Origin: an uncultured Winogradskyella sp.
GTDB lineage: Bacteria > Bacteroidota > Bacteroidia > Flavobacteriales > Flavobacteriaceae
Assembly (NCBI RefSeq): GCF_947498345.1
Contig: NZ_CANMJY010000001.1
Coordinates: 62,001-126,000, forward strand
DNA: 64,000 bases
Reading direction: 5' to 3'
Shown: piece after piece, positions 1 to 64,000 of the stretch
Position numbering within the stretch: position 1 is the first letter of the stretch
Layout of the letters: each line of letters begins with the position of its first letter
Translations under genes and position numbers: made by a program
Notes under the pieces: model-generated
Seen by the model: only the letters and a program-made list of their open reading frames with translations
Told to the model about the DNA's origin: nothing
Databases searched by the model: none

Positions 1-603
1 ATGCTAGTACTTACAGCTCGCGAAGAATTATTTGAAGGGTCAAGTTATACTTCGGCGAGAATTACTACGCAAAACCTATTCGAACAGAAATATGGCCGTT
101 TCGAAGCACGCATTCGTTTACCTTGGGGTAAAGGAATATGGCCAGCATTTTGGTTATTAGGCAACGATTGTGATCAAAACCCTTGGCCAAATTGTGGTGA
201 AATAGACATTATGGAATACCTTGGCAATTCACCGACGGTAGTGTTTGGTAGTGTTCATGGTCCAGGATATAATGGTGGTGATTCTGTTTCAAAAGAATAT
301 GGGATTGAAGATGGTCGTTTTGATACTGATTTCCACGTATTTGGTATAGAATGGAGTCCTAACCGCATTAACTACTATGTTGATGACGAATTGTACCAAT
401 CTATAACTCCAGAATCCATAGCCGAAGATGCTCAAGAATCTATTGAAGATAGTGAACTTTCTAATGCTGGAGACTGGGTATTTAATCGTCCGTTTTATAT
501 CATTATAAATATGGCTGTAGGTGGAGATTTACCTGGTCCGCCAAATGCTCAAACTGTATTTCCGCAAACAATGTTAGTGGACTATGTTAGAGTTTATAAT
601 TAA
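1..603 (+). CDS. GH16 endo-beta-1,3-glucanase (laminarinase), 5' end missing
   Basis: This is the C-terminal 200 residues of a glycoside hydrolase family 16 enzyme. The GH16 catalytic signature GEIDIME is at residues 66-72 of the visible part, with nucleophile Glu67 and acid/base Glu72. The WPAFWLL strand before it and the VDYVRVYN ending are typical of laminarinase-type GH16. The first ATG is very likely an internal Met, because LVLTAREE is a mid-domain strand and no signal peptide is visible, so the gene starts upstream of the window. It would cut laminarin internally at the cell surface or outside. A PKD lipoprotein follows after 16 bases and probably shares its operon. Confidence 0.93.
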   Translation: MLVLTAREELFEGSSYTSARITTQNLFEQKYGRFEARIRLPWGKGIWPAFWLLGNDCDQNPWPNCGEIDIMEYLGNSPTVVFGSVHGPGYNGGDSVSKEYGIEDGRFDTDFHVFGIEWSPNRINYYVDDELYQSITPESIAEDAQESIEDSELSNAGDWVFNRPFYIIINMAVGGDLPGPPNAQTVFPQTMLVDYVRVYN

Positions 604-619
604 TTAAAAAACTAAAAGC

Positions 620-1447
620 ATGAAATCATTAAAATATAAAATAGCATTACTTTCTATTATTATTCTATCGTCTTCAATCATATCTTGTGAGGATAATGAT
701 AGTGGTGTTTCCTTATTAGGTTTAGAGGCAAGGTTTTTAGCAGAAGTTCAATCTAGTACTATAACTTTTACTAATATCTCAAATGATGCAACGAGCTATA
801 TGTGGAATTTTGGAAATGGTGATACATCCACTCTTGTAAACCCTGTAGTCACCTTTGACAATGGAACATATAATGTAACCTTAACTGCATATGATGATAA
901 TGGAAATTCTGACATATTTTCTGAAACGTTTACAATAGATTGCGAAACATCAGAAAACATTGACCCTGCTAACGGTAATCTTAACTGGACGTTTTTTACT
1001 GTATCAGATGATACAACATTTGATGCATTTGGTAATACAGCAGGTTTTATCGTAGAAAATCCTGTTATAGATGCGGTTAACTCTAGTTGTAGTGTGCAAC
1101 GTTATGAAAAAACAGCAGGATGTTTCACTTTTGCAGGATTAGGTGTTGGGTTTGATACGCCAATAGATTTTTCTCTGCCAGAAACGGGAAAAACCTTTAC
1201 AATGAAGGTACTTGCTGAAACACAACTAACAGATGTTACATTACGATTAGAATTTATGCCATTTCCAAATACAGAACCTTCTCAAGACAGAGTGGCTAGT
1301 ATTACACAATTGGGAGAGTGGCAAGAACTAACATTTGACTTTACTGATGTGCCTTCTGGAACGTTTCAGAGTATGATTATTTACTTCGAAAGAAATGCAC
1401 CTTGTGACGGCGATATCTATTATTTTGATGATATAATTCAACAGTAA
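620..1447 (+). CDS. PKD-domain surface lipoprotein, putative laminarin-binding protein
   Basis: A 275-residue lipoprotein: hydrophobic N-terminus then the lipobox Cys at about residue 23 (IISCEDND). A PKD domain covers about residues 36-108 (SYMWNFGNGDTS, then NGTYNVTLTAYD). The C-terminal part, about 110-275, is a beta-rich module with several cysteines that looks like a carbohydrate-binding or galactose-binding-like fold. It lies between a GH16 glucanase and a glucan phosphorylase, so I infer a surface glycan-binding protein (SGBP) of the laminarin locus. Binding itself cannot be read from the sequence. Confidence 0.8.
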   Translation: MKSLKYKIALLSIIILSSSIISCEDNDSGVSLLGLEARFLAEVQSSTITFTNISNDATSYMWNFGNGDTSTLVNPVVTFDNGTYNVTLTAYDDNGNSDIFSETFTIDCETSENIDPANGNLNWTFFTVSDDTTFDAFGNTAGFIVENPVIDAVNSSCSVQRYEKTAGCFTFAGLGVGFDTPIDFSLPETGKTFTMKVLAETQLTDVTLRLEFMPFPNTEPSQDRVASITQLGEWQELTFDFTDVPSGTFQSMIIYFERNAPCDGDIYYFDDIIQQ

Positions 1448-1523
1448 AAACATATCAAATATGGTTTTGTTAAGTCTATAAATGACTAACAAGTTTTAAT
1501 AAAAATCACTAATAATTTTCAAG

Positions 1524-1557
1524 ATTTCAGTTTTACTACAATATGTTAAACTGAAAT
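1524..1557. repeat. Inverted repeat upstream of the glucan phosphorylase gene
   Basis: Two perfect 10-bp arms, ATTTCAGTTT (1524-1533) and AAACTGAAAT (1548-1557), are separated by 14 bases. They end 16 bases before the phosphorylase start. No T-tract follows, so this is not a classic terminator. It could be an operator or a leader hairpin. Confidence 0.5.
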
Positions 1558-1573
1558 GTTAAGTAGCTAGCTA

Positions 1574-4500
1574 ATGCCTAACACACAAATATTAGATAAG
1601 ACAGTGAAATTAGAAGAAGTTTCAATTGATAATAAAGCTTATTTTAAGATTTCAAATAGCAATGAGATGCGCCCATTTTTTATGAGCATTGTCAGTGATT
1701 CTAACCATTGGATGTTTATATCGAGCAATGGTGGGCTAACTGCAGGGCGAAAAAACTCAGAATTTGCGTTATTCCCCTATTATTCTGATGATAAAATTAC
1801 AGAATCCTCAGAAATTACAGGTGCAAAATCTATTTTTCAAATCATAAAAAATGGTGAGAAATTTATTTGGGAACCTTTCTCAATAAGATTTCAGGATAAC
1901 TACGATACAAGAAATAATCTTTATAAAAGTGTTTATGGCAATTCCATCATTTTTGAAGAAGAAAACCTGGATTTAGAGCTTACGTTTAAATACGAATGGT
2001 GCTCTAGTAATGCTTATGGGTTTATTAAAAAATCCACCTTAAGTAATAATTCGGATTTGCCTGTTGAGATAAGTGTATTAGATGGTATTCAAAATGTTAT
2101 GCCATATGGTGTTAGTAGTGCATTACAAAATGCAAGTAGCAATTTAGTGGATGCATATAAACGTACAGAATTAATTGAACAAACAGGTATTGGGATTTTT
2201 GCATTAAGTGCCATTATTGTAGATAAGGCTGAGCCAAGCGAAGCTTTAAAAGCAAATATAGCTTGGTCTCTAGGCTTAGATAATCCCAAATACCTTTTGT
2301 CATCATTACAATTGGATAACTTTAGGAATTTTGAAAACGTAAGTCAAGAAACAGACATTAAAGCAGAAAAGGGTGCTTACTTTGTTAATTCTAGAATTCA
2401 ATTATCTCCTCAAGAGCATAAAGATTGGGTTATCGCAGCTAATGTAAATCAAGATACTTCAGATATAGTTCATATTTCTAAACAAATAAATGAGGATAGT
2501 CAATTATTAAATAAACTTGAAAAAAGCATTGCGCTGGGTACAAAACGACTTATTAAGTTAAATGCATCTTCAGACGCATTACAATTAACATCAGATAGTT
2601 TTAGAGATACAAGACACTTTTCGAATACACTTTTCAATATTATGAGAGGTGGTATTTTTGATGATGGTTATACTATTGAAAAATGGGATTTTAATAAGTA
2701 TATGGTTAATGCTAATGAAAAAGTTGCAAAGCATAATGAAACTATTATTGAGGCTTTACCAGAAAAATTTACTATAAGTGACCTAAAACAAATGGCAGAC
2801 AAAAGCTCTGATAAAGATTTTTCACGTCTTTGTTTAGAATATATGCCTTTAAAATTTAGTCGCCGTCATGGTGATCCAAGTCGTCCTTGGAACAAATTTT
2901 CCATTAATACAAGAAGCGAAATAGATGGCTCTAAAATATTAGACTACGAAGGCAACTGGCGTGATATTTTTCAAAATTGGGAAGCATTAGCCTATTCTTA
3001 CCCAGAGTTTATTGAGAGTATGATTCATAAGTTTTTAAATGCCACAACTTTTGATGGTTACAATCCTTATCGCGTAACTAAAGGTGGCTTTGACTGGGAA
3101 ATTAGCGAACCAGATGATCCTTGGTCTTATATTGGCTATTGGGGCGACCATCAAATTATTTACCTACTCAAGTTTTTAGAGTTTATAGAAGATTATAAAC
3201 CAGGTAAATTAAAAAGTCTGTTTAATAAAGAGCTGTTTGTATATGCCAATGTGCCCTACAGAATTAAATCTTATCAGGATTTATTAAAAAATCCAAAAGA
3301 TACCATAGAGTTTGATGAAGATTCTGACGAAGAAATTAGAGCAAAACGAGATAAAATAGGTGCAGATGGAGCATTATTGCAATATGCAAATGGTAATGTG
3401 GTTAGAGCCAATTTTATAGAAAAAATATTGGCAACAACTTTAGCTAAACTTTCCAATTTTATCCCAGAAGGAGGTATATGGATGAATACACAACGCCCAG
3501 AGTGGAACGATGCCAACAATGCATTAGTTGGTAATGGAATCTCAATGGTTACGTTATACTATTTACGACGATTCTTAAAGTTCTTTGAAGGTGTATTTGA
3601 AAACAATTCTACAGATACAGTAGAGGTCGCTTCTGAGGTCGCTGACTTTTTTAACGCCGTTAAATCTACTTTTATACAGAATGAGAGTCTATTAAATAAA
3701 CCTATAGATGATAGGAGTAGAAAAGAAATATTAGATGCTGTAGGTAATGCTGGTAGTGTTTTTAGAGAGAATATTTATAAAAATTCATTTTCAGGAGATA
3801 AATCTAAACTTCAATTTAAAGCTATTAAAGCATTTACTCATTCAGCATTAAAACATTTAGAACATTCAATTGAGGCTAACAAACGTCATGATAAAATTTA
3901 TCATGCCTATAATTTAATGACAATTGAGGATGGTAATGCGGTTTCAATTGCTTATTTAGATGAAATGTTAGAAGGCCAGGTAGCGGTTCTAAGTTCAGGA
4001 TATTTAAGTTCTAAAGAAAATTTAGCAGTACTAGATGGACTTAAACAAAGCAAACTATTTAGAGACGATCAGTACAGCTATGTTTTATATCCATATAAAA
4101 ACCTAAAAGGGTTTATGGATAGAAATACTATACCAGTAAACGCAGTAGAGAGTTCAGAATTACTAAAAACTTTAATTGTAGATGGAAATACGCTTATAAT
4201 AGAAAAAGATGTAAACAACGACTACCATTTTAACGGTAACTTTAAAAACGCTAATGATCTTAGTGAAGCACTGAAAAATTTATCAGGAACAGATTATGAG
4301 AATCTAGCCTCTAACGATGAATCTAAAGTGCTTAAGATTTTTGAAGATGTCTTTAACCATAAAGCATTTACAGGTCGTTCAGGTACTTTCTATGGTTATG
4401 AAGGGTTGGGTTCTATATACTGGCATATGGTATCTAAACTTCTATTAGCTGTTATGGAATGTTGCCAAAAAGCAATAGAAGAAAACGAAAGAGATGAAGT

Positions 4501-5020
4501 CATAGGTAGGTTATTAGAACATTACTATGAAATTAATGAAGGTATAGGTGTACATAAGTCACCAGAACTATACGGAGCCTTTCCAACAGATCCATATTCT
4601 CATACTCCAGCAGGTAAAGGAGCTCAGCAACCTGGCATGACAGGGCAAGTCAAAGAAGACATTCTAAGTCGTTTTGGCGAATTGGGTGTATTTATGAAGG
4701 AAGGAAAATTAGTGTTTAACCCATGCATGCTTCGTAAAGAAGAATTTTTAGACGAGACCAGAACATTCAATTATATTAATGTTGAAGGGAATACATCTCA
4801 ACTAAAAATTAATAAAGGAGAATTAGTGTTTACATATTGTCAGGTCCCAGTAATTTATAGCCTATCAGAAACACACAAATCTGAAGCTAAACTAAAAGGT
4901 AGTTCAGCACAGACTTTTGAGGGCTTAGGTCTTAATAAAACCATGAGTCGAGAAGTATTTAACCGTTCAGGTGAGGTAGAACTTATTAGAGTATATATTA
5001 AAGAAAATTATTTAAAATAG
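1574..5020 (+). CDS. GH149-type (GH94-related) beta-1,3-glucan phosphorylase
   Basis: A 1148-residue protein without signal peptide, so cytosolic. It resembles the large GH94/GH149 phosphorylases in length and motifs. RPEWNDANNALVG at about 642-654 carries the expected general-acid Asp646, and YWGDHQIIYLLKF and YNPYRVTKGGFDWE are also present. GH149 enzymes split beta-1,3-oligoglucans with phosphate to give alpha-glucose-1-phosphate. In this locus that means energy-saving breakdown of imported laminari-oligosaccharides. The lipoprotein GH17 gene follows after 10 bases. GH94 proper (cellobiose- or laminaribiose-type) is less likely because of the length and context. The exact substrate is inferred. 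Confidence 0.8.
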   Translation: MPNTQILDKTVKLEEVSIDNKAYFKISNSNEMRPFFMSIVSDSNHWMFISSNGGLTAGRKNSEFALFPYYSDDKITESSEITGAKSIFQIIKNGEKFIWEPFSIRFQDNYDTRNNLYKSVYGNSIIFEEENLDLELTFKYEWCSSNAYGFIKKSTLSNNSDLPVEISVLDGIQNVMPYGVSSALQNASSNLVDAYKRTELIEQTGIGIFALSAIIVDKAEPSEALKANIAWSLGLDNPKYLLSSLQLDNFRNFENVSQETDIKAEKGAYFVNSRIQLSPQEHKDWVIAANVNQDTSDIVHISKQINEDSQLLNKLEKSIALGTKRLIKLNASSDALQLTSDSFRDTRHFSNTLFNIMRGGIFDDGYTIEKWDFNKYMVNANEKVAKHNETIIEALPEKFTISDLKQMADKSSDKDFSRLCLEYMPLKFSRRHGDPSRPWNKFSINTRSEIDGSKILDYEGNWRDIFQNWEALAYSYPEFIESMIHKFLNATTFDGYNPYRVTKGGFDWEISEPDDPWSYIGYWGDHQIIYLLKFLEFIEDYKPGKLKSLFNKELFVYANVPYRIKSYQDLLKNPKDTIEFDEDSDEEIRAKRDKIGADGALLQYANGNVVRANFIEKILATTLAKLSNFIPEGGIWMNTQRPEWNDANNALVGNGISMVTLYYLRRFLKFFEGVFENNSTDTVEVASEVADFFNAVKSTFIQNESLLNKPIDDRSRKEILDAVGNAGSVFRENIYKNSFSGDKSKLQFKAIKAFTHSALKHLEHSIEANKRHDKIYHAYNLMTIEDGNAVSIAYLDEMLEGQVAVLSSGYLSSKENLAVLDGLKQSKLFRDDQYSYVLYPYKNLKGFMDRNTIPVNAVESSELLKTLIVDGNTLIIEKDVNNDYHFNGNFKNANDLSEALKNLSGTDYENLASNDESKVLKIFEDVFNHKAFTGRSGTFYGYEGLGSIYWHMVSKLLLAVMECCQKAIEENERDEVIGRLLEHYYEINEGIGVHKSPELYGAFPTDPYSHTPAGKGAQQPGMTGQVKEDILSRFGELGVFMKEGKLVFNPCMLRKEEFLDETRTFNYINVEGNTSQLKINKGELVFTYCQVPVIYSLSETHKSEAKLKGSSAQTFEGLGLNKTMSREVFNRSGEVELIRVYIKENYLK

Positions 5021-5030
5021 TATAAGTGTC

Positions 5031-6323
5031 ATGAAAAAAGGAGTAATTGTAGTTTTTGTTTTATCTCTAGTGTTCATGATGTCTTGTAGTAAAAATAAAA
5101 AAGGCGAACCGTCTTCAACCCAAATTAAGAAAGAAGTGACAGCAAAAGATATATTAGGTAATCCAGAGTATTTAGCCATTTCGTATGGCGGGTATCGCAA
5201 AAAATCGAGGGACAGTCAACCTACGCTATCAGAGCTTAAAGAAGATTTAAGAATCTTATCTGCTATGGGCATTAAAGTATTAAGAACATATAACGTTCAG
5301 CCTAAATTACCACATGCTTCAAATGTATTAAAAGCAATTTCCGAACTTAAAAAGGAGGATGCAAACTTTGAGATGTATGTTATGTTAGGAGCTTGGATTG
5401 ATTGTTTAAACGCATGGACAGGTAAAGAACCAGACCATGATACTGAAAGCCCAAATAATGCAGGTGAGATAAAAAGAGCTGTTAAATTAGCAAACAAGTA
5501 TCCAGATATCGTTAAGGTTATAGCTGTTGGTAACGAAGCCATGGTAAAATGGGCTACTGAATATTACGTTCAACCTGGTGTTATTTTAAAATGGGTTAAT
5601 CATCTTCAAAATTTAAAGACAGAAGGGAAGCTGTCAAAAGACTTGTGGATTACCAGTTCAGATGATTTTGCATCTTGGGGTGGTGGAGAAACGCAGTATC
5701 ATGTTGAAGATTTAAATAAGCTCATCAAAGCTGTAGATTACATTTCTATGCATACCTACCCATATCACAATACACATTACAACCCAGAATTTTGGGGAGT
5801 GCCAGAAGCGCATGTAGATATGCCAGATACAACAAAGATAGAAATGGCTATGGAGCGTGCTATAAAGTTTTCTCAAAAACAATACGATAGCGTTACCAAT
5901 TACATGAAAAGTGTTGGAGTTAACAAACCTATACATATTGGTGAGACAGGATGGGCAACAATTTCTAATGGTCAATATGGCGATAATGGATCTCGTGCTA
6001 CTGATGAGTACAAACAAGGCTTGTACCATGAGCAAATGCGAAAGTGGAATAATAGAGCTGGTATTTCCTGTTTTTATTTTGAAGCCTTCAATGAGCAATG
6101 GAAGGATGCCCATAATGCGAAAGGATCAGAAAATCACTTTGGGTTGTTTACTATTGATGGTAAGGCTAAATATCCTATTTGGGATTTGGTAGATAAAGGA
6201 ATTTTTGAAAGCTTAACCAGAAATGGTAATGCGATTACAAAAACCTATAATGGTAATAAAGAAGCACTTTTAAAAGAAGTCTTAGTGCCACCATCAGAAG
6301 AAGAAATCATGGCAAATAGATAA
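5031..6323 (+). CDS. GH17 beta-1,3-glucanase lipoprotein
   Basis: A 430-residue lipoprotein, lipobox Cys19 (VFMMSC). The GH17 TIM-barrel motifs are intact: AVGNEA with acid/base Glu169, and HIGETGW with nucleophile Glu305. It should cleave beta-1,3-glucan in the periplasm or at the outer membrane. It has the position of the endo-acting GH17 in known flavobacterial laminarin loci, beside GH30. It is distinct from the two shorter GH17 proteins at 11565-13392, which have no signal peptide. Confidence 0.88.
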   Translation: MKKGVIVVFVLSLVFMMSCSKNKKGEPSSTQIKKEVTAKDILGNPEYLAISYGGYRKKSRDSQPTLSELKEDLRILSAMGIKVLRTYNVQPKLPHASNVLKAISELKKEDANFEMYVMLGAWIDCLNAWTGKEPDHDTESPNNAGEIKRAVKLANKYPDIVKVIAVGNEAMVKWATEYYVQPGVILKWVNHLQNLKTEGKLSKDLWITSSDDFASWGGGETQYHVEDLNKLIKAVDYISMHTYPYHNTHYNPEFWGVPEAHVDMPDTTKIEMAMERAIKFSQKQYDSVTNYMKSVGVNKPIHIGETGWATISNGQYGDNGSRATDEYKQGLYHEQMRKWNNRAGISCFYFEAFNEQWKDAHNAKGSENHFGLFTIDGKAKYPIWDLVDKGIFESLTRNGNAITKTYNGNKEALLKEVLVPPSEEEIMANR

Positions 6324-6416
6324 ATCATGAAATGAGCCATGTCATAAAGGTTAATCTGACTTTAAACGATTAATGGGGAATTATACGTGACCTATAAAGC
6401 AATAAAAACAGAACAC

Positions 6417-7925
6417 ATGAAACTATTAAGATTTGGCATTTGTTGTCTTTTAATAACGACTATGAGTTGTAATAAAGAAGAAAAAAACGAACTGGTATTA
6501 GAAGTTTTTGAAACTTCTGCAAGTGGTAATAAATTAACTAAAATTAATGAATATACTAAAGTAGATTCTGCTACAGTCATTAAAATAAACCCAGATAAAA
6601 AATTTCAAACCTTAACAGGTTTTGGTGGTGCTTTTACAGAATCTTCGGCTTATCTTCTTAATAAGTTGAGTAAAAAAAACAGAGATACCATTATGCAAGC
6701 TTACTTTGCTGAAGATGGAGCTAATTACTCATTGTGTAGAACACACATGAATTCTTGCGATTTTTCCTTGTCTCAATATTCATATACTCCAACAGAAGAT
6801 AAAGAGTTAAAGGATTTTTCGGTTAAAGAAGATATGGATGATTTAATTCCAATGATAAAAGAGGCTAACCTTATTTCAAAAGATGGATTTAAGCTGTTTG
6901 CTTCACCATGGACAGCTCCACCGTGGATGAAGGATAATAAAGAATGGGTTGGTGGTAAGCTATTATCAGAACATTACCCTACTTGGGCATTATTTTTTTC
7001 AAAATATATAGAAGCCTACAAAGCTCAAGGCATAGAACTTTGGGGTTTTACTGTAGAGAACGAACCTCATGGTAATGGTAATAATTGGGAGAGTATGCAT
7101 TTTTCACCTGAAGAGATGACAGATTTTGTTCAAAATCATTTAGGACCAAAATTAGAAGCCGATGGTTATGGTGATAAAATCATTCTGGGATATGATCAAA
7201 ACAGGGCTGGTCTAAAAGAATGGGTCGATGTTATGTATGCTACTGAAGCTTCTTCTAAATATTATGATGGTACAGCTATTCATTGGTACGAAAGTACTTA
7301 TAAAATTTTTGCAGAAGATTTACAATATGCTCACAACAAAGCTCCAGACAAATATTTAATAGAAACTGAAGGTTGTATAGATTCTCAAGTTCCAGAATGG
7401 AAAGATGATGCATGGTACTGGAAAAAAGAAGCCACAGATTGGGGCTGGGATTGGGCGGCAGAAGACGAAAAATACTTACATCCAAAGTATTCTCCAGTAA
7501 ATAGATATGCAAGAGATATTATAGGATGTTTAAATAATTGGGTAGACGGTTGGGTCGATTGGAATATGGTTTTAGACCGACAAGGTGGGCCTAATTGGTT
7601 TGAAAACTGGTGCGTAGCACCAGTCATTGTAGACCCTGATGCAGATGAGGTATACTTTACTCCACTATATTATACAATGGCGCACTTTAGCAAATACATG
7701 AGACCAGGAGCCGAGGTGTTAGGTGTAGAAAATACAGATGATGATTTAATGGTTACAGCCTGTAAAAATCCTGATGGTTCCATCGCAGTTGTAATTTTTA
7801 ATGAAGGAAAAAAAGCTAAGAATTATGCCCTAAACCTAGACGGTAAAACGAAAAACATCGGTATAAAAGGACAAGCAATACAAACTATAGTAATACCTAA
7901 TAAAGAACTAACTAACACCAAATAA
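6417..7925 (+). CDS. GH30 beta-1,6-glucanase/glucosidase lipoprotein
   Basis: A 502-residue lipoprotein starting at the ATG at 6417, which gives a clean signal ending in TTMSC (Cys18). A GTG at 6387 would only add ten polar residues. GH30 motifs are present: GFGGAFTESSA near the N-terminus, VENEPHG (acid/base Glu216) and IETEGC (nucleophile Glu318). In marine Flavobacteriia, GH30 enzymes next to GH17 remove beta-1,6-linked glucose branches from laminarin, which is the role I infer. The first transporter starts 2 bases after the stop, so they are in one transcript. Confidence 0.88.
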   Translation: MKLLRFGICCLLITTMSCNKEEKNELVLEVFETSASGNKLTKINEYTKVDSATVIKINPDKKFQTLTGFGGAFTESSAYLLNKLSKKNRDTIMQAYFAEDGANYSLCRTHMNSCDFSLSQYSYTPTEDKELKDFSVKEDMDDLIPMIKEANLISKDGFKLFASPWTAPPWMKDNKEWVGGKLLSEHYPTWALFFSKYIEAYKAQGIELWGFTVENEPHGNGNNWESMHFSPEEMTDFVQNHLGPKLEADGYGDKIILGYDQNRAGLKEWVDVMYATEASSKYYDGTAIHWYESTYKIFAEDLQYAHNKAPDKYLIETEGCIDSQVPEWKDDAWYWKKEATDWGWDWAAEDEKYLHPKYSPVNRYARDIIGCLNNWVDGWVDWNMVLDRQGGPNWFENWCVAPVIVDPDADEVYFTPLYYTMAHFSKYMRPGAEVLGVENTDDDLMVTACKNPDGSIAVVIFNEGKKAKNYALNLDGKTKNIGIKGQAIQTIVIPNKELTNTK

Positions 7926-7927
7926 TT

Positions 7928-9358
7928 ATGTCAAACCAAAAAACAGCCGCAATTGATAAAGTTCCTTTAGGTCAAAAGGCAGCCTTCGGAGCAGGGCATT
8001 TAGTTCTTAATTTATTACCAGGTGCCTTAGGTGTCTTTATGTTTTTCTTATTAACGGTCTTTGGAATGGATCCTCTACAGGCCGGAATATTAGGGGGATT
8101 ACCGCGAATTTTTGATGCCATTACCGATCCTGTAATGGGTTTTATATCAGATAATACGAGCTCAAAATATGGGAGAAGAAGACCTTACATTTTTGTTGGT
8201 GCCATTTTAAGTGCCATATTTTTCGTTTTGCTTTGGCAGATGGATGAAAACAATACTGCCACGTTCAACTTTTGGTATTTTTTGATAATGTCTTTAGTTT
8301 TTTTAATAGGTAATACCATGTTTGCGACACCATTGGTTGGATTAGGTTTTGAGATGACCTCAGATTATAATGAACGTACCAAATTAATGGCCTTTTCACA
8401 AACCGTTGGTCTAATAGCCTGGGTAATAGTCCCGTGGTTTTGGCCAATGATACCAAATGAAAACCTTTTCGAAAGTCAGGCAATTGGGATAAGAACATTA
8501 GCTCTATATGTTGGGTTAGGCTGTTTGCTTTTGGGAATTCTACCTGCCATATTTTGTCGAGGTATAGATGCTGGACATATGGAGGATAGAAAAAAATTGA
8601 CGCTTAAGACCATATTCAGTAACTTAAAAGATTTAGTTTCGAGTATAGGTGAAGCCGTAAAAAATAAGCCTTTTATGAAGCTGTGTGGTGCAACATTTTT
8701 AGTCTTTAATGGATTTCAAATCGTAGCTTCATTTAGTTTCTTTATCATAGTATTTTATTTATTTAATGGTGATTATGGCGCAACGGGTTTTTGGCCTGCT
8801 TGGTTTAGTTCAATAAGTGCTTTAGTATCTGCTATAGTGGTAATTCCTATTGTGTCTGCTATGGCCTCAAAATGGGGCAAAAAGAATGCTTTTATTATAG
8901 CAACCGCAATTTCTATAGTTGGATATATTTTAAAATGGTGGACATTTATACCAGATAATCCTTGGTTAATGTTTATTCCAATACCATTGATGTCATTTGG
9001 TTTAGGAAGTTTATTTACATTGATGATGTCTATGACTGCGGATGTTTGTGATTTAGATGAATTAGTAAATGGCATGCCCCGTAAAGAAGGAACCTTTGGT
9101 GCATTGTATTGGTGGGTTGTAAAATTAGGGCAAGGTCTGGCTCTAGTGTTCGGAGGTCTCGTGCTACAAATTATAGGATTTGATGGTGGTCTCGCAACAC
9201 AATCTGAAGAAACTTTAGTGAATCTTAGAATTGCTGATATTGTTTTTCCAGTAGTCACAGCGGCTTTAGCTATATGGGTCATGTGGAAATATAGCCTATC
9301 TGAGGAAAGAGCTAAGGACATCAAAAATGAACTAGAAGAAAGAAGAGGTAAGCTATAA
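7928..9358 (+). CDS. GPH-family (MelB-like) sugar:cation symporter 1
   Basis: A 476-residue inner-membrane protein with about 12 hydrophobic segments. The glycoside-pentoside-hexuronide symporter signature SDNTSSKYGRRRPY is at 74-87, preceded by RIFDAITDP. A charged C-terminal tail ends the protein. Its place right after the GH30 gene suggests import of laminarin-derived glucose or oligosaccharides. A second family member lies at 10131-11558. The pair may divide substrates, for example gentiobiose-type versus laminari-oligosaccharides, but the sequence does not show which. Confidence 0.88.
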   Translation: MSNQKTAAIDKVPLGQKAAFGAGHLVLNLLPGALGVFMFFLLTVFGMDPLQAGILGGLPRIFDAITDPVMGFISDNTSSKYGRRRPYIFVGAILSAIFFVLLWQMDENNTATFNFWYFLIMSLVFLIGNTMFATPLVGLGFEMTSDYNERTKLMAFSQTVGLIAWVIVPWFWPMIPNENLFESQAIGIRTLALYVGLGCLLLGILPAIFCRGIDAGHMEDRKKLTLKTIFSNLKDLVSSIGEAVKNKPFMKLCGATFLVFNGFQIVASFSFFIIVFYLFNGDYGATGFWPAWFSSISALVSAIVVIPIVSAMASKWGKKNAFIIATAISIVGYILKWWTFIPDNPWLMFIPIPLMSFGLGSLFTLMMSMTADVCDLDELVNGMPRKEGTFGALYWWVVKLGQGLALVFGGLVLQIIGFDGGLATQSEETLVNLRIADIVFPVVTAALAIWVMWKYSLSEERAKDIKNELEERRGKL

Positions 9359-9449
9359 GTTTTATAGTGCCTGTAAACATATATAATCATTAAGAAATAA
9401 AAATTTGAAATACAATTTTATATTATCTCTTAATAAATACTAAATCAAA

Positions 9450-10085
9450 ATGTCAACAAAAGAAATAATCTTATTAATTGGAATTATTTTAATAATAATT
9501 GCAATTTTAAGTAGTATAAAAAGAAAAAATTCTGAGGCTCGGTTATTGAGCACAAAAGTTGGTGTACCTATAGGAATATTAGGCGTTCTAATGGTAATGT
9601 ATACAAGTTACTCTGGATCTGGTTACAGTCATAACCAACTCGAGCAAATCTCATCAGGTAACAAATTAAAAATAGAAGGGCCAGTTAATACTATTAAGGT
9701 GATATCACCTATTGATCAAGATTCCGTGGATTGTCGTATTCTCACAATGGGAGTTTATCCAGAATCCCACAATAAAGATATTTGGGTAATAATAAGACCA
9801 ACTGATGATAGATATTACCCGCAATCTGATCATACAAATACATCTTATAAAAGAGATGGTGAGTGGCAAGTTGTTACGCGTTTTGGGGGAGATAAAGGTG
9901 AAGCTTATGGTCTGATTATTTATGAAGCTGATTCTGTAGCTTCATCATTTTTTAGTTCAACTATTGAAAAATGGAAAGAAGCCGATGATTATCCTGGTTT
10001 AAAATTAGAAGAATTACCAACAGGAGCGAAGGAAGTAGATCGCATTAAAATTTACACCAGGAAAAACTGTAGAGGAGTTTTTTAG
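9450..10085 (+). CDS. Unrecognised protein with two N-terminal membrane helices
   Basis: I do not recognise this 211-residue protein. It starts with a hydrophobic helix at about 5-23 (isoleucine-rich), a short KRKN loop, and a second helix at about 36-53. A soluble domain of about 155 residues follows, with KVISPIDQDSVDCRI, a DIWVIIRPTDDRYYPQ strand and a basic end. It sits between two sugar symporters in the same direction, so a transport-linked role is possible. The 91-base gap before it may hold its own promoter. Confidence 0.6.
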   Translation: MSTKEIILLIGIILIIIAILSSIKRKNSEARLLSTKVGVPIGILGVLMVMYTSYSGSGYSHNQLEQISSGNKLKIEGPVNTIKVISPIDQDSVDCRILTMGVYPESHNKDIWVIIRPTDDRYYPQSDHTNTSYKRDGEWQVVTRFGGDKGEAYGLIIYEADSVASSFFSSTIEKWKEADDYPGLKLEELPTGAKEVDRIKIYTRKNCRGVF

Positions 10086-10130
10086 TATAAATTTTAAGAA
10101 ATTAAATTACTTAATGTATGAATTACTATA

Positions 10131-11558
10131 ATGCACACTGTATATAAAGATAAAGTTCCATTTGGTCAAAAAGTAGCTTTTGGTATTGGTATGCTTGCCA
10201 ATCAAATGTTTCCTGCTGCACTTGGAATATTTATGGTAGTCTTAGTGAAAGATTTAGGTTTTGAAGGATGGCAATGGAGCCTTATTTATTTTTTACCTAG
10301 AATTTTTGATGCATTCACTGACCCAATAATGGGCTTCATTTCTGATAATACAAAATCAAAATGGGGCAGAAGAAGGCAATATGTATTTCTTGGGGCTATT
10401 ATAATGGGTATCTCTTTTGTTATAATGTGGCAACTTTATCGCGAGAACACTATTGAATATAATTTCTACTATTTTATGTTCTGGTCCTTTATATTCTATT
10501 TAGGCCTTACTATTTTTAGTGTTCCATATGTAGCCATGGGTTATGAAATGAGTGATGATTTTCATGAGCGAACTAATATAATGGCTGTTGCTCAGTGGAT
10601 CGGACAATGGGCTTGGGTTATTGCACCTTGGTTTTGGGTGATTATGTATGATCCAGAATGGTTTTCAACTGCAGATGTCGCAACAAGATCACTTGCTATT
10701 TGGGTAGGTGTTGGCTGTGCTATCCTAGCGATTGTACCTGCTATATTTATTAAAAGTAAATCTACGGTAAATGAAGATTATATGCCTTTAACTTTGGGTA
10801 ACGCAAGAAAAAGTTTAGTTGAGATTTTTGATGGATTCAAAGAGGCGTTTAAATCTTTGCCATTTAGAAGACTTTGTATTGCCACATTCTTCATTTTTAA
10901 TGCTTTTAATACAGTAGCTGCGTTTTCTTTCTTCATTGTTGTCTATCACTTATTCAGTGGAGATGCTGGGGCTGCTGGTATTTGGCCTACTTTGTTTGGG
11001 AGCATAGGTGCTCTTATTACAACATTCGCAGTGATTCCTATTGTTACATGGATGTCTAAAAAAATGGAGAAAAAAAGAGCGTTTTTAATATCTCAAGGAA
11101 TTTCAATAATTGGTTACATATTACTATGGTTCTTATTTGTACCAGGTAAACCCTACATGTTTATTTTTGCTTTACCATTTTTCTCTTTTGGCATAGGAAG
11201 CTTGTTTACCTTAATGATGTCAATGACAGCAGATGTGATTGATTTAGATGAACTTAATACAGGCAAACGTAGAGAAGGTGTTTTTGGAGCTATTTATTGG
11301 TGGATGGTAAAATTTGGATTTGCAATTGCAGGTGGGTTAAGTGGTTTAATATTGACTTATGTGGGTTTTGACTCAACACCAAACGCTATCCAAACAGTAG
11401 AATCAATAACAGGATTAAGATTGTTTTTTTCAGGAGTACCAATATTTGGAACTTTAGTAGCTATAGCTGTGATGTGGAATTATTCTGTATCTGAGCAACG
11501 CGCAAATGAAATAAAGGAGGAACTCATAAAACGTAGAGAAAGTTTAACAATAACATAA
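10131..11558 (+). CDS. GPH-family (MelB-like) sugar:cation symporter 2
   Basis: A 475-residue inner-membrane protein clearly paralogous to the symporter at 7928. It has the same PRIFDAFTDP, SDNTKSKWGRRRQY (71-84), GSLFTLMMSMTADV and MWNYSVSEQRA blocks. About 12 membrane segments are visible. It lies 6 bases before the first cytosolic GH17, so transport and intracellular cleavage are probably co-expressed. Likely substrate is a laminarin oligosaccharide (inference). Confidence 0.88.
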   Translation: MHTVYKDKVPFGQKVAFGIGMLANQMFPAALGIFMVVLVKDLGFEGWQWSLIYFLPRIFDAFTDPIMGFISDNTKSKWGRRRQYVFLGAIIMGISFVIMWQLYRENTIEYNFYYFMFWSFIFYLGLTIFSVPYVAMGYEMSDDFHERTNIMAVAQWIGQWAWVIAPWFWVIMYDPEWFSTADVATRSLAIWVGVGCAILAIVPAIFIKSKSTVNEDYMPLTLGNARKSLVEIFDGFKEAFKSLPFRRLCIATFFIFNAFNTVAAFSFFIVVYHLFSGDAGAAGIWPTLFGSIGALITTFAVIPIVTWMSKKMEKKRAFLISQGISIIGYILLWFLFVPGKPYMFIFALPFFSFGIGSLFTLMMSMTADVIDLDELNTGKRREGVFGAIYWWMVKFGFAIAGGLSGLILTYVGFDSTPNAIQTVESITGLRLFFSGVPIFGTLVAIAVMWNYSVSEQRANEIKEELIKRRESLTIT

Positions 11559-11564
11559 GATTAA

Positions 11565-12482
11565 ATGTCATATAGAGAAGGACACTATTTTAAAAAAAAT
11601 TCATATAGTCAAATAGCTACGCAAGGTATTGATTTATCGAGATACAGTTTAGAGGAATTAAAAACTTTGTGGAGAAGAACTTTAGAAGAAGGTATGCATG
11701 GGATTTGCTTTAGTATGTACGAAGATGGTCAGAGACCAGGAGATACCATAACAGAGCAACAAGTAGAGCGGCGTGTAAAACTCTTAAAGCCTTACGCAAA
11801 ATGGATTCGTTCGTTTTCATGTATTGAAGGTAATGAGCATGTAGCACGTTTATCAAAAAAACATGGAGTAAAAACTCTGGTTGGTGCATGGTTGGGAGAT
11901 GACAAAGATGATAATGAACAAGAAATTGAAGGTTTAATTCAGTTAGCAAAGCAAGGTTGTGTTGATGTAGCTGCGGTAGGAAATGAGGTATTATACAGAA
12001 ATGATTTAACGTTAGATGAACTAGTAGGTTATATCAACCGTGTTAAAGAAGCACTTTCGGGTATGAATATTCCAGTAGGTTATGTAGACGCCTATTACGA
12101 ATTTTCTCGTCACCCTATACTTGTAGAAAGTACAGATGTTGTATTAGCTAATTTATATCCTTACTGGGAAGGGTGTCCAATAGAGTATGCTCTGGGTCAT
12201 ATGCAAGCCATGTACGGGCAGGTTGTTGACGCAGCGCAAGGCAAACCAATTATTATTACGGAAACAGGATGGCCAAGCCAAGGTGGAGGTCTAAAAGGTG
12301 CGGAGGCAGGTGAAGAAGCTGCCATGAAGTACTTTATAGATGCTATGAATTGGACTAAAGAAAATCATATCCCTATCTTTTATTTTTCATCATTTGATGA
12401 GTCATGGAAAGTAGGACCAGAAGGTGAAGTAGGTGCCTATTGGGGACTATGGGATAAGCATGAAAAACTTAAATATAGTTAA
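11565..12482 (+). CDS. Cytosolic GH17-family enzyme A
   Basis: A 305-residue protein with no signal peptide or lipobox, so predicted cytosolic. GH17 motifs: AAVGNE with Glu141 (acid/base) and IITETGWPS with Glu233 (nucleophile). The EGMHGICFSMYE start and WIRSFSCIEGNE block suit a compact GH17 barrel. It probably acts on short beta-1,3-gluco-oligosaccharides as an exo-hydrolase or transglucosylase after import. It is followed after 19 bases by a close paralogue. Confidence 0.85.
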   Translation: MSYREGHYFKKNSYSQIATQGIDLSRYSLEELKTLWRRTLEEGMHGICFSMYEDGQRPGDTITEQQVERRVKLLKPYAKWIRSFSCIEGNEHVARLSKKHGVKTLVGAWLGDDKDDNEQEIEGLIQLAKQGCVDVAAVGNEVLYRNDLTLDELVGYINRVKEALSGMNIPVGYVDAYYEFSRHPILVESTDVVLANLYPYWEGCPIEYALGHMQAMYGQVVDAAQGKPIIITETGWPSQGGGLKGAEAGEEAAMKYFIDAMNWTKENHIPIFYFSSFDESWKVGPEGEVGAYWGLWDKHEKLKYS

Positions 12483-12501
12483 TATACAAGCCTAAAAGAT
12501 C

Positions 12502-13392
12502 ATGTCCATCAGAGAAGAAAAATTTTTAGCATTAGCGTCTATTGATTACGATGGAATGTCTATTGAAGATTTACAAAAGTTCTTTAGAAAAACTTTAAAG
12601 TCTGGTATGCATGGTCTTTGCTCAAGTCCTTATGAAGAAGGACAAGAACCTGGTGATCAATTAACTGAAGAACAAATAAGAAGACGACTAGAAATCATAC
12701 AACCTTACACGGATTGGATTCGCTCTTTTTCTTGCACAGACGGTAATGAGCTTATCCCTAAAATAGCTAAGGAAATGGGTATGAAAACCTTAGTAGGTGC
12801 TTGGTTAGGTGATGATGCTGAGATAAATGAAAAAGAGTTAAATGCTCTTATTAATTTAGTTAATGATGGTTTAGTGGACCTTGCTGCTGTTGGTAACGAA
12901 GTGATGTATAGAGGAGATTTAACCGAAGAAGAACTTTTACAAAAAATTTACTTTGTTAAAGATGCTATTAAGGCTACCAAAATTCCTGTAGGTTATATAG
13001 ATGCTTATTACGAGTTTCAGGAAAGACCTGCAATAACCGAAGCATGCGATATAATATTAGCAAATTGTTATCCTTTCTGGGAAGGGTGTGATTTAGATTA
13101 TTCCTTACTTTATATGAAAGATATGTACCATAAGGCTAAGCGTGCTGGGAATGGTAAAAGAGTAGTCATTACTGAAACAGGCTGGCCAAGTCAGGGCACA
13201 AATTTGCAAGGAGCGTTTCCCTCACAAGAGAATGCTATAAAATATTTTATAAACACACAAAAATGGTCAAAAGAAGAAGATGTAGAGATTTTCTACTTTT
13301 CATCGTTTGACGAGTCTTGGAAAGTCGGCGCAGAAGGTGATGTAGGCGCTTATTGGGGACTTTGGGACAAAAATGAAAAATTGAAGTATTAA
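12502..13392 (+). CDS. Cytosolic GH17-family enzyme B (tandem paralogue)
   Basis: A 296-residue protein, co-linear over its whole length with the preceding GH17. Shared blocks include KTLVGAWLGDD, AAVGNEVMYR, YIDAYYEF and ITETGWPSQG. Catalytic Glu133 and Glu225 are kept. It too lacks a signal peptide. The pair looks like a tandem duplication that has diverged mainly in surface residues and at the N-terminus. This hints at split chain-length or linkage preference beside the GH149 phosphorylase. Confidence 0.85.
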   Translation: MSIREEKFLALASIDYDGMSIEDLQKFFRKTLKSGMHGLCSSPYEEGQEPGDQLTEEQIRRRLEIIQPYTDWIRSFSCTDGNELIPKIAKEMGMKTLVGAWLGDDAEINEKELNALINLVNDGLVDLAAVGNEVMYRGDLTEEELLQKIYFVKDAIKATKIPVGYIDAYYEFQERPAITEACDIILANCYPFWEGCDLDYSLLYMKDMYHKAKRAGNGKRVVITETGWPSQGTNLQGAFPSQENAIKYFINTQKWSKEEDVEIFYFSSFDESWKVGAEGDVGAYWGLWDKNEKLKY

Positions 13393-13475
13393 ACCTATGC
13401 TCTTAACATAGATTTAGAATTCAAAATCTACTTATTTCCATATCTTTACTAAACCGAATTAATATATTAATCTAC

Positions 13476-16400
13476 ATGAAGTATTCAAAGATTCAATTGG
13501 TAATTGTAATTAGTATTTATAGCCTTTTTTTTAGCTGTACTAATCAACCTCAAAGGGACCTTTATCCAAAAGAACTTATAGGAGGTTTTAATTTATTACC
13601 AGCAGAGCAGACAGGAATAGACTTTCAAAACACAATTAATGAGTCTACCTATTTTAATCATTATTATTATAGTCAAATGTACGTAGGGTCAGGTGTTGCT
13701 ATTGGAGATATTAATAATGATGGCTTGGCAGATGTGTTTTTTGGTGGTAATCAGGTTTCTGATAGATTATATCTTAATAAAGGTAATCTTAAATTCGAAA
13801 ATATTACCAAAAAATCTAAAGTTGCCACAAATTCAGGTTGGACTTGGGGAGTGACCATGGCAGATGTAAATGCCGATGGCTATCTTGATATATATGTGAG
13901 CAGAAATGGAATTTCAGCAAACCCTTCAGACCGTAGAAATCAATTGTATATTAATAACCAAGATTTAACATTTACAGAATCTGCTCAAAAGTATGGTTTA
14001 GGGGATGTAGGTTTTTCTACTCAAGCTGTATTTTTTGATATGGATAATGATGGGGACTTAGATATGTATCAGGTTAACCAACTCGCAGATAAAAAATTAT
14101 TACTAATTAACAAAATACCTCGAGATCAGTTTAAATTTTTTAGAGATCGTTTATATAGAAATGACAATGGTAAATATACTGACGTGTCAGACAAGGTTGG
14201 CATTTCTAGTGATGTTTCTTATGGGTTAAGTGTAAATGCTACCGATTTTAATAATGATGGCTGGCTAGACCTTTATGTTGCAAATGATTATGCTGAGCCA
14301 GATTTTATGTATTACAATAATGGAGATGGAACCTTTAAAAATGTTATTAATCATAAGCTGAAGCATATTACGCAATACAGTATGGGGACAGATACAGGTG
14401 ACATTAATAATGATGGACTGCTAGATTTGTTAACTACTGATATGACACCTGAAGATCACTATCGGTCTAAAACCAACATGGCATCTATGAGTACTGAAGC
14501 ATTTAATAAAATGGTTAAAGCAGGTGCACATTACCAGTATATGACTAATACACTTCAAATAAACTCAGGGATGGGTTCTTATTCTGATATTGCTAATATG
14601 GCTGGTATTGCATACACGGATTGGAGTTGGTCGAGCCTTATGGTTGATTTAGATAATGATGGGTGGAAAGATATCATTATAGCTAATGGGATAAAAAAAG
14701 ATGTTGATAACAATGACTCTAGAGCTAAAGCGCAAAATCTTCCGGCTGGTACTACGGCAGAGGGTTTATTTCAATTAAGTAAGCAAACACCATCACAACC
14801 TGTGTCTAATTATGCCTTTAAAAACAAAGGGAACTTAAAGTTTGAAAAAGTTGCTAAAGAATGGGGTTTTGATACTCCTAGCTTTTCAAATGGTATGGCA
14901 TATGGTGATTTAGATAATGACGGTGACTTAGATGTGATTACAAACAATATAGATGCACCAGCATTTGTATATGAAAATAAAACAACAGGAAATTTTTTAA
15001 AGATAAATGTTGAAGGAGCCGATAAAAACAAATTTGGTATTGGTGCCAAAGCTATAATTTATTATGAAGATAAGATACAGGTCGTAGAAAACTCTGTAAC
15101 CAGAGGTTTTATTTCTTCAGTTGAACATGGGATGTTTTTTGGTTTAGGAAAAACTACTCAAGTAGAAAAAGTTGAAGTGATTTGGCCTAATGGAAAAGTA
15201 AATACATATACAAATGTTGAAGCTAATCAAACGTTAACCGCTAAATTATCTGAAGCTAAGCCAAATACAAAAGAACAAAAAGAACCTGAAACATTAATTA
15301 CCGAGATTAACCCACAAGATTTAGGTATTGATTTCACACATCAAGAAAACGAGTTTGACGAATATGCAGAAGAAGTACTTCTACCTCATAATGTCTCGCA
15401 AAATGGTCCATTTTCAGCATCTGGAGACGTTAATAAAGATGGTTTAGAAGATCTTTTTATTGGTGGTGCTGTTGGCCAAAGTGGAGTGTTATACCTCCAA
15501 AAGGAAAATGGCAAATTTGCGAAGAGTAATTCCCAACCATGGAATAGCGAAAAAAATTCAGAAGATTTAGGGTGCTTATTTATAGATATTGATAATGATA
15601 ACGATTTAGATTTGTATATAGCCAGTGGTGGAAGTGAATATATGAGAGGTGATGTTTTATTAAGAGATAGATTGTATATCAATGATGGCTCAGGGAATTT
15701 TTTAAGAAATAATTCTTTATTACCAGACATTAGAGAGAGTTCTCAGGTGGTTAAGGCTTCAGATATTGATACAGATGGCGATTTAGATATTTTTGTAGGT
15801 ACACGTTTAGTTGCCAAAGCCTATACATTTCCATCGACGAGTTATTTACTAATAAATAATAATGGAAAATTCATCAAGGCTTCACAGGACATTGTGCCTG
15901 ATTTAACAAATATTGGTATGGTCACCGATGCGGTGTTTACAGATATTGATGAGGATAATGATGATGATCTAATGATTGTAGGTGAATGGATGGAAGTAAA
16001 AGTTTTGACTAACGAAAATGGTGTTTTTGAAGACGCATCCAAAACTTTTGGACTTAATGACACTAGAGGGATGTGGTGGTCAATAACAGCAAGTGATTTA
16101 GATAACGATGGTGATGATGATTATGTTCTGGGTAACCTAGGAAAGAATAATAAATTCAAAGCATCAGAAGAGCATCCATTTAAGGTGTATGCTAACGATT
16201 TTGACAATAATGGAACTAATGATATTGTATTAGCTAAGTTTTATAAGGATGATTATGTGCCCGTTCGCGGTAGAGAATGTACAAGTCAACAAATGCCTTA
16301 TGTAGCAGAAAAATTCAAGGATTATCACAGTTTTGCATCTTCAAAATTAATTGATATCCTGCCAGGGGAGAAGGTAGACGATGCTGTTGTTTATGAAATT

Positions 16401-16772
16401 AAAAGTTTTGAAAGTATTTTATTAATTAATGATAACGGTAAATTGGTTAAAAAAGCCTTACCAAATGATGTGCAAATTTCACCGATTAAGTCTTCTATTA
16501 TAATAGATATTAATAAAGATGGCTATAAGGATATCATTGTTGCTGGAAATCACTATGGAGTAGAAGTTGAAACCACACGATACGATGCTGGTTATGGGGC
16601 TGTACTTTTAGGTGATAAGGACAATAATTTCAGATTTCTTTCGCCTTATAAAAGTGGTTTCTATGTGCCACACGATAGTCGGAATATCAATCTGATAAAT
16701 GAAGCAGAAAAAGCACTACTTTTTATTGCCAATAACAATAGTGAGCCAACAATTTTTAGGTTTAGAGATTAA
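13476..16772 (+). CDS. CRTAC1/UnbV-like FG-GAP repeat lipoprotein
   Basis: A 1098-residue lipoprotein (FFSC lipobox, Cys21). Many VCBS/FG-GAP calcium-loop repeats of the type DxNNDGxxD are spread through it (e.g. GDINNDGLADVFFG, ATDFNNDGWLDLYVA, DLDNDGDLDV). An ASPIC/UnbV domain lies near residues 510-590 (GIGAKAIIYY...VEVIWPNGKVNTY), then a second set of repeats. The fold is expected to be one or two beta-propellers on the cell surface. Such proteins recur in Bacteroidota polysaccharide loci, but their role is not established; adhesion or glycan binding is a guess. An 83-base gap separates it from the GH17 pair. Confidence 0.82.
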   Translation: MKYSKIQLVIVISIYSLFFSCTNQPQRDLYPKELIGGFNLLPAEQTGIDFQNTINESTYFNHYYYSQMYVGSGVAIGDINNDGLADVFFGGNQVSDRLYLNKGNLKFENITKKSKVATNSGWTWGVTMADVNADGYLDIYVSRNGISANPSDRRNQLYINNQDLTFTESAQKYGLGDVGFSTQAVFFDMDNDGDLDMYQVNQLADKKLLLINKIPRDQFKFFRDRLYRNDNGKYTDVSDKVGISSDVSYGLSVNATDFNNDGWLDLYVANDYAEPDFMYYNNGDGTFKNVINHKLKHITQYSMGTDTGDINNDGLLDLLTTDMTPEDHYRSKTNMASMSTEAFNKMVKAGAHYQYMTNTLQINSGMGSYSDIANMAGIAYTDWSWSSLMVDLDNDGWKDIIIANGIKKDVDNNDSRAKAQNLPAGTTAEGLFQLSKQTPSQPVSNYAFKNKGNLKFEKVAKEWGFDTPSFSNGMAYGDLDNDGDLDVITNNIDAPAFVYENKTTGNFLKINVEGADKNKFGIGAKAIIYYEDKIQVVENSVTRGFISSVEHGMFFGLGKTTQVEKVEVIWPNGKVNTYTNVEANQTLTAKLSEAKPNTKEQKEPETLITEINPQDLGIDFTHQENEFDEYAEEVLLPHNVSQNGPFSASGDVNKDGLEDLFIGGAVGQSGVLYLQKENGKFAKSNSQPWNSEKNSEDLGCLFIDIDNDNDLDLYIASGGSEYMRGDVLLRDRLYINDGSGNFLRNNSLLPDIRESSQVVKASDIDTDGDLDIFVGTRLVAKAYTFPSTSYLLINNNGKFIKASQDIVPDLTNIGMVTDAVFTDIDEDNDDDLMIVGEWMEVKVLTNENGVFEDASKTFGLNDTRGMWWSITASDLDNDGDDDYVLGNLGKNNKFKASEEHPFKVYANDFDNNGTNDIVLAKFYKDDYVPVRGRECTSQQMPYVAEKFKDYHSFASSKLIDILPGEKVDDAVVYEIKSFESILLINDNGKLVKKALPNDVQISPIKSSIIIDINKDGYKDIIVAGNHYGVEVETTRYDAGYGAVLLGDKDNNFRFLSPYKSGFYVPHDSRNINLINEAEKALLFIANNNSEPTIFRFRD

Positions 16773-16969
16773 AATAAAGCTTGTATAGTTGGTTTATTAC
16801 TCCCAAACTTATTTTATTTTATTGATTATCAGAAATTTAAATTAAATTTTTGATTACAAAACAATCCATATTTTTTGATACTGTATAGTTTTTGTATAGG
16901 TCTGTTATAGTTTTAAATTAAAGAAAAATCAGTTTCTTGTACTATTCATTAACAAATAACTAAAAAAAT
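16773..16969. promoter_or_regulatory. Intergenic region with phased TGTATAG repeats
   Basis: This 197-base gap precedes the type IX secreted protein gene. It has TGTATAG at 16882-16888 and 16893-16899 and TGTTATAG at 16903-16910, so starts are 10-11 bases apart, on one helix face. A further TGTATAG is at 16782-16788. The arrangement suggests binding sites for a regulator next to a promoter. The regulator is unknown. Confidence 0.45.
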
Positions 16970-18475
16970 ATGAAAAAAATTACATTTTTATTTTGTCTGA
17001 TGCTCATTTCTTTTGGATATGCGCAAACTGACTTAGAAACATTTGAAGGTGCTCCGCCTACATTAGCTATTGCCAATGCTACTGCAGGTACAGCAGCAAA
17101 TATAGTTGCTAACCCAGATGCATCTATGGGTTCTGGAAACGAATCTGCTACCGTTTTAGAATTCATCACAGGTGATGCTGGTGATCCTTGGCAACAGGCT
17201 GAATTAACTTTACAAGGCGATTATATCGATTTAACACCAGGTACAGATTCTACAATCGAAATTGATGTGTATTCATTAGAAGCCTTTGACGTTTTAGTTA
17301 GACTCACTGATGGTGTTGTGTCTAGTTCAGATGGTACACCTGTGGCTGATACCGCAGCTGATGCAATCCATACTGGAAACGGATGGGAGACTTTAGAATT
17401 TGATTTTAATGATCCACAAGATACACAAGGATCTGGTCAGGGTATCTACGGTCGTGTTTTCATATTTAATCTGTGGGATGCTAATGATGCAGGATCTGGT
17501 GCAGGCGCATGGTCTTGTAATCCTTTTGGTGCACCATCTGAAGCTTGCCCAGCTACGACAAGATATTATGATAATATAAATGGAACCGCCTCACCTAGAC
17601 CAGAGACCTGTAGTGATGGTCTTTTAAATAATGGTGAAACTGAAATAGATTGTGGTGGACCTAATTGTGCTCCTTGCCCATCACCACCAACAACTGGGGC
17701 TCCAACACCACCAAATAGGGCACCAGGTGATGTAATATCATTCTTTAGTGATGCCTATAATGATATCACAGTGGATACATTTGATACACCATGGTGTGGT
17801 AATACCACAACAGAGGTTATGGTAGATGGTAATCCAACAAAATTGACAGCAGGAGCTCAATGCGAAGGTGTAGACTGGCAAAGTAGTAGAGTTGTTGATG
17901 CATCTAGTATGACCCATTTTCACATGGATTTTTATACTGATGAAGCAGATTTAGTTGGTAAGGTGTTTAACCTTAAATTCTCTCAATGGTCTGATGACAA
18001 TCCTGCAAATGACCCTGACAATGGAGAAAGATCCGCACTTGAATTAGCAATTAATACAGGTACTACACCTGCTATAGTCACTGGTTCTTGGGTGTCAATT
18101 GATGTTGAAATTGATGCTACATTTACTAACAATTTAAGGAGAGATGATATTGTACAGTTTGTAATTACGACCAATCTACCTAATGTTTGGTATGATAATT
18201 TATATCTTCATAATAACATAACGTTAAGCACACAAGATTTTGAAACAACAAAATTCAGAACTTTTCCTAATCCTACAAATGGAGACTGGAATATTTCTGG
18301 GAATGCTGTAGTTAATAGTGTTAAAGTTTATGATATCTTAGGTAAAGAAGTTTTAGCATTAAAACCTAATTCTAATGATTTTTCAATTAATGCATCATCT
18401 TTAAAAACAGGTGTGTATTTTGCAAAAATTGAAGGTGCTAATAGTTCAAAAACTATTAAGCTAGTTAGAGAATAA
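16970..18475 (+). CDS. Type IX secreted protein with two carbohydrate-binding-like modules
   Basis: A 501-residue protein with a Sec signal peptide ending FGYAQ. Two beta-rich modules, about 22-210 and 250-425, flank a short cysteine linker (CSDGLLNNGETEIDCGG). A type A T9SS sorting domain covers about 428-501 (FRTFPNPTNGDWNI ... LKTGVYFAKIE). No catalytic motif is visible. It is probably exported across the outer membrane and binds laminarin or a related glycan. That binding role is inferred from the locus and from the resemblance of its second module to the PKD lipoprotein's C-terminal part. Confidence 0.75.
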   Translation: MKKITFLFCLMLISFGYAQTDLETFEGAPPTLAIANATAGTAANIVANPDASMGSGNESATVLEFITGDAGDPWQQAELTLQGDYIDLTPGTDSTIEIDVYSLEAFDVLVRLTDGVVSSSDGTPVADTAADAIHTGNGWETLEFDFNDPQDTQGSGQGIYGRVFIFNLWDANDAGSGAGAWSCNPFGAPSEACPATTRYYDNINGTASPRPETCSDGLLNNGETEIDCGGPNCAPCPSPPTTGAPTPPNRAPGDVISFFSDAYNDITVDTFDTPWCGNTTTEVMVDGNPTKLTAGAQCEGVDWQSSRVVDASSMTHFHMDFYTDEADLVGKVFNLKFSQWSDDNPANDPDNGERSALELAINTGTTPAIVTGSWVSIDVEIDATFTNNLRRDDIVQFVITTNLPNVWYDNLYLHNNITLSTQDFETTKFRTFPNPTNGDWNISGNAVVNSVKVYDILGKEVLALKPNSNDFSINASSLKTGVYFAKIEGANSSKTIKLVRE

Positions 18476-18500
18476 GATTGATAGCAATAAATTTTAATAA

Positions 18501-18534
18501 AAAGCGTGTTTACATCATTAAACACGCTTTTTTT
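18501..18534 (+). terminator. Rho-independent terminator after the secreted binding protein
   Basis: A perfect 12-bp stem, AAAGCGTGTTTA (18501-18512) with TAAACACGCTTT (18519-18530), has a 6-base loop and runs into a T-tract. It separates the secreted-protein gene from the YyaL-like gene. Confidence 0.93.
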
Positions 18535-18581
18535 ATGAGATAGATATTTGAAATATTTATAATTTTATCTAAAAATATAAA

Positions 18582-20699
18582 ATGCTTAAAACTATAGGCT
18601 ATTACATATGGTGTGCTGTTCTTTTATTGGGATGCTCTCAAAGCAATACATCTATAGCAAAAAAGAAAGAAAAAAGGGCTAATGACTTAATTAATGAAAC
18701 GAGTCCTTATTTACTTCAACATGCCTATAATCCAGTAGATTGGAAAGCTTGGAATGATGAGTCTTTAAATCTGGCAAAAGAGCAGAATAAATTAATTGTA
18801 ATTTCCGTTGGTTATTCTGCCTGCCATTGGTGCCATGTTATGGAAGAAGAAAGTTTTGAAAATGATTCCGTGGCAAAGCTAATGAATGACAACTTTATTA
18901 ATATAAAAGTAGACCGTGAAGAACGACCAGATGTAGATCAAATATACATGAATGCTGTTCAATTAATGACTGGTAGTGGTGGTTGGCCATTAAACTGTAT
19001 AACATTACCAGATGGAAGACCAGTCTTTGGCGGAACTTATTTTACAAAATCTCAGTGGACAAAGATTCTTAAAGATATGTCTAGCTTGTATGAAAGCGAT
19101 CCCAATAAGGTTATAGCCTATGCCAAAAAGCTCACAGAGGGTATTAAAAACGCTGATCTTATAAAGGTAAATAATGAAGAAGTGCTATTTACCAAAGCAC
19201 AAATTGAAACGGTAATAAATAAACTAAAGCCATCTCTGGATTTTAAAAAAGGAGGACTGAAAAATGCTCCTAAGTTTCCGATGCCAAGTCATTTAAAATT
19301 TTTATTGAGATATAGTTTTCAATATAATGATGAAGATATAAAGAAGTTTGTTTTAAATACATTAAATAAAATGTCAAATGGCGGCATTTATGATCAAATA
19401 GGTGGAGGTTTTTCGAGATATTCGGTTGATGAGCGTTGGCATGTTCCTCATTTTGAAAAAATGTTATACGATAACGCACAATTGGTAAGTTTATATTCTA
19501 AAGCCTATCAACTCACTAAAAATGAATCTTTTAAGATTGTAGTTGCAGAAACCCTTAGTTTTATTGAAAAAGAATTAACTCAAAATGAAGGAGCATTTTA
19601 TTCATCCATAGATGCAGATAGTAAAACTACAGATGGACTATTAGAAGAAGGGGTGTTTTATACATGGACAAAAGACGAATTAAAAACTACTTTGAGTAAT
19701 GATTTTGATTTGTTTAAGTCGTATTACAATATCAATGCCACTGGGAAATGGGAAAAGGATAAATATATTCTCTATAAAACAGAAACTGATCAAGAGTTTA
19801 TTAAGACTAACAATATTACATTAGAGGAATTACAATCAAAACTATCTTTATGGAAAACCAAATTATATAAGTTAAGAAACAAAAGAGAACGACCTAGAAC
19901 TGACGACAAGGTATTAACCTCCTGGAATGCCCTTATGCTAAAAGCATATGTTGATGCTTACCGTGTCTTTGGCGAACAATCTTATATAGATAAAGCAATT
20001 GCAAATGCAACGTTTATTAAAGACAACCAGATTAAAACCGATGGTGCATTATTTCATAATTATAAAGATGGAAAGAGTACAATTGAAGGGTTTTCTGAAG
20101 ATTATGCCTATACAATAGCCGCGTATATTGAATTATATCAGGCTACATTTAATGAAGAATGGCTTAATATATCAAAAGCACTAATAGATTATGCAATAAC
20201 TCATTTTTTAAATGATGAAACACGTATGTTTTATTTTACGAGTGATGAAGCGACTAATTTAATAACAAGAAAAACAGAAATTCTGGATAATGTAATTCCA
20301 TCTTCTAATTCTGTTTTAGCCCTTTGTTTATTTAAATTAGGACATTATTATTCTAATAAAACGTATACTGATTTAGCAAAACAAATGCTGAGTAATGTAA
20401 ATGAAGATATTAAAGAAATACCCTCGGGATATACAAATTGGTTAGAACTTTATTTAAACTATTCTAATCCTTATTATGAAGTAGCAATATCGGGCCTGGA
20501 GGCACATTCAAAGTTAAAAGAATTTGATAAATCATATATACCTAATGTGTTAATCTCTGGATCTGATAAAAATACTCATCTCCCTTTATTGAAAAATAAA
20601 TTTATTGAAGATGAAACGTACATATATGTTTGTGTAAATGGAACTTGTAAATTACCGGTAACTACTACTAAAGAAGCCATTGAACAAATATTAAAGTAA
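18582..20699 (+). CDS. YyaL/DUF255 thioredoxin-domain lipoprotein
   Basis: A 705-residue lipoprotein (LLLGCSQ, Cys18). The N-terminal thioredoxin-like DUF255 domain has SACHWCHVMEEESF with Cys81/Cys84, and is followed by an (alpha/alpha)6-barrel region (e.g. GGIYDQIGGGFSRYSVD, RPRTDDKVLTSWNALM). This is the full layout of the YyaL/spermatogenesis-associated-20 family, whose biochemical role is unsettled. The lipid anchor puts this copy in the periplasm or outer membrane rather than the cytosol. It follows a strong terminator and precedes the LacI gene by 36 bases. Confidence 0.85.
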   Translation: MLKTIGYYIWCAVLLLGCSQSNTSIAKKKEKRANDLINETSPYLLQHAYNPVDWKAWNDESLNLAKEQNKLIVISVGYSACHWCHVMEEESFENDSVAKLMNDNFINIKVDREERPDVDQIYMNAVQLMTGSGGWPLNCITLPDGRPVFGGTYFTKSQWTKILKDMSSLYESDPNKVIAYAKKLTEGIKNADLIKVNNEEVLFTKAQIETVINKLKPSLDFKKGGLKNAPKFPMPSHLKFLLRYSFQYNDEDIKKFVLNTLNKMSNGGIYDQIGGGFSRYSVDERWHVPHFEKMLYDNAQLVSLYSKAYQLTKNESFKIVVAETLSFIEKELTQNEGAFYSSIDADSKTTDGLLEEGVFYTWTKDELKTTLSNDFDLFKSYYNINATGKWEKDKYILYKTETDQEFIKTNNITLEELQSKLSLWKTKLYKLRNKRERPRTDDKVLTSWNALMLKAYVDAYRVFGEQSYIDKAIANATFIKDNQIKTDGALFHNYKDGKSTIEGFSEDYAYTIAAYIELYQATFNEEWLNISKALIDYAITHFLNDETRMFYFTSDEATNLITRKTEILDNVIPSSNSVLALCLFKLGHYYSNKTYTDLAKQMLSNVNEDIKEIPSGYTNWLELYLNYSNPYYEVAISGLEAHSKLKEFDKSYIPNVLISGSDKNTHLPLLKNKFIEDETYIYVCVNGTCKLPVTTTKEAIEQILK

Positions 20700-20735
20700 C
20701 ACTAAAGGCTATTTTTAATAATAAACAGTATCAAA

Positions 20736-21749
20736 ATGACAACTCTAAAAGAATTATCTAAGCTCCTAAATATTTCCGTATCAACAGTTTCAAAAGCATT
20801 AAATGACAGCCATGAAATAAGCGATACTACTAAAAAACGTGTTAATGAGTTGGCAGAGAAACTTAATTATAAACCCAACAGAATAGCACAGCAATTAAAA
20901 AATAATAAAACTAAAACAATAGGTGTTATTCTGCCAACGGTAACTAATCCCTTTTTTGCTGAGGTGCTCCATGGTATTGAAATGGCTGCGACAAATAACG
21001 ATTATGATATTATTGTTTGCCTTTCTAACGAAACTTTAAATAAAGAAAAGCGGAGCCTTGAGCTCTTGTCTAATGGTAGCGTGGATGGATTTATTATGGC
21101 TGTAGCTAGAGAAGGTCAAGTAAAAAATGAAATAAACCATATTCAAACGATTTTAGACAGTAAAATACCGGTTTTAATGTTTGATAGAGTCGTAAATGAG
21201 ATTAATTGTGATAAAGTTATCGTTGATGATTTTCAATCTGTTTATGAAGCTACAGAACATTTGATTGAAAAAGAAGGTAGAAAGTATATTCTTTTAGTAA
21301 GTAATATTGAAGAGCTCAGTGTAGGGAAGCTAAGAATTAAAGGATATACTAAAGCGTTAGAAGAACACGATTTAAAATCAAATATTTTGAAACTCGATAA
21401 TGCTCTTGATGTAGAAGAAAGCATTTATAGTTATTTAAGTGAAAATACAGAAATTGATGCCATAATATCAATAGACCATATTACAGGGATTGTAGCTATT
21501 AATATGGCAAAAAAAATGGGTAGAGTGATTCCTAACGATATGTCCGTTGTAGGGTTTGGTTATGAGCACACAGAATTATTATCTAGTCCTAAGATTTCAA
21601 TTATTCACCAAAAAGCGCATAACATAGGTGAAATGTCTGTAAAACTTTTATTAGAAAGATTAAATACAGAACATCATAAAGCACAGACCATTATTGTACC
21701 TAGTGAGTTAAAACTTAGTGAGTCATCATTAAATAATTCTATTTCTTGA
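20736..21749 (+). CDS. LacI-family transcriptional regulator
   Basis: A 337-residue regulator. The N-terminal HTH is LSKLLNISVSTVSKALN, with the hinge helix up to about residue 60. The periplasmic-binding-protein-like sensor starts at KTIGVILPTVTNPFFAEVL and ends in the typical LLLERLN block. It is the last gene of the laminarin locus and probably controls it in response to a sugar or sugar phosphate. Its 3' end overlaps the convergent DUF3857 gene by 11 bases. I could not assign an operator to it. Confidence 0.9.
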   Translation: MTTLKELSKLLNISVSTVSKALNDSHEISDTTKKRVNELAEKLNYKPNRIAQQLKNNKTKTIGVILPTVTNPFFAEVLHGIEMAATNNDYDIIVCLSNETLNKEKRSLELLSNGSVDGFIMAVAREGQVKNEINHIQTILDSKIPVLMFDRVVNEINCDKVIVDDFQSVYEATEHLIEKEGRKYILLVSNIEELSVGKLRIKGYTKALEEHDLKSNILKLDNALDVEESIYSYLSENTEIDAIISIDHITGIVAINMAKKMGRVIPNDMSVVGFGYEHTELLSSPKISIIHQKAHNIGEMSVKLLLERLNTEHHKAQTIIVPSELKLSESSLNNSIS

Positions 21750-23703
21750 CCAGCACTAAAGTAATTTTGTTAAAATCTGCTGCACTATTGATAATACGTC
21801 TATAGTCTTCATAGATTTCTACAGGAATACGATTAGTTTTATAATACTCATCTGCTGTGATTTTCAAGGTATTACCATTTAATTCGTAAGACGATTTAAA
21901 ACTTAGCAAATCTTTCCCATCTTTTGTATAAACATTGTCAATATTTATGTCGTCTAGGTTGGCTATTGTATAACCTTCAGGTATTTTAACATTTATAGTT
22001 CTTTCGTATGTACGTTGAAATTCGTTTTCTAAGGGAAGCACTCTTTCTTTTTCTTGATATAATTCCATTTGAGAACCTATAAGCTCACCTACCTTAAAAA
22101 GATATTTATTACCTGCTTTTTCAACAAATACATCAGATGAAAAATCAATGTTAAAAATAAGTGGTTTAGTACCAAATAGATCTGGATTTTCGTTTTCAAC
22201 TTCTGCTTTGTTAATGGTTACACTTTCGTTAAGGCTTTTTGCATAGCTTTCTACCACTTCTTTCTTGTTTTCAGGTTTTATAATGTTCATAAAAGGATGT
22301 AGAAACATACCATAATAACCAGACATCGATTTTTTTAGCTTTACGTTTGTAATGGAGATGTCATCAGTATCAAAGCTTACATCAATAATCATGTTATCTT
22401 TAGAATGAGATGCTTTTACAGGTTTTATACGTTTAACTTTGCCTATTGCAGAAATAAAATCACCAACCTTTACCCGTTTGATAAAGAGGCCATAAGTGTC
22501 AGTAAGATAGCCAGGAGGAAAACCATATCTAGATTCATTTTCGTTAGGTGCTAAATATTTTTTGGTCTTTGGAAAATATATTAAGATGTCTTGAAGATAA
22601 ATATTGGCTTCAAATGTTTTATCAAAATGCATAAATTCTCTACTGCATGTAAAAACGATATCGTGCTTAATATCTAATTCCTTAAACAAAGCTATAAAAA
22701 GCTTAATTATACCACTTTCACTGGCTACTTTTTCTTCAATAATTGTATCTAGATCTGATAGTTTATCATTACTAAACTCAGCAACAAAAATGTTTGTTTT
22801 AATATAGTTTTCTATAGCTCTTAATTTTGAGTCTAAATCGGTATCGCTATTTAAATTTAATTCTTTTACTAATTTCTGGAGTGATTTTTTAGTTTTTTTG
22901 GAAAGTTCTGAATTGTAATAGTTAAATACATTTTGAGCTACTGAACCATATGAGGTAATGTCTTTGGTATTATTCGCTGTATTTTCATCTAAAGCATAGA
23001 TTATAAACTGACGTTCTGCAGCAAACAGTGATTGAGTTTCATGCTCTAATTTTTTGATTTCAGGAATTTTGAAAGACCAGTGGTTTTTAGTGTCAATTAT
23101 AGTATCAACTTCTACATTCTTTAAGCCATTATAACTTTTAAACTTAAACAATAGGTTTGATGGAGCAAAAACATCGAATTCTACATTTTTTTTATCAAAC
23201 TCATCCTGAAAACTTATGCGTTTACCGCTGTATGACGGACTTCGCTTTTCAACATATATAAACTCAATAAAACTACCTTTTTCTATGCCTTCAAAAGCAA
23301 AATACTTATAGGTTTTTTGGGTTTCATCGTCAGTTGCAGTTAATATTTTTGAGTCATCTAAATCAATGACCTTCCCTTTTGGTGTAATTACTCTTGCTTT
23401 GTTAACCAATAGCTCAGAATCCGAATCATATGGTAAATATACTTTGTTGTATTCTTCAATAGCATCATCGGAGTTGAGGTATAATGCTTTATGTTCTAAA
23501 TAATACTCAACAAATTTTCCATCTTCTGTAAAAAAAAACTCTGTTGCTATTTTTTCTTTAGCCGATACTAAATTTTCGTTAATATAATCTTTAGCATTAA
23601 AATTAGGTGTTTTGTCCCAATCATAATCTTTGTAAAATGCTTGTCCAAATAATGTGGTTGCAAATACGGTGTATAGGAGTAAGCTTAGTTTTAATAGTCG
23701 CAT
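21739..23703 (-). CDS. DUF3857/transglutaminase-fold protein lacking the catalytic triad
   Basis: A 654-residue exported protein (signal ends ATTLFGQ) with an N-terminal DUF3857-type domain, a transglutaminase-like middle and a C-terminal beta domain. It is a divergent paralogue of the next gene upstream. Aligned to that gene's Cys342-His385-Asp400, the Cys position is Ser328 (KVASESGIIKLF), and the His and Asp positions are also lost (EANIYLQDIL, YLAPNENE). It is therefore likely a pseudoenzyme with a structural or binding role. It is the last gene of a three-gene operon, 9 bases after its partner. Confidence 0.78.
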   Translation of the reverse strand: MRLLKLSLLLYTVFATTLFGQAFYKDYDWDKTPNFNAKDYINENLVSAKEKIATEFFFTEDGKFVEYYLEHKALYLNSDDAIEEYNKVYLPYDSDSELLVNKARVITPKGKVIDLDDSKILTATDDETQKTYKYFAFEGIEKGSFIEFIYVEKRSPSYSGKRISFQDEFDKKNVEFDVFAPSNLLFKFKSYNGLKNVEVDTIIDTKNHWSFKIPEIKKLEHETQSLFAAERQFIIYALDENTANNTKDITSYGSVAQNVFNYYNSELSKKTKKSLQKLVKELNLNSDTDLDSKLRAIENYIKTNIFVAEFSNDKLSDLDTIIEEKVASESGIIKLFIALFKELDIKHDIVFTCSREFMHFDKTFEANIYLQDILIYFPKTKKYLAPNENESRYGFPPGYLTDTYGLFIKRVKVGDFISAIGKVKRIKPVKASHSKDNMIIDVSFDTDDISITNVKLKKSMSGYYGMFLHPFMNIIKPENKKEVVESYAKSLNESVTINKAEVENENPDLFGTKPLIFNIDFSSDVFVEKAGNKYLFKVGELIGSQMELYQEKERVLPLENEFQRTYERTINVKIPEGYTIANLDDINIDNVYTKDGKDLLSFKSSYELNGNTLKITADEYYKTNRIPVEIYEDYRRIINSAADFNKITLVLVKK

Positions 23704-23712
23704 GTAATATAT

Positions 23713-25668
23713 TTAATTTGTTTTTTTAAAGACAACGGTTTCTTTATACTGTTTTTCTACTTTTTTTATGGCAGCATTAACAAGTTTTTGCTCCTCAGCT
23801 GAGAGTGTTAAAAAATTCATATTTAGTTCGTGCTTGTAAATTACTTTATTGAGTTCTTTTGTATAAGAAATATTGCATTTAAAGTATTTGTTGCTAAGCT
23901 TAAAATTTTCTGGTAAATAGTCTATGGAGTAATGCTCTGGCACTTCAAGAGAATTCTCAAAATGATAGTAGCTTTTATATTTTACCTCAATTTCATTTTC
24001 TCTATCGTCCTCAGATCTAAAATAACTGATTTCCCTGTTGAGGTTGAGGTTAACATAAATTTCATCTCCTAATTGTTTTGCATAGTCATTAATGCTAAAC
24101 TGATAATTAATTTTAAAATCCTTGTTGTAACTATACTTGTTAAGTTCTTCAAAACTTTGTATTAGAAATTTATTACTCCCTTTTTGTAGTTTTCTGGTGT
24201 AGTAATCTTTGAGCTCTTTTTCTGAGTTTTTACTTTCTAATTGATTGAAATAGTCAATTTTATAATAGCCAGATAGGCTGGTTTCCCCTATGCCTACAAG
24301 TTGTTCCTCTTTAAGACTTAACTGTGATTTTTCAATATAGGAATTGTTTTCTGGAGGCATTATTGGTACGGTTTCTATATAGAAATCACCCTCTCCGTTG
24401 CCAATGAGTGCCTCTTTACCTTGTATAAAAGACGAAGGCATCTCTAAGGGTAAATACCGACCTGTAGCATCAAGAAAATAGGTTTTATCATCTTCTTTAT
24501 AAGATAAAATCATATGATTATCTACCATTGGAGTGGGTAATTCTGTATAGGAATACGGAATACTCCGAGTACCAATCCATGTAAGATAACCTTTAAGCCC
24601 TGCAACTTTTAGCATCTCAAACAAAATACTTGAGTTGTCCTTGCAATCTCCATATTTTTTATTAAATACATCATTGGCTTCTCGGGGAATAAAACCTCCC
24701 AATGCATATTCAAAATCTATGTATTTAATATTTTTTTGTGTCCAATAATAAATTGCTCTTACCTTTTCTAAGTTTGTTTTACAATCTTTAGTAATATCAT
24801 TTACTAAACTTACCAAGGCAACATCAGTTGGTTGCTGGTTAATGTCCTTAACCATGGAATAATACCAATCATACAAGTCAGATACGTCTTCTAAGACTTT
24901 AACTTCTTTGTCTTTAGTTTTATAAGATGTAATTATTGGAATAATATGGGGTAATACTTTTTTGTAAGTTGGTACAGCGCTTTCATACTTTATTTCATCG
25001 ACATCAGAAATTTCCCAGGTATATATATTAGAACCTCTTTTATTTTCTTTGCTAAATTTAATGTTATACCCTTTGGTATTAAATTCTTTAAACCTAAGTG
25101 TAATTTCATCATCAGCAATTAAGATGACCTTTTTATTTTTAATAGGATAAAAGTTTCCAAAATATATAGGGCTTATAAATCTTGGATTCTTTACAATTTC
25201 GGTATACTCTAATTTTGTTTTCCCGCCTTCAGCTAAGTTTGGATAAATAAAATTTAGAGATTTTGTGTCATCATGAAATGAATTGTCTAGCTCGTCCTTT
25301 TCAACAAAGTCTTCTACTTTGTATGCTTTGTATTTTCCGTCTTTATATTCATATGATGTAGCCTCTACAGATTCTAATTCGAAAAAAGCTGAAAAGTCTA
25401 AGGCCTTTTTAGATCCATAGGTAGCTGATTCATCTAAAAATAAATCTTCTTCAAAGAAAGATTGTTTAATCTCTAGCTCATCATTATTTTTTAACTTCAC
25501 TGAAATTTGAATTTTATCTATAAGTCTTATAAATGAAGCTTCAGGGTATTTGTTTTTTAGAGTATTAAATTCTTCCGTATGTTGTGCTTGAGCAATAAAT
25601 AAAGCGCCAAATAAAAAGAGTATTAACGATAAGTATTGAATTCTATTTTGTTTTATAAACTGAGCCAT
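23713..25668 (-). CDS. DUF3857 transglutaminase-like exported protein
   Basis: A 651-residue protein with a signal peptide (cleavage near AQAQ). An N-terminal DUF3857 domain (about 35-230) is followed by a transglutaminase core with an apparently complete triad: Cys342 (KKYGDCKDNSSIL), His385 (VDNHMIL) and Asp400 (FLDATG). A DUF3858-like beta domain ends the protein. The family is common in Bacteroidota and its substrate is unknown. The start overlaps the end of the upstream MORN-repeat gene by 26 bases, so translation is probably coupled. Confidence 0.85.
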   Translation of the reverse strand: MAQFIKQNRIQYLSLILFLFGALFIAQAQHTEEFNTLKNKYPEASFIRLIDKIQISVKLKNNDELEIKQSFFEEDLFLDESATYGSKKALDFSAFFELESVEATSYEYKDGKYKAYKVEDFVEKDELDNSFHDDTKSLNFIYPNLAEGGKTKLEYTEIVKNPRFISPIYFGNFYPIKNKKVILIADDEITLRFKEFNTKGYNIKFSKENKRGSNIYTWEISDVDEIKYESAVPTYKKVLPHIIPIITSYKTKDKEVKVLEDVSDLYDWYYSMVKDINQQPTDVALVSLVNDITKDCKTNLEKVRAIYYWTQKNIKYIDFEYALGGFIPREANDVFNKKYGDCKDNSSILFEMLKVAGLKGYLTWIGTRSIPYSYTELPTPMVDNHMILSYKEDDKTYFLDATGRYLPLEMPSSFIQGKEALIGNGEGDFYIETVPIMPPENNSYIEKSQLSLKEEQLVGIGETSLSGYYKIDYFNQLESKNSEKELKDYYTRKLQKGSNKFLIQSFEELNKYSYNKDFKINYQFSINDYAKQLGDEIYVNLNLNREISYFRSEDDRENEIEVKYKSYYHFENSLEVPEHYSIDYLPENFKLSNKYFKCNISYTKELNKVIYKHELNMNFLTLSAEEQKLVNAAIKKVEKQYKETVVFKKTN

Positions 25669-28600
25669 TGAAATAATATTCTGTTTTAATTAACTTACCT
25701 GTTTCGTTATAGAGTTTGCGTTCTCCATGTCTTTCATTGTTATTATAATTTATAACCTCTTTAGTTTTTCCATTAGGAAAATTTTTGATGGTTTCTCCAT
25801 CTAAGAGCCCATAATAATATTTAGACTTTTTCTTTATTGTACCGTCTTCGTAATAGTCTATATAGTCTCCATGATATTCACCATTTTTGTATTGTATCTC
25901 ATTTTCTATAGCACCAGAGTAATAATAACTCTTGTAATCACCAACAAACTGACCGTTTTTATATTCCATAGTTCTTGATGGCTTTCCATTATCATAAAAT
26001 GCTTCGATTTTATGGGTTTCTTTTATTATAGGAATCATATCTATCTCCATGCCAGAACTATCTAAATAAGCATAACCAATAAGTGTACCATGATTGTAGA
26101 ACCTTATTAATTGTAAGTTTCCGTTTCTACCGTAAAACTCCTTCCTCCCATGTTGCTGGTCTTTGACATAAGTAGTTTTGGTATCTATAGTTCCATCTTC
26201 AAAATAGGAAAGCCAAGTTCCACTTTTTATACCATATTCGTAATATGACTCGTCTTCTATTTGTCCATTTTTATGGTAACGCAAAGATTTGCCATTTTCA
26301 CTTCCGTTGAGGTATGTCTCTTTATATTTTATAGTACCATCTTCATAACGCCAAATCCATTCTCCATGCATCAAATTATTTAGATAGCTTCCAGATATAT
26401 TTAGACTGCCATCAAAATTATAGTTATTGTAATTACCGTGCTGTAAACCATTAACATAATCAATTTCTAACTCTTTTTTACCATTAAAATGATTAACTAT
26501 GAGGGTATACTGTTGTTTAGCGTTTTCAAAGTCTATAGTTTGGTGAACTTCATTCTTATTATTATAAATAACTTCTTTTATGCTTTTACCATATTTATAA
26601 TGATTTTCTTTTATTAGATTACCATTTACACCAAATATTTGTTGTGTTCCATTAATATCTCCTTTGTGATAAAAGCTAATATTACTTAATGTGCCATCCA
26701 GATTGTAATAATGCCATTCACCATGTTGGTAACCATCTTTGTACCAACCTTGAGCCTGAAGTTTACCATTGATATGAAATCCCTGATAGTAGCCCGTTAA
26801 GTCTCCTTTTTCAAATTGAGAAATACTCGAAATTTGTCCATCAGTATGATAAGATTTATGAGTTCCTATCGCTAAGTCTTCTTCGTAATTACCACTTTCT
26901 GTTAAGACCCCATTTTTATCGAAGAATTTCCATTCTCCCATTTTACCACCCTTAATGTCGTATTTTCCTTCGGACATTGTATTACCATTAGCATAGAATC
27001 CTTTAAAATAAAACTTACCACCTTTTTTGCGATTTTCTGTTAGTACTTTTCCATCTTTATCGTAATATTTATAACTTATGACTTCACCACGTCTATATTC
27101 AAATTCGTAGTGTAGTTTTCCGTCTGTGTCATAGTACTTGTAGAGCCCTGTAATCTTTCCTTTGTCATATTCAAAAACAGACTCTAAAGTGCCATCTTGG
27201 TAAAATGTTTTCCAGGGACCATCAAAAAAGTTATCTTGGCTTTGACCTTGTTCACTAATTTGACCGTTAAAATGATACTTTGTATACGATCCATTTAGTT
27301 CATTATTAGTATAGGTCGCTTCTAACGATTTTTGTTTGTTCCAGTAGTATTGAGTTTCTTTACCATTGCGTTGCCCGTCTTTAAATTCGATATTAGAGTA
27401 AATATCTCCATGAGCATAATATTCTAAAACATTATTTATGGCTTTATCATTATTGTAGTCTACATCAAACTCTGGTTGAATAATATCTCCAACATTAAAA
27501 TAGGCTAAGTATTTTCCATCTAACTTACCATCTTTGAAGTGCTTCTTTTGTTTTAGTGCACCTGAAGAAAGATAGTATAAGTATTCACCATCAAAATTGC
27601 TATTTTTTAAATCGGTCTTTATGTAAGGCTTACCATTTTCGTACCAAGATTCATTTTTACCATTCAACTCACCGTTAACATAAATAGTAGTTTCTTTTAA
27701 TTGCCCATTCTTATGATACCAAGACCATTTACCTTCTCTTTTACCTTTATTATTATAAGCACCTTTACCTGATACCGCGCCATTTTCTTCATAGAACACC
27801 CAATCGCCAACTGAAACATCTCCATTCATTTCTCCTTCTGCCTGAATTATACGATTTGAATAGTAATAATAGGTGTTTTTAGTTGTACCATCTATCATTT
27901 GTTTTTGTGGTGCCATAACATCATAAGTGTTGGTCGTAAATGCTGAAATAAAACTTTTTACATCGTCGGTTTTCTTTGCTACTAATTTTTTTAATTCTTC
28001 ATTTTTTATAGAATAAGTAAGTGTGTAAACAAAATTATCGAATTGATCGTTTTCTTTTATCCACTTAAATAGTGGTACATAACGTTTGTCCCAAAAACCA
28101 TCACTACCTTCATAATCTTCGAGCTGTTCAATCATTGCATGGCTTTGTTTTACCAATGCGATATCTATTTCGTTATCTATTTTATATTTATTACTTAGCG
28201 CAATCCTATTGTCTAGTATTAAGTTAAGATCTTCAAAAGCTTCATCATCTTCAGAGACCACCAAATCGTCATTGGGCTCATATTCATTTTTGCCAGCGAT
28301 AGCTTCATTTAAGTACTTAAGTAATGAAAAGGCACGTTCAGAATCTGGTTCAACCAGAAGTGCCATATTATAGCACATTAATGCCTGAGCAGTAAGATTT
28401 TGTCTATAGCATATGTTACCAAGAAATAAATGCGCGTTTCTGTAAGTAGGACTCATTAAAATGACCTTTTGATAAGCATCTATAGCTTTAGGTATATCTT
28501 TCATTTTTTCATAACAAGTTGCCTTATTAAACCATAATTTATGATTTGCTGGATAATACTGCAGTGCTTTATCATATATATCAATAGCATCCTGATATTT

Positions 28601-28936
28601 TTCTAAATTTTCTAGAGCTACACCTTTGTTCATCATAAAAAATAGCTTAGAACTACTATCGCAATCTAAAGCTAATCCTTCATCAGTAGTCTTAATGGCT
28701 TCCTCATAGTTTTCTAGTTGAATTAAATAGTATGATTTAGAGGTTAGTATGGTGCAGTAAGTAGAATCATTTTTGTTTATTTTATTTAGCGATTCAAGAA
28801 CTTTATCATATTGCTCTTCGCCAGAGAATTTAGCTACTTCTTCAACGATATTATCGTAGTCTATATATTTAATTTTATCTTGTGAGTGTATTAGACAGGC
28901 AAAAAGTAAAAACGATAGTGATAGGATTTTTTTCAT
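25643..28936 (-). CDS. Exported TPR and MORN-repeat (YwqK-like) protein
   Basis: A 1097-residue protein with a short signal peptide (LLFACLIHSQ). Residues about 20-220 are TPR repeats (e.g. AIDIYDKALQYYPANHKLWFNKAT). From about 355 to the end it is a long array of MORN_2 repeats of the form WYxNGxxxxExxYxxGxxxG. MORN_2 arrays are often labelled YwqK-type antitoxin, but nothing here indicates a toxin-antitoxin pair. It heads the operon with the two DUF3857 proteins, suggesting an envelope complex. A terminator of the LEA-like gene lies just upstream. Confidence 0.85.
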   Translation of the reverse strand: MKKILSLSFLLFACLIHSQDKIKYIDYDNIVEEVAKFSGEEQYDKVLESLNKINKNDSTYCTILTSKSYYLIQLENYEEAIKTTDEGLALDCDSSSKLFFMMNKGVALENLEKYQDAIDIYDKALQYYPANHKLWFNKATCYEKMKDIPKAIDAYQKVILMSPTYRNAHLFLGNICYRQNLTAQALMCYNMALLVEPDSERAFSLLKYLNEAIAGKNEYEPNDDLVVSEDDEAFEDLNLILDNRIALSNKYKIDNEIDIALVKQSHAMIEQLEDYEGSDGFWDKRYVPLFKWIKENDQFDNFVYTLTYSIKNEELKKLVAKKTDDVKSFISAFTTNTYDVMAPQKQMIDGTTKNTYYYYSNRIIQAEGEMNGDVSVGDWVFYEENGAVSGKGAYNNKGKREGKWSWYHKNGQLKETTIYVNGELNGKNESWYENGKPYIKTDLKNSNFDGEYLYYLSSGALKQKKHFKDGKLDGKYLAYFNVGDIIQPEFDVDYNNDKAINNVLEYYAHGDIYSNIEFKDGQRNGKETQYYWNKQKSLEATYTNNELNGSYTKYHFNGQISEQGQSQDNFFDGPWKTFYQDGTLESVFEYDKGKITGLYKYYDTDGKLHYEFEYRRGEVISYKYYDKDGKVLTENRKKGGKFYFKGFYANGNTMSEGKYDIKGGKMGEWKFFDKNGVLTESGNYEEDLAIGTHKSYHTDGQISSISQFEKGDLTGYYQGFHINGKLQAQGWYKDGYQHGEWHYYNLDGTLSNISFYHKGDINGTQQIFGVNGNLIKENHYKYGKSIKEVIYNNKNEVHQTIDFENAKQQYTLIVNHFNGKKELEIDYVNGLQHGNYNNYNFDGSLNISGSYLNNLMHGEWIWRYEDGTIKYKETYLNGSENGKSLRYHKNGQIEDESYYEYGIKSGTWLSYFEDGTIDTKTTYVKDQQHGRKEFYGRNGNLQLIRFYNHGTLIGYAYLDSSGMEIDMIPIIKETHKIEAFYDNGKPSRTMEYKNGQFVGDYKSYYYSGAIENEIQYKNGEYHGDYIDYYEDGTIKKKSKYYYGLLDGETIKNFPNGKTKEVINYNNNERHGERKLYNETGKLIKTEYYFNGSVYKTK

Positions 28937-28991
28937 GTAAGAGATATGATTTATAGAACAAGCAATATAGCAATACGCGAGATAAAGGCAT

Positions 28992-29019
28992 AAAAAAAAG
29001 CCTGATTTTCATCAGACTT
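28992..29019 (-). terminator. Rho-independent terminator of the LEA-like lipoprotein gene
   Basis: Read on the - strand, a 9-bp stem with one G-U pair (AAGTCTGAT / ATCAGGCTT, loop GAAA) is followed by a run of eight T. It ends the lipoprotein mRNA and isolates the next operon. Confidence 0.88.
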
Positions 29020-29046
29020 TTAAGTTTTATAACGAAAAGATTCTAA

Positions 29047-29427
29047 CTAGTTATCTTTCATTTTATCCATAGCATCTTTACCAGCTTTTTTAACGTCGTC
29101 TGCAGCTTCGTTAGCAGCATCCTTAGCATCGTCAGCCATGTCTTTAGCACCTTCTTTAACATTATCTACTGCGTCATTAGCAGCATCTTTAACATCTTTT
29201 GCCATGTCTTCAGCACCTTCTTTAACATCATCGGCAGCATCTTTAACTGCATCGCCAGCCTCATCAGCAGCATCTTTAACCGCATCACCTGCGTCTTCCA
29301 TAGCGTCGCCTGCATCTTTAGCCGTTTCTTCGATTTTGTCTTCAGTGTTTTCTTTTGTCTCTCTACAAGAGTTTAATGATAGTCCCAGAAATGCAACTAG
29401 AGCTAAACTTAATACAACTTTTTTCAT
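29047..29427 (-). CDS. Small LEA-like repeat lipoprotein
   Basis: A 126-residue lipoprotein (LSLNSCRE, Cys about 21). The mature part is almost entirely an 11-residue-type repeat rich in Ala, Asp, Lys and Glu (DAGDAVKDAAD, KEGAEDMAKDVKDAA). This predicts a long amphipathic helix like LEA_4 or YtxH-type stress proteins. There is no aromatic core. It stands alone between its own terminator and the Kdo transferase gene. A role in envelope or desiccation stress is inference. Confidence 0.75.
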   Translation of the reverse strand: MKKVVLSLALVAFLGLSLNSCRETKENTEDKIEETAKDAGDAMEDAGDAVKDAADEAGDAVKDAADDVKEGAEDMAKDVKDAANDAVDNVKEGAKDMADDAKDAANEAADDVKKAGKDAMDKMKDN

Positions 29428-29525
29428 TTTAATAGTTTTAGTGTTAATTGTTGTTAATGTACGAAAATACTAATTTTAATGAAACTTTAACAATATTTCA
29501 TTTGTATTAGTATATTAATATACGC

Positions 29526-30761
29526 TTATATACGTAGATAATTAAGGATTTGGACGACAGCACCTTTGTTTTTTTCAATAAAGATTTTATTGATTTTACC
29601 TTGTTTCTCCCTTATTTCTTTATTCGATATTAGAGTATTTAGCTCAGTTTCGAATTCTGAAGCATTAGTAACAGAGACCACACCTTTTAGTTCTATAAGC
29701 TTTTTAGCCTCAGGAAATTTTTCATAATTTTTACCAATTAGTATTGGTACACCAAAGACAGCAGGTTCTAAGATATTATGTAGACCTGTATTACCAGCCG
29801 CTCCACCTACATAAGCTATGTTTGCATAACTATAAACTTTGCTTAAATATCCAATAGTATCTAAAATGAATACTCCATTTCTTGAAAGGTTTTTGTTACT
29901 CATTTCAGAAAAACATGTAGTTTTTATTTTAAGCTGAGATTTTATAGACTGAATATAACTAGGTTTCATATTATGCGGAGCAATAATAAATTTTAAATCT
30001 TGGGTAGAACTTTTATTGATATAATCTATGTAGAGTTTGTCATCATCTGGCCATGTACTTCCAAAGACCATACACAGCTTATCTGCTTTAAAATCTTCAA
30101 TAAACGAAATAGAATTGTCTGTTTTTAGCTGACTGGAAACACGATCGAAACGTGTGTCTCCAGAAACCGAAACGTTATTATATCCAATATCTTTAAGTAA
30201 TTCTTTAGAGTTTTCATCTTGTGTGAAAATGTGTTTAAAAGCAAATAGAGCAGATTTCATAAACCCACCATACCATTTAAAAAAGCTTTGAGTTTCTCTA
30301 AAAATAGCAGAAATGAGTATAGCGTCTATGTCTCGTTTTTTTATTTCTTGCAAAAAATTTGGCCAAATGTCGTACTTAACAAATACGATATAATCTGGAT
30401 TTACGCTATTTAAAAAGCGTTTAGCATTCGTTGTGGTGTCAAGTGGAAGATAAACTACGACATCAGCAATCTTAGTGTTTTTTCTAACATCATAACCAGA
30501 TGGAGAAAAAAAGGATAAAACAACTTTATAATCTGGATATTTAATTTTTAAGGCTTCAAAAACAGGAAGACCTTGTTCGTATTCTCCAAGAGAAGCACAG
30601 TGAAACCAAAAAGTTTTGTCATTAGGCTTTATAGCTTTTCTAAGCTTTTCTATAGTTTCTTTTCTCCCATCAACACCTAATTTTAATTTTGAATTAAAAA
30701 GTGACAAAAGCCCAATAACAAAGTGTGCTATAAAGATTCCTATGGAATAAAGTCTTCTCAA
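29526..30761 (-). CDS. waaA: 3-deoxy-D-manno-octulosonic acid (Kdo) transferase
   Basis: A 411-residue GT30 enzyme. An N-terminal membrane anchor (about 5-22) is followed by FWFHCASLGEYEQG with catalytic Glu60, and the C-terminal domain has YVGGAAGNTGLHNILEPA and GVPILIGKNYEKFPEA. It moves Kdo from CMP-Kdo to lipid A precursor at the cytosolic face of the inner membrane. Length and motifs are complete. Confidence 0.93.
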   Translation of the reverse strand: MRRLYSIGIFIAHFVIGLLSLFNSKLKLGVDGRKETIEKLRKAIKPNDKTFWFHCASLGEYEQGLPVFEALKIKYPDYKVVLSFFSPSGYDVRKNTKIADVVVYLPLDTTTNAKRFLNSVNPDYIVFVKYDIWPNFLQEIKKRDIDAILISAIFRETQSFFKWYGGFMKSALFAFKHIFTQDENSKELLKDIGYNNVSVSGDTRFDRVSSQLKTDNSISFIEDFKADKLCMVFGSTWPDDDKLYIDYINKSSTQDLKFIIAPHNMKPSYIQSIKSQLKIKTTCFSEMSNKNLSRNGVFILDTIGYLSKVYSYANIAYVGGAAGNTGLHNILEPAVFGVPILIGKNYEKFPEAKKLIELKGVVSVTNASEFETELNTLISNKEIREKQGKINKIFIEKNKGAVVQILNYLRI

Positions 30762-30884
30762 TAGTAAAGATTTGTGCTAAAATACATTACTTTCAATTAA
30801 TTGCATTGGCATAGCGATTACAATTTTGTATTTTCGTTCATGGCTTAAGTCTAAGCCATATACAATAAATTTAGAATCTTCCGA

Positions 30885-32045
30885 ATGAAAAAAATTCAAA
30901 TGGTTGACCTTCAGGGTCAATATGCAAAAATTAAAGCTGTTGTAGATCCCTCAATTCAAGAGGTAATGGATAGTGCAGCATTTATAAATGGTCCAATAGT
31001 ACATCAATTTCAAAAAAATCTTGAGGATTATCTTGGCGTTAAACATGTTATTCCGTGTGCTAATGGTACAGATGCACTCCAAATTGCCATGATGGGTTTA
31101 GGTTTGCAGCCTGGTGATGAGGTTATTACTGCAGACTTTACGTTTGCAGCAACTGTTGAGGTTATAGCTTTATTACAGCTAACACCTGTTTTAGTCGACG
31201 TAGATCCTATAAATTTTAACATAGATATTGATGCTATTGAAAAGGCCATTACTCCAAAAACTAAAGCAATTGTGCCTGTTCATTTATTTGGGTTGGCAGC
31301 GGATATGGATGCCATCATGGATTTAGCAAAAAAACATAACCTATATGTAATTGAGGATAATGCCCAAGGCATAGGAGCAGATTATACGCATAAAGACGGT
31401 TCTAAAACTAAAACAGGCGCAATAGGCCATGTAGCTTCTACATCCTTTTTCCCATCAAAAAATTTAGGTTGTTATGGTGATGGCGGAGCTATTTTTACCA
31501 ATGATGATGAATTAGCACATACTATAAGAGGTATTGTAAATCATGGTATGTATAAGCGTTATCATCATGATGTGGTTGGTGTTAATTCTAGATTAGATTC
31601 TATACAGGCTGCAGTATTAGATGCAAAGCTACCATATTTAGACAGCTATAATAAAGCAAGGCGAAATGCTGCTAAAAAATATTCTGAAGCTTTTAAAAAT
31701 CACCCAAAGGTTGTTACCCCTAGCGGAAGAGCAAACTGCGAAGGTATTTGTGATACTTGCGATTGCCATGTTTTTCATCAGTATACTTTGAATTTAAAAA
31801 ATGTTGATAGAGATGCCTTAGTAGCACATTTACAAGCCGCCAATATTCCATGTGGGGTTTATTATCCTATTCCGTTACACAGGCAAAAGGCGTATCAAGA
31901 CAAGCGCTATAAAGAAGAGGACTTCAAAGTTACTAACCAATTGGTTAAATCCGTAATTTCTTTACCAATGCATACAGAACTAGATGATGAACAAATTGAA
32001 TTTATAACTACTACCGTTCTAAGTTTTATAAATAGTAATTCTTAA
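30885..32045 (+). CDS. DegT/DnrJ/EryC1 sugar aminotransferase with cysteine insert
   Basis: A 386-residue PLP-dependent aminotransferase. GTDALQIAMM, the EDNAQGIGA loop and the PLP lysine Lys192 (FFPSKNLGCYGDGG) are typical of nucleotide-sugar aminotransferases such as WbpE/WlbC. Near residues 285-294 is an insert with four cysteines, C-x3-C-x2-C-x-C (NCEGICDTCDCHVF). This is not part of the basic fold and could bind metal. It begins an operon with galE (3 bases apart) and so probably serves surface polysaccharide synthesis. Confidence 0.85.
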   Translation: MKKIQMVDLQGQYAKIKAVVDPSIQEVMDSAAFINGPIVHQFQKNLEDYLGVKHVIPCANGTDALQIAMMGLGLQPGDEVITADFTFAATVEVIALLQLTPVLVDVDPINFNIDIDAIEKAITPKTKAIVPVHLFGLAADMDAIMDLAKKHNLYVIEDNAQGIGADYTHKDGSKTKTGAIGHVASTSFFPSKNLGCYGDGGAIFTNDDELAHTIRGIVNHGMYKRYHHDVVGVNSRLDSIQAAVLDAKLPYLDSYNKARRNAAKKYSEAFKNHPKVVTPSGRANCEGICDTCDCHVFHQYTLNLKNVDRDALVAHLQAANIPCGVYYPIPLHRQKAYQDKRYKEEDFKVTNQLVKSVISLPMHTELDDEQIEFITTTVLSFINSNS

Positions 32046-32048
32046 AAT

Positions 32049-33068
32049 ATGAAGATTTTAGTTACCGGAGGTTTAGGCTTTATCGGTTCGCATACAGTTG
32101 TAGAATTACAAAACGAAGGTTACGAGGTTGTAATTATAGATAATTTAAGTAATTCATCCGTTGAGGTCTTGGACGGAATAACTGCAATTACAGGCACAAA
32201 ACCCTATTTTGAAAAATTAGATCTTAAAATTAAAGGCGATGTGCAATCGTTCTTCAAAAAGCATAATGATATTGCAGGAGTTATTCATTTTGCTGCTAGT
32301 AAAGCTGTTGGGGAGAGCGTAAATAATCCTTTGATGTATTATGAAAATAACATAAACACTTTGGTATATGTGCTTCAAGAGATGAAACAACTTAACTCTC
32401 AAAACTTTATTTTTAGCTCTTCTTGTACTGTATATGGTCAGGCAGATGAATTACCAATCACAGAAAATGCACCAGTGAAACTAGCTGAATCACCTTATGG
32501 AAATACAAAACAGATTGGCGAAGAAATTATAAAGGATACCTGTAAAGTCAATAAAAATTTTAATTCTATTGCTTTGCGTTATTTTAACCCCATTGGCGCA
32601 CATCCTTCAACTAAAATAGGCGAATTACCAATTGGAGTGCCACAAAATTTAGTACCATTTATTACCCAAACTGCTATTGGGATGCGCGAGCAGCTTTTAG
32701 TTTTTGGAGGGGATTATCCAACGCGAGATGGAACTTGCATTAGAGATTATATTCATGTCGTAGATTTGGCAAAAGCACATGTAGTTGCTTTACAACGTTT
32801 ATTATCAGGAAAAAACAATTCAAATTTTGAATTTTTTAATTTAGGAACAGGGAAAGGTAGCTCTGTCTTAGAAGCCATTAAGTCATTTGAAAGTGTTTGG
32901 GGTAAAAAGTTAAACTACAAAGTAGTGGGTAGAAGATCTGGAGATGTAATCTCAGCTTATGCAGACACTAATAAGGTTAATAATGTTTTAGGCTGGAAAA
33001 CCAAACTAACACTTGATGATGCTATGGAGTCTGCGTGGAAATGGGAACAGAAAATCAGAAATAAATAA
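32049..33068 (+). CDS. galE: UDP-glucose 4-epimerase
   Basis: A 339-residue extended SDR. The NAD-binding GGLGFIGS is at the N-terminus, SSSCTVYG precedes the catalytic Tyr150-x3-Lys154 (SPYGNTK), and RYFNPIGAH and GTCIRDYIHVVDL are classic GalE blocks. It interconverts UDP-glucose and UDP-galactose for surface glycans. It lies directly between the aminotransferase and an amidohydrolase gene. Confidence 0.93.
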   Translation: MKILVTGGLGFIGSHTVVELQNEGYEVVIIDNLSNSSVEVLDGITAITGTKPYFEKLDLKIKGDVQSFFKKHNDIAGVIHFAASKAVGESVNNPLMYYENNINTLVYVLQEMKQLNSQNFIFSSSCTVYGQADELPITENAPVKLAESPYGNTKQIGEEIIKDTCKVNKNFNSIALRYFNPIGAHPSTKIGELPIGVPQNLVPFITQTAIGMREQLLVFGGDYPTRDGTCIRDYIHVVDLAKAHVVALQRLLSGKNNSNFEFFNLGTGKGSSVLEAIKSFESVWGKKLNYKVVGRRSGDVISAYADTNKVNNVLGWKTKLTLDDAMESAWKWEQKIRNK

Positions 33069-33072
33069 ATAT

Positions 33073-34353
33073 ATGAAGACTTTTTTTAGAGTATTAGTAT
33101 TGTTAATTTCAGTAACAATAACTGCTCAAGACACATATTTACATTGTGGGAAATTGATTGATACTAAATCTGGGGAAATACTTATTGAGAAAACAGTTGT
33201 CGTTTCTGGAGATATTATTGTTTCTGTTGAAGATGGCTATAGAACTTCTCAAAATTCTAATGATAGAGTAATAGATTTAAAATCTAAAACGGTAATGCCT
33301 GGTTTAATTGATATGCATGTGCATATTGAGTCAGAAACCAATCCAAAGAGATACTTACAGGCTTATACACAGAACGATGCAGATGTGGCTTTTAGTTCTG
33401 TAAAGTATGCAGAAATTACTCTAATGAACGGATTTACAACCGTAAGAGATTTAGGCGGAACAGGTGTAAATGTAGCACTCCGAAATGCAATTAACGCTGG
33501 TAAAGTTGATGGGCCAAGAATTTTTACAGCAGAAAAAGCCTTGGCGACAACAGGTGGTCATGCAGACCCAACTAACGGGTCTAAGAAAAGCCTAATGGGT
33601 AATCCTGGACCAAAAGAAGGTGTCGTTAATGGTGTAGAAGACGCTAAAAAAGCGGTTAGACAACGTTATAAAAATGGAGCGGACTTAATAAAAATTACAG
33701 CCACAGGAGGTGTATTGAGTGTTGCTAAAAGTGGTCAAAACCCTCAGTTTACAATAGAAGAAATTAAAGCTATATGTCAAACTGCTAAAGATTATGGGTT
33801 TCATGTAGCTGCACATGCACATGGGGACGAAGGGATGCAACGCGCCATTTTGGGTGGAGTAAAAACCATAGAACATGGTACCTTAATGAGTGCAGAAACT
33901 ATGGAGCTCATGAAAAAGCACGATGTATATCTAGTTCCAACTATAACTGCTGGTAAATTTGTTACTGAAAAAGCTAAAATAAAAGGCTATTACCCAGAAA
34001 TTATTGTACCCAAAGCTTTAGATATTGGTCCTAAAATTCAAAATATGTTTGGTAGAGCTTATAAAGCAGATGTTGGTATAGCATTTGGTACCGATGCTGC
34101 TGTTTTTTATCATGGAGATAATGGAAAAGAGTTTGGTTATATGGTTGAAGCTGGTATGCCTGCTATGGAGGCTATACAGAGTGCTACATTGACCAATGCC
34201 AAGATTTTAAAAATGGAAAGTCAATTAGGACAAATTAAGTCTGGTTATTTAGCAGATATTGTGGCTGTTAATGATGACCCTACAGAAGATATTTCTACTA
34301 TGGAGAATATCACTTTTGTAATGAAAAACGGTGTGATTTATAAAAACCAGTAA
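33073..34353 (+). CDS. Exported amidohydrolase (imidazolonepropionase/prolidase-like)
   Basis: A 426-residue protein starting at the ATG at 33073, which gives a signal peptide (LLISVTITAQ); a longer frame would begin inside galE. Metal-dependent hydrolase motifs: MHVHIE (His82, His84), a Lys in LIKITATGGV, HAHGDEGM, IEHGT and FGTDAAV. Family members often cleave dipeptides or related amides. A peptide-scavenging role would suit an exported enzyme, but the substrate is unknown. It is 4 bases after galE, a loose functional fit. Confidence 0.82.
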   Translation: MKTFFRVLVLLISVTITAQDTYLHCGKLIDTKSGEILIEKTVVVSGDIIVSVEDGYRTSQNSNDRVIDLKSKTVMPGLIDMHVHIESETNPKRYLQAYTQNDADVAFSSVKYAEITLMNGFTTVRDLGGTGVNVALRNAINAGKVDGPRIFTAEKALATTGGHADPTNGSKKSLMGNPGPKEGVVNGVEDAKKAVRQRYKNGADLIKITATGGVLSVAKSGQNPQFTIEEIKAICQTAKDYGFHVAAHAHGDEGMQRAILGGVKTIEHGTLMSAETMELMKKHDVYLVPTITAGKFVTEKAKIKGYYPEIIVPKALDIGPKIQNMFGRAYKADVGIAFGTDAAVFYHGDNGKEFGYMVEAGMPAMEAIQSATLTNAKILKMESQLGQIKSGYLADIVAVNDDPTEDISTMENITFVMKNGVIYKNQ

Positions 34354-34635
34354 TTTTTTGATTATTTAAACTCGTTTGAGAGTCTATCCAGTTTAAGAAA
34401 ATGTTATTGATTTTATAGACCGATTTTTTTTAAAACAATTGATGTGTTTTCAAATTGACAAGTTAAACTATGCATTCATTTTTCTGTTAAATTGCTCTAT
34501 TATGAGTAAACTTTTATCGGTTTTTACATTTATTTACCATTTTTAAGAAGTCTTTAAGAGTTTAATTCATCTGATGAATATAACTTGAAGATTATCTAGC
34601 CATCTTTATTATTATAACCACCTTAAGTCTCAAAA
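34354..34635. other. Intergenic region before the AraC-type regulator
   Basis: These 282 bases hold no open reading frame I believe. The only feature is a small palindrome, ATTCATC-T-GATGAAT, at 34565-34579, about 57 bases before the regulator start. It could be an operator. Confidence 0.4.
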
Positions 34636-36192
34636 ATGATTTTTCTAAGGCGTATTTTTATATTTACTGCCCTGCTCTTATTTTTCAATATGGGTAATGC
34701 AAAAATCAATGGAGAATTTGATCCTACGACCAATTTTAAATTGATGTCAAATAAAGCTCTGGATAGTATTCTTCAAGATGTGCAAGTAAGAGATTCCCTA
34801 AAACGTATTGATTTAATAAAGGTTAATGAAGCTTTGTTGTCTAATAAGACTGAAGACTCAGTATCTATAAATAAAGCCTTAGCTATATTGTATTCAGAAA
34901 ATAATAACGCAGAAAAGGCCTCAAAGCATATTAAGACGTATATTAAATCTACCCAAGATTTATCCATTTTAAATGATCATGTGTTTTCGGAAATTAGAAA
35001 TGAAAAACCCTATAATGATTTAGTTAAGGAATATAGACCGAATTTTAATTTTTCTGCTATAGCTCATATGTTAACTGGAGTTATAGGGATTTTTATGGTT
35101 ATAATTCTTTTTGCTAAAAAGAGTTTAGATAGAACTTCCGTTCTTTTAATAGGAGCATTTGTTCTTTTTCATTCATTGTTCTTGATACATATTAGCTTGT
35201 TTAAATCTAACTATCATTTAAAATTTCCTCATACGTATTATATATCTACACCCTTTTCTTTTCTATATGGGCCATTACTTTACTTTTACTTTAAAAGAGT
35301 TGTCCAAAATTATAAACTATCACTTAAGGATTCACTACATCTAATACCAACTTTTTTATTGGTAATTTGGTTGCTGCCACAGTATATGTTAAGCGGAACA
35401 GAGAAGTTTTATTTGTTACTTGATGGTACACAGTCTGTTCTTAATAGCACTAAAATATTGGTATTGTTAAAAGCTTTGTCTTTAAGTATATATGCTATAG
35501 GTATTTATAATATTTATAGAAATAAAAAACGAAGTAAACAAACCGAAGATCCAGAATTTAAAAGTAGATTTATTTGGGAGCGAAATATAATGCTTGTATT
35601 CTTTTGTTATGTATTAGCCTATATTCTTCACGGCACTGTTGTTGTAAGATTAATAGAATATGAGCCTTTTAATTTTATAAATGCCATTTTTATGATTACC
35701 ATGATATTTTACATAGCATTAATGTCTGGATTAAGGCCAGAAATAATTATGAATGCCAGCAGTAGTAATTCTAAACAAACCGAAAAACTACCATCTATAA
35801 AGCCAAAACCTTTAAAATACGAGAAATCAAACCTTACAGAAAGCCTTTCTATTGAATTAAAGTCACAGTTGACAGAATTGTTAACCCACGATAAAGTATA
35901 CAAAAACAATGATATAAGTTTAGAGCTACTTTCGGAGATGTTGGGAACAACTAGGCATAATACGTCTCAAGTAATTAATGAACATTTTGATATGAGTTTT
36001 TACGACCTTATTAATTATTTCAGAATTATGGAAGCGATAGATATTTTTGACCAAGATGAAAAGCGAAATCTAAATATTATAGATGTTGCATATGAGGTCG
36101 GTTATAATAACAAAGTAACTTTTAATAAAGCATTTAAGAAATACATGAATAAAACACCTAGTAGCTATATAAGATCTCTCTACTTAGTTTAA
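34636..36192 (+). CDS. Membrane-bound AraC-family regulator
   Basis: A 518-residue protein. It has an N-terminal signal or membrane segment (LLLFFNMGNA), a helical stretch to about 135, about seven membrane helices (roughly 140-370), and a C-terminal AraC HTH (SLELLSEMLGTTRHNTSQVIN, then IIDVAYEVGYNNKVTFNKAFKKYM). This layout is common in Flavobacteriia and usually sits next to the operon it controls. Here the SusC/SusD operon is downstream on the same strand, so I infer it as the target. Confidence 0.85.
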   Translation: MIFLRRIFIFTALLLFFNMGNAKINGEFDPTTNFKLMSNKALDSILQDVQVRDSLKRIDLIKVNEALLSNKTEDSVSINKALAILYSENNNAEKASKHIKTYIKSTQDLSILNDHVFSEIRNEKPYNDLVKEYRPNFNFSAIAHMLTGVIGIFMVIILFAKKSLDRTSVLLIGAFVLFHSLFLIHISLFKSNYHLKFPHTYYISTPFSFLYGPLLYFYFKRVVQNYKLSLKDSLHLIPTFLLVIWLLPQYMLSGTEKFYLLLDGTQSVLNSTKILVLLKALSLSIYAIGIYNIYRNKKRSKQTEDPEFKSRFIWERNIMLVFFCYVLAYILHGTVVVRLIEYEPFNFINAIFMITMIFYIALMSGLRPEIIMNASSSNSKQTEKLPSIKPKPLKYEKSNLTESLSIELKSQLTELLTHDKVYKNNDISLELLSEMLGTTRHNTSQVINEHFDMSFYDLINYFRIMEAIDIFDQDEKRNLNIIDVAYEVGYNNKVTFNKAFKKYMNKTPSSYIRSLYLV

Positions 36193-36709
36193 TAGCGTCT
36201 AAGATATTCTCTTTCCCTCCATATTTTGTTTCTAGGGGTTATTTATTGAATATTCTCTGTATCAAAAACTACATTTTATTGTATTAATTAGTTATTCTAA
36301 CAATGGACATATATTTTTAGAATTTTAAAAGCTTTATTTTTTCATTGGTAGGTAGTAAGTGGTATTACAATGTTTGAGCTGTGAGAGAAAACAACACCTT
36401 TATTATATATACATATTATTATGATAAATTATCATTGAACATCTAAATTTTCTTAAAATCGTAAATAAAGAGTAATCATTCATCGGTATAAGTAAACTCT
36501 TATAGCTATTAACTCACATTAGTCCCCTTGTTGGTTTTTTTACTAAAGCAATTGCAAAGGGAGGCAGTGTGACCTTACTTTATTCTATGAAATAACCATG
36601 TTAACTTTAATTTCATCAAAGTAATTATTTTAAGTTAGTCTTTAAAATATACTTCACTGCCGACCTTTCTTTTTGCAACAAACTAACTGTATAACTTAAA
36701 TTAAAATTT
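36193..36709. promoter_or_regulatory. Long upstream region of the SusC gene
   Basis: This 517-base gap lies between the regulator and the SusC gene. I find no supported gene or RNA. It is AT-rich with short imperfect palindromes, such as ATGATA-AAT-TATCAT at 36421-36435. It probably contains the susC promoter, a long leader and binding sites for the membrane AraC protein, but I cannot place them. Confidence 0.4.
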
Positions 36710-39700
36710 ATGAAAGTAAAAAATTATGGTTTGGTTCTGTTGTATTTATTTTTCGGATTTCAATTGGCTAATGCCCAAGAAAAAACAATTACAGGAACCA
36801 TAACTACCGAATCGGATGGATTGCCCCTTCCAGGTGCTAACGTGATTGTAAAAAATACCGCAAGAGGTGTTCAATCAGATTTCGATGGTAATTATACCAT
36901 CAATGTTGCACAAGGTGATGTTTTGGTAATCTCTTATGTTGGGATGGAGTCAGCAGAAGTGGTAATCGGTACGGCTAATGTTTATAATGTTGCCTTAAAA
37001 GAAGGTAACGCCCTTGAGGAAGTGGTTGTTGTTGCTTATGGTACACAGAAAAAGGAGGCCATAGTAGGTTCGGTTGCAGTTGTAAGCTCCGAAATTATCG
37101 AGAACCAACAGGTAACCTCACCATTAAGAGCCTTACAAGGTACCGTTGCGGGTGTCAACTTAATCACTGCTGGTGGTCAGCCCGGAAGCAATCCAAATTT
37201 TGTTATTAGAGGTTTTGGTAGTTTTACTGGAGGTAATGGTCCACTTATCGTTATCGATGGTGCACCATTTAATGGTAACCTTAATACAATAAGTCAGGAT
37301 CAGATCGAGTCTATCTCTGTATTAAAGGATGCGGCTTCTGCTTCGCTTTATGGTTCGCGTGCAGCAAATGGTGTTGTATTGATAACTACCAAGAGAGGTA
37401 AGCGAAATACAAAGACCAGTGTAAGACTTAGAACACAGTACGGTGTTTCAAACCCAGCTGTAGGTATCCATGATATCACAGATTCTGAAGATTATCTAAG
37501 ACTTATGTGGTCAGCACTTAGAAACGATAATATCTATAATAATGGTCAGGATGCGGCGACGGCTTCAGCCAATGCTTCTAACGCCTTAATACCAACTTTA
37601 GGGTATAACCCTTATGGTGTAACCAACCCTATTGGTACAGATGGAAATTTAGTACAAGGTGCTAGTTTACAATGGGAAACAGATTGGGAAGATGCGGTAT
37701 TGAGAGAAAATGTACCAAGGATTAATCATAATATTAATATTTCTGGTGGAACAGACAACACCAATTATTTCTTCTCTGTAGATTACCTTAGTGAAGATGG
37801 ACCAGTAATAAAATCAGATTTCGAAAGAATCGCTTCAAGAGTTGGATTGGACTCTCAGGTTAACGATTGGTTAAAGTTAGGAATCACCAGTGGTTATTCA
37901 AGATCATACTCAAACAATCCTGATCAAACCTCAGGAAGTACAACTCAGGCCATTTCATGGATATATAGCGTTAATGGTATATACCCAATATTTGTAAGAG
38001 ATGCCAATGGCGAGTTAATATTAGATGATTCGGGGAACAGAATCTATGACCTTGGTAATGGTAACGGAAGACCAATAGGTCAACCAGTTAACTTTAACAG
38101 ACCAATTAATGGTGGTGAGAATATTTTAGCTTCAATTTTACTTGGGTCTGAGCAACGTATAAGAACTAACTTCTTAGGTTCTGTATATGCAGAGGCAAAA
38201 TTCTTAAAGAACTTCACTTTTAGAACGACCTTTAACTACGAAAACTTTGTTTTTGACAGTCACAGTTTTGATGATGATGAGATCGGTGCTGCCTCTAATG
38301 TTCAGGGTAGGGTAAGTAAGGCAAGAAATGTAACAACAGGTCTTAACGCTATTCAGGCACTTAATTATAAGACAACTATAGCAGATGTACACAATGTCTC
38401 TGTAGATGCGATCTACGAGGCTAATACATCGACCTTTGATGGCTTCAGTGCGTCATCGACAGGATTTTTACCTGGTCAGGAAGAATTAGGTAACGGTACC
38501 GTAGCAGAAACTTTTGGAGGATTTAGAACCGAACAAAGAATTGTAAGTTACTTGGGTCGATTGGCCTATAACTATGACAACAGATACTTTGTAGAGGGTT
38601 CTTTCAGACAGGATAAGTCTTCTCAGTTTGGTGAGGATTTCAATACGGGTGATTTCTTCTCAGTTGGTGGAGCCTGGAATGTTACCAATGAGAGCTTTAT
38701 GGAAGATATCGATTGGCTTAACAATCTTAAGTTAAGAGGTTCTTATGGCGAATTGGGTAACATAAATATTAGCGGAGGTTTCTTTCCGGTAAGTTTCTTA
38801 TTTGGAGGTACTAATTTTGGAAATATTGTGATATCACCAGTAGAGGGTCAGCCAACGAATTTACCTGCAGCGACATTGCCAGATCCAGCATTACAGTGGG
38901 AGACTTCTACAACATTGAACTTTGGTATGGATTTCACGATATTTAATGGTGCACTTTCAGGAACTGTTGAATATTTCAAAAGACGAAGTGAAGATTTAAT
39001 ACAAGATATTACGGCAACACCATCACCAGGTGTACCAACAGTAAGAGCTAATGCGGGTACTATAGAGAACTCAGGTTGGGAAGTTACTTTAAACAGTAAC
39101 ATTATCAATAAGAATGATTTCAGTTGGAGTGTAGGTGGTAACTTCTCAATATTGAAAAACGAGATTATCCAAGTATCACCATTTTCAGATACTCAAGTTA
39201 ATGGCTCAAAATTATGGGCTGTAGGAAATTCGTTATTTGAGTTTTATATTAGAGAGTGGGCCGGTGTTAACCCAGCTAATGGTGATGCTATGTGGTACCA
39301 ATATTTTGACGATGTAAATGGAGATGGTGTCTTTAATGCAGGTGATAATACTATAACAGGTTTAACACAGTATAGGGAAGCTAACCCTAATGCACAGATC
39401 GTAAGAACGGTTACTAACCAATATGATGATGCTACACGAGTTGAGACTGGGAAAGAATCTTTACCAGATATCCAAGGTGGATTTAACACCAATATCAGAT
39501 ACAAGCAATTTGATTTAAGTGCTTTGTTTAACTTTAGTTTAGGTGCATATATATTAGACACAGACTACTCAGGATTGGTAAACAACTTTGATGCAATTGG
39601 AGCATCTGCACACCCAGATAACTTTAAGGCTTGGTCACAACCAGGAGACATTACTGATTTCCCTAGGTTGACCACATCAAACAACAATTTCAATTCAAGA

Positions 39701-39946
39701 TCTACAAGATGGTTGTTTAAAAATGACTATGTACGTCTTAGAAGTTTAACATTGGGTTATAACCTTTCTCAAGATGCTTTAAAAGAGATTGGGTTGAGTT
39801 CGGTAAGATTCTATTTCCAAGGGGATAACTTAATCACTTGGCAATCGCATGCTGGTATTGATCCAGAACAAGCGTTTAATGGACTTACGGCTAACAGATC
39901 TCCGTTACAGAGAACCTTCACTTTTGGAACATTGATTGAATTTTAA
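36710..39946 (+). CDS. SusC/RagA-family TonB-dependent outer-membrane transporter
   Basis: A 1078-residue protein: signal peptide (LANAQ), a carboxypeptidase-regulatory-like domain (about 25-100), the TonB-box-like EEVVVVAYGTQKKEAIVG, and a plug domain with VIDGAPF and LYGSRAANGVVLITT. A 22-strand barrel with the usual C-terminal YRxTPLQRTFTFG-like end follows. With the next gene's SusD lid it imports a large nutrient. Codon choice looks more biased than in its neighbours, as in highly expressed genes. The substrate is not evident, since no glycoside hydrolase is adjacent. Confidence 0.95.
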   Translation: MKVKNYGLVLLYLFFGFQLANAQEKTITGTITTESDGLPLPGANVIVKNTARGVQSDFDGNYTINVAQGDVLVISYVGMESAEVVIGTANVYNVALKEGNALEEVVVVAYGTQKKEAIVGSVAVVSSEIIENQQVTSPLRALQGTVAGVNLITAGGQPGSNPNFVIRGFGSFTGGNGPLIVIDGAPFNGNLNTISQDQIESISVLKDAASASLYGSRAANGVVLITTKRGKRNTKTSVRLRTQYGVSNPAVGIHDITDSEDYLRLMWSALRNDNIYNNGQDAATASANASNALIPTLGYNPYGVTNPIGTDGNLVQGASLQWETDWEDAVLRENVPRINHNINISGGTDNTNYFFSVDYLSEDGPVIKSDFERIASRVGLDSQVNDWLKLGITSGYSRSYSNNPDQTSGSTTQAISWIYSVNGIYPIFVRDANGELILDDSGNRIYDLGNGNGRPIGQPVNFNRPINGGENILASILLGSEQRIRTNFLGSVYAEAKFLKNFTFRTTFNYENFVFDSHSFDDDEIGAASNVQGRVSKARNVTTGLNAIQALNYKTTIADVHNVSVDAIYEANTSTFDGFSASSTGFLPGQEELGNGTVAETFGGFRTEQRIVSYLGRLAYNYDNRYFVEGSFRQDKSSQFGEDFNTGDFFSVGGAWNVTNESFMEDIDWLNNLKLRGSYGELGNINISGGFFPVSFLFGGTNFGNIVISPVEGQPTNLPAATLPDPALQWETSTTLNFGMDFTIFNGALSGTVEYFKRRSEDLIQDITATPSPGVPTVRANAGTIENSGWEVTLNSNIINKNDFSWSVGGNFSILKNEIIQVSPFSDTQVNGSKLWAVGNSLFEFYIREWAGVNPANGDAMWYQYFDDVNGDGVFNAGDNTITGLTQYREANPNAQIVRTVTNQYDDATRVETGKESLPDIQGGFNTNIRYKQFDLSALFNFSLGAYILDTDYSGLVNNFDAIGASAHPDNFKAWSQPGDITDFPRLTTSNNNFNSRSTRWLFKNDYVRLRSLTLGYNLSQDALKEIGLSSVRFYFQGDNLITWQSHAGIDPEQAFNGLTANRSPLQRTFTFGTLIEF

Positions 39947-39953
39947 AATAAAA

Positions 39954-41402
39954 ATGGATATGAAAAATAGATTTAAATTAATTCGACCTTTAGCGTTTTT
40001 CTTTACGCTATGTATGGTTGTGTCCTGTAATGAGGATTTTGTTGAAGAGCCTGTAGATACTACAGGTGTAACGGATCAGTTGATATTTTCAACTAGAGCT
40101 AATGCCCAAACCTTTGTCAATGGTATATTGTCAAACTATAAGGGGCAGTATGGGTCAGTAGACGCAGGTGGAATTTACGCTATGTATTTTGCAAGAGCGG
40201 TAAAGGGTAATGATATTATCCAGGATTTTAATTGGTATACTTTTGATTATGGTCATGAGAATAGAGAGCCAAACTTTAGAAGAACCAATTTTACATGGGA
40301 TTTCAACTATGAGAATGTCAATTTTGCCAACACCTTAATTGCTGGTGTTAACAATAGTAGCGGATTAAATGCTGAAACAAAGAAAGAATTTGTTGCTAAA
40401 GGTAAGTTTTTTAGAGGTTTACACTTGTTTGAGTTAGCCTTAGAATTTGCGCCTAACCTTAATAATGATCCAAGTTTAGAGCGTATACCAATTTATACAG
40501 CACCAACATCATTAGCAACGGTTGGTGGTAACCCACCAGTAGCAATGAGTGAGGTATATGCACAGGTTATTCAGGATTTGGAAGATGCTGTAGCAGATTT
40601 ACCAGATTCTAGAATAGGAAAGAGTTTTTTAAACAAAGCAGTAGCTCAGGCGGTATTAACCCGAGTATATGCAGTTACGCAAAATAACTGGCAACGAGTA
40701 TCTGAATTGGCAAGTGCAGCCTATGGTGGTAATGCATCACAAGCCGTACAATCTACTAACTGGGGCAATGGCTTCGGTGATATGCAAGATCAGGAATGGT
40801 TATGGGGCTTGTTCCAAAATGGCTCTGACGAGACTAACTTTTTCTGGGGACATGCGGCACCAATGATGGATCATTTGACCTTAAGTTATAATGCCAGTTA
40901 TTTTGATCCTGATTTTGTAGACGAATTTTCTGCAACTGATGTAAGAAATACATTTGTAGATATTTACGGTGTTTCAGCAACGACTCCATGGAGAGAATAT
41001 GTATCTACCAAATATGCATTTACATTCAGTACTGATATTCCGATTTTAAGAAAATCAGAGATGGTATTATTCGATGCAGAAGCACAGTACCACCTAGGTA
41101 ATTTACCAGCAGCGAGAAACCTTTTGTTTGCATTACAATCGGCAAGAGATCCTAATGCTACAATGAGTAATAATTCAGGTCAGGCATTACTGAATGAGAT
41201 TTTATTGGAGAGAAAGAAGGAATTTTACGGCGAGTTTGGACCACAATGGTTTGATGCAAAGCGTTATAACCTTCCTATAAATAGAAACGATATCCATAGA
41301 ATTTCTATTGATATACCTGCGAATAGTAACCTTTTCTTCTTAAAGATTCCAGAAGATGAGATTGACTTAAATGAGAACTATACAGGATTTGATAACATTT
41401 AA
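39954..41402 (+). CDS. SusD/RagB-family nutrient-binding lipoprotein
   Basis: About 480 residues, starting at the ATG at 39954 or 39960. Either gives a lipoprotein signal ending MVVSC, whereas 39936 would overlap the end of susC. SusD features include an N-terminal TPR-like helical region (KFFRGLHLFELALEFA, KAVAQAVLTRVYAV) and a C-terminal LLNEILLERKKEFYGEFGPQWFDAKRY helix block. It forms the lid of the SusC transporter at the cell surface. Confidence 0.92.
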   Translation: MDMKNRFKLIRPLAFFFTLCMVVSCNEDFVEEPVDTTGVTDQLIFSTRANAQTFVNGILSNYKGQYGSVDAGGIYAMYFARAVKGNDIIQDFNWYTFDYGHENREPNFRRTNFTWDFNYENVNFANTLIAGVNNSSGLNAETKKEFVAKGKFFRGLHLFELALEFAPNLNNDPSLERIPIYTAPTSLATVGGNPPVAMSEVYAQVIQDLEDAVADLPDSRIGKSFLNKAVAQAVLTRVYAVTQNNWQRVSELASAAYGGNASQAVQSTNWGNGFGDMQDQEWLWGLFQNGSDETNFFWGHAAPMMDHLTLSYNASYFDPDFVDEFSATDVRNTFVDIYGVSATTPWREYVSTKYAFTFSTDIPILRKSEMVLFDAEAQYHLGNLPAARNLLFALQSARDPNATMSNNSGQALLNEILLERKKEFYGEFGPQWFDAKRYNLPINRNDIHRISIDIPANSNLFFLKIPEDEIDLNENYTGFDNI

Positions 41403-41415
41403 AAAAAAGAATATT

Positions 41416-42174
41416 ATGAAAAAAATTTTATTAGGAGCCTTAGTTCTTTCAATGGCCATCTTCACATCTTGTGAAAGTGATATTGATGCAGACGTTCCAA
41501 GCGTATCGGATTACAACTTTATAAGTTTTGAGGACGACAATGTGGTTTTCGAATTGAACCAGGATGGTTCTTCGACTCAGACTATTACAGTTTATAATTC
41601 AAGAAGATCATCATCAGCGAGAACTTATAATTTACAGGTTTTACCTGCAGGTTTCAGTGCTCTATATGGCACAGACATAAGTTCAGATGCTTATAGTGTA
41701 CCAGCTTCTGTAACTATTCCAGCAAATGAGCGATCTGCTCAATTTGATGTAACTATTACAGATAATGGTGTAGCAAGTGGTCAACGATTGACTATTGGAT
41801 TCTCTAATGATACAACAGCTGAGAATCCACACCCAATGAATCTAAATATTACAATTGTGTGCCCTGTGAACGAGCTGATTCTGGATATCAACTTTGATAA
41901 CTTTGCAGAGGAGACCAGTTGGGAGCTTTATGACCTAACCAGTGGGACAGTTCTTATAGCATCTGGTGATGGTTACGATGATTTAGATGGTGGATCAATT
42001 CAGGAACGTATATGTTTAGAGGATGGTGATTATGGATTTGTTATCTATGATGTATATTCCGATGGTATATGCTGTGCTTACGGACAGGGAAGTTATACTT
42101 TAACACTTAACGGTGAAGTTATTAAGGAAGGTGGTTCTTTTGGTGCCAATGAGGTTACGCTCTTTACACCTTAA
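41416..42174 (+). CDS. Accessory surface lipoprotein of the SusCD operon
   Basis: A 252-residue lipoprotein, starting at the ATG at 41416 with lipobox FTSC (Cys20). Residues about 30-165 look like a Calx-beta/DUF4843-like Ig domain (FELNQDGSSTQTITVYNSRR ... VPASVTIPANERSAQFDVTI). The C-terminal part, about 166-252, carries DVYSDGICCAYGQGSYTL, a Cys-rich beta-sandwich motif seen in other secreted Bacteroidota proteins. It probably binds ligand at the surface beside SusD. It ends at a strong terminator. Confidence 0.72.
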   Translation: MKKILLGALVLSMAIFTSCESDIDADVPSVSDYNFISFEDDNVVFELNQDGSSTQTITVYNSRRSSSARTYNLQVLPAGFSALYGTDISSDAYSVPASVTIPANERSAQFDVTITDNGVASGQRLTIGFSNDTTAENPHPMNLNITIVCPVNELILDINFDNFAEETSWELYDLTSGTVLIASGDGYDDLDGGSIQERICLEDGDYGFVIYDVYSDGICCAYGQGSYTLTLNGEVIKEGGSFGANEVTLFTP

Positions 42175-42205
42175 GCTTATATATTTTTACTTTTAAAGTT
42201 TTAAG

Positions 42206-42238
42206 AACGCTACAAACTTAGTTTGTAGCGTTTTTTTA
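42206..42238 (+). terminator. Terminator of the SusCD operon
   Basis: A perfect 12-bp stem, AACGCTACAAAC (42206-42217) with GTTTGTAGCGTT (42221-42232), a 3-base loop and a T-run. It lies between convergent genes, the SusCD operon and lspA, and may slow transcription from both sides. Confidence 0.93.
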
Positions 42239-42736
42239 TGAGATAGACTTTTCGTTTTTATTATTAAATATACCACTGAAAAGCAACATAATCATTCCAA
42301 TAGTTACAGAGAGGTCCGCTACATTAAAAATTCCTGTTTTTATAGTCTCAGTAATTTTAATAAAGAAAAAATCGGTGACTTCACCAAAAACTATTCGGTC
42401 AAAGACATTAGCTATACCACCGCCAATAATGCAACAAAAAGCGATTAGACTCAGACGATCTAACTCTTTAGTTTTAATGATGTAATATATCACATATAGG
42501 AGTACAATGGTAGGTAAAATTAAAAGAAAAATAAGACGGAGAGTAGGATTAATATCGCTCCCCATACCAAGGAAAGCCCCTTTGTTTTCAACCCAAATTA
42601 GTTGAAAGTAATCTTTTATCACATCAATTTGACCTCTAGCCCCTTGTATCATATTATTTCTTACTATGACCTTTGTGATTTGATCAATAGCAATATTAAA
42701 CACTATAAGTAGAGTAATAAAGACATTTCTATTCAA
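42236..42736 (-). CDS. lspA: Lipoprotein signal peptidase (signal peptidase II)
   Basis: A 166-residue inner-membrane aspartic peptidase with four hydrophobic segments. Family motifs are NKGAFLGMGSD, GGGIANVFDR with catalytic Asp113, and FNVADLSVTIG with Asp141. It removes signal peptides from prolipoproteins, which are abundant in this window. It is 12 bases after fabD in the same direction. Confidence 0.95.
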   Translation of the reverse strand: MNRNVFITLLIVFNIAIDQITKVIVRNNMIQGARGQIDVIKDYFQLIWVENKGAFLGMGSDINPTLRLIFLLILPTIVLLYVIYYIIKTKELDRLSLIAFCCIIGGGIANVFDRIVFGEVTDFFFIKITETIKTGIFNVADLSVTIGMIMLLFSGIFNNKNEKSIS

Positions 42737-42748
42737 AACTGAGAGGTT

Positions 42749-43642
42749 TTAGACGTTATTTCCAAATGTTGCTGAAGTCGTTTCTGCTTCTCTGTGTATT
42801 TTTTTAACTAAGCCTTGTAAAACCTTACCAGGACCAACTTCGGTAAAATGTGTTGCTCCATCAGCAATCATTTGTTGCACAGATTGTGTCCAACGTACAG
42901 GAGCTGTTAACTGAGCAATTAAATTGGCTTTTATTTCGTTTTCATCTGTAACAGCTGAAGCAGTTACATTTTGGTATATTGGGCAGTTAGGTTTATTAAA
43001 CGTTGTGCTTTCAATAGCTGCAGCTAATTCTTCTCTAGCAGGCTCCATCATTGGCGAATGAAATGCACCACCAACAGGTAAAACTAACGCACGTCTTGCA
43101 CCTTCTTCTTTGAGTGTCTCACAAGCGTTATTTATCGCATCAATTTCTCCTGAAATAACTAACTGACCTGGGCAGTTATAATTGGCAGCAACCACGACGC
43201 CTTCAGTCATGGCACAAACCTTTTCTACAATATCATCATCTAAGCCTAAAACGGCAGCCATAGTACTTGGCTGTAATTCACATGCTTTTTGCATGGTTTG
43301 AGCACGTTGAGACACTAATTTTAAACCATCCTCAAATGTTAAACCATCAGCAGTAACCAAAGCAGAAAATTCTCCAAGAGAATGACCAGCAACCATATCA
43401 GGTTGAAAATTATCCCCTAAGGTTTTTGCTAAAATCACAGAATGTAAAAAGATAGCGGGTTGTGTCACCTTAGTTTCCTTTAAGTCTTCGGCAGAGCCTT
43501 CAAACATAATATCGGTAATAGAAAAGCCTAAAATGTCATTTGCTTTTTCAAATAACTCTTGTGCTAACGGTGAATTTTCATAGAGGTCTAAACCCATTCC
43601 TGAGAATTGTGCTCCTTGACCTGGAAATATATATGCGTTCAT
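42749..43642 (-). CDS. fabD: Malonyl-CoA:ACP transacylase
   Basis: A 297-residue fatty-acid synthesis enzyme. AYIFPGQGAQFSGMG opens the protein, the nucleophile Ser88 is in GHSLGEF, and the His partner is in GGAFHSPMM. It loads malonyl groups onto acyl carrier protein in the cytosol. It sits between the DHFR fusion and lspA, probably in one transcript. Confidence 0.96.
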   Translation of the reverse strand: MNAYIFPGQGAQFSGMGLDLYENSPLAQELFEKANDILGFSITDIMFEGSAEDLKETKVTQPAIFLHSVILAKTLGDNFQPDMVAGHSLGEFSALVTADGLTFEDGLKLVSQRAQTMQKACELQPSTMAAVLGLDDDIVEKVCAMTEGVVVAANYNCPGQLVISGEIDAINNACETLKEEGARRALVLPVGGAFHSPMMEPAREELAAAIESTTFNKPNCPIYQNVTASAVTDENEIKANLIAQLTAPVRWTQSVQQMIADGATHFTEVGPGKVLQGLVKKIHREAETTSATFGNNV

Positions 43643-43678
43643 TTTTATTTTAATTTAGTGCTGCAAAAATAGGAATAT

Positions 43679-44611
43679 TTATCGTCTTTTATATGTTATA
43701 AACGAATAGGCATAATTGTGTTTTTCATCAGCATCATGAGTAGTTCTATTAACTTCTTTCCATTTACTAGAATCTATCTCTGGAAAGTGAGTATCTGCAC
43801 CTTCAAAAGTGGAATGTACTCTTGTAATTTCAAGTTTGTCAGCTAAATGCATAGATAACTTATAGATTTCACCGCCTCCAATAATAAATGGTTGTGTATC
43901 TGTTTTTGCGGCATCTATTGCATCTTCGAGATTATTAACTACAATCACTCCGCTTGGTACCTTGTAATCTAATTGTCTTGTGATGACAATATGTATTCGA
44001 TTGGGAAGTGGTTTTGGGAAGCTTTCAAAGGTTTTTCTTCCCATTATAATATGATGGCCCGAAGTCAATTTTTTAAAGCGTTTTAAATCATTACTCAAAT
44101 GCCATATAAGATTATTATCCTTACCAATAGCATTATCTTCACCAGCGGCTACAATAATGGTTAGCTCATTAGTGCTTTTTTTTTCTTCAGTTTTAGACTC
44201 AGTAAGGGTTTCGTTAAAAGCTTGTGATTGTGCTATTTTCCTTTCTTCTTTTAGAAAACTTTCTTTTAACTTATCTATGCGTTGCTGTTGCTGATTTACT
44301 AGTTTTTCGAGCTGTTGTTTCTCCCAGGCTTTACCCATAAATTTATTGGTGATGAATACACTTATAAAGTGATAAACAAATAAAAATAACCAGGCTAAAA
44401 TGGCATATACAAACCAATTAATACCAACTATGGTAAAATCCTTACCAATACCTAAAACTGTATTGGCTATAATTAAAAATACGGCACCGATTAAAAAAAT
44501 GACAAAATGAATATATAAACGCTTTTTTTGTCTAATACGTTTTTGAGCATTCTCTATTAATTCTAACTGGTCCTTATCTATAGTGGAAACTTGTTTTTTC
44601 TTTCCGAACAT
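43679..44611 (-). CDS. folA: Membrane-anchored dihydrofolate reductase (2TM domain-DHFR fusion)
   Basis: About 310 residues (start at 44611; an ATG at 44617 adds two). The N-terminus is a 2TM domain: two membrane helices at about 33-55 and 63-89, then a Gln/Glu/Lys-rich coiled coil (98-125). After a polar linker, residues about 151-312 form a complete DHFR: ELTIIVAAGEDNAIGKDNNLIWHL, GRKTFESFPKPLPNR and FIIGGGEIY. DHFR makes tetrahydrofolate and is normally a soluble protein of about 160 residues, so this is nearly twice the usual length. thyA lies nearby at 45283. Confidence 0.9.
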   Translation of the reverse strand: MFGKKKQVSTIDKDQLELIENAQKRIRQKKRLYIHFVIFLIGAVFLIIANTVLGIGKDFTIVGINWFVYAILAWLFLFVYHFISVFITNKFMGKAWEKQQLEKLVNQQQQRIDKLKESFLKEERKIAQSQAFNETLTESKTEEKKSTNELTIIVAAGEDNAIGKDNNLIWHLSNDLKRFKKLTSGHHIIMGRKTFESFPKPLPNRIHIVITRQLDYKVPSGVIVVNNLEDAIDAAKTDTQPFIIGGGEIYKLSMHLADKLEITRVHSTFEGADTHFPEIDSSKWKEVNRTTHDADEKHNYAYSFITYKRR

Positions 44612-44799
44612 AATCATAATTTAATAAGATAAAGATACCTTTTTTTCACTAAAACGTTATCGTGTTTTTTTAATATGAAAAACATGTATTTTTCGAAAAC
44701 GATATAGTTATAATCAGATAAAAATGCGCCCAAATTTTGTTATCAATACGCTAAAATTCCAATAAGAATATTGCATAGTTTAATAAAAAATAAGTCTAA

Positions 44800-44818
44800 A
44801 ATTATCAAATTGATAATT
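44800..44818. repeat. 19-bp palindrome between folA and the CBM48 gene
   Basis: AATTATCAA (44800-44808) and TTGATAATT (44810-44818) are perfect 9-bp arms around one base. It lies about 30 bases upstream of the likely -33 region of the CBM48 gene, so it could be an operator. Confidence 0.5.
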
Positions 44819-44847
44819 CTTTCATTTCAAGGAAGTTAAATAATATA

Positions 44848-44873
44848 TTGTCTTTTTTTCTTTTATACTTTTG
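44848..44873 (+). promoter_or_regulatory. Bacteroidota-type promoter of the CBM48 gene
   Basis: A -7 element TACTTTTG (consensus TANNTTTG) is at 44866-44873, and a TTG lies upstream at 44848-44850. The spacing of 15 is shorter than usual. Transcription would start near 44880, giving a leader of about 30 bases. Confidence 0.45.
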
Positions 44874-44909
44874 TGCTGTAAAACTAATTTATTTTATAAC
44901 TCATTTATT

Positions 44910-45206
44910 ATGGCAATTAAAAAGCAGTATTTAAAAAGTAAGCCAGTTTGTAAGGTGACATTTTCTGTTCCTGCAGAGGAGGCAAAATGTGTAGCAGTGG
45001 TTGGAAGCTTTAACGAGTGGAATACTGAAGCTACTGAATTAAAAAAATTGAAGAACGGAACTTTTAAAGGTACCGTAGATTTAGAAAGTGATAACTCTTA
45101 TGAATTTAGATACGTTGTTGACGGAACTTACGTTAATGATGAACAAGCAGATGCTTATGCTTGGAACGACTTTGCATCAGCAGAGAATGGTGTTTTAAAT
45201 TTGTAA
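44910..45206 (+). CDS. Stand-alone CBM48 (isoamylase N-terminal/AMPK-beta-like) protein
   Basis: A 98-residue protein starting at the ATG at 44910 (MAIKKQYLKSK). An upstream in-frame ATG at 44871 overlaps the promoter. It is one E-set domain: KVTFSVPAEEAKCVAVVGSFNEWNT, then the strand pair FKGTVDL and YEFRYVVDGTYVNDEQAD. CBM48 modules bind alpha-glucans such as glycogen and are usually attached to enzymes. A free one may be a glycogen-binding or regulatory subunit. It has its own promoter and terminator. Confidence 0.82.
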   Translation: MAIKKQYLKSKPVCKVTFSVPAEEAKCVAVVGSFNEWNTEATELKKLKNGTFKGTVDLESDNSYEFRYVVDGTYVNDEQADAYAWNDFASAENGVLNL

Positions 45207-45225
45207 TCACTACTACAGAGATTAG

Positions 45226-45257
45226 AAAAGCGTCCCGAATTCCGAGACGCTTTTTTT
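45226..45257. terminator. Terminator between the CBM48 gene and thyA
   Basis: A 9-bp stem, AAAAGCGTC / GACGCTTTT, with a short inner loop and T-run on the + strand. The A-run on the other side gives a weaker T-tract on the - strand. It can serve both convergent genes. Confidence 0.85.
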
Positions 45258-45282
45258 ATTAATATATGTATTACCTGTTACT

Positions 45283-46107
45283 TTATACAGCAACCACGCC
45301 TTTAATATGTGGATGCGGATTATAATCAACTAAAGTAAAATCTTCAAACTTAAAATCGAAAATATCTCTTACTTGTGGATTTAACATCATTTTTGGTAGT
45401 GGTCTTATGTCTCTAGATAATTGTAATTCTAGTTGTTCCATATGATTATTATAGATATGCGCGTCACCAAAGGTATGTATAAAATCTCCTGGTTGGTAAC
45501 TACAAACCTGTGCCATCATCATGGTGAATAAAGCATAAGATGCAATATTAAAAGGGACACCCAAAAAGATATCTGCACTTCTTTGGTAGAGTTGACAAGA
45601 CAACTTACCATCAGCTACATAAAATTGAAAAAACGCATGGCATGGAGGTAGAGCAGCTTTACCGTTGGCTACATTTTCAGAGAATGATTTTGACGTATCA
45701 GGTAGAACAGATGGATTCCACGCAGATACTAACATTCTTCGACTATTTGGATTGTTTTTTAGGGTTTGGATAACTTCTTTTATTTGATCAATTTCTTCAC
45801 TAGCCCAGTTACGCCATTGATGGCCATAAACCGGACCTAAGTCACCATTTTCATCAGCCCATTCGTTCCAGATTCGCACACCATTTTCCGTTAAATACTT
45901 TGTATTGGTATCACCTTTTAAAAACCATAATAATTCGTGGATAATAGATTTAAGATGTAACTTTTTAGTAGTTACCATCGGGAAACCTTCACTTAAATCG
46001 AAACGCATTTGGTAACCAAAAACACTTTTTGTTCCTGTTCCTGTTCTATCTCCTTTTTCGTTTCCGTTCTCTAAAACGTATTTTACTAAATCGTGGTATT
46101 GTTTCAT
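45283..46107 (-). CDS. thyA: Thymidylate synthase
   Basis: A 274-residue ThyA. Catalytic Cys156 is in [12 protein letters not shown], preceded by [10 protein letters not shown] and followed by [18 protein letters not shown]. The start is set at 46107 (MKQYHDLV). Two upstream in-frame ATGs fall inside a small repeat element at 46108-46137 and are not part of the family. It makes dTMP from dUMP and methylene-THF, working with the nearby DHFR. Confidence 0.96.
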
Positions 46108-46137
46108 GCGCATTTCCTGCAAAAGCAGGAACCTCTT
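46108..46137. repeat. REP-like palindromic fragment upstream of thyA
   Basis: TTCCTGC (46114-46120) and GCAGGAA (46125-46131) form a tight stem-loop with an AAAA loop. From memory, very similar short elements are scattered between genes in many Flavobacteriia genomes. It abuts the thyA start codon. Confidence 0.55.
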
Positions 46138-46206
46138 TAAATTAAACTGAAATATTTATTGGAATTGAAATGCTAAATTAAGTTCAGCAAGCCAACAAAC
46201 GAAAAT

Positions 46207-46240
46207 ATAAAAAAGCTTCAAGTCAAGATGATTTGAAGCT
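46207..46240 (-). terminator. Terminator downstream of the nucleoside transporter gene
   Basis: On the - strand an 8-bp stem (AGCTTCAA / TTGAAGCT) with an 11-base loop is followed by six T. It lies 75 bases after the transporter stop and separates it from thyA. Confidence 0.8.
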
Positions 46241-46314
46241 GTAAATTATATTAAAAGTTATTAACGATATTCTTTAAAATAGGTGAGCTGTAAATTATCT
46301 ATGTCAATTCGATA

Positions 46315-48114
46315 TTAGCCAATGATCATACCAGCAATAGTAGCGGAAATCAAAGATGCTATTGTACCACCAATAAGAGCTTTCATGCCAAACTTAGACA
46401 ATTGTTTGCGTTGTCCTGGCGCTAATGAACCTATACCGCCAATTTGAATTCCGATAGAAGCGAAATTGGCAAAACCACAAAGCATATAAGTTGCCATAAT
46501 AATCGACTTTTCATAGGTGAGATGTGTAGCATTTGATACGTTTTTTAAATCCGCTAATTGAATATATCCAACAAATTCGCTGGCTGCGAGTTTAATACCT
46601 AGTAGCTGTCCCATCATCATCATGTCTTCTTTTGCAACTCCAACTAACCACATTAATGGAGCAAAAACAGTTCCTAAAATAGCCTCAAGTGAAAAGCTTT
46701 GATACGGTGTGTTAGCTGCCATCCATGTGTTAAGTGTTGTGACATCGCCAACCCAACCTAAAATACCATTTATCATAGCTATAAAAGCAACAAAAACAAG
46801 TAACATCGCGCCTACGTTTACGGCCAATTTTAAACCTTCAGTAGTTCCGTTAGCAATAGCATCTAATAAGTTAGATCCAATTTTTTCTTGAGAAACAGTA
46901 ACATCCTTATTTATCTCTTTAGTTTGAGGGAATAAGATTTTTGAAATAACAATTGCGCCAGGAGCAGCCATAACTGATGCTGCTAATAAGTGTTTAGCAT
47001 ACACCAATCTTAAAGCAGGATCATCACCACCTAAAAACCCAATATAAGCAGCTAGTACGGCGCCAGCAACAGTAGCCATACCGCCAATCATTACTAACAA
47101 AATTTCAGACTTATTCATTTTTTCTAAATAAGCCTTGATTAATAAAGGAGCTTCGGTTTGTCCTAAGAATATATTACCAGCAACACTTAAACTCTCTGCG
47201 CCAGAAATTCCAAGAAGTTTTGTTAAAAGCCATCCAAATGCTTTTACGACTTTTTGAATGATACCTAAGTAAAATAAAACTGATGTTAAAGCCGAAAAGA
47301 ATAAAATAGTTGGTAATACTTGGAAGGCGAAAATGAATCCATAAGAATTGACATCCATAACACCACTAAAAAGAAATTCACTACCAGCTCTAGTGAAATC
47401 TAAAATATTTATAAATACTTGTCCAACAGCTTCAAAAGCATTTTTAATAAAATCTACTCTTAGTACACCTATAGCGATTAATAATTGAAATGTTAATCCA
47501 ATACCGACAGTTCTCCAATTAATTCCTTTACGATTGCTACTAAACAAGAAAGCAATAAATATCAAGGAGATCATACCTAAAGCACCTCTCCAAAAACTTG
47601 TAAATGTAAATCCTTCACTAGGAATTATGGTGTCTGTAGTTGCTTTTTGCTGTAAATAACTTTCGTGATTCTCAGAAACATAGGTCAATACATTATTTCC
47701 ATTTTTTAATTGAAGGGTAGTATTGTCTTGTTTAATAATTTCATAATATACATCAACCGTTGTAGGTACTTTTTGCTTAAATACCAAAAGGTTATTATTC
47801 TGAAGCCAAACACCTTTGTTGAAGGTGTTATTTAATGTTGATATATATTCACCGTTTTTATTTAAGTTTAAAAACTCCTTTCCTTTTGTAAAGTCATTTT
47901 TAATTAAAATACTATCAGGATAGCTCTCGTATATAATATTCTCAGCAAGCTGCCAGTTATTAATTTTAGGATCTTCAAGATCGCTAATTTGAACAGAGCT
48001 TTTTTGTACAGTTTGTACATATAAAGAATCACTTATAGGTTTCTCAAGCTCTTGTGCCGTAATTGATAAAAGTCCAATAAAAATAGCAATAAGGGCTTTA
48101 AAAAAACGATTCAT
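46315..48114 (-). CDS. NupC-type concentrative nucleoside transporter with exported N-terminal domain
   Basis: A 599-residue protein. The C-terminal ~420 residues are a CNT-family nucleoside:cation symporter: GQTEAPLLIKAYLEKM and several paired helices with GVAKEDMMMMGQLLG and FANFASIGIQIGGIG. Ahead of it is a signal peptide (about 1-21) and a beta-rich, probably periplasmic domain of about 140 residues (22-165, NGEYISTLNNTFNKGVWLQNNN). Ordinary NupC proteins are about 400 residues, so this extension is extra. It follows the bifunctional nuclease gene by 16 bases. Confidence 0.88.
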   Translation of the reverse strand: MNRFFKALIAIFIGLLSITAQELEKPISDSLYVQTVQKSSVQISDLEDPKINNWQLAENIIYESYPDSILIKNDFTKGKEFLNLNKNGEYISTLNNTFNKGVWLQNNNLLVFKQKVPTTVDVYYEIIKQDNTTLQLKNGNNVLTYVSENHESYLQQKATTDTIIPSEGFTFTSFWRGALGMISLIFIAFLFSSNRKGINWRTVGIGLTFQLLIAIGVLRVDFIKNAFEAVGQVFINILDFTRAGSEFLFSGVMDVNSYGFIFAFQVLPTILFFSALTSVLFYLGIIQKVVKAFGWLLTKLLGISGAESLSVAGNIFLGQTEAPLLIKAYLEKMNKSEILLVMIGGMATVAGAVLAAYIGFLGGDDPALRLVYAKHLLAASVMAAPGAIVISKILFPQTKEINKDVTVSQEKIGSNLLDAIANGTTEGLKLAVNVGAMLLVFVAFIAMINGILGWVGDVTTLNTWMAANTPYQSFSLEAILGTVFAPLMWLVGVAKEDMMMMGQLLGIKLAASEFVGYIQLADLKNVSNATHLTYEKSIIMATYMLCGFANFASIGIQIGGIGSLAPGQRKQLSKFGMKALIGGTIASLISATIAGMIIG

Positions 48115-48130
48115 AAAAGTGAGTTGTTAA

Positions 48131-48745
48131 TTAACGTTTAGAGATTTCGTCTCGTATTTTAGCCGCTTTTTCATAATCTTCATTATTTACGGCTTCTTCT
48201 AAGAGGCTGTGAAGTTCTTCTAGAGACTTTTCGCTGTAACCTTCTTGTTCAATAGCTGCAGTTTCGATTTCTTCAGCAATAAGGTCATCAACAAGTATAC
48301 TATCTTGCTCTTCATCCTCTTTTTTGGGATTGACTTTTAGGTAGATACCTGCTTTATCTAAAATATTTTTATAAGTAAATATTGGAGCTTGAAAACGCAA
48401 AGCCAGAGCAATAGCATCACTAGTTCTGGCATCTATAATTTCTTCAATCTTATCGCGCTCGCAAATTAAACTCGAGTAAAACACGCCATCTACTAATTTA
48501 TGAATAATCACTTGCTTCACAATAATATCAAACCGATCTGCGAAATTTTTAAATAAATCGTGAGTTAATGGACGAGGAGGACGAATTTCTTTTTCTAAAG
48601 CGATAGCAATAGACTGTGCTTCAAAAGCACCAATAACGATAGGTAGTTTTCTATCACCATCAACTTCATTGAGAATTAAGGCATATGCGCCATTTTGGGT
48701 CTGGCTATATGAAATACCCTTGATATTTAAACGAACTAAGCTCAT
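48131..48745 (-). CDS. Bifunctional nuclease domain (DUF151) protein with UVR motif
   Basis: A 204-residue protein. Residues about 1-140 are the BFN/DUF151 domain (RKLPIVIGAFEAQSIAIALEK and DARTSDAIALALRF). The C-terminus has a UvrB/UvrC-type motif (EEAVNNEDYEKAAKIRDEI). The family has been reported as DNase/RNase in plants, but its bacterial role is unclear. It is in an apparent operon with the nucleoside transporter, which suggests nucleotide salvage. Confidence 0.88.
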   Translation of the reverse strand: MSLVRLNIKGISYSQTQNGAYALILNEVDGDRKLPIVIGAFEAQSIAIALEKEIRPPRPLTHDLFKNFADRFDIIVKQVIIHKLVDGVFYSSLICERDKIEEIIDARTSDAIALALRFQAPIFTYKNILDKAGIYLKVNPKKEDEEQDSILVDDLIAEEIETAAIEQEGYSEKSLEELHSLLEEAVNNEDYEKAAKIRDEISKR

Positions 48746-48765
48746 AAATTATAAAACACAAAGAA

Positions 48766-48872
48766 CTGTTTAAATTTGGACTTTACCAACTGCAAAAAGC
48801 AGATTTGGATATTTTTCTCAATACTTTCGATAAAACGTTAGCTATGTAATTGAGAATTCTAAATTTAAACAG
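48766..48872. other. Nested inverted repeats, possible structured RNA leader
   Basis: A 12-bp outer stem, CTGTTTAAATTT (48766-48777) with AAATTTAAACAG (48861-48872), encloses two inner hairpins. One is CCAA-CTGC / GCAG-AT-TTGG (48786-48808) and the other TTCTCAAT / ATTGAGAA (48815-48822, 48849-48856). The layout is a three-way junction. It lies between etfA and the nuclease gene, ending 20 bases before the latter's start. No T-tract follows. It could be a cis-regulatory RNA or a mobile repeat. Confidence 0.5.
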
Positions 48873-48899
48873 CCCTTTATCTATTACAAGGTAATAAAA

Positions 48900-49862
48900 T
48901 TATGCGTTTTGTGCTTTAAAAGCCTTTAATTTTTCTATGAGCTTTGGCACGACTTCAAAAGCATCACCAACAACTCCATAGTCTGCGGCTTTAAAGAAAG
49001 GTGCTTCAGGGTCTGTATTAATGACAACTTTCACTTTTGATGAGTTAATACCTGCCAAATGCTGAATAGCACCTGATATTCCTATCGCGATGTATAGATT
49101 AGAAGCTACTGGTTTTCCAGTTTGCCCAACGTGTTCGCTATGAGGTCTCCACCCTAAATCTGATACAGGCTTAGAGCACGCAGTAGCTGCTCCTAGAACT
49201 TCAGCAAGCTCCTCTACCATTCCCCAATTTTCTGGACCCTTTAATCCTCTTCCGCCAGATACAACAGTTTCTGCATCTGCGATACTTACTTTATCAGTAG
49301 CCTTATCAACGGATTCTACACTTACACCAGAATCTGGTATTGAAGGTGAGAAATCTTCAACCGTAGCACTACCTCCAGATTCAACCAATCCAAATGAATT
49401 ATTTGATAATCCAACAATTTTTGCATCAGTAGTTATTTCTGTATTAGCAAATGCTTTATTTGTAAAGGCAGTACGTTTAACAGTAAAAGGCGATACATTT
49501 GATGGTACTGCAACAACATTGGATACATAACCTGCATCTAAACCAACTGATAATAGTGGCGCTAAGTATTTGCTGTCTGCACTAGAGCTAAGTACCACAA
49601 CTTTGGCACCATCTTGCTTTGAAGCTTCAGCGATAGCAGCAGCATATTTTTTTGCATTGAATTTGTCTAATGCATCACTTTTAATTGAAAGCACTTTAGA
49701 AGCTCCGTAATTACCTAAGCTTTCAGTATTATCAGCATTTACAGCGACTGCAGTAACTGAGGTTCCCATTTGGTCAGCAATTGCTTTTGCGTAAGACACA
49801 ACTTCTAAGGCTGCTTTTTTAAATTTTCCGTTTTCGGATTCTGTATATACTAAAATGGACAT
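48900..49862 (-). CDS. etfA: Electron transfer flavoprotein alpha subunit
   Basis: A 320-residue protein starting at 49862 (MSILVYTE). A longer frame reads into a repeat element and is not family-like. The FAD-binding C-terminal half is intact: GGRGLKGPENWGMVEELAE, SEHVGQTGKPV and AIGISGAIQHLAG. With EtfB it carries electrons from acyl-CoA dehydrogenases to the quinone pool. etfB is 99 bases upstream, separated by that repeat. Confidence 0.95.
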   Translation of the reverse strand: MSILVYTESENGKFKKAALEVVSYAKAIADQMGTSVTAVAVNADNTESLGNYGASKVLSIKSDALDKFNAKKYAAAIAEASKQDGAKVVVLSSSADSKYLAPLLSVGLDAGYVSNVVAVPSNVSPFTVKRTAFTNKAFANTEITTDAKIVGLSNNSFGLVESGGSATVEDFSPSIPDSGVSVESVDKATDKVSIADAETVVSGGRGLKGPENWGMVEELAEVLGAATACSKPVSDLGWRPHSEHVGQTGKPVASNLYIAIGISGAIQHLAGINSSKVKVVINTDPEAPFFKAADYGVVGDAFEVVPKLIEKLKAFKAQNA

Positions 49863-49875
49863 ATTTGTTTGTTTT

Positions 49876-49951
49876 GTCATCCTGAACATGGTTCAGGGTA
49901 TCATTAATCATTTCTTTAATTTCATAAGATTCCGAAACAAGTTCGGAATAA
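49876..49951. repeat. REP/BIME-like composite repeat between etfB and etfA
   Basis: Two small hairpins face each other: CCTGAAC-ATG-GGTTCAGG-type at 49881-49897 and ATTCCGAA-ACAAG-TTCGGAAT at 49929-49949. The right one, reverse-complemented, resembles the left, so the whole forms a degenerate inverted repeat. I recall related GTCATCCTGAAC-type elements as common dispersed repeats in Flavobacteriia. In an operon it could affect mRNA stability. Confidence 0.6.
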
Positions 49952-49961
49952 TTTAGTTACA

Positions 49962-50708
49962 CTAAATCACTTTAGCTTCGTTATGAAGTAAGTTTACTAA
50001 TTCATCTATATTTTCTGCATCCACTAATTTCACAGCACCTTTAGGAGCTGGTTTTTCAAAGCTCACGGCTTTGGTTTCAGCACTAATACTAGTTGGTTCA
50101 ACAACATTTAAGGGCTTTTTTCTTGCCATCATGATTCCTCTCATGTTAGGTATGCGTAAATCACTTTCTTCAACTAATCCTTTTTGACCACCAATAACTA
50201 GCGGTAAAAATGTACTTACCGTTTCTTTTCCTCCATCAATTTCTCTTACGGCTTTTACATTTGTACCATCTACTTCTATGCTAATACAATTAGCAACAAA
50301 GTTCGCTTCTGTCATAGCAGCTAGCATACCAGGTACCATTCCGCCATTGTAGTCAATAGACTCTCTGCCAGCAATTACCAAATCGTAACCACCATCTTTA
50401 ACTACGCTTGCTAAGTGTTTAGCTACTGCAAACCCATCAGTGGCCTCAGTATTCACTCTAATAGCAGAGTCTGCGCCAATTGCTAAAGCCTTTCTTAACG
50501 TAGGTTCTGTTTCTGCTCCGCCAACATTTACAACATCTACACTTGCTCCTTGCTTTTCCTTAAACCACATAGCACGTGTTAACCCAAATTCGTCATTTGG
50601 ATTAATTACAAATTGTACACCATTAGTATCAAATTTGGTGTCCCCATCTGTAAAGTTAATCTTTGATGTTGTATCAGGTACATGGCTAATACACACTAAA
50701 ATCTTCAT
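49962..50708 (-). CDS. etfB: Electron transfer flavoprotein beta subunit
   Basis: A 248-residue EtfB: MKILVCISHVPDTTSKI at the start, NPNDEFGLTRAMWFKE, and DLVIAGRESIDYNGGMVPGMLA, which is the AMP/NAD-binding-fold signature. It pairs with EtfA in the cytosol. Its upstream region has an unusual hairpin and a long palindrome. Confidence 0.95.
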   Translation of the reverse strand: MKILVCISHVPDTTSKINFTDGDTKFDTNGVQFVINPNDEFGLTRAMWFKEKQGASVDVVNVGGAETEPTLRKALAIGADSAIRVNTEATDGFAVAKHLASVVKDGGYDLVIAGRESIDYNGGMVPGMLAAMTEANFVANCISIEVDGTNVKAVREIDGGKETVSTFLPLVIGGQKGLVEESDLRIPNMRGIMMARKKPLNVVEPTSISAETKAVSFEKPAPKGAVKLVDAENIDELVNLLHNEAKVI

Positions 50709-50735
50709 AATTTTATCTAGTTTTTGTTAAATAAA

Positions 50736-50764
50736 ACCACTATAACGTTTTCGTTAAAAGTGGT
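50736..50764 (-). promoter_or_regulatory. Imperfect hairpin in the etfB leader
   Basis: ACCACT (50736-50741) pairs with AGTGGT (50759-50764), and TAACG (50743-50747) with CGTTA (50752-50756), around a TTTT loop and a small internal bulge. It lies 28 bases upstream of the etfB start. It may be a leader hairpin or an operator. Confidence 0.4.
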
Positions 50765-50843
50765 TGATAATCTTAATTTTTTAGAATTTAAGAGCGCTTT
50801 TTTGCTCTAAAATATGCGGTAGCGAAGATAATTATTTTATTTC

Positions 50844-50875
50844 GAATATTTACTATGCGCGCATAGTAAATATTC
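50844..50875. repeat. Perfect 32-bp palindrome upstream of etfB
   Basis: Bases 50844-50859 are exactly repeated in reverse complement at 50860-50875, with no spacer and a GCGC centre. No T-tract follows on either strand, so it is not a normal terminator. It is 30 bases after the stop of the type IX secreted protein gene and about 135 bases before etfB. An operator or cruciform-forming site is likely. Confidence 0.6.
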
Positions 50876-50904
50876 TTAAAATCTTTAAATAGTATTTATG
50901 TAGA

Positions 50905-52032
50905 TTAATCTAAAAGATACTTAAAAACTTTGTATTTATTATTATCACTAGATAGTTTGATAAAGTAAAGCCCAGTTTCAAGACTCGATATATCTAAACT
51001 ATTGTTTTCAAATTTGTCTGTAATCAATACAGATTGACCTAAGGTGTTAATAATCTCAACAGAAAGGTTTTGATTAGATAAATTAGAAATTAGCAGATAA
51101 GGATTGCCAGTAATTTGATAGGGCTTCATTTTATCGAAATTTTCTTCGTCAATGGAAAGATTTGCTTTGGAAAACTCAACTATATGTTCGCCAAAGAAAA
51201 CATGAGATCTGGAGAATTGTACTGTTTCTGCTACAGAATTAACTGTAAACAAAATATTGTCGTAAGCATAATCATAAGGAGAGCATGCTATATTTAATAA
51301 ATCAAACACAGTAGCTTCTATATTATGGCAAGGTTCAGAAAAATCAGTTTCGGTTGCTACTTGTGGATAGGATTCCCAAAGTTGTAACATGTTTTCAGGA
51401 TTAACATAGCCACTAGGATTACCACCTCTTAAACCAATTGAGAAATAATTTCCACATGATGTTGTTTCATTTGTCTCCATATACAAGATGTCTTCAGTGG
51501 AATTATAATTAAAGTCAACTTTAAAATTAAAATTTTCAGGAACATCATACAGAGGACAATTTCCGCATTGATCTGCGTCAGAAGTAGTTCTATATTTAGT
51601 AACAACAAAAGTGTTGTCGTGAAGTAATTGAATAAGATTAGTGCCAATTGGTATTGCCAGAGGTATCTCAGTTTCGGGATGCCCTTGAACAAATATGGTC
51701 ATTGTGGTTGTGGGAACTTGTGTAATAACAGATTCAATTATGTCTTTTGAATTAGTGACTATGTTATAGTATTTTTGTAATTCTTCAGAACCAGTTGGAT
51801 AGGTTTGGTTAAAATCGTAAATCTCATAATCTGCAAATATGTCTGTTATGTATTGCTGAGAGAAATTCAAATTAACTGTCCCGTCATTATTAGAGGTTAC
51901 AGTTGGTACATCTGAAGTGTTTTCTATTTTTAATTCAAAACGTTGTAAGGAGCAAAGTAAGGTTTCTTGGCCATATGTAACACAAAAACATAATGGAAAA
52001 AAAAGGGTTAAGATGTAATTTTTATAAATCAC
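50905..52032 (-). CDS. Type IX secreted protein of unknown function
   Basis: A 375-residue protein with a signal peptide (LFFPLCFCVTYGQ). The middle has no catalytic motif I recognise; it holds several Cys (CGNCPLYDVP, SCGNYFSIGLRGG). The C-terminal ~75 residues are a T9SS type A sorting domain (NQNLSVEIINTLGQSV ... DISSLETGLYFIKLS). It is exported to the surface or medium. It stands alone between the pdhB promoter region and etfB. Confidence 0.72.
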   Translation of the reverse strand: MIYKNYILTLFFPLCFCVTYGQETLLCSLQRFELKIENTSDVPTVTSNNDGTVNLNFSQQYITDIFADYEIYDFNQTYPTGSEELQKYYNIVTNSKDIIESVITQVPTTTMTIFVQGHPETEIPLAIPIGTNLIQLLHDNTFVVTKYRTTSDADQCGNCPLYDVPENFNFKVDFNYNSTEDILYMETNETTSCGNYFSIGLRGGNPSGYVNPENMLQLWESYPQVATETDFSEPCHNIEATVFDLLNIACSPYDYAYDNILFTVNSVAETVQFSRSHVFFGEHIVEFSKANLSIDEENFDKMKPYQITGNPYLLISNLSNQNLSVEIINTLGQSVLITDKFENNSLDISSLETGLYFIKLSSDNNKYKVFKYLLD

Positions 52033-52121
52033 TATGTTTCATTATATAGTAGTTAATAAAGTTAGCATATTTTTCTATATTTTCGATCCAAAATAAATAT
52101 AGATTTCTTTTTAAGAATTCT

Positions 52122-52129
52122 TATTTTTG
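52122..52129 (+). promoter_or_regulatory. -7 promoter element of the PDH E1 beta gene
   Basis: TATTTTTG matches the Bacteroidota -7 consensus TANNTTTG and lies 22 bases before the start codon. No clear TTG is found at the -33 position, so confidence is limited. Confidence 0.4.
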
Positions 52130-52151
52130 CTATTCGTTTAAAAACAAGATA

Positions 52152-53129
52152 ATGAGAACAATTCAATTTAGAGAGGCGATTGCTGAAGCTATGAGTGAAG
52201 AAATGCGTAGAGATGAAAGCATTTATCTTATGGGTGAAGAAGTTGCAGAATATAATGGAGCATATAAGGCATCAAAAGGTATGTTAGATGAGTTTGGTGC
52301 AAAACGTGTTATTGACACACCTATTGCAGAGCTTGGTTTTGCAGGTATTGCAATTGGTTCTACAATGACAGGTAATCGCCCTATTGTAGAATATATGACC
52401 TTTAATTTCTCTTTAGTTGGGATTGATCAAATTATTAATAATGCGGCTAAGATTAGACAAATGTCTGGTGGGCAATTTAAATGTCCAATAGTGTTTAGAG
52501 GACCAACAGCTTCGGCAGGACAGTTAGCAGCAACCCATTCACAAGCTTTTGAAAGTTGGTTTGCCAACACTCCAGGACTTAAAGTTATAGTGCCTTCAAA
52601 CCCTTATGATGCAAAAGGATTATTGAAATCTGCAATTAGAGATGATGACCCAGTAATTTTTATGGAGAGTGAGCAGATGTATGGTGATAAAGGAGAAGTG
52701 CCAGAAGGTGAGTATGTATTACCTATTGGTGTGGCTGACATTAAGCGGACAGGAACTGATGTTACAATCGTATCATTTGGAAAAATTATTAAAGAAGCCT
52801 ATAAAGCGGCAGATATATTAGAAAAAGAAGGGATTTCTTGTGAGATTATAGATTTACGAACTGTACGCCCAATGGATCGAAATGCGATTTTAGAATCCGT
52901 TAAGAAAACAAATCGATTAGTGGTTTTAGAAGAAGCATGGCCTTTTGGAAATGTAGCAACAGAAATCACTTATTTAGTTCAATCTGAAGCTTTTGATTAT
53001 TTAGACGCTCCAGTGGTTAAAATAAATACTGCAGATACTCCAGCTCCTTATTCACCTGTTTTATTAGAAGAGTGGTTGCCAAACAGTAATGACGTGGTAA
53101 ATGCTGTGAAAAAAGTTATGTACAAATAA
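52152..53129 (+). CDS. pdhB: Pyruvate dehydrogenase E1 component, beta subunit
   Basis: A 325-residue transketolase-like protein: MRTIQFREAIAEAMSEEMRRD, EEVAEYNGAYKASKGM, FRGPTASAGQLAATHSQAFESW and GKIIKEAYKAADILEKEG. It forms the E1 heterotetramer with an alpha subunit that is not in the window, feeding acetyl-CoA synthesis. A branched-chain 2-oxoacid E1 beta is the alternative, but the sequence is closest to PdhB. It is monocistronic or ends at the hairpin just downstream. Confidence 0.9.
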   Translation: MRTIQFREAIAEAMSEEMRRDESIYLMGEEVAEYNGAYKASKGMLDEFGAKRVIDTPIAELGFAGIAIGSTMTGNRPIVEYMTFNFSLVGIDQIINNAAKIRQMSGGQFKCPIVFRGPTASAGQLAATHSQAFESWFANTPGLKVIVPSNPYDAKGLLKSAIRDDDPVIFMESEQMYGDKGEVPEGEYVLPIGVADIKRTGTDVTIVSFGKIIKEAYKAADILEKEGISCEIIDLRTVRPMDRNAILESVKKTNRLVVLEEAWPFGNVATEITYLVQSEAFDYLDAPVVKINTADTPAPYSPVLLEEWLPNSNDVVNAVKKVMYK

Positions 53130-53153
53130 ATCGCATTTTTTTGCGTTATACAG

Positions 53154-53204
53154 ACTTCATCAAGTAAAGTGTAAGTTTTGCACGATAGTTGATGAAGTTT
53201 TTTT
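53154..53204 (+). terminator. Hairpin plus T-run after pdhB, abutting the next start codon
   Basis: ACTTCATCAA (53154-53163) and TTGATGAAGT (53189-53198) form a perfect 10-bp stem with a 25-base loop and a T-run to 53204. The next gene's ATG is at 53208, only 3 bases later, so this may also act as an attenuator or carry that gene's promoter in the loop. Confidence 0.75.
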
Positions 53205-53207
53205 AAT

Positions 53208-55718
53208 ATGAACAAGAAACTACTTACACTTATAGTATTATTCGTATGTATGGTTGGCTACTCCCAAACTAAAGTCAGCGGTTATATATACGACGAGAAT
53301 AAAGAACCTGTTCCTTTTGCCAATGTTTTGTTTAAGGGGTCTACGGAGGGTACAATTACTAACGAAGATGGTAAGTTTTACCTGGAGTCTGATGAAACCT
53401 GGGACACATTGATAGTTTCTTTTTTAGGCTATGAAGTCTTAGAGATCCCCTTAACTAAAAAGGTGAATTACGATTTAAAGTTTACGCTAAAAGAGGAGGC
53501 TTCTACGCTTGGTGAAGTTGTTATCATTACTGGTAAGCAATCTAAAAAGGCTTCAGAAAATCCCGCCATACGTATTCTTAAAAAGATATGGGAACGTAAA
53601 CGAAAAAACGGCTTAAAACAGTTTAAACAGTACCAATACGATCAGTACGAAAAGGTAGAGTTTGATCTCAACACTATAGACAGTGCACTGATTAAAAGCA
53701 AACTTTTTAAAGGTATGGAATTTGTTTTTGAAGAGGTTGACACTTCTTCCGTAACAGGAAAAACATACCTACCTATATTCTTAAACGAATCTGTAAAAAA
53801 GGTTTATGGTGATAATGTTATCAATGAAAAACGCGAGGATTTAATTGGAAATAAAAATTCGGGCTTTAATAACAATCAGGTGATTATCGATTTTATTGAT
53901 GATTTATATTCAGACTATGATGTCTATGATAATTATTTGAAATTTTTTGATAAGAGTTTTGTAAGTCCATTAAGCCGAACAGGAATTCAGACGTATAACT
54001 ACGTATTATCTGATAGTGCCTATATAGATAACAAATGGTGTTACAACATTATATATTATCCAAGACGAAAAAACGAACTAACCTTTAAAGGTGATTTTTG
54101 GGTAGCAGATACAACATACGCGATTAAGGATATTAATATGCAAGCGTCTAAAAGCGCAAATATAAATTGGGTAAAAGAAATTTATATAGAACAAGAGTTT
54201 GAAGTATTAAACGACTCTGTATTTTTAATAAAACGTGATTATTTCTTATCTGATTTTGCATTGAATAAAAAGGAAAAATCTCGAGGTGTTTACGGAAAGC
54301 GTACCACACTTTATGATAATTATACATTTGATCAACCAAAAGATAAAAAATTCTACGATAAGGTTGTCTATAACTATGATGCAGATGTTTACAATAGAGA
54401 AGATGGCTTTTGGGAAAAGAACAGGCTTGAAGCATTAAATAAAGATGAAAAAGGGGTTTATAAAATGTTAGACACCTTAAAAACTGTAAAAAAGTTTAAG
54501 CGTCTTTATAATTTAGGAAGTATCCTTGCATCAGGATATATTGAATTCCCTAGTATTAATTTTGATTATGGACCTATTTTTTCAACCTTTGGTTTTAATG
54601 AAGTTGAAGGCTTGCGATTAAGAACTGGAGGGAGAACTTATTTTGGGCCAAATGATTTATGGAGGCTCGAAGGGTTTCTTGCCTATGGCTTTAGGGACGA
54701 TAAGTTTAAGTACGGAATTTCTGGAAAATGGTTACTAGACAAACGGAGTCGGTTTACAATTTTTGGCGGGCAACGCCGGGATGTAGAACAAATAGGAGCC
54801 AGTTTAACGAGTTCTACAGATGTTCTGGGTAGAAGTTTAGCATCATCTGCTGTTGTGGGAACCGGAGCTAATGACAGACTTACAAATATTAGCTTAACAA
54901 ATTTCGGAATGTCTATTGAACCTTTGCGAAATTTTGAAATCCGATTAGACGGGAGTTTTAGGCAACTTAAATCAGCCTCACCAACTTTTAGTTTAGATTT
55001 TAACGACCCAGAATCTTCAACAGGTATATCTTCTGAAGTTGATCAATTTGAAAGTAGATTGTCTTTAGCCTATTTTCCTAAACGTGAAATGACTGGTTTT
55101 GGAGTAGAACGAAAAAATAAAAATGATGATTTTGCCACACTTTTTGCTCAAGTAAGCAGAGGTGATCGCAACTGGTTTGATAGTGATTTTGATTATACTA
55201 AAGTACAATTCTCTTATATACAGCCATGGCAAGTCGGTGGTTTTGGTAGGTTAACTACATCTATCGAAGCTGGTAAAACCTTTGGAGAAGTGCCATTGGC
55301 ATTACTAAGTGTAGTACCAGGTAACCAAACATATTTTTCAATTTACAACACCTTTTCTCAACTTGATTTTTATGAGTTTGTAACAGATACCTATACGTCG
55401 ATGCATATTGAGCATAATTTTAATGGTCGTTTATTCTCTCGTATTCCATTTTTAAAGAAATACAACCTAAGAGCCATTGCGAGTATTAGAGGTGTTTGGG
55501 GAGAACTGTCAGATAATAATATAGCTTTAAGTACAACTGGGAACCCTGTTGAATTTCCTTTAGTTGCACCAGATTCTAGAGTCTATTATGAATATAGTAT
55601 AGGTGTAGCCAATATCTTTAAAGTACTGCGTATAGACTTTAACTTTAGAGGTAACTATCTTGATAATCCTGATGCCAGAAGATTTGGTGTTACTGGTAGT
55701 TTTGGGTTTTACTTTTAG
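53208..55718 (+). CDS. DUF5686 outer-membrane protein with carboxypeptidase-regulatory-like domain
   Basis: An 836-residue protein: signal peptide (MVGYSQ), a CarboxypepD_reg-like domain at about 20-105 (VSGYIYDENKEPVPFANVLFKGSTEGT), a DUF5686 middle region and a C-terminal beta-barrel-like part ending GVTGSFGFYF. The family is common in Bacteroidota and probably sits in the outer membrane, but no function is established. A 9-bp inverted repeat (55716-55740) overlaps its stop codon. Confidence 0.85.
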   Translation: MNKKLLTLIVLFVCMVGYSQTKVSGYIYDENKEPVPFANVLFKGSTEGTITNEDGKFYLESDETWDTLIVSFLGYEVLEIPLTKKVNYDLKFTLKEEASTLGEVVIITGKQSKKASENPAIRILKKIWERKRKNGLKQFKQYQYDQYEKVEFDLNTIDSALIKSKLFKGMEFVFEEVDTSSVTGKTYLPIFLNESVKKVYGDNVINEKREDLIGNKNSGFNNNQVIIDFIDDLYSDYDVYDNYLKFFDKSFVSPLSRTGIQTYNYVLSDSAYIDNKWCYNIIYYPRRKNELTFKGDFWVADTTYAIKDINMQASKSANINWVKEIYIEQEFEVLNDSVFLIKRDYFLSDFALNKKEKSRGVYGKRTTLYDNYTFDQPKDKKFYDKVVYNYDADVYNREDGFWEKNRLEALNKDEKGVYKMLDTLKTVKKFKRLYNLGSILASGYIEFPSINFDYGPIFSTFGFNEVEGLRLRTGGRTYFGPNDLWRLEGFLAYGFRDDKFKYGISGKWLLDKRSRFTIFGGQRRDVEQIGASLTSSTDVLGRSLASSAVVGTGANDRLTNISLTNFGMSIEPLRNFEIRLDGSFRQLKSASPTFSLDFNDPESSTGISSEVDQFESRLSLAYFPKREMTGFGVERKNKNDDFATLFAQVSRGDRNWFDSDFDYTKVQFSYIQPWQVGGFGRLTTSIEAGKTFGEVPLALLSVVPGNQTYFSIYNTFSQLDFYEFVTDTYTSMHIEHNFNGRLFSRIPFLKKYNLRAIASIRGVWGELSDNNIALSTTGNPVEFPLVAPDSRVYYEYSIGVANIFKVLRIDFNFRGNYLDNPDARRFGVTGSFGFYF

Positions 55719-55792
55719 AAATTTGATTTAAAAATTTCTAATATACTACGCATTTATTTTAGTATTTTACACTTTTATATTTAATCATTTCA

Positions 55793-57193
55793 ATGACTAC
55801 TAAATATATAGATTTAGTTAAGCAAACTTTCGATTTTCCTCAATCTGAATTTAAGCTAGAAGACAAAACATTGCAGTTTCATACTATTGATTTAATGCAG
55901 TTAGTAATGCAATACGGTACACCATTAAAGTTTACCTATTTACCTCAAATATCTAATAATATACAACGTGCTAAAATCTGGTTTTCAAAAGCATTAAAAA
56001 AACACAATTATAAAGGCGAATATCATTACTCATATTGTACAAAGAGTTCACATTTTAAACATGTCTTAGACGAGGCTTTATCTAATACTATTCACATTGA
56101 AACGTCTTCAGCTTACGATATCGATATTGTAAGATTATTAAAAAAAGAAGGTAAAATCTCTAATGATACATACATATTAAGTAATGGTTTTAAACGCGAA
56201 CAATACATTACTAATATTGCAGACCTCATTAATAAAGGCCATTATAATTGTGTTCCAATTATAGATAATTTTGAAGAAATTGGCTTACTTTCAAATGAAA
56301 TTAAAGGGAGGTATAAAGTCGGAATAAGAATAGCTGCAGAAGAAGAACCAAAGTCAGAGTTTTATACTTCAAGACTTGGTGTGGGTTATAAAAACATTGT
56401 GCCCTTTTATAAAAATAAAATTCTAAACTCTGAAAAAGTAGAATTAAAAATGCTTCACTTTTTCATTAGTACTGGTATAAGAGATGATGCACATTATTGG
56501 AGCGAACTTATAAAATGTCTCAATATCTATACGGAGCTTAAAGCCATTTGCCCAGAGTTAGATAGTCTTAATATCGGAGGTGGATTTCCTATAAAAAATT
56601 CTCTAAATTTTGATTTTGACTATCAATACATGGTTAATGAAATTGTAAGGCAGATTCAAAAATCTTGTTACGAAGCTAATGTTGAAACCCCCGATATTTT
56701 TACAGAATTTGGTAGTTTTACCGTTGGCGAAAGCGGTGGTTCTATATATAAAGTACTACATCAAAAACAGCAAAATGACCGCGAAAAGTGGAATATGATA
56801 AACTCATCTTTCATAACAACATTACCAGATACTTGGGCAATCAATAAACGTTTTATAATGTTGCCAATAAATCGATGGAGCCAACCTTATGAACAAGTTT
56901 TATTAGGAGGTTTAACATGCGATAGCGAAGATTATTACAATAGTGAGAAGCATGTAAATGCTATTTATTTACCAAAGTTTGATAAAGAGGATTCATTATA
57001 TGTTGGGTTTTTTAATACTGGTGCCTATCAGGAAACAATCGGAGGGTTTGGTGGGCTTCAACATTGTTTAATTCCGTCTCCAAAGCATATATTAATTAAG
57101 CGAGACGATAAAGGTAACTTAACGACAGAAGTTTTTAAGACCGCACAAAAAAGTGAAGATTTGTTAAACATACTAGGATATAATGAAGACTAA
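55793..57193 (+). CDS. speA: Biosynthetic arginine decarboxylase (fold III)
   Basis: A 466-residue PLP enzyme of the alanine-racemase-fold decarboxylases. PLP-lysine Lys84 is in HYSYCTKSSHF; other motifs are MLHFFIST, SLNIGGGFPI, FTEFGSFTVGESG and the substrate-binding GGLTCDSEDYY. It turns arginine into agmatine. It is shorter than E. coli SpeA (about 650) and is the usual Bacteroidota form. Its 3' end overlaps agmatinase by 11 bases, forming a polyamine operon. Confidence 0.9.
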   Translation: MTTKYIDLVKQTFDFPQSEFKLEDKTLQFHTIDLMQLVMQYGTPLKFTYLPQISNNIQRAKIWFSKALKKHNYKGEYHYSYCTKSSHFKHVLDEALSNTIHIETSSAYDIDIVRLLKKEGKISNDTYILSNGFKREQYITNIADLINKGHYNCVPIIDNFEEIGLLSNEIKGRYKVGIRIAAEEEPKSEFYTSRLGVGYKNIVPFYKNKILNSEKVELKMLHFFISTGIRDDAHYWSELIKCLNIYTELKAICPELDSLNIGGGFPIKNSLNFDFDYQYMVNEIVRQIQKSCYEANVETPDIFTEFGSFTVGESGGSIYKVLHQKQQNDREKWNMINSSFITTLPDTWAINKRFIMLPINRWSQPYEQVLLGGLTCDSEDYYNSEKHVNAIYLPKFDKEDSLYVGFFNTGAYQETIGGFGGLQHCLIPSPKHILIKRDDKGNLTTEVFKTAQKSEDLLNILGYNED

Positions 57194-58049
57194 TACTTAT
57201 GCAGGTATACCTGAAGAATTTTCAAAATTAGAAACTTCTGAGATTGTTTTAATCCCTGTGCCTTATGATGGTACAAGTACTTGGCAAAAAGGCGCGGATA
57301 AAGGACCAAATGCATTTTTAGAAGCTTCAGAAAATATGGAGCTTTACGATATCGAAACGGATTCAGAAGTATATAAACAGGGGCTTTATTTAGCTGATAC
57401 TATAACGGAAAATAGTTCACCCGAAGCTATGGTAGAAGCTGTGCATCAAGCGACTAAAAAATACATCAAGGAAAATAAGTTTGTTACTGTGTTTGGTGGT
57501 GAACATTCTATTTCTATCGGAACGATTAGAGCTTTTAATGAGATGTTTCAAGACTTAACAGTACTACAAATAGACGCACATGCCGATTTGCGTGAAAGCT
57601 ACCAAGACTCTAAATATAACCATGCATGTGCAGTTTACGAAGCCAGTCAAACGACAAATCTTATTCAAGTTGGAATTCGCTCTATGGATGTTACAGAAAA
57701 AAACGTTATAAACGAAGAGCAGACTTACTTTGCTCATCAAATGGTAATGGATGACAACTGGAAGGATTCAGCCATTAACCAGATGACAGATAATGTATTT
57801 ATCACTTTCGATTTAGATGCACTAGATCCATCAATTATGCCAAGTACTGGTACACCAGAACCAGGTGGTTTATTATGGTATGACACTTTGGCGTTTTTAA
57901 AACAGGTATTTGAAGCAAAACATGTAGTAGGATTTGATATTGTAGAATTGTGTCCAAATGCTATGGATAAATCGTCCGATTTTTTGGCCGCGAAGTTGTA
58001 TTACAAGATGTTGAGTTATAAATTTATAGATAAAAAAACTAAATTATGA
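57183..58049 (+). CDS. speB: Agmatinase (ureohydrolase)
   Basis: A 288-residue arginase-family enzyme. The Mn-binding residues are in FGGEHSISIG, QIDAHADLRESY with the following NHACAVYE, and FITFDLDALDPSIMPSTGTPEPGG. It converts agmatine to putrescine and urea. It overlaps the decarboxylase by 11 bases and the next gene by 4, so all three are translated from one mRNA. Confidence 0.94.
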   Translation: MKTNTYAGIPEEFSKLETSEIVLIPVPYDGTSTWQKGADKGPNAFLEASENMELYDIETDSEVYKQGLYLADTITENSSPEAMVEAVHQATKKYIKENKFVTVFGGEHSISIGTIRAFNEMFQDLTVLQIDAHADLRESYQDSKYNHACAVYEASQTTNLIQVGIRSMDVTEKNVINEEQTYFAHQMVMDDNWKDSAINQMTDNVFITFDLDALDPSIMPSTGTPEPGGLLWYDTLAFLKQVFEAKHVVGFDIVELCPNAMDKSSDFLAAKLYYKMLSYKFIDKKTKL

Positions 58050-59020
58050 CCGAAAAAGGCCAAATTTCAGATTTTTTAGAGACCTATTATCTCCATTTTA
58101 ATGCAGCAACGTTAGTTGATGCTGCAAAGGCCTATGAAGACCAATTGAACAATGGATCTAAGATGTTAGTGTCTTTAGCTGGAGCAATGAGTACTGCAGA
58201 ATTAGGAAAGATTTTTGCAGAAATGATTCGCAAAGATAAAGTACATATTATATCAACTACTGGTGCAAACTTAGAAGAAGACATTATGAATTTGGTAGCA
58301 CATAGTCATTATAAACGTGTGCCAAATTATAGGGATTTAACACCTCAAGACGAATGGAATTTGTTAGAAAAAGGTTTAAACCGTGTTACGGACACTTGTA
58401 TTCCTGAAGAGGAAGCTTTTCGAAGAATACAAGGTCATATGTTAAAGTTATGGAAAGCTGCTGAAGCTAAAGGTGAGCGTTACTTGCCACATGAGTATAT
58501 GTATAAGTTATTATTGTCTGGTGTTTTAGAAAAGTATTACGAAATAGATATAAAAGACTCGTGGATGTATGCAGCAGCAGAAAAGAATTTACCTATAGTA
58601 TGCCCAGGTTGGGAAGATAGTACTATGGGCAATATTTTTGCGAGCTATGTACTTAAGGAAGAGTTAAAAGTGAATACTATAAAATCTGGTATTGAATATA
58701 TGACTTTTTTAGCAGATTGGTATACCAATAACGCTAAAGATAAAATAGGCTTTTTTCAAATAGGTGGTGGTATTGCTGGCGATTTTCCTATATGTGTAGT
58801 GCCCATGTTATCCCAGGATATGGGTCGTGCTGATACACCATTTTGGAGTTATTTTTGCCAGATCAGTGATAGTACAACGAGCTACGGATCGTATTCTGGT
58901 GCTGTGCCAAACGAAAAGATAACTTGGGGAAAGTTAGATGTAAATACACCAAAATTTATTATAGAAAGTGATGCAACTATTGTAGTTCCACTAATTTTTG
59001 CGTATCTTTTAAACATGTAA
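58046..59020 (+). CDS. Deoxyhypusine synthase homologue (possible homospermidine synthase)
   Basis: A 324-residue NAD-dependent enzyme of the deoxyhypusine synthase family: SLAGAMSTAELGKIFAEMI, STTGANLEEDI, FFQIGGGIAGDFPICVVP, and the expected catalytic Lys296 in ITWGKLDV. Bacteria lack eIF5A, so it does not make hypusine. Its operon with arginine decarboxylase and agmatinase points to an aminobutyl transfer from spermidine or putrescine, most likely making homospermidine, a known flavobacterial polyamine. This substrate is inferred. Confidence 0.85.
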   Translation: MTEKGQISDFLETYYLHFNAATLVDAAKAYEDQLNNGSKMLVSLAGAMSTAELGKIFAEMIRKDKVHIISTTGANLEEDIMNLVAHSHYKRVPNYRDLTPQDEWNLLEKGLNRVTDTCIPEEEAFRRIQGHMLKLWKAAEAKGERYLPHEYMYKLLLSGVLEKYYEIDIKDSWMYAAAEKNLPIVCPGWEDSTMGNIFASYVLKEELKVNTIKSGIEYMTFLADWYTNNAKDKIGFFQIGGGIAGDFPICVVPMLSQDMGRADTPFWSYFCQISDSTTSYGSYSGAVPNEKITWGKLDVNTPKFIIESDATIVVPLIFAYLLNM

Positions 59021-59034
59021 ATCTACCTAACAAG

Positions 59035-59340
59035 ATGAACAGAAAAGACCAACACTTAAAACGTGTCATAGTTGACTTTAAGAAATTGACACCAGAAATT
59101 TTAGCGCTATTGGTTGAACGTTATCCTGATGGATATGATGATATTCATATTATTACCTTTAAGAATGCTAAAGACGAATTAATAGAAGCCGTTGAGGTTA
59201 CTACAGAGGATACTAAGTATTTAGTAAAGGTGAGTACTAAACTGGTAGCAACTATGGCAAACTATGACAAAGATGATTATGAAGACTTTGACGCCGATGA
59301 TGAAAATGCAGTTCAGCCACCTGAAGATTTTGACGCTTAG
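59035..59340 (+). CDS. Small protein with acidic tail, unknown
   Basis: A 101-residue protein I do not recognise by function. It has one alpha/beta domain (RVIVDFKKLTPEILALLVERYPDGYDD ... TKYLVKVSTKLVATM) and an Asp/Glu-rich tail from about residue 77. It follows the DHS homologue by 14 bases, so it is probably the last gene of the polyamine operon. Its stop codon overlaps that of the convergent mannosyltransferase gene by 3 bases. Confidence 0.72.
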   Translation: MNRKDQHLKRVIVDFKKLTPEILALLVERYPDGYDDIHIITFKNAKDELIEAVEVTTEDTKYLVKVSTKLVATMANYDKDDYEDFDADDENAVQPPEDFDA

Positions 59341-60707
59341 ATTTTAATTCGTTTTTTTAGAGCAACTTCCCAAATAAAAGCAGAAAATACAATAAGGTAT
59401 TCTAATCCGATAATCCATAAATTCTCTGATTTATCAGAAGTGCCTATGGCTAAATAGGATAGATAACTTAAAATCATTACTAAGCTCCAAATCAATGGGA
59501 ATCTATAGTTAGTAAATATGCAAAGTACAACTAAAGTTGCAATATACCAAGGATGAACGGTTGTGCTTAAAAAGAGATATAGGCTAAATACTAATAGTAA
59601 AGATGTTGTCAATTTAGGAATTGAATCACTACGTTTTAAAAAGGAAAATCCTAAAATAATCAGCACTGAAGTAATTGGTAAGATTTTGGTTATAATGGCT
59701 ATCTCATTATAACCAGTAATGGAGTAACCAATCGCTCGAGCAATATAATATACACTAGCATTAAATTCAAAATTACCAAACCAGAGCCCAACAGTTTTAG
59801 AATAATTATTGATAAATTCCATTGAAAAGAATGGCAAGAAAAATAGTAATATGGTTACCCCAATAATAAGATAAAAGTATGTTAGTTTTTTTAAGCCATT
59901 AATAAGGTTATTGTTCTTAACAAACCACCAAAAAAACAAAGGTAAAAACATTAATGGAATTAGTTTTACTGAGATAGAGCAAGCCCAAAGAATTGCAGCC
60001 CATTTCCATTTGCCAGAGTGTAATAAATACAAACTCCACACTAAGAAGAAAATCATCACTCCTTCAAAATGAAGATTTCCTGTTAATTCAATAATGATAA
60101 ATGGATTTAAGACATACCAGAAGATCCTAGTTGATGGTAATTTTAAGCGTTCTAAAAGCTTCTTTCCAAAATATAATGTGCCAATATCTGCAAATATGAT
60201 TAAGATGCGCATTACTATTACAGAACCCAAAATACTATTACCAGTAAATAAACTAGCTATAAAAAAGCATAGCTGATTTATTGGAGGATAATTTGTAAAA
60301 TGCATAGAGCTGAGTTCACCCATGCCATTATATAAGTCTTGTGCTTGTGCCACTGGGAATTTATTGTTCTGAATAAATGAATCAGGAGTGTGGAGATAAG
60401 GGTTAAATCCTTCAAATATCATACGACCATCCCAAATAAAGCGATAAAAATCTTGGGACAAATTCGGAATAGCAAATAAAAATAAAAGCCTAAAGAGAAT
60501 AGCGGAAATCACTAAAAGTCTAAAATAGAAACCAGTAGTCTTAATAATTTGAAACGCTAGTACAAATAGTGCTGTATAAAGCAACATGAGTTTCGTTATA
60601 TCTGTTCTTGCCAAATTATAAGCAAAAGTGAGGTATAAGATGGAACTTATTAAAACAAAGAGAAGTGTAGTTTTTTTGTACTTAAATAGGTTGACTAGTC
60701 CAAGCAT
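59337..60707 (-). CDS. Polytopic mannosyltransferase-like membrane protein (GT87/DUF2029-like)
   Basis: A 456-residue membrane protein with about 11-12 hydrophobic segments. The first periplasmic loop holds LSQDFYRFIWDGRMIFEGFNPY, with the Asp expected of lipid-phosphate-sugar-dependent GT-C enzymes. It probably transfers a sugar from a polyprenyl-phosphate donor to an envelope glycan. No neighbours point to the product. Confidence 0.78.
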   Translation of the reverse strand: MLGLVNLFKYKKTTLLFVLISSILYLTFAYNLARTDITKLMLLYTALFVLAFQIIKTTGFYFRLLVISAILFRLLFLFAIPNLSQDFYRFIWDGRMIFEGFNPYLHTPDSFIQNNKFPVAQAQDLYNGMGELSSMHFTNYPPINQLCFFIASLFTGNSILGSVIVMRILIIFADIGTLYFGKKLLERLKLPSTRIFWYVLNPFIIIELTGNLHFEGVMIFFLVWSLYLLHSGKWKWAAILWACSISVKLIPLMFLPLFFWWFVKNNNLINGLKKLTYFYLIIGVTILLFFLPFFSMEFINNYSKTVGLWFGNFEFNASVYYIARAIGYSITGYNEIAIITKILPITSVLIILGFSFLKRSDSIPKLTTSLLLVFSLYLFLSTTVHPWYIATLVVLCIFTNYRFPLIWSLVMILSYLSYLAIGTSDKSENLWIIGLEYLIVFSAFIWEVALKKRIKI

Positions 60708-60760
60708 AAGATCAAAGATAGAATCTTTATATTAAAAAAATATGTTAAATAATATAATTA

Positions 60761-60776
60761 GTTAGGAATCCTTACT
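60761..60776 (+). promoter_or_regulatory. Site 1 of the GTTAGNAATCCTWAYT motif, upstream of the thioredoxin-like gene
   Basis: GTTAGGAATCCTTACT directly precedes and touches the -7 element TATATTTG at 60776-60783. It is one of three near-identical sites in this cluster and is placed to block RNA polymerase. I propose it as an operator of the MarR regulator encoded at 62151. Confidence 0.65.
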
Positions 60777-60783
60777 ATATTTG
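60776..60783 (+). promoter_or_regulatory. -7 promoter element of the thioredoxin-like gene
   Basis: TATATTTG fits the TANNTTTG consensus and lies 34 bases before the start codon. The -33 position has no clear TTG, which suits a regulated promoter. Confidence 0.5.
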
Positions 60784-60817
60784 TATCGCAATAGTGCAAT
60801 AATCAAAAAAATTAAAC

Positions 60818-61051
60818 ATGAGTAAATCAATTTTTTATCACGCAGGGTGTCCTGTATGTGTTACTGCAGAACAAGACATCGTCGATTTAGCAGGTAGGGG
60901 CAATGTAGAAATAGTTCATTTAGGAAATGATGGTTCTAGAATTACTGAGGCTGAAAATGCAGGTGTAAAATCCGTACCAGCCTTATTAACCAGCAATGGA
61001 AATGTATTGCATATTAATTTTGGGGCTTCTTTAGAAGAAGTTAAAGGGTAA
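60818..61051 (+). CDS. Small thioredoxin/glutaredoxin-like protein (CPVC)
   Basis: A 77-residue protein with a thioredoxin-fold outline: an N-terminal strand, the redox motif Cys11-Pro-Val-Cys14, and the cis-Pro loop SVPALL. It lacks a signal peptide, so is cytosolic. It is the first gene of a MarR-associated cluster and has its own motif-bearing promoter. A redox or metal-thiol role is likely. Confidence 0.8.
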   Translation: MSKSIFYHAGCPVCVTAEQDIVDLAGRGNVEIVHLGNDGSRITEAENAGVKSVPALLTSNGNVLHINFGASLEEVKG

Positions 61052-61068
61052 ATTTTTTAATTTAAATA

Positions 61069-61084
61069 GTTAGTAATCCTAATT
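61069..61084 (+). promoter_or_regulatory. Site 2 of the GTTAGNAATCCTWAYT motif, upstream of the lipoprotein gene
   Basis: GTTAGTAATCCTAATT ends 10 bases before the ATG of the next gene. It is 13-14 of 16 identical to sites 1 and 3. No clear TANNTTTG lies nearby, so it may govern an internal promoter or translation start. Confidence 0.65.
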
Positions 61085-61094
61085 AATAGAAAAA

Positions 61095-61826
61095 ATGAAA
61101 ACAAATTTAAGCTTATTAGCATTAGTCTTTCTTACAATCACTTCGGTTTCTTGTGCACAAGAGAAAGAAAGTCCGTATAATACGAAAGACCTGGAGATTA
61201 CGTCTGTTCATGTTACTCATAACTCAGATCTGGATGTTACTATTTGGACAATTGATGTAAAAGGAACGGCAGGTAATACAAAACCTATCCCAGTAGGGCA
61301 ATTAGATGGTGCACCGGTATTGGGTTATGTTTTTCTAACATCATTAAAACCACAAGATGTTGGTTTTAGCCAAACAGAAGGTATTGTAGCACTTGCTTTA
61401 ACTTCACATCCTGATTTTGATGATACACCATTATGGGATGAGAACAATGATACTATTTTTAACAATGATGGCATTATATGGCATCCACATTGGGTTGTAC
61501 TTCATGAAGATAACCGTGTAGAAGGTGGATTTTCTGTTAAGCAATTTGATAAAGAAAATAAAGATGTAAAGTTGCCGCCTACTAACCCAGGAATGCCAAT
61601 GTATATGGATTCGCCAGGTTATCCGGTGAAAACAAAAGAGAATACAATAAAAGTTATTGTTCCTGATTATAGAATAAATAACAATATAAGTTTTAACTAC
61701 GATGGGGTTGCGGCTTTTATGATGGTAAATATTAGTAAAGAAGATACACCTATGCTGGGTGTATATGAAGTGTTTAGTGTAGCGAGCGGTGACTTATCTC
61801 TTCCTTATTCAGTAAAACAAGATTAA
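61095..61826 (+). CDS. Exported lipoprotein of unknown function with WHPHW motif
   Basis: A 243-residue lipoprotein (SVSCAQ, Cys20). The mature part is beta-rich. It has a histidine cluster, IIWHPHWVVLHED, and a PMYMDSPGYPV turn. I do not recognise the family. The His cluster could bind a metal. The stop codon overlaps the next start (TAATG), and the regulatory motif lies just upstream, so it belongs to the MarR cluster. Confidence 0.72.
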   Translation: MKTNLSLLALVFLTITSVSCAQEKESPYNTKDLEITSVHVTHNSDLDVTIWTIDVKGTAGNTKPIPVGQLDGAPVLGYVFLTSLKPQDVGFSQTEGIVALALTSHPDFDDTPLWDENNDTIFNNDGIIWHPHWVVLHEDNRVEGGFSVKQFDKENKDVKLPPTNPGMPMYMDSPGYPVKTKENTIKVIVPDYRINNNISFNYDGVAAFMMVNISKEDTPMLGVYEVFSVASGDLSLPYSVKQD

Positions 61827-62089
61827 TGAAAGTAGCTGTTTGGGATACTTACGTATCAAGAGAAGATGGTAAACTAATGCATTTTGACATAGTTGTGCCA
61901 GATTATATTAAAAATGAGAGCATCGTTTTTGGTTTTGGTGAGACTTATTTAAAAAATAAGCCTTTTAAAACAGGAAGCATTACATCTAAAGAATGTCAGT
62001 TTTGCCATATGGAAAAAGCACCTAATAATATCGTGAGTGAAATAAAAGTCAAAGGCTATTATATCATAGAGATGGAATATTGTAATTAA
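61826..62089 (+). CDS. DUF2024 family protein
   Basis: An 87-residue protein matching the DUF2024 pattern: MKVAVWDTYV at the start, MHFDIVVPDYI, then ECQFCHMEKAP with Cys57, Cys60 and His61, and a GYYIIEMEYC end (Cys86). The function is unknown; the Cys/His set suggests metal binding. Its first base is the last base of the previous stop, so translation is coupled to the lipoprotein gene. Confidence 0.82.
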   Translation: MKVAVWDTYVSREDGKLMHFDIVVPDYIKNESIVFGFGETYLKNKPFKTGSITSKECQFCHMEKAPNNIVSEIKVKGYYIIEMEYCN

Positions 62090-62112
62090 TTTAATTAGGA
62101 TTGCTAACTTTG
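62080..62112 (+). promoter_or_regulatory. Promoter of the MarR gene
   Basis: The -7 element TAACTTTG (62105-62112) matches TANNTTTG, with TTG at 62080-62082 upstream, spacing 22. It overlaps motif site 3 and starts just inside the DUF2024 stop. The likely start of transcription falls inside the downstream hairpin. Confidence 0.5.
62093..62108 (-). promoter_or_regulatory. Site 3 of the GTTAGNAATCCTWAYT motif, upstream of marR
   Basis: On the - strand this reads GTTAGCAATCCTAATT. It overlaps the -7 element of the MarR promoter, so binding would repress it. This is the autoregulatory site expected of a MarR protein. Confidence 0.65.
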
Positions 62113-62147
62113 CCTATCATCAAGCAAATTTTGATGATAGGCATTTT
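62111..62147 (+). terminator. 13-bp hairpin before the MarR gene (terminator or operator)
   Basis: TGCCTATCATCAA (62111-62123) and TTGATGATAGGCA (62131-62143) form a perfect stem with a 7-base loop, followed by only four T. It ends 7 bases before the marR ATG. It may end the upstream operon or be part of the MarR leader. Confidence 0.65.
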
Positions 62148-62150
62148 AAT

Positions 62151-62753
62151 ATGAGTGATTTTAATCCAAAATACCAAATTAATAATCTAAGTAGTAAAAT
62201 TGTTGCTGGCTTAGAACGTATTTCTGAGGCATACAAAGTGTTATTATGGGAAAAAGCTAAGCTACTAGGTTTGAGTCCTATTCAAATTCAGATTTTGATA
62301 TTTACAAGCTATCATGACATTACTCTTTGTAACGTAAGTCATTTAGCTAAAGAGTTTAATATTACTAAACCGACTGTAAGTGATGCTGTTCGTGTTTTAT
62401 TAAAAAAAGAATTAGTTGCCAAGGTATTTCCCAGCAATGATAGTAGAAGTTATGCTATACAGCTGACCAAATCAGGTCAGGATATAGTAAAAAATACTGA
62501 ACATTTTGCTCAACCTATAAAACAGCAGGTAGATATACTTGACGCAAGTCAAAAAGAAGACCTATTTAAATCTATTACTCAACTTATCTATAAACTTAAT
62601 CAAGTTGATGTGCTATCAGTTCAAAGAACTTGTTTAAACTGTAGATTCTACGAAAAGGATGGCAAAGATTCTTTTTGTAACTTATTAGAGACCAAGCTAA
62701 AGACCTCAGATATTAGAATAGATTGTGAAGAATTTCAATTAAAAAACACATAA
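62151..62753 (+). CDS. MarR-family regulator with C-terminal four-cysteine motif
   Basis: A 200-residue winged-helix protein. The HTH is at about 60-85 (SHLAKEFNITKPTVSDAVRVLLKK) and the wing follows with SNDSRSYAIQLTKSG. After the usual dimer helices, residues 155-200 carry Cys161, Cys164, Cys176 and Cys192 (C-x2-C-x11-C-x15-C), which is extra to the MarR core. This may bind zinc or an iron-sulfur cluster or sense redox state. The SRPBCC gene starts 1 base later. It likely controls the three motif sites here. Confidence 0.87.
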   Translation: MSDFNPKYQINNLSSKIVAGLERISEAYKVLLWEKAKLLGLSPIQIQILIFTSYHDITLCNVSHLAKEFNITKPTVSDAVRVLLKKELVAKVFPSNDSRSYAIQLTKSGQDIVKNTEHFAQPIKQQVDILDASQKEDLFKSITQLIYKLNQVDVLSVQRTCLNCRFYEKDGKDSFCNLLETKLKTSDIRIDCEEFQLKNT

Positions 62754-62754
62754 A

Positions 62755-63183
62755 ATGAGCCATTCCATTTACTTCAATTTTATAATTAAGAGTGATAGAG
62801 AAACTGTTTATAAAGCGGTTTCTCAGCCAGAGTACTTAGTCAATTGGTGGCCTTTAAAATGTTCTGGTATTCCAAAAAAAGGTGAGCTATATAACTTTAA
62901 TTTTACAGATACCTATGATTGGTATGCTGAAGTTAAAAGTTGCGAGCAAAATGACCACATTTCTTATAAAATGATAAAATCTGATGCTGACTGGAACCCA
63001 ACTACCTTAGGGTTTAAGCTAAAGAAAAAAGAAAAAGGTACTTGCCTTAATTTTTTTCATAAAGATTGGCCAGAACTCAATAATCATTTTAAACATTCAT
63101 CATTTTGCTGGGCAATGCTATTAAAAGGCTTAAAGGATTATTTAGAAAAGGGAATTATTGTTCCTTTTGAAGATAGGGAATAA
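62755..63183 (+). CDS. SRPBCC/AHSA1-like domain protein
   Basis: A 142-residue START-like protein: an N-terminal FNFIIKSDRETVYKAVSQPEYLVNWW, a central beta-sheet, and a C-terminal SSFCWAMLLKGLKDYLEKG helix. The fold makes a hydrophobic pocket; AHSA1-type proteins can bind small ligands or Hsp90-like partners. No active site is visible. It is 1 base after marR, so is co-transcribed. Confidence 0.82.
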   Translation: MSHSIYFNFIIKSDRETVYKAVSQPEYLVNWWPLKCSGIPKKGELYNFNFTDTYDWYAEVKSCEQNDHISYKMIKSDADWNPTTLGFKLKKKEKGTCLNFFHKDWPELNNHFKHSSFCWAMLLKGLKDYLEKGIIVPFEDRE

Positions 63184-63190
63184 AAGATGC

Positions 63191-64000
63191 TTACACTTTA
63201 GAGCTTAAAGACTTAAAGAACACGTAACCAAAGCCTATGAACAACATTAAATGAAATGGAAATAATCCAAAATCACCTCCTTGATCTCCAACAACAAAAG
63301 CGCTATACATTCCAAATCCAAAGTAAGACATTAAAATACCTTCCAAAACTACATTTCTAGATAGTTTTTTTCTTAGATATTTATTGTTTTTCCAGTTGTC
63401 TTTAAATTTTCTGATATTAAACTTTGGTGTGCGTACAAATTCGCTTTTTTTACCGATATGGCCTTCAATAACTGCTATTGAGTTATGAAGAGAAAAACCC
63501 ATGGCAATAGAGAAAAAAGTAAAAAACATACCAATATACCCGAAGAATCGTTTAAAGCCACTTCCATAAATATTTTTGTACATAAACCAATAGCATACAA
63601 AGAATATGATTGTACTCATTACAAAGAAACTCATCACATAAAAATAGTTACGTAAATGTGCGTATTCATTTTTAATGTACAGCATCGGAATACTTAAAAC
63701 TGCAACAATAAAAATGCTTAAAAACATTGAACTGTTTAAAAGGTGCAGCAATCCATGGATCTTAGTCTTTGCAGAAATGTTTTTAGATTTAATAACGCGC
63801 CAAAGCATTTTTCTAAAGTTTTCTGCCCCACCTTTATTCCATCTAAATTGTTGTGAGCGTACAGCACTAATAACTATAGGTAATTCTGCAGGGGTCTCTA
63901 CATCTTCTAAGTATTTAAATTCCCAGTTTTTTAGCTGAGCCCTGTAACTTAAATCGAGGTCTTCGGTTAGTGTATCTCCTTCCCAATTACCAGCATCTAT
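63191..64000 (-). CDS. GT2-family membrane glycosyltransferase, 5' end missing
   Basis: Reading to the window edge there is no stop upstream of the first Met at 63808. The extra residues include EGDTLTEDLDLSYRAQ and the QxxRW signature (QQFRWNKGG), which define a cellulose-synthase-like processive GT2. Residues after it form about four membrane helices. So the gene is the C-terminal 270 residues of a larger enzyme that makes or exports a glycan. A Met at 63808 is not the real start. Confidence 0.88.
   Translation of the reverse strand: MDAGNWEGDTLTEDLDLSYRAQLKNWEFKYLEDVETPAELPIVISAVRSQQFRWNKGGAENFRKMLWRVIKSKNISAKTKIHGLLHLLNSSMFLSIFIVAVLSIPMLYIKNEYAHLRNYFYVMSFFVMSTIIFFVCYWFMYKNIYGSGFKRFFGYIGMFFTFFSIAMGFSLHNSIAVIEGHIGKKSEFVRTPKFNIRKFKDNWKNNKYLRKKLSRNVVLEGILMSYFGFGMYSAFVVGDQGGDFGLFPFHLMLFIGFGYVFFKSLSSKV

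Follow-up and report, generated by a model that had tools for sequence, protein, structure and literature searches.

Predicted operators of a Cys4-tailed MarR-family regulator at three promoters of a Winogradskyella gene cassette

Main

Three related palindromes in a 64,000-nt stretch of DNA from an uncultured Winogradskyella species, hereafter the window, are very probably operators of the MarR-family regulator encoded beside them, which most likely acts as an autoregulated local repressor; the binding is predicted from sequence comparison. A MarR dimer would bind the palindrome TTAGGANTCCTAA at three promoters, sitting next to the −7 element of a thioredoxin-like gene, ahead of a lipoprotein/DUF2024 gene pair and over the −7 element of its own gene. 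From these positions it would repress all three units, marR included; we infer repression rather than activation. A chemical signal would loosen MarR and thereby switch the small proteins on together, and sensing may proceed through a tail with four cysteines (Cys4 tail), which could hold a Zn or Fe–S site or present reactive thiols. An autoregulated system around a Cys4 MarR had been proposed in an initial annotation of the window, and the proposal gains comparative support from conservation of the promoters, joint change of the operator core and the recognition helix, retention of the Cys4 tail and a displaced gene cluster at locus L134.

A five-gene cassette with three predicted operators

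The cassette consists of five co-oriented genes at 60818–63183, encoding thioredoxin-like, lipoprotein-like, DUF2024, MarR and AHSA1 proteins (Table 1). The thioredoxin-like protein scores below the cut-off of the Pfam thioredoxin families. No Pfam family above cut-off was found for the lipoprotein, whose structural model is poor (pLDDT 58) and has no PDB match by Foldseek (E ≤ 0.001) or by sequence (E ≤ 1). The DUF2024 protein carries a conserved CxxCH motif and a C-terminal cysteine. Many Thaumarchaeota oxidise ammonia. The accessible text of one paper calls DUF2024 a metal-binding protein and lists it in 29 of 30 thaumarchaeotal genomes (PMC6393860). The regulator has a winged-helix domain above cut-off in two Pfam families (MarR_2, 40 bits against a cut-off of 27; MarR, 26.2 against 24.6), and its AlphaFold model shows a MarR fold with a normal core and the recognition helix present, its tail being poorly modelled, mostly under pLDDT 60. 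An AHSA1/SRPBCC gene lies directly 3′ of marR only in the window genome and in loci L007 and L008, and its product is probably a local passenger. Clustering of the neighbours in the family loci returned no further partner beyond groups of relatives, the largest clusters comprising 10 and 9 loci.

Table 1. Features of the cassette, with positions in the window.
Feature	Position	Strand	Details
Operator 1 (predicted), TTAGGAATCCTTA	60762..60774	+	5′ of thioredoxin-like gene
−7 element TATATTTG, Bacteroidota-type, thioredoxin-like gene	60776..60783	+	Abuts operator 1
77-aa thioredoxin-like protein, active-site CPVC	60818..61051	+	PDB 2k8s, E 6.6e-25, residues 2–77
Operator 2 (predicted), TTAGTAATCCTAA	61070..61082	+	12 nt ahead of lipoprotein start codon
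243-aa lipoprotein-like exported protein	61095..61826	+	Conserved HPDFDD, WHPHW, MPMYM
DUF2024 protein (PF09630)	61826..62089	+	Pfam E 8.3e-31, 106.2 bits against cut-off 27; PDB 2hfq
Operator 3 (predicted), + strand TTAGGATTGCTAA	62095..62107	−	5′ of marR
−7 element TAACTTTG, marR promoter	62105..62112	+	Overlaps operator 3
Terminator-like hairpin	62111..62143	+	Between marR promoter and marR start codon
MarR-family regulator, tail C-x2-C-x11-C-x15-C	62151..62753	+	MarR_2 E 4.4e-10
AHSA1/SRPBCC protein	62755..63183	+	After marR

Three copies of a 16-bp motif had been noted in the initial annotation, and they lie at 60761–60776 (+), 61069–61084 (+) and 62093–62108 (−), as described. They are also, as had been stated, the only zero-mismatch copies of the degenerate pattern in the window, and the 3.81-Mb genome from which the window comes holds no further ones. 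The motif had been taken for a loose dyad; the dyad stands, and the unit is corrected to a 13-bp odd palindrome, TTAGGANTCCTAA, from which each of the three 13-mers differs by one base. Two of the copies had further been said to overlap −7 elements. This is so for TAACTTTG and operator 3; TATATTTG, called a promoter element by what we take to be the Bacteroidota −7 consensus, merely abuts the first 13-mer and has one base in common with the first 16-mer. No −7 element was seen beside the second window site.

With two mismatches allowed, the window contains four matches to the pattern, a count that was equalled in 15 of 100 shuffles. Across the organism's own genome there are six copies of the pattern at one mismatch against five for a reversed-pattern control, and one exact palindrome against one reversed control; the reversed control is also present in many of 249 genomes searched in the family. 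By itself the window is weak evidence, which hardly makes a case for the motif; the sites rise above chance because of their placement and conservation.

Conservation at the three promoters

First, related sites recur at the same promoters in other genomes. A first scan, with one genome per species, comprised 33 loci with relatives of the window MarR, whose nearest matches are Flavobacteriaceae records, and in 30 of these loci TTAGN5CTAA occurs at most 1.7 kb upstream of marR, ahead of the same genes. As an unselected set we used all 60 MarR-bearing genomes among the 249 searched in the family, fetching every MarR region (the window itself for its own genome) and scoring each gene's upstream 200 bp. 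Counting only the form of the palindrome with a GGA core, a site matching at least 11 of 13 positions was found upstream of 42/49 thioredoxin-like, 21/27 lipoprotein, 7/30 DUF2024 and 43/60 marR genes. With a second, GTT form admitted, whose definition came from the very genomes used for the count, the numbers became 49/49, 26/27, 7/30 and 51/60 at the same threshold, and 45/49, 26/27, 7/30 and 37/60 at a threshold of at least 12 of 13; 9 of the 60 marR genes had no upstream site matching at least 11 of 13. DUF2024 is mostly 3′ of the lipoprotein gene and so needs no site of its own there.

Among other genes in the same loci, having no promoter in common with the cassette, sites were found at 11 of 194 (at least 11/13) and 4 of 194 (at least 12/13), or at 17 and 9 of 205 without the shared-promoter exclusion, and block shuffles gave 5.6% at 11/13 and 0.4% at 12/13. 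These backgrounds make 11/13 alone a loose criterion, which 12/13 is not. A scan of orthologous loci had been put forward in the initial annotation as a check on the motif; in most relatives the motif is indeed conserved at these three promoters. Loci L042, L096 and L097 were excluded as duplicates from the promoter-site, protein-conservation and hairpin comparisons, and identical and short proteins were dropped from the protein-conservation comparison. The counts of 59 and 65 given below include three repeats, the identical MarRs of L010/L065, L011/L068 and L016/L081 from two collections.

The placement of the sites relative to the promoters recurs as well. A strict TAnnTTTG element stands beside the site at 42 of 49 thioredoxin-like promoters (48 of 49 with the ending relaxed to TTTG or TTTA), against 2 of 215 other genes with the strict element at the fixed place, and at 27 of the 51 site-bearing marR genes. 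Both arrangements fit occlusion of RNA polymerase. The most perfect palindrome is that of the lipoprotein/DUF2024 pair, where a −7 element is rarely adjacent; inspected by eye, the lipoprotein site is followed by a second partial copy in many relatives. Position 9 is A in 50 of 59 marR sites, which would suit a weaker, autoregulatory site.

The hairpin in front of the marR start codon has a folding energy of −19.7 kcal/mol for the full stem (z −5.2) and of −4.8 after removal of much of that stem's first arm. Under a loose criterion, 56 of 65 loci have a hairpin at marR, and 43 distinct arm pairs occur among them. We read it as the terminator of the genes upstream of marR; a transcript from the marR promoter, given the start site that we assume, would begin inside the first arm and so escape termination. 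An Rfam scan of 60600–62400 returned three matches, all far under the gathering scores of their families.

Operator core and recognition-helix residue 78 change together

Second, seven of the 60 genomes bear the other palindrome, TTAGTTNAACTAA or close forms of it, at the same place in these promoters; an example is TTAGTTAAACTTACTATATTTG at a thioredoxin-like gene. Leaving aside the distant paralogues L139 and L140, residue 78, in the recognition helix, is Glu in all seven MarRs of these genomes and Asp in each of the 51 others. The seven Glu78 MarRs also have Asn63 in place of Ser.

Beyond the family we collected 18 plasmid loci (L226–L243) from different genera or species, drawn from 87 records that matched the lipoprotein and 66 that matched the thioredoxin-like protein. 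We read the MarR at 13 of these loci, RAC02 not among them; among loci without a full MarR, that of Lelliottia has an annotated fragment ending in the tail, and L242 (L. aquaemixtae), Cytobacillus and Thiothrix list none. Exact odd palindromes of the expected kind are present at 11 of the 18 loci, imperfect ones in Vibrio, Deinococcus and L. aquaemixtae, and a weak one in Hymenobacter; scans of the Lelliottia, Cytobacillus and Thiothrix loci scored no palindrome. One imperfect copy in Lelliottia was noticed by eye. No E. coli genome matched the Enterobacter marR–thioredoxin region.

MarRs with Asp78 accompany ATAGGANTCCTAT in Rhizobia, TTAGGAATCCTAT in Defluviimonas and TTAGGAGTCCGAA in Deinococcus, and those with Gln78 accompany TAGCGANTCGCTA in Leisingera M527 and Phaeobacter, TATCGAATCGATA in Enterobacter and TGTCGACTCGATA in Vibrio. 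Operator types beyond the 60 family genomes are manual assignments. On a tree of 85 MarRs, computed with the helix columns left out and excluding L257, L261 and Lelliottia, 74 rows have an assignable operator, and the correspondence between core and residue 78 held in all 74 (Asp with GGA in 61, Glu with GTT in 8 and Gln with CGA in 5), across Bacteroidota, Pseudomonadota and Deinococcota. One of the eight Glu/GTT rows is the distant paralogue L139, with a site matching 12 of 13 positions, and one of the 11 rows without an assigned operator, L253, breaks the rule by combining Glu78 with a mixed site, TTAGTATTCCTAA. The tree holds just three operator changes, so an independent-pairs sign test gives p 0.25, with significance out of reach. 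It is difficult to account for the joint switch of cassette operators and helix residue unless the sites are bound by this MarR.

The Cys4 tail and candidate signals

Third, the Cys4 tail for which the MarR had been singled out is kept in 60 of 60 MarRs of the family, and likewise in all 25 read outside it (13 from plasmid loci and 12 from other Bacteroidota loci). Its pattern is C-x2-C-x(8-17)-C-x15-C, with a final spacing of 15 in every MarR read, and in 12 of the 25 MarRs outside the family the four tail cysteines are the sole cysteines in the protein.

The neighbours of these MarRs in other lineages suggest what the tail might sense. Across 296 Bacteroidota genomes, a protoglobin above cut-off is encoded in 14 (16 genes) and the MarR (E ≤ 1e-25) in 22; the five genomes that have both carry them less than 2 kb apart in every case, with six protoglobin genes. 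The protoglobin promoter of L252 shows the same TTAGGAATCCTTACTATATTTG layout as the thioredoxin-like promoter, and L253 and L255 have related sites ahead of their protoglobin genes. At L254, cytochrome P460 and MarR belong to one gene row headed by TTAGGATTCCTAA; P460 handles hydroxylamine and NO, according to the accessible part of one paper (PMC11928373). In the plasmid loci the MarR neighbours include Hmp, protoglobin, catalase and HTHP (L235), truncated haemoglobin and catalase (L237), NnrS (L238), Rrf2 and a cbb3 oxidase (L239) and, in single loci, redoxin, MOSC or peroxidase-related genes.

A truncated globin was also considered as a conserved neighbour and rejected, an unbiased search having placed none of the listed genes beside MarR. 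Truncated globins do occur at L258 (below cut-off) and L260, both missed by that search, and are anecdotal. No globin or NO genes turned up among the neighbours that recur at the family cassettes, and the haem-protein neighbours all lie outside the window cassette, so that carrying the signal over to this organism is an extrapolation from other lineages.

By analogy with those lineages, nitric oxide or related reactive nitrogen or oxygen species would be the likeliest class of signal, a tentative assignment to which we give slightly less than even weight. The 'redox- or metal-type' character proposed in the initial annotation is still a guess, within which the neighbours elsewhere would favour the redox or nitrosative side over metals.

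The same operators and regulator could instead answer to a general oxidant or electrophile, such as peroxide, hypochlorite or quinones, acting on cysteine thiols. Thioredoxin-like, redoxin, peroxidase-related and catalase neighbours would suit such a signal, as would Cys60 in the DNA-binding half of the protein, which is frequent in the family (46/51 and 6/7). Outside the family, however, that position holds no cysteine in ten proteobacterial MarRs or in the Deinococcus MarR, the Vibrio and Enterobacter MarRs have a cysteine at position 55 instead, and 7 of the 12 non-family Bacteroidota loci lack Cys60, which is therefore not the general sensor; the P460, NnrS, Hmp and globin neighbours moreover point to nitrogen species. 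We regard a general oxidant signal as unlikely, if a serious contender.

A metal signal (Zn, Ni or Cu sensed by the Cys4 tail, and metal handled by the lipoprotein, DUF2024 and thioredoxin-like proteins) would likewise leave operators and regulator as they are. It would account for the invariant tail, for the CxxCH motif, additional cysteine and metal-binding label of DUF2024 (PMC6393860) and for the HPDFDD, WHPHW and MPMYM motifs of the lipoprotein; in addition, the E-type cassettes of L138 and L143 are followed by similar proteins, with an SCO4226-like nickel-responsive protein in L138. Yet no metal transporter was seen to recur across lineages in a non-exhaustive annotation of neighbours, and the wider neighbours are haem and redox proteins, leaving a metal signal rather improbable. 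A membrane protein of 215 aa does recur, in seven loci, of which five carry Arenibacter in their titles.

Returning to a nitrosative signal, it is possible, with the balance of probability against it, that Cys4-tailed MarRs constitute a separate class of sensors, spread across phyla, for NO or reactive nitrogen. They would switch through a metal, Fe–S or thiol tail, control a shared detoxification set (thioredoxin-like protein, an exported protein of unknown fold, DUF2024, globins and P460) and choose their operators mainly by one helix residue (Asp, Glu or Gln).

Genome-wide abundance and an apparently local regulon

Exact palindromes were found in 34 of 60 MarR-positive and 26 of 189 MarR-negative genomes (Fisher p 1.6e-10, with genomes treated as independent). 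In the MarR-positive genomes, 29 of 42 exact palindromes lie at most 3 kb upstream of marR, spread over 27 of the 60 genomes; the remaining 13 amount to 0.22 per genome, close to the rate in MarR-negative genomes (27 in 189 genomes). We read 14 unlinked sites, namely these 13 and the one-mismatch site C7:193104 of the organism's own genome. Twelve fall inside open frames, that at C7:193104 being just 76 aa, and one, in L128, belongs to an intergenic terminator-like repeat. The last, in L134, is the promoter of a thioredoxin–lipoprotein–DUF2024 cluster about 26 kb from its marR. A wider regulon is unsupported by these sites, and the regulon of this MarR looks local. Fourth, then, the L134 cluster retains its operator though away from the regulator, which supports the pairing of the two.

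That a different transcription factor binds the palindrome, with MarR merely adjacent, would account for the 26 MarR-negative genomes with at least one exact palindrome. It is very improbable, since there is little excess of exact palindromes away from marR and the match between residue 78 and the three operator types, seen across phyla, would be left unexplained. That the repeat amounts to no more than a promoter element or chance similarity, for which the weak in-window statistics and the −7 element abutting operator 1 could be cited, is scarcely credible given the varying distances of the palindrome from promoters and start codons, the recurrence of related sites across phyla and the promoter counts in the family.

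Significance and comparison with known regulators

Read as operators of the neighbouring MarR, the three sites give a regulator, predicted operators and likely targets to proteins without a known role, the exported lipoprotein family and DUF2024, relatives of which stand beside Cys4 MarRs in Flavobacteria, Rhizobia, Roseobacters, Vibrio and Deinococcus. The natural variants amount to a ready test of DNA selection by one recognition-helix residue of MarR, and the haem and redox neighbours supply a short list of candidate inducers. Recurring switches, matching sites and similar small stress-type genes in distant bacteria thus make an uncharacterised stress response testable.

Among characterised regulators, CioR of Chromobacterium violaceum is a MarR-superfamily autorepressor of a cytochrome bd operon with a link to NO and metal stress (PMC11837568). 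We do not count it as a relative: in the accessible text it is GbsR-type, has one named cysteine (C52) and serves other cargo (PMC11837568). A literature search, with most subscription journals outside its reach, found no published account of the Cys4 tail, the cross-phylum cargo or the operator code.

Regulators of the AdcR type target zinc-transport genes. The zinc-dependent AdcR-type family NF038251 is the best NCBIfam match of the window MarR (E 7.8e-8), but identity as such a regulator was rejected at 32.7 bits against an equivalog cut-off of 175; the Cys4 tail lies outside the matched residues 29–148, and the predicted local targets are thioredoxin-like, lipoprotein and DUF2024 genes. 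NsrR, of the Rrf2 family, governs nitric-oxide regulons. The kinds of cargo are alike and the protein family is different; an annotated Rrf2 gene lies about 5 kb or less from MarR in L230, L235 and L239.

The classical autoregulated local repressors are MepR, OhrR and E. coli MarR. The window protein, whose domain and fold place it in the MarR family, would work like them. Unlike them, it has a Cys4 tail of about 40 residues, its cargo consists of thioredoxin-like, lipoprotein and DUF2024 proteins, and across phyla the operator core changes with a single residue of the recognition helix.

A hairpin at the marR promoter

A terminator-like hairpin precedes marR, the gene for the MarR-family regulator with a Cys4 tail; under a loose criterion, 56 of 65 loci have a hairpin. 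The one in the window may terminate transcripts arriving from upstream and, because the 5′ end of its first arm falls within the −7 element of the marR promoter, may leave marR's own transcript unaffected.

Features adjoining marR (window coordinates)
Feature	Coordinates	Position
Terminator-like hairpin	62111-62143	Between marR promoter and marR start codon
AHSA1 gene	62755-63183	Directly after marR

Neighbouring genes and distant relatives

Apart from the window genome, two near relatives (L007 and L008) are the only ones in which the AHSA1 gene lies directly 3′ of marR. Downstream of two E-type cassettes, those with Glu78 in MarR, are SCO4226-like proteins (L138:2792-4586, assigned by Pfam, and L143:2803-4587, assigned by similarity); one at L138 additionally has an AraC-type helix-turn-helix.

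Two loci, L139 and L140, encode distant MarR paralogues (35–36% identity) that have the Cys4 tail, and the L139 protein has Glu78, with a GTT-type site at 12/13. No thioredoxin-like gene was found at either locus; by reading of the sequence, both paralogues adjoin a dehydrogenase-like and a VOC-like gene.

Lipoprotein relatives occur in five Bacteroidota genomes, all of one other family (L246–L250); a tblastn comparison (E ≤ 1e-6) with the rest of the reference gene set gave no match in the surrounding 7 kb or so. Elsewhere, a single reading frame (L258:5868-6500) fuses DUF2024 with a bacterial-globin-like domain, the latter scoring 20.3 bits, slightly under the cut-off of 21.

Plasmid-borne loci

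The marR/thioredoxin-like intergenic region of an Enterobacter plasmid (L232:4880-5005), which had no match in E. coli genomes, contains a perfect 29-bp palindrome around TATCGAATCGATA. The module may be decaying on a Lelliottia plasmid (L228). There, the MarR as annotated has only 111 amino acids, and the thioredoxin-like stretch 5′ of the lipoprotein gene, examined by eye, has CPVY rather than CPVC.
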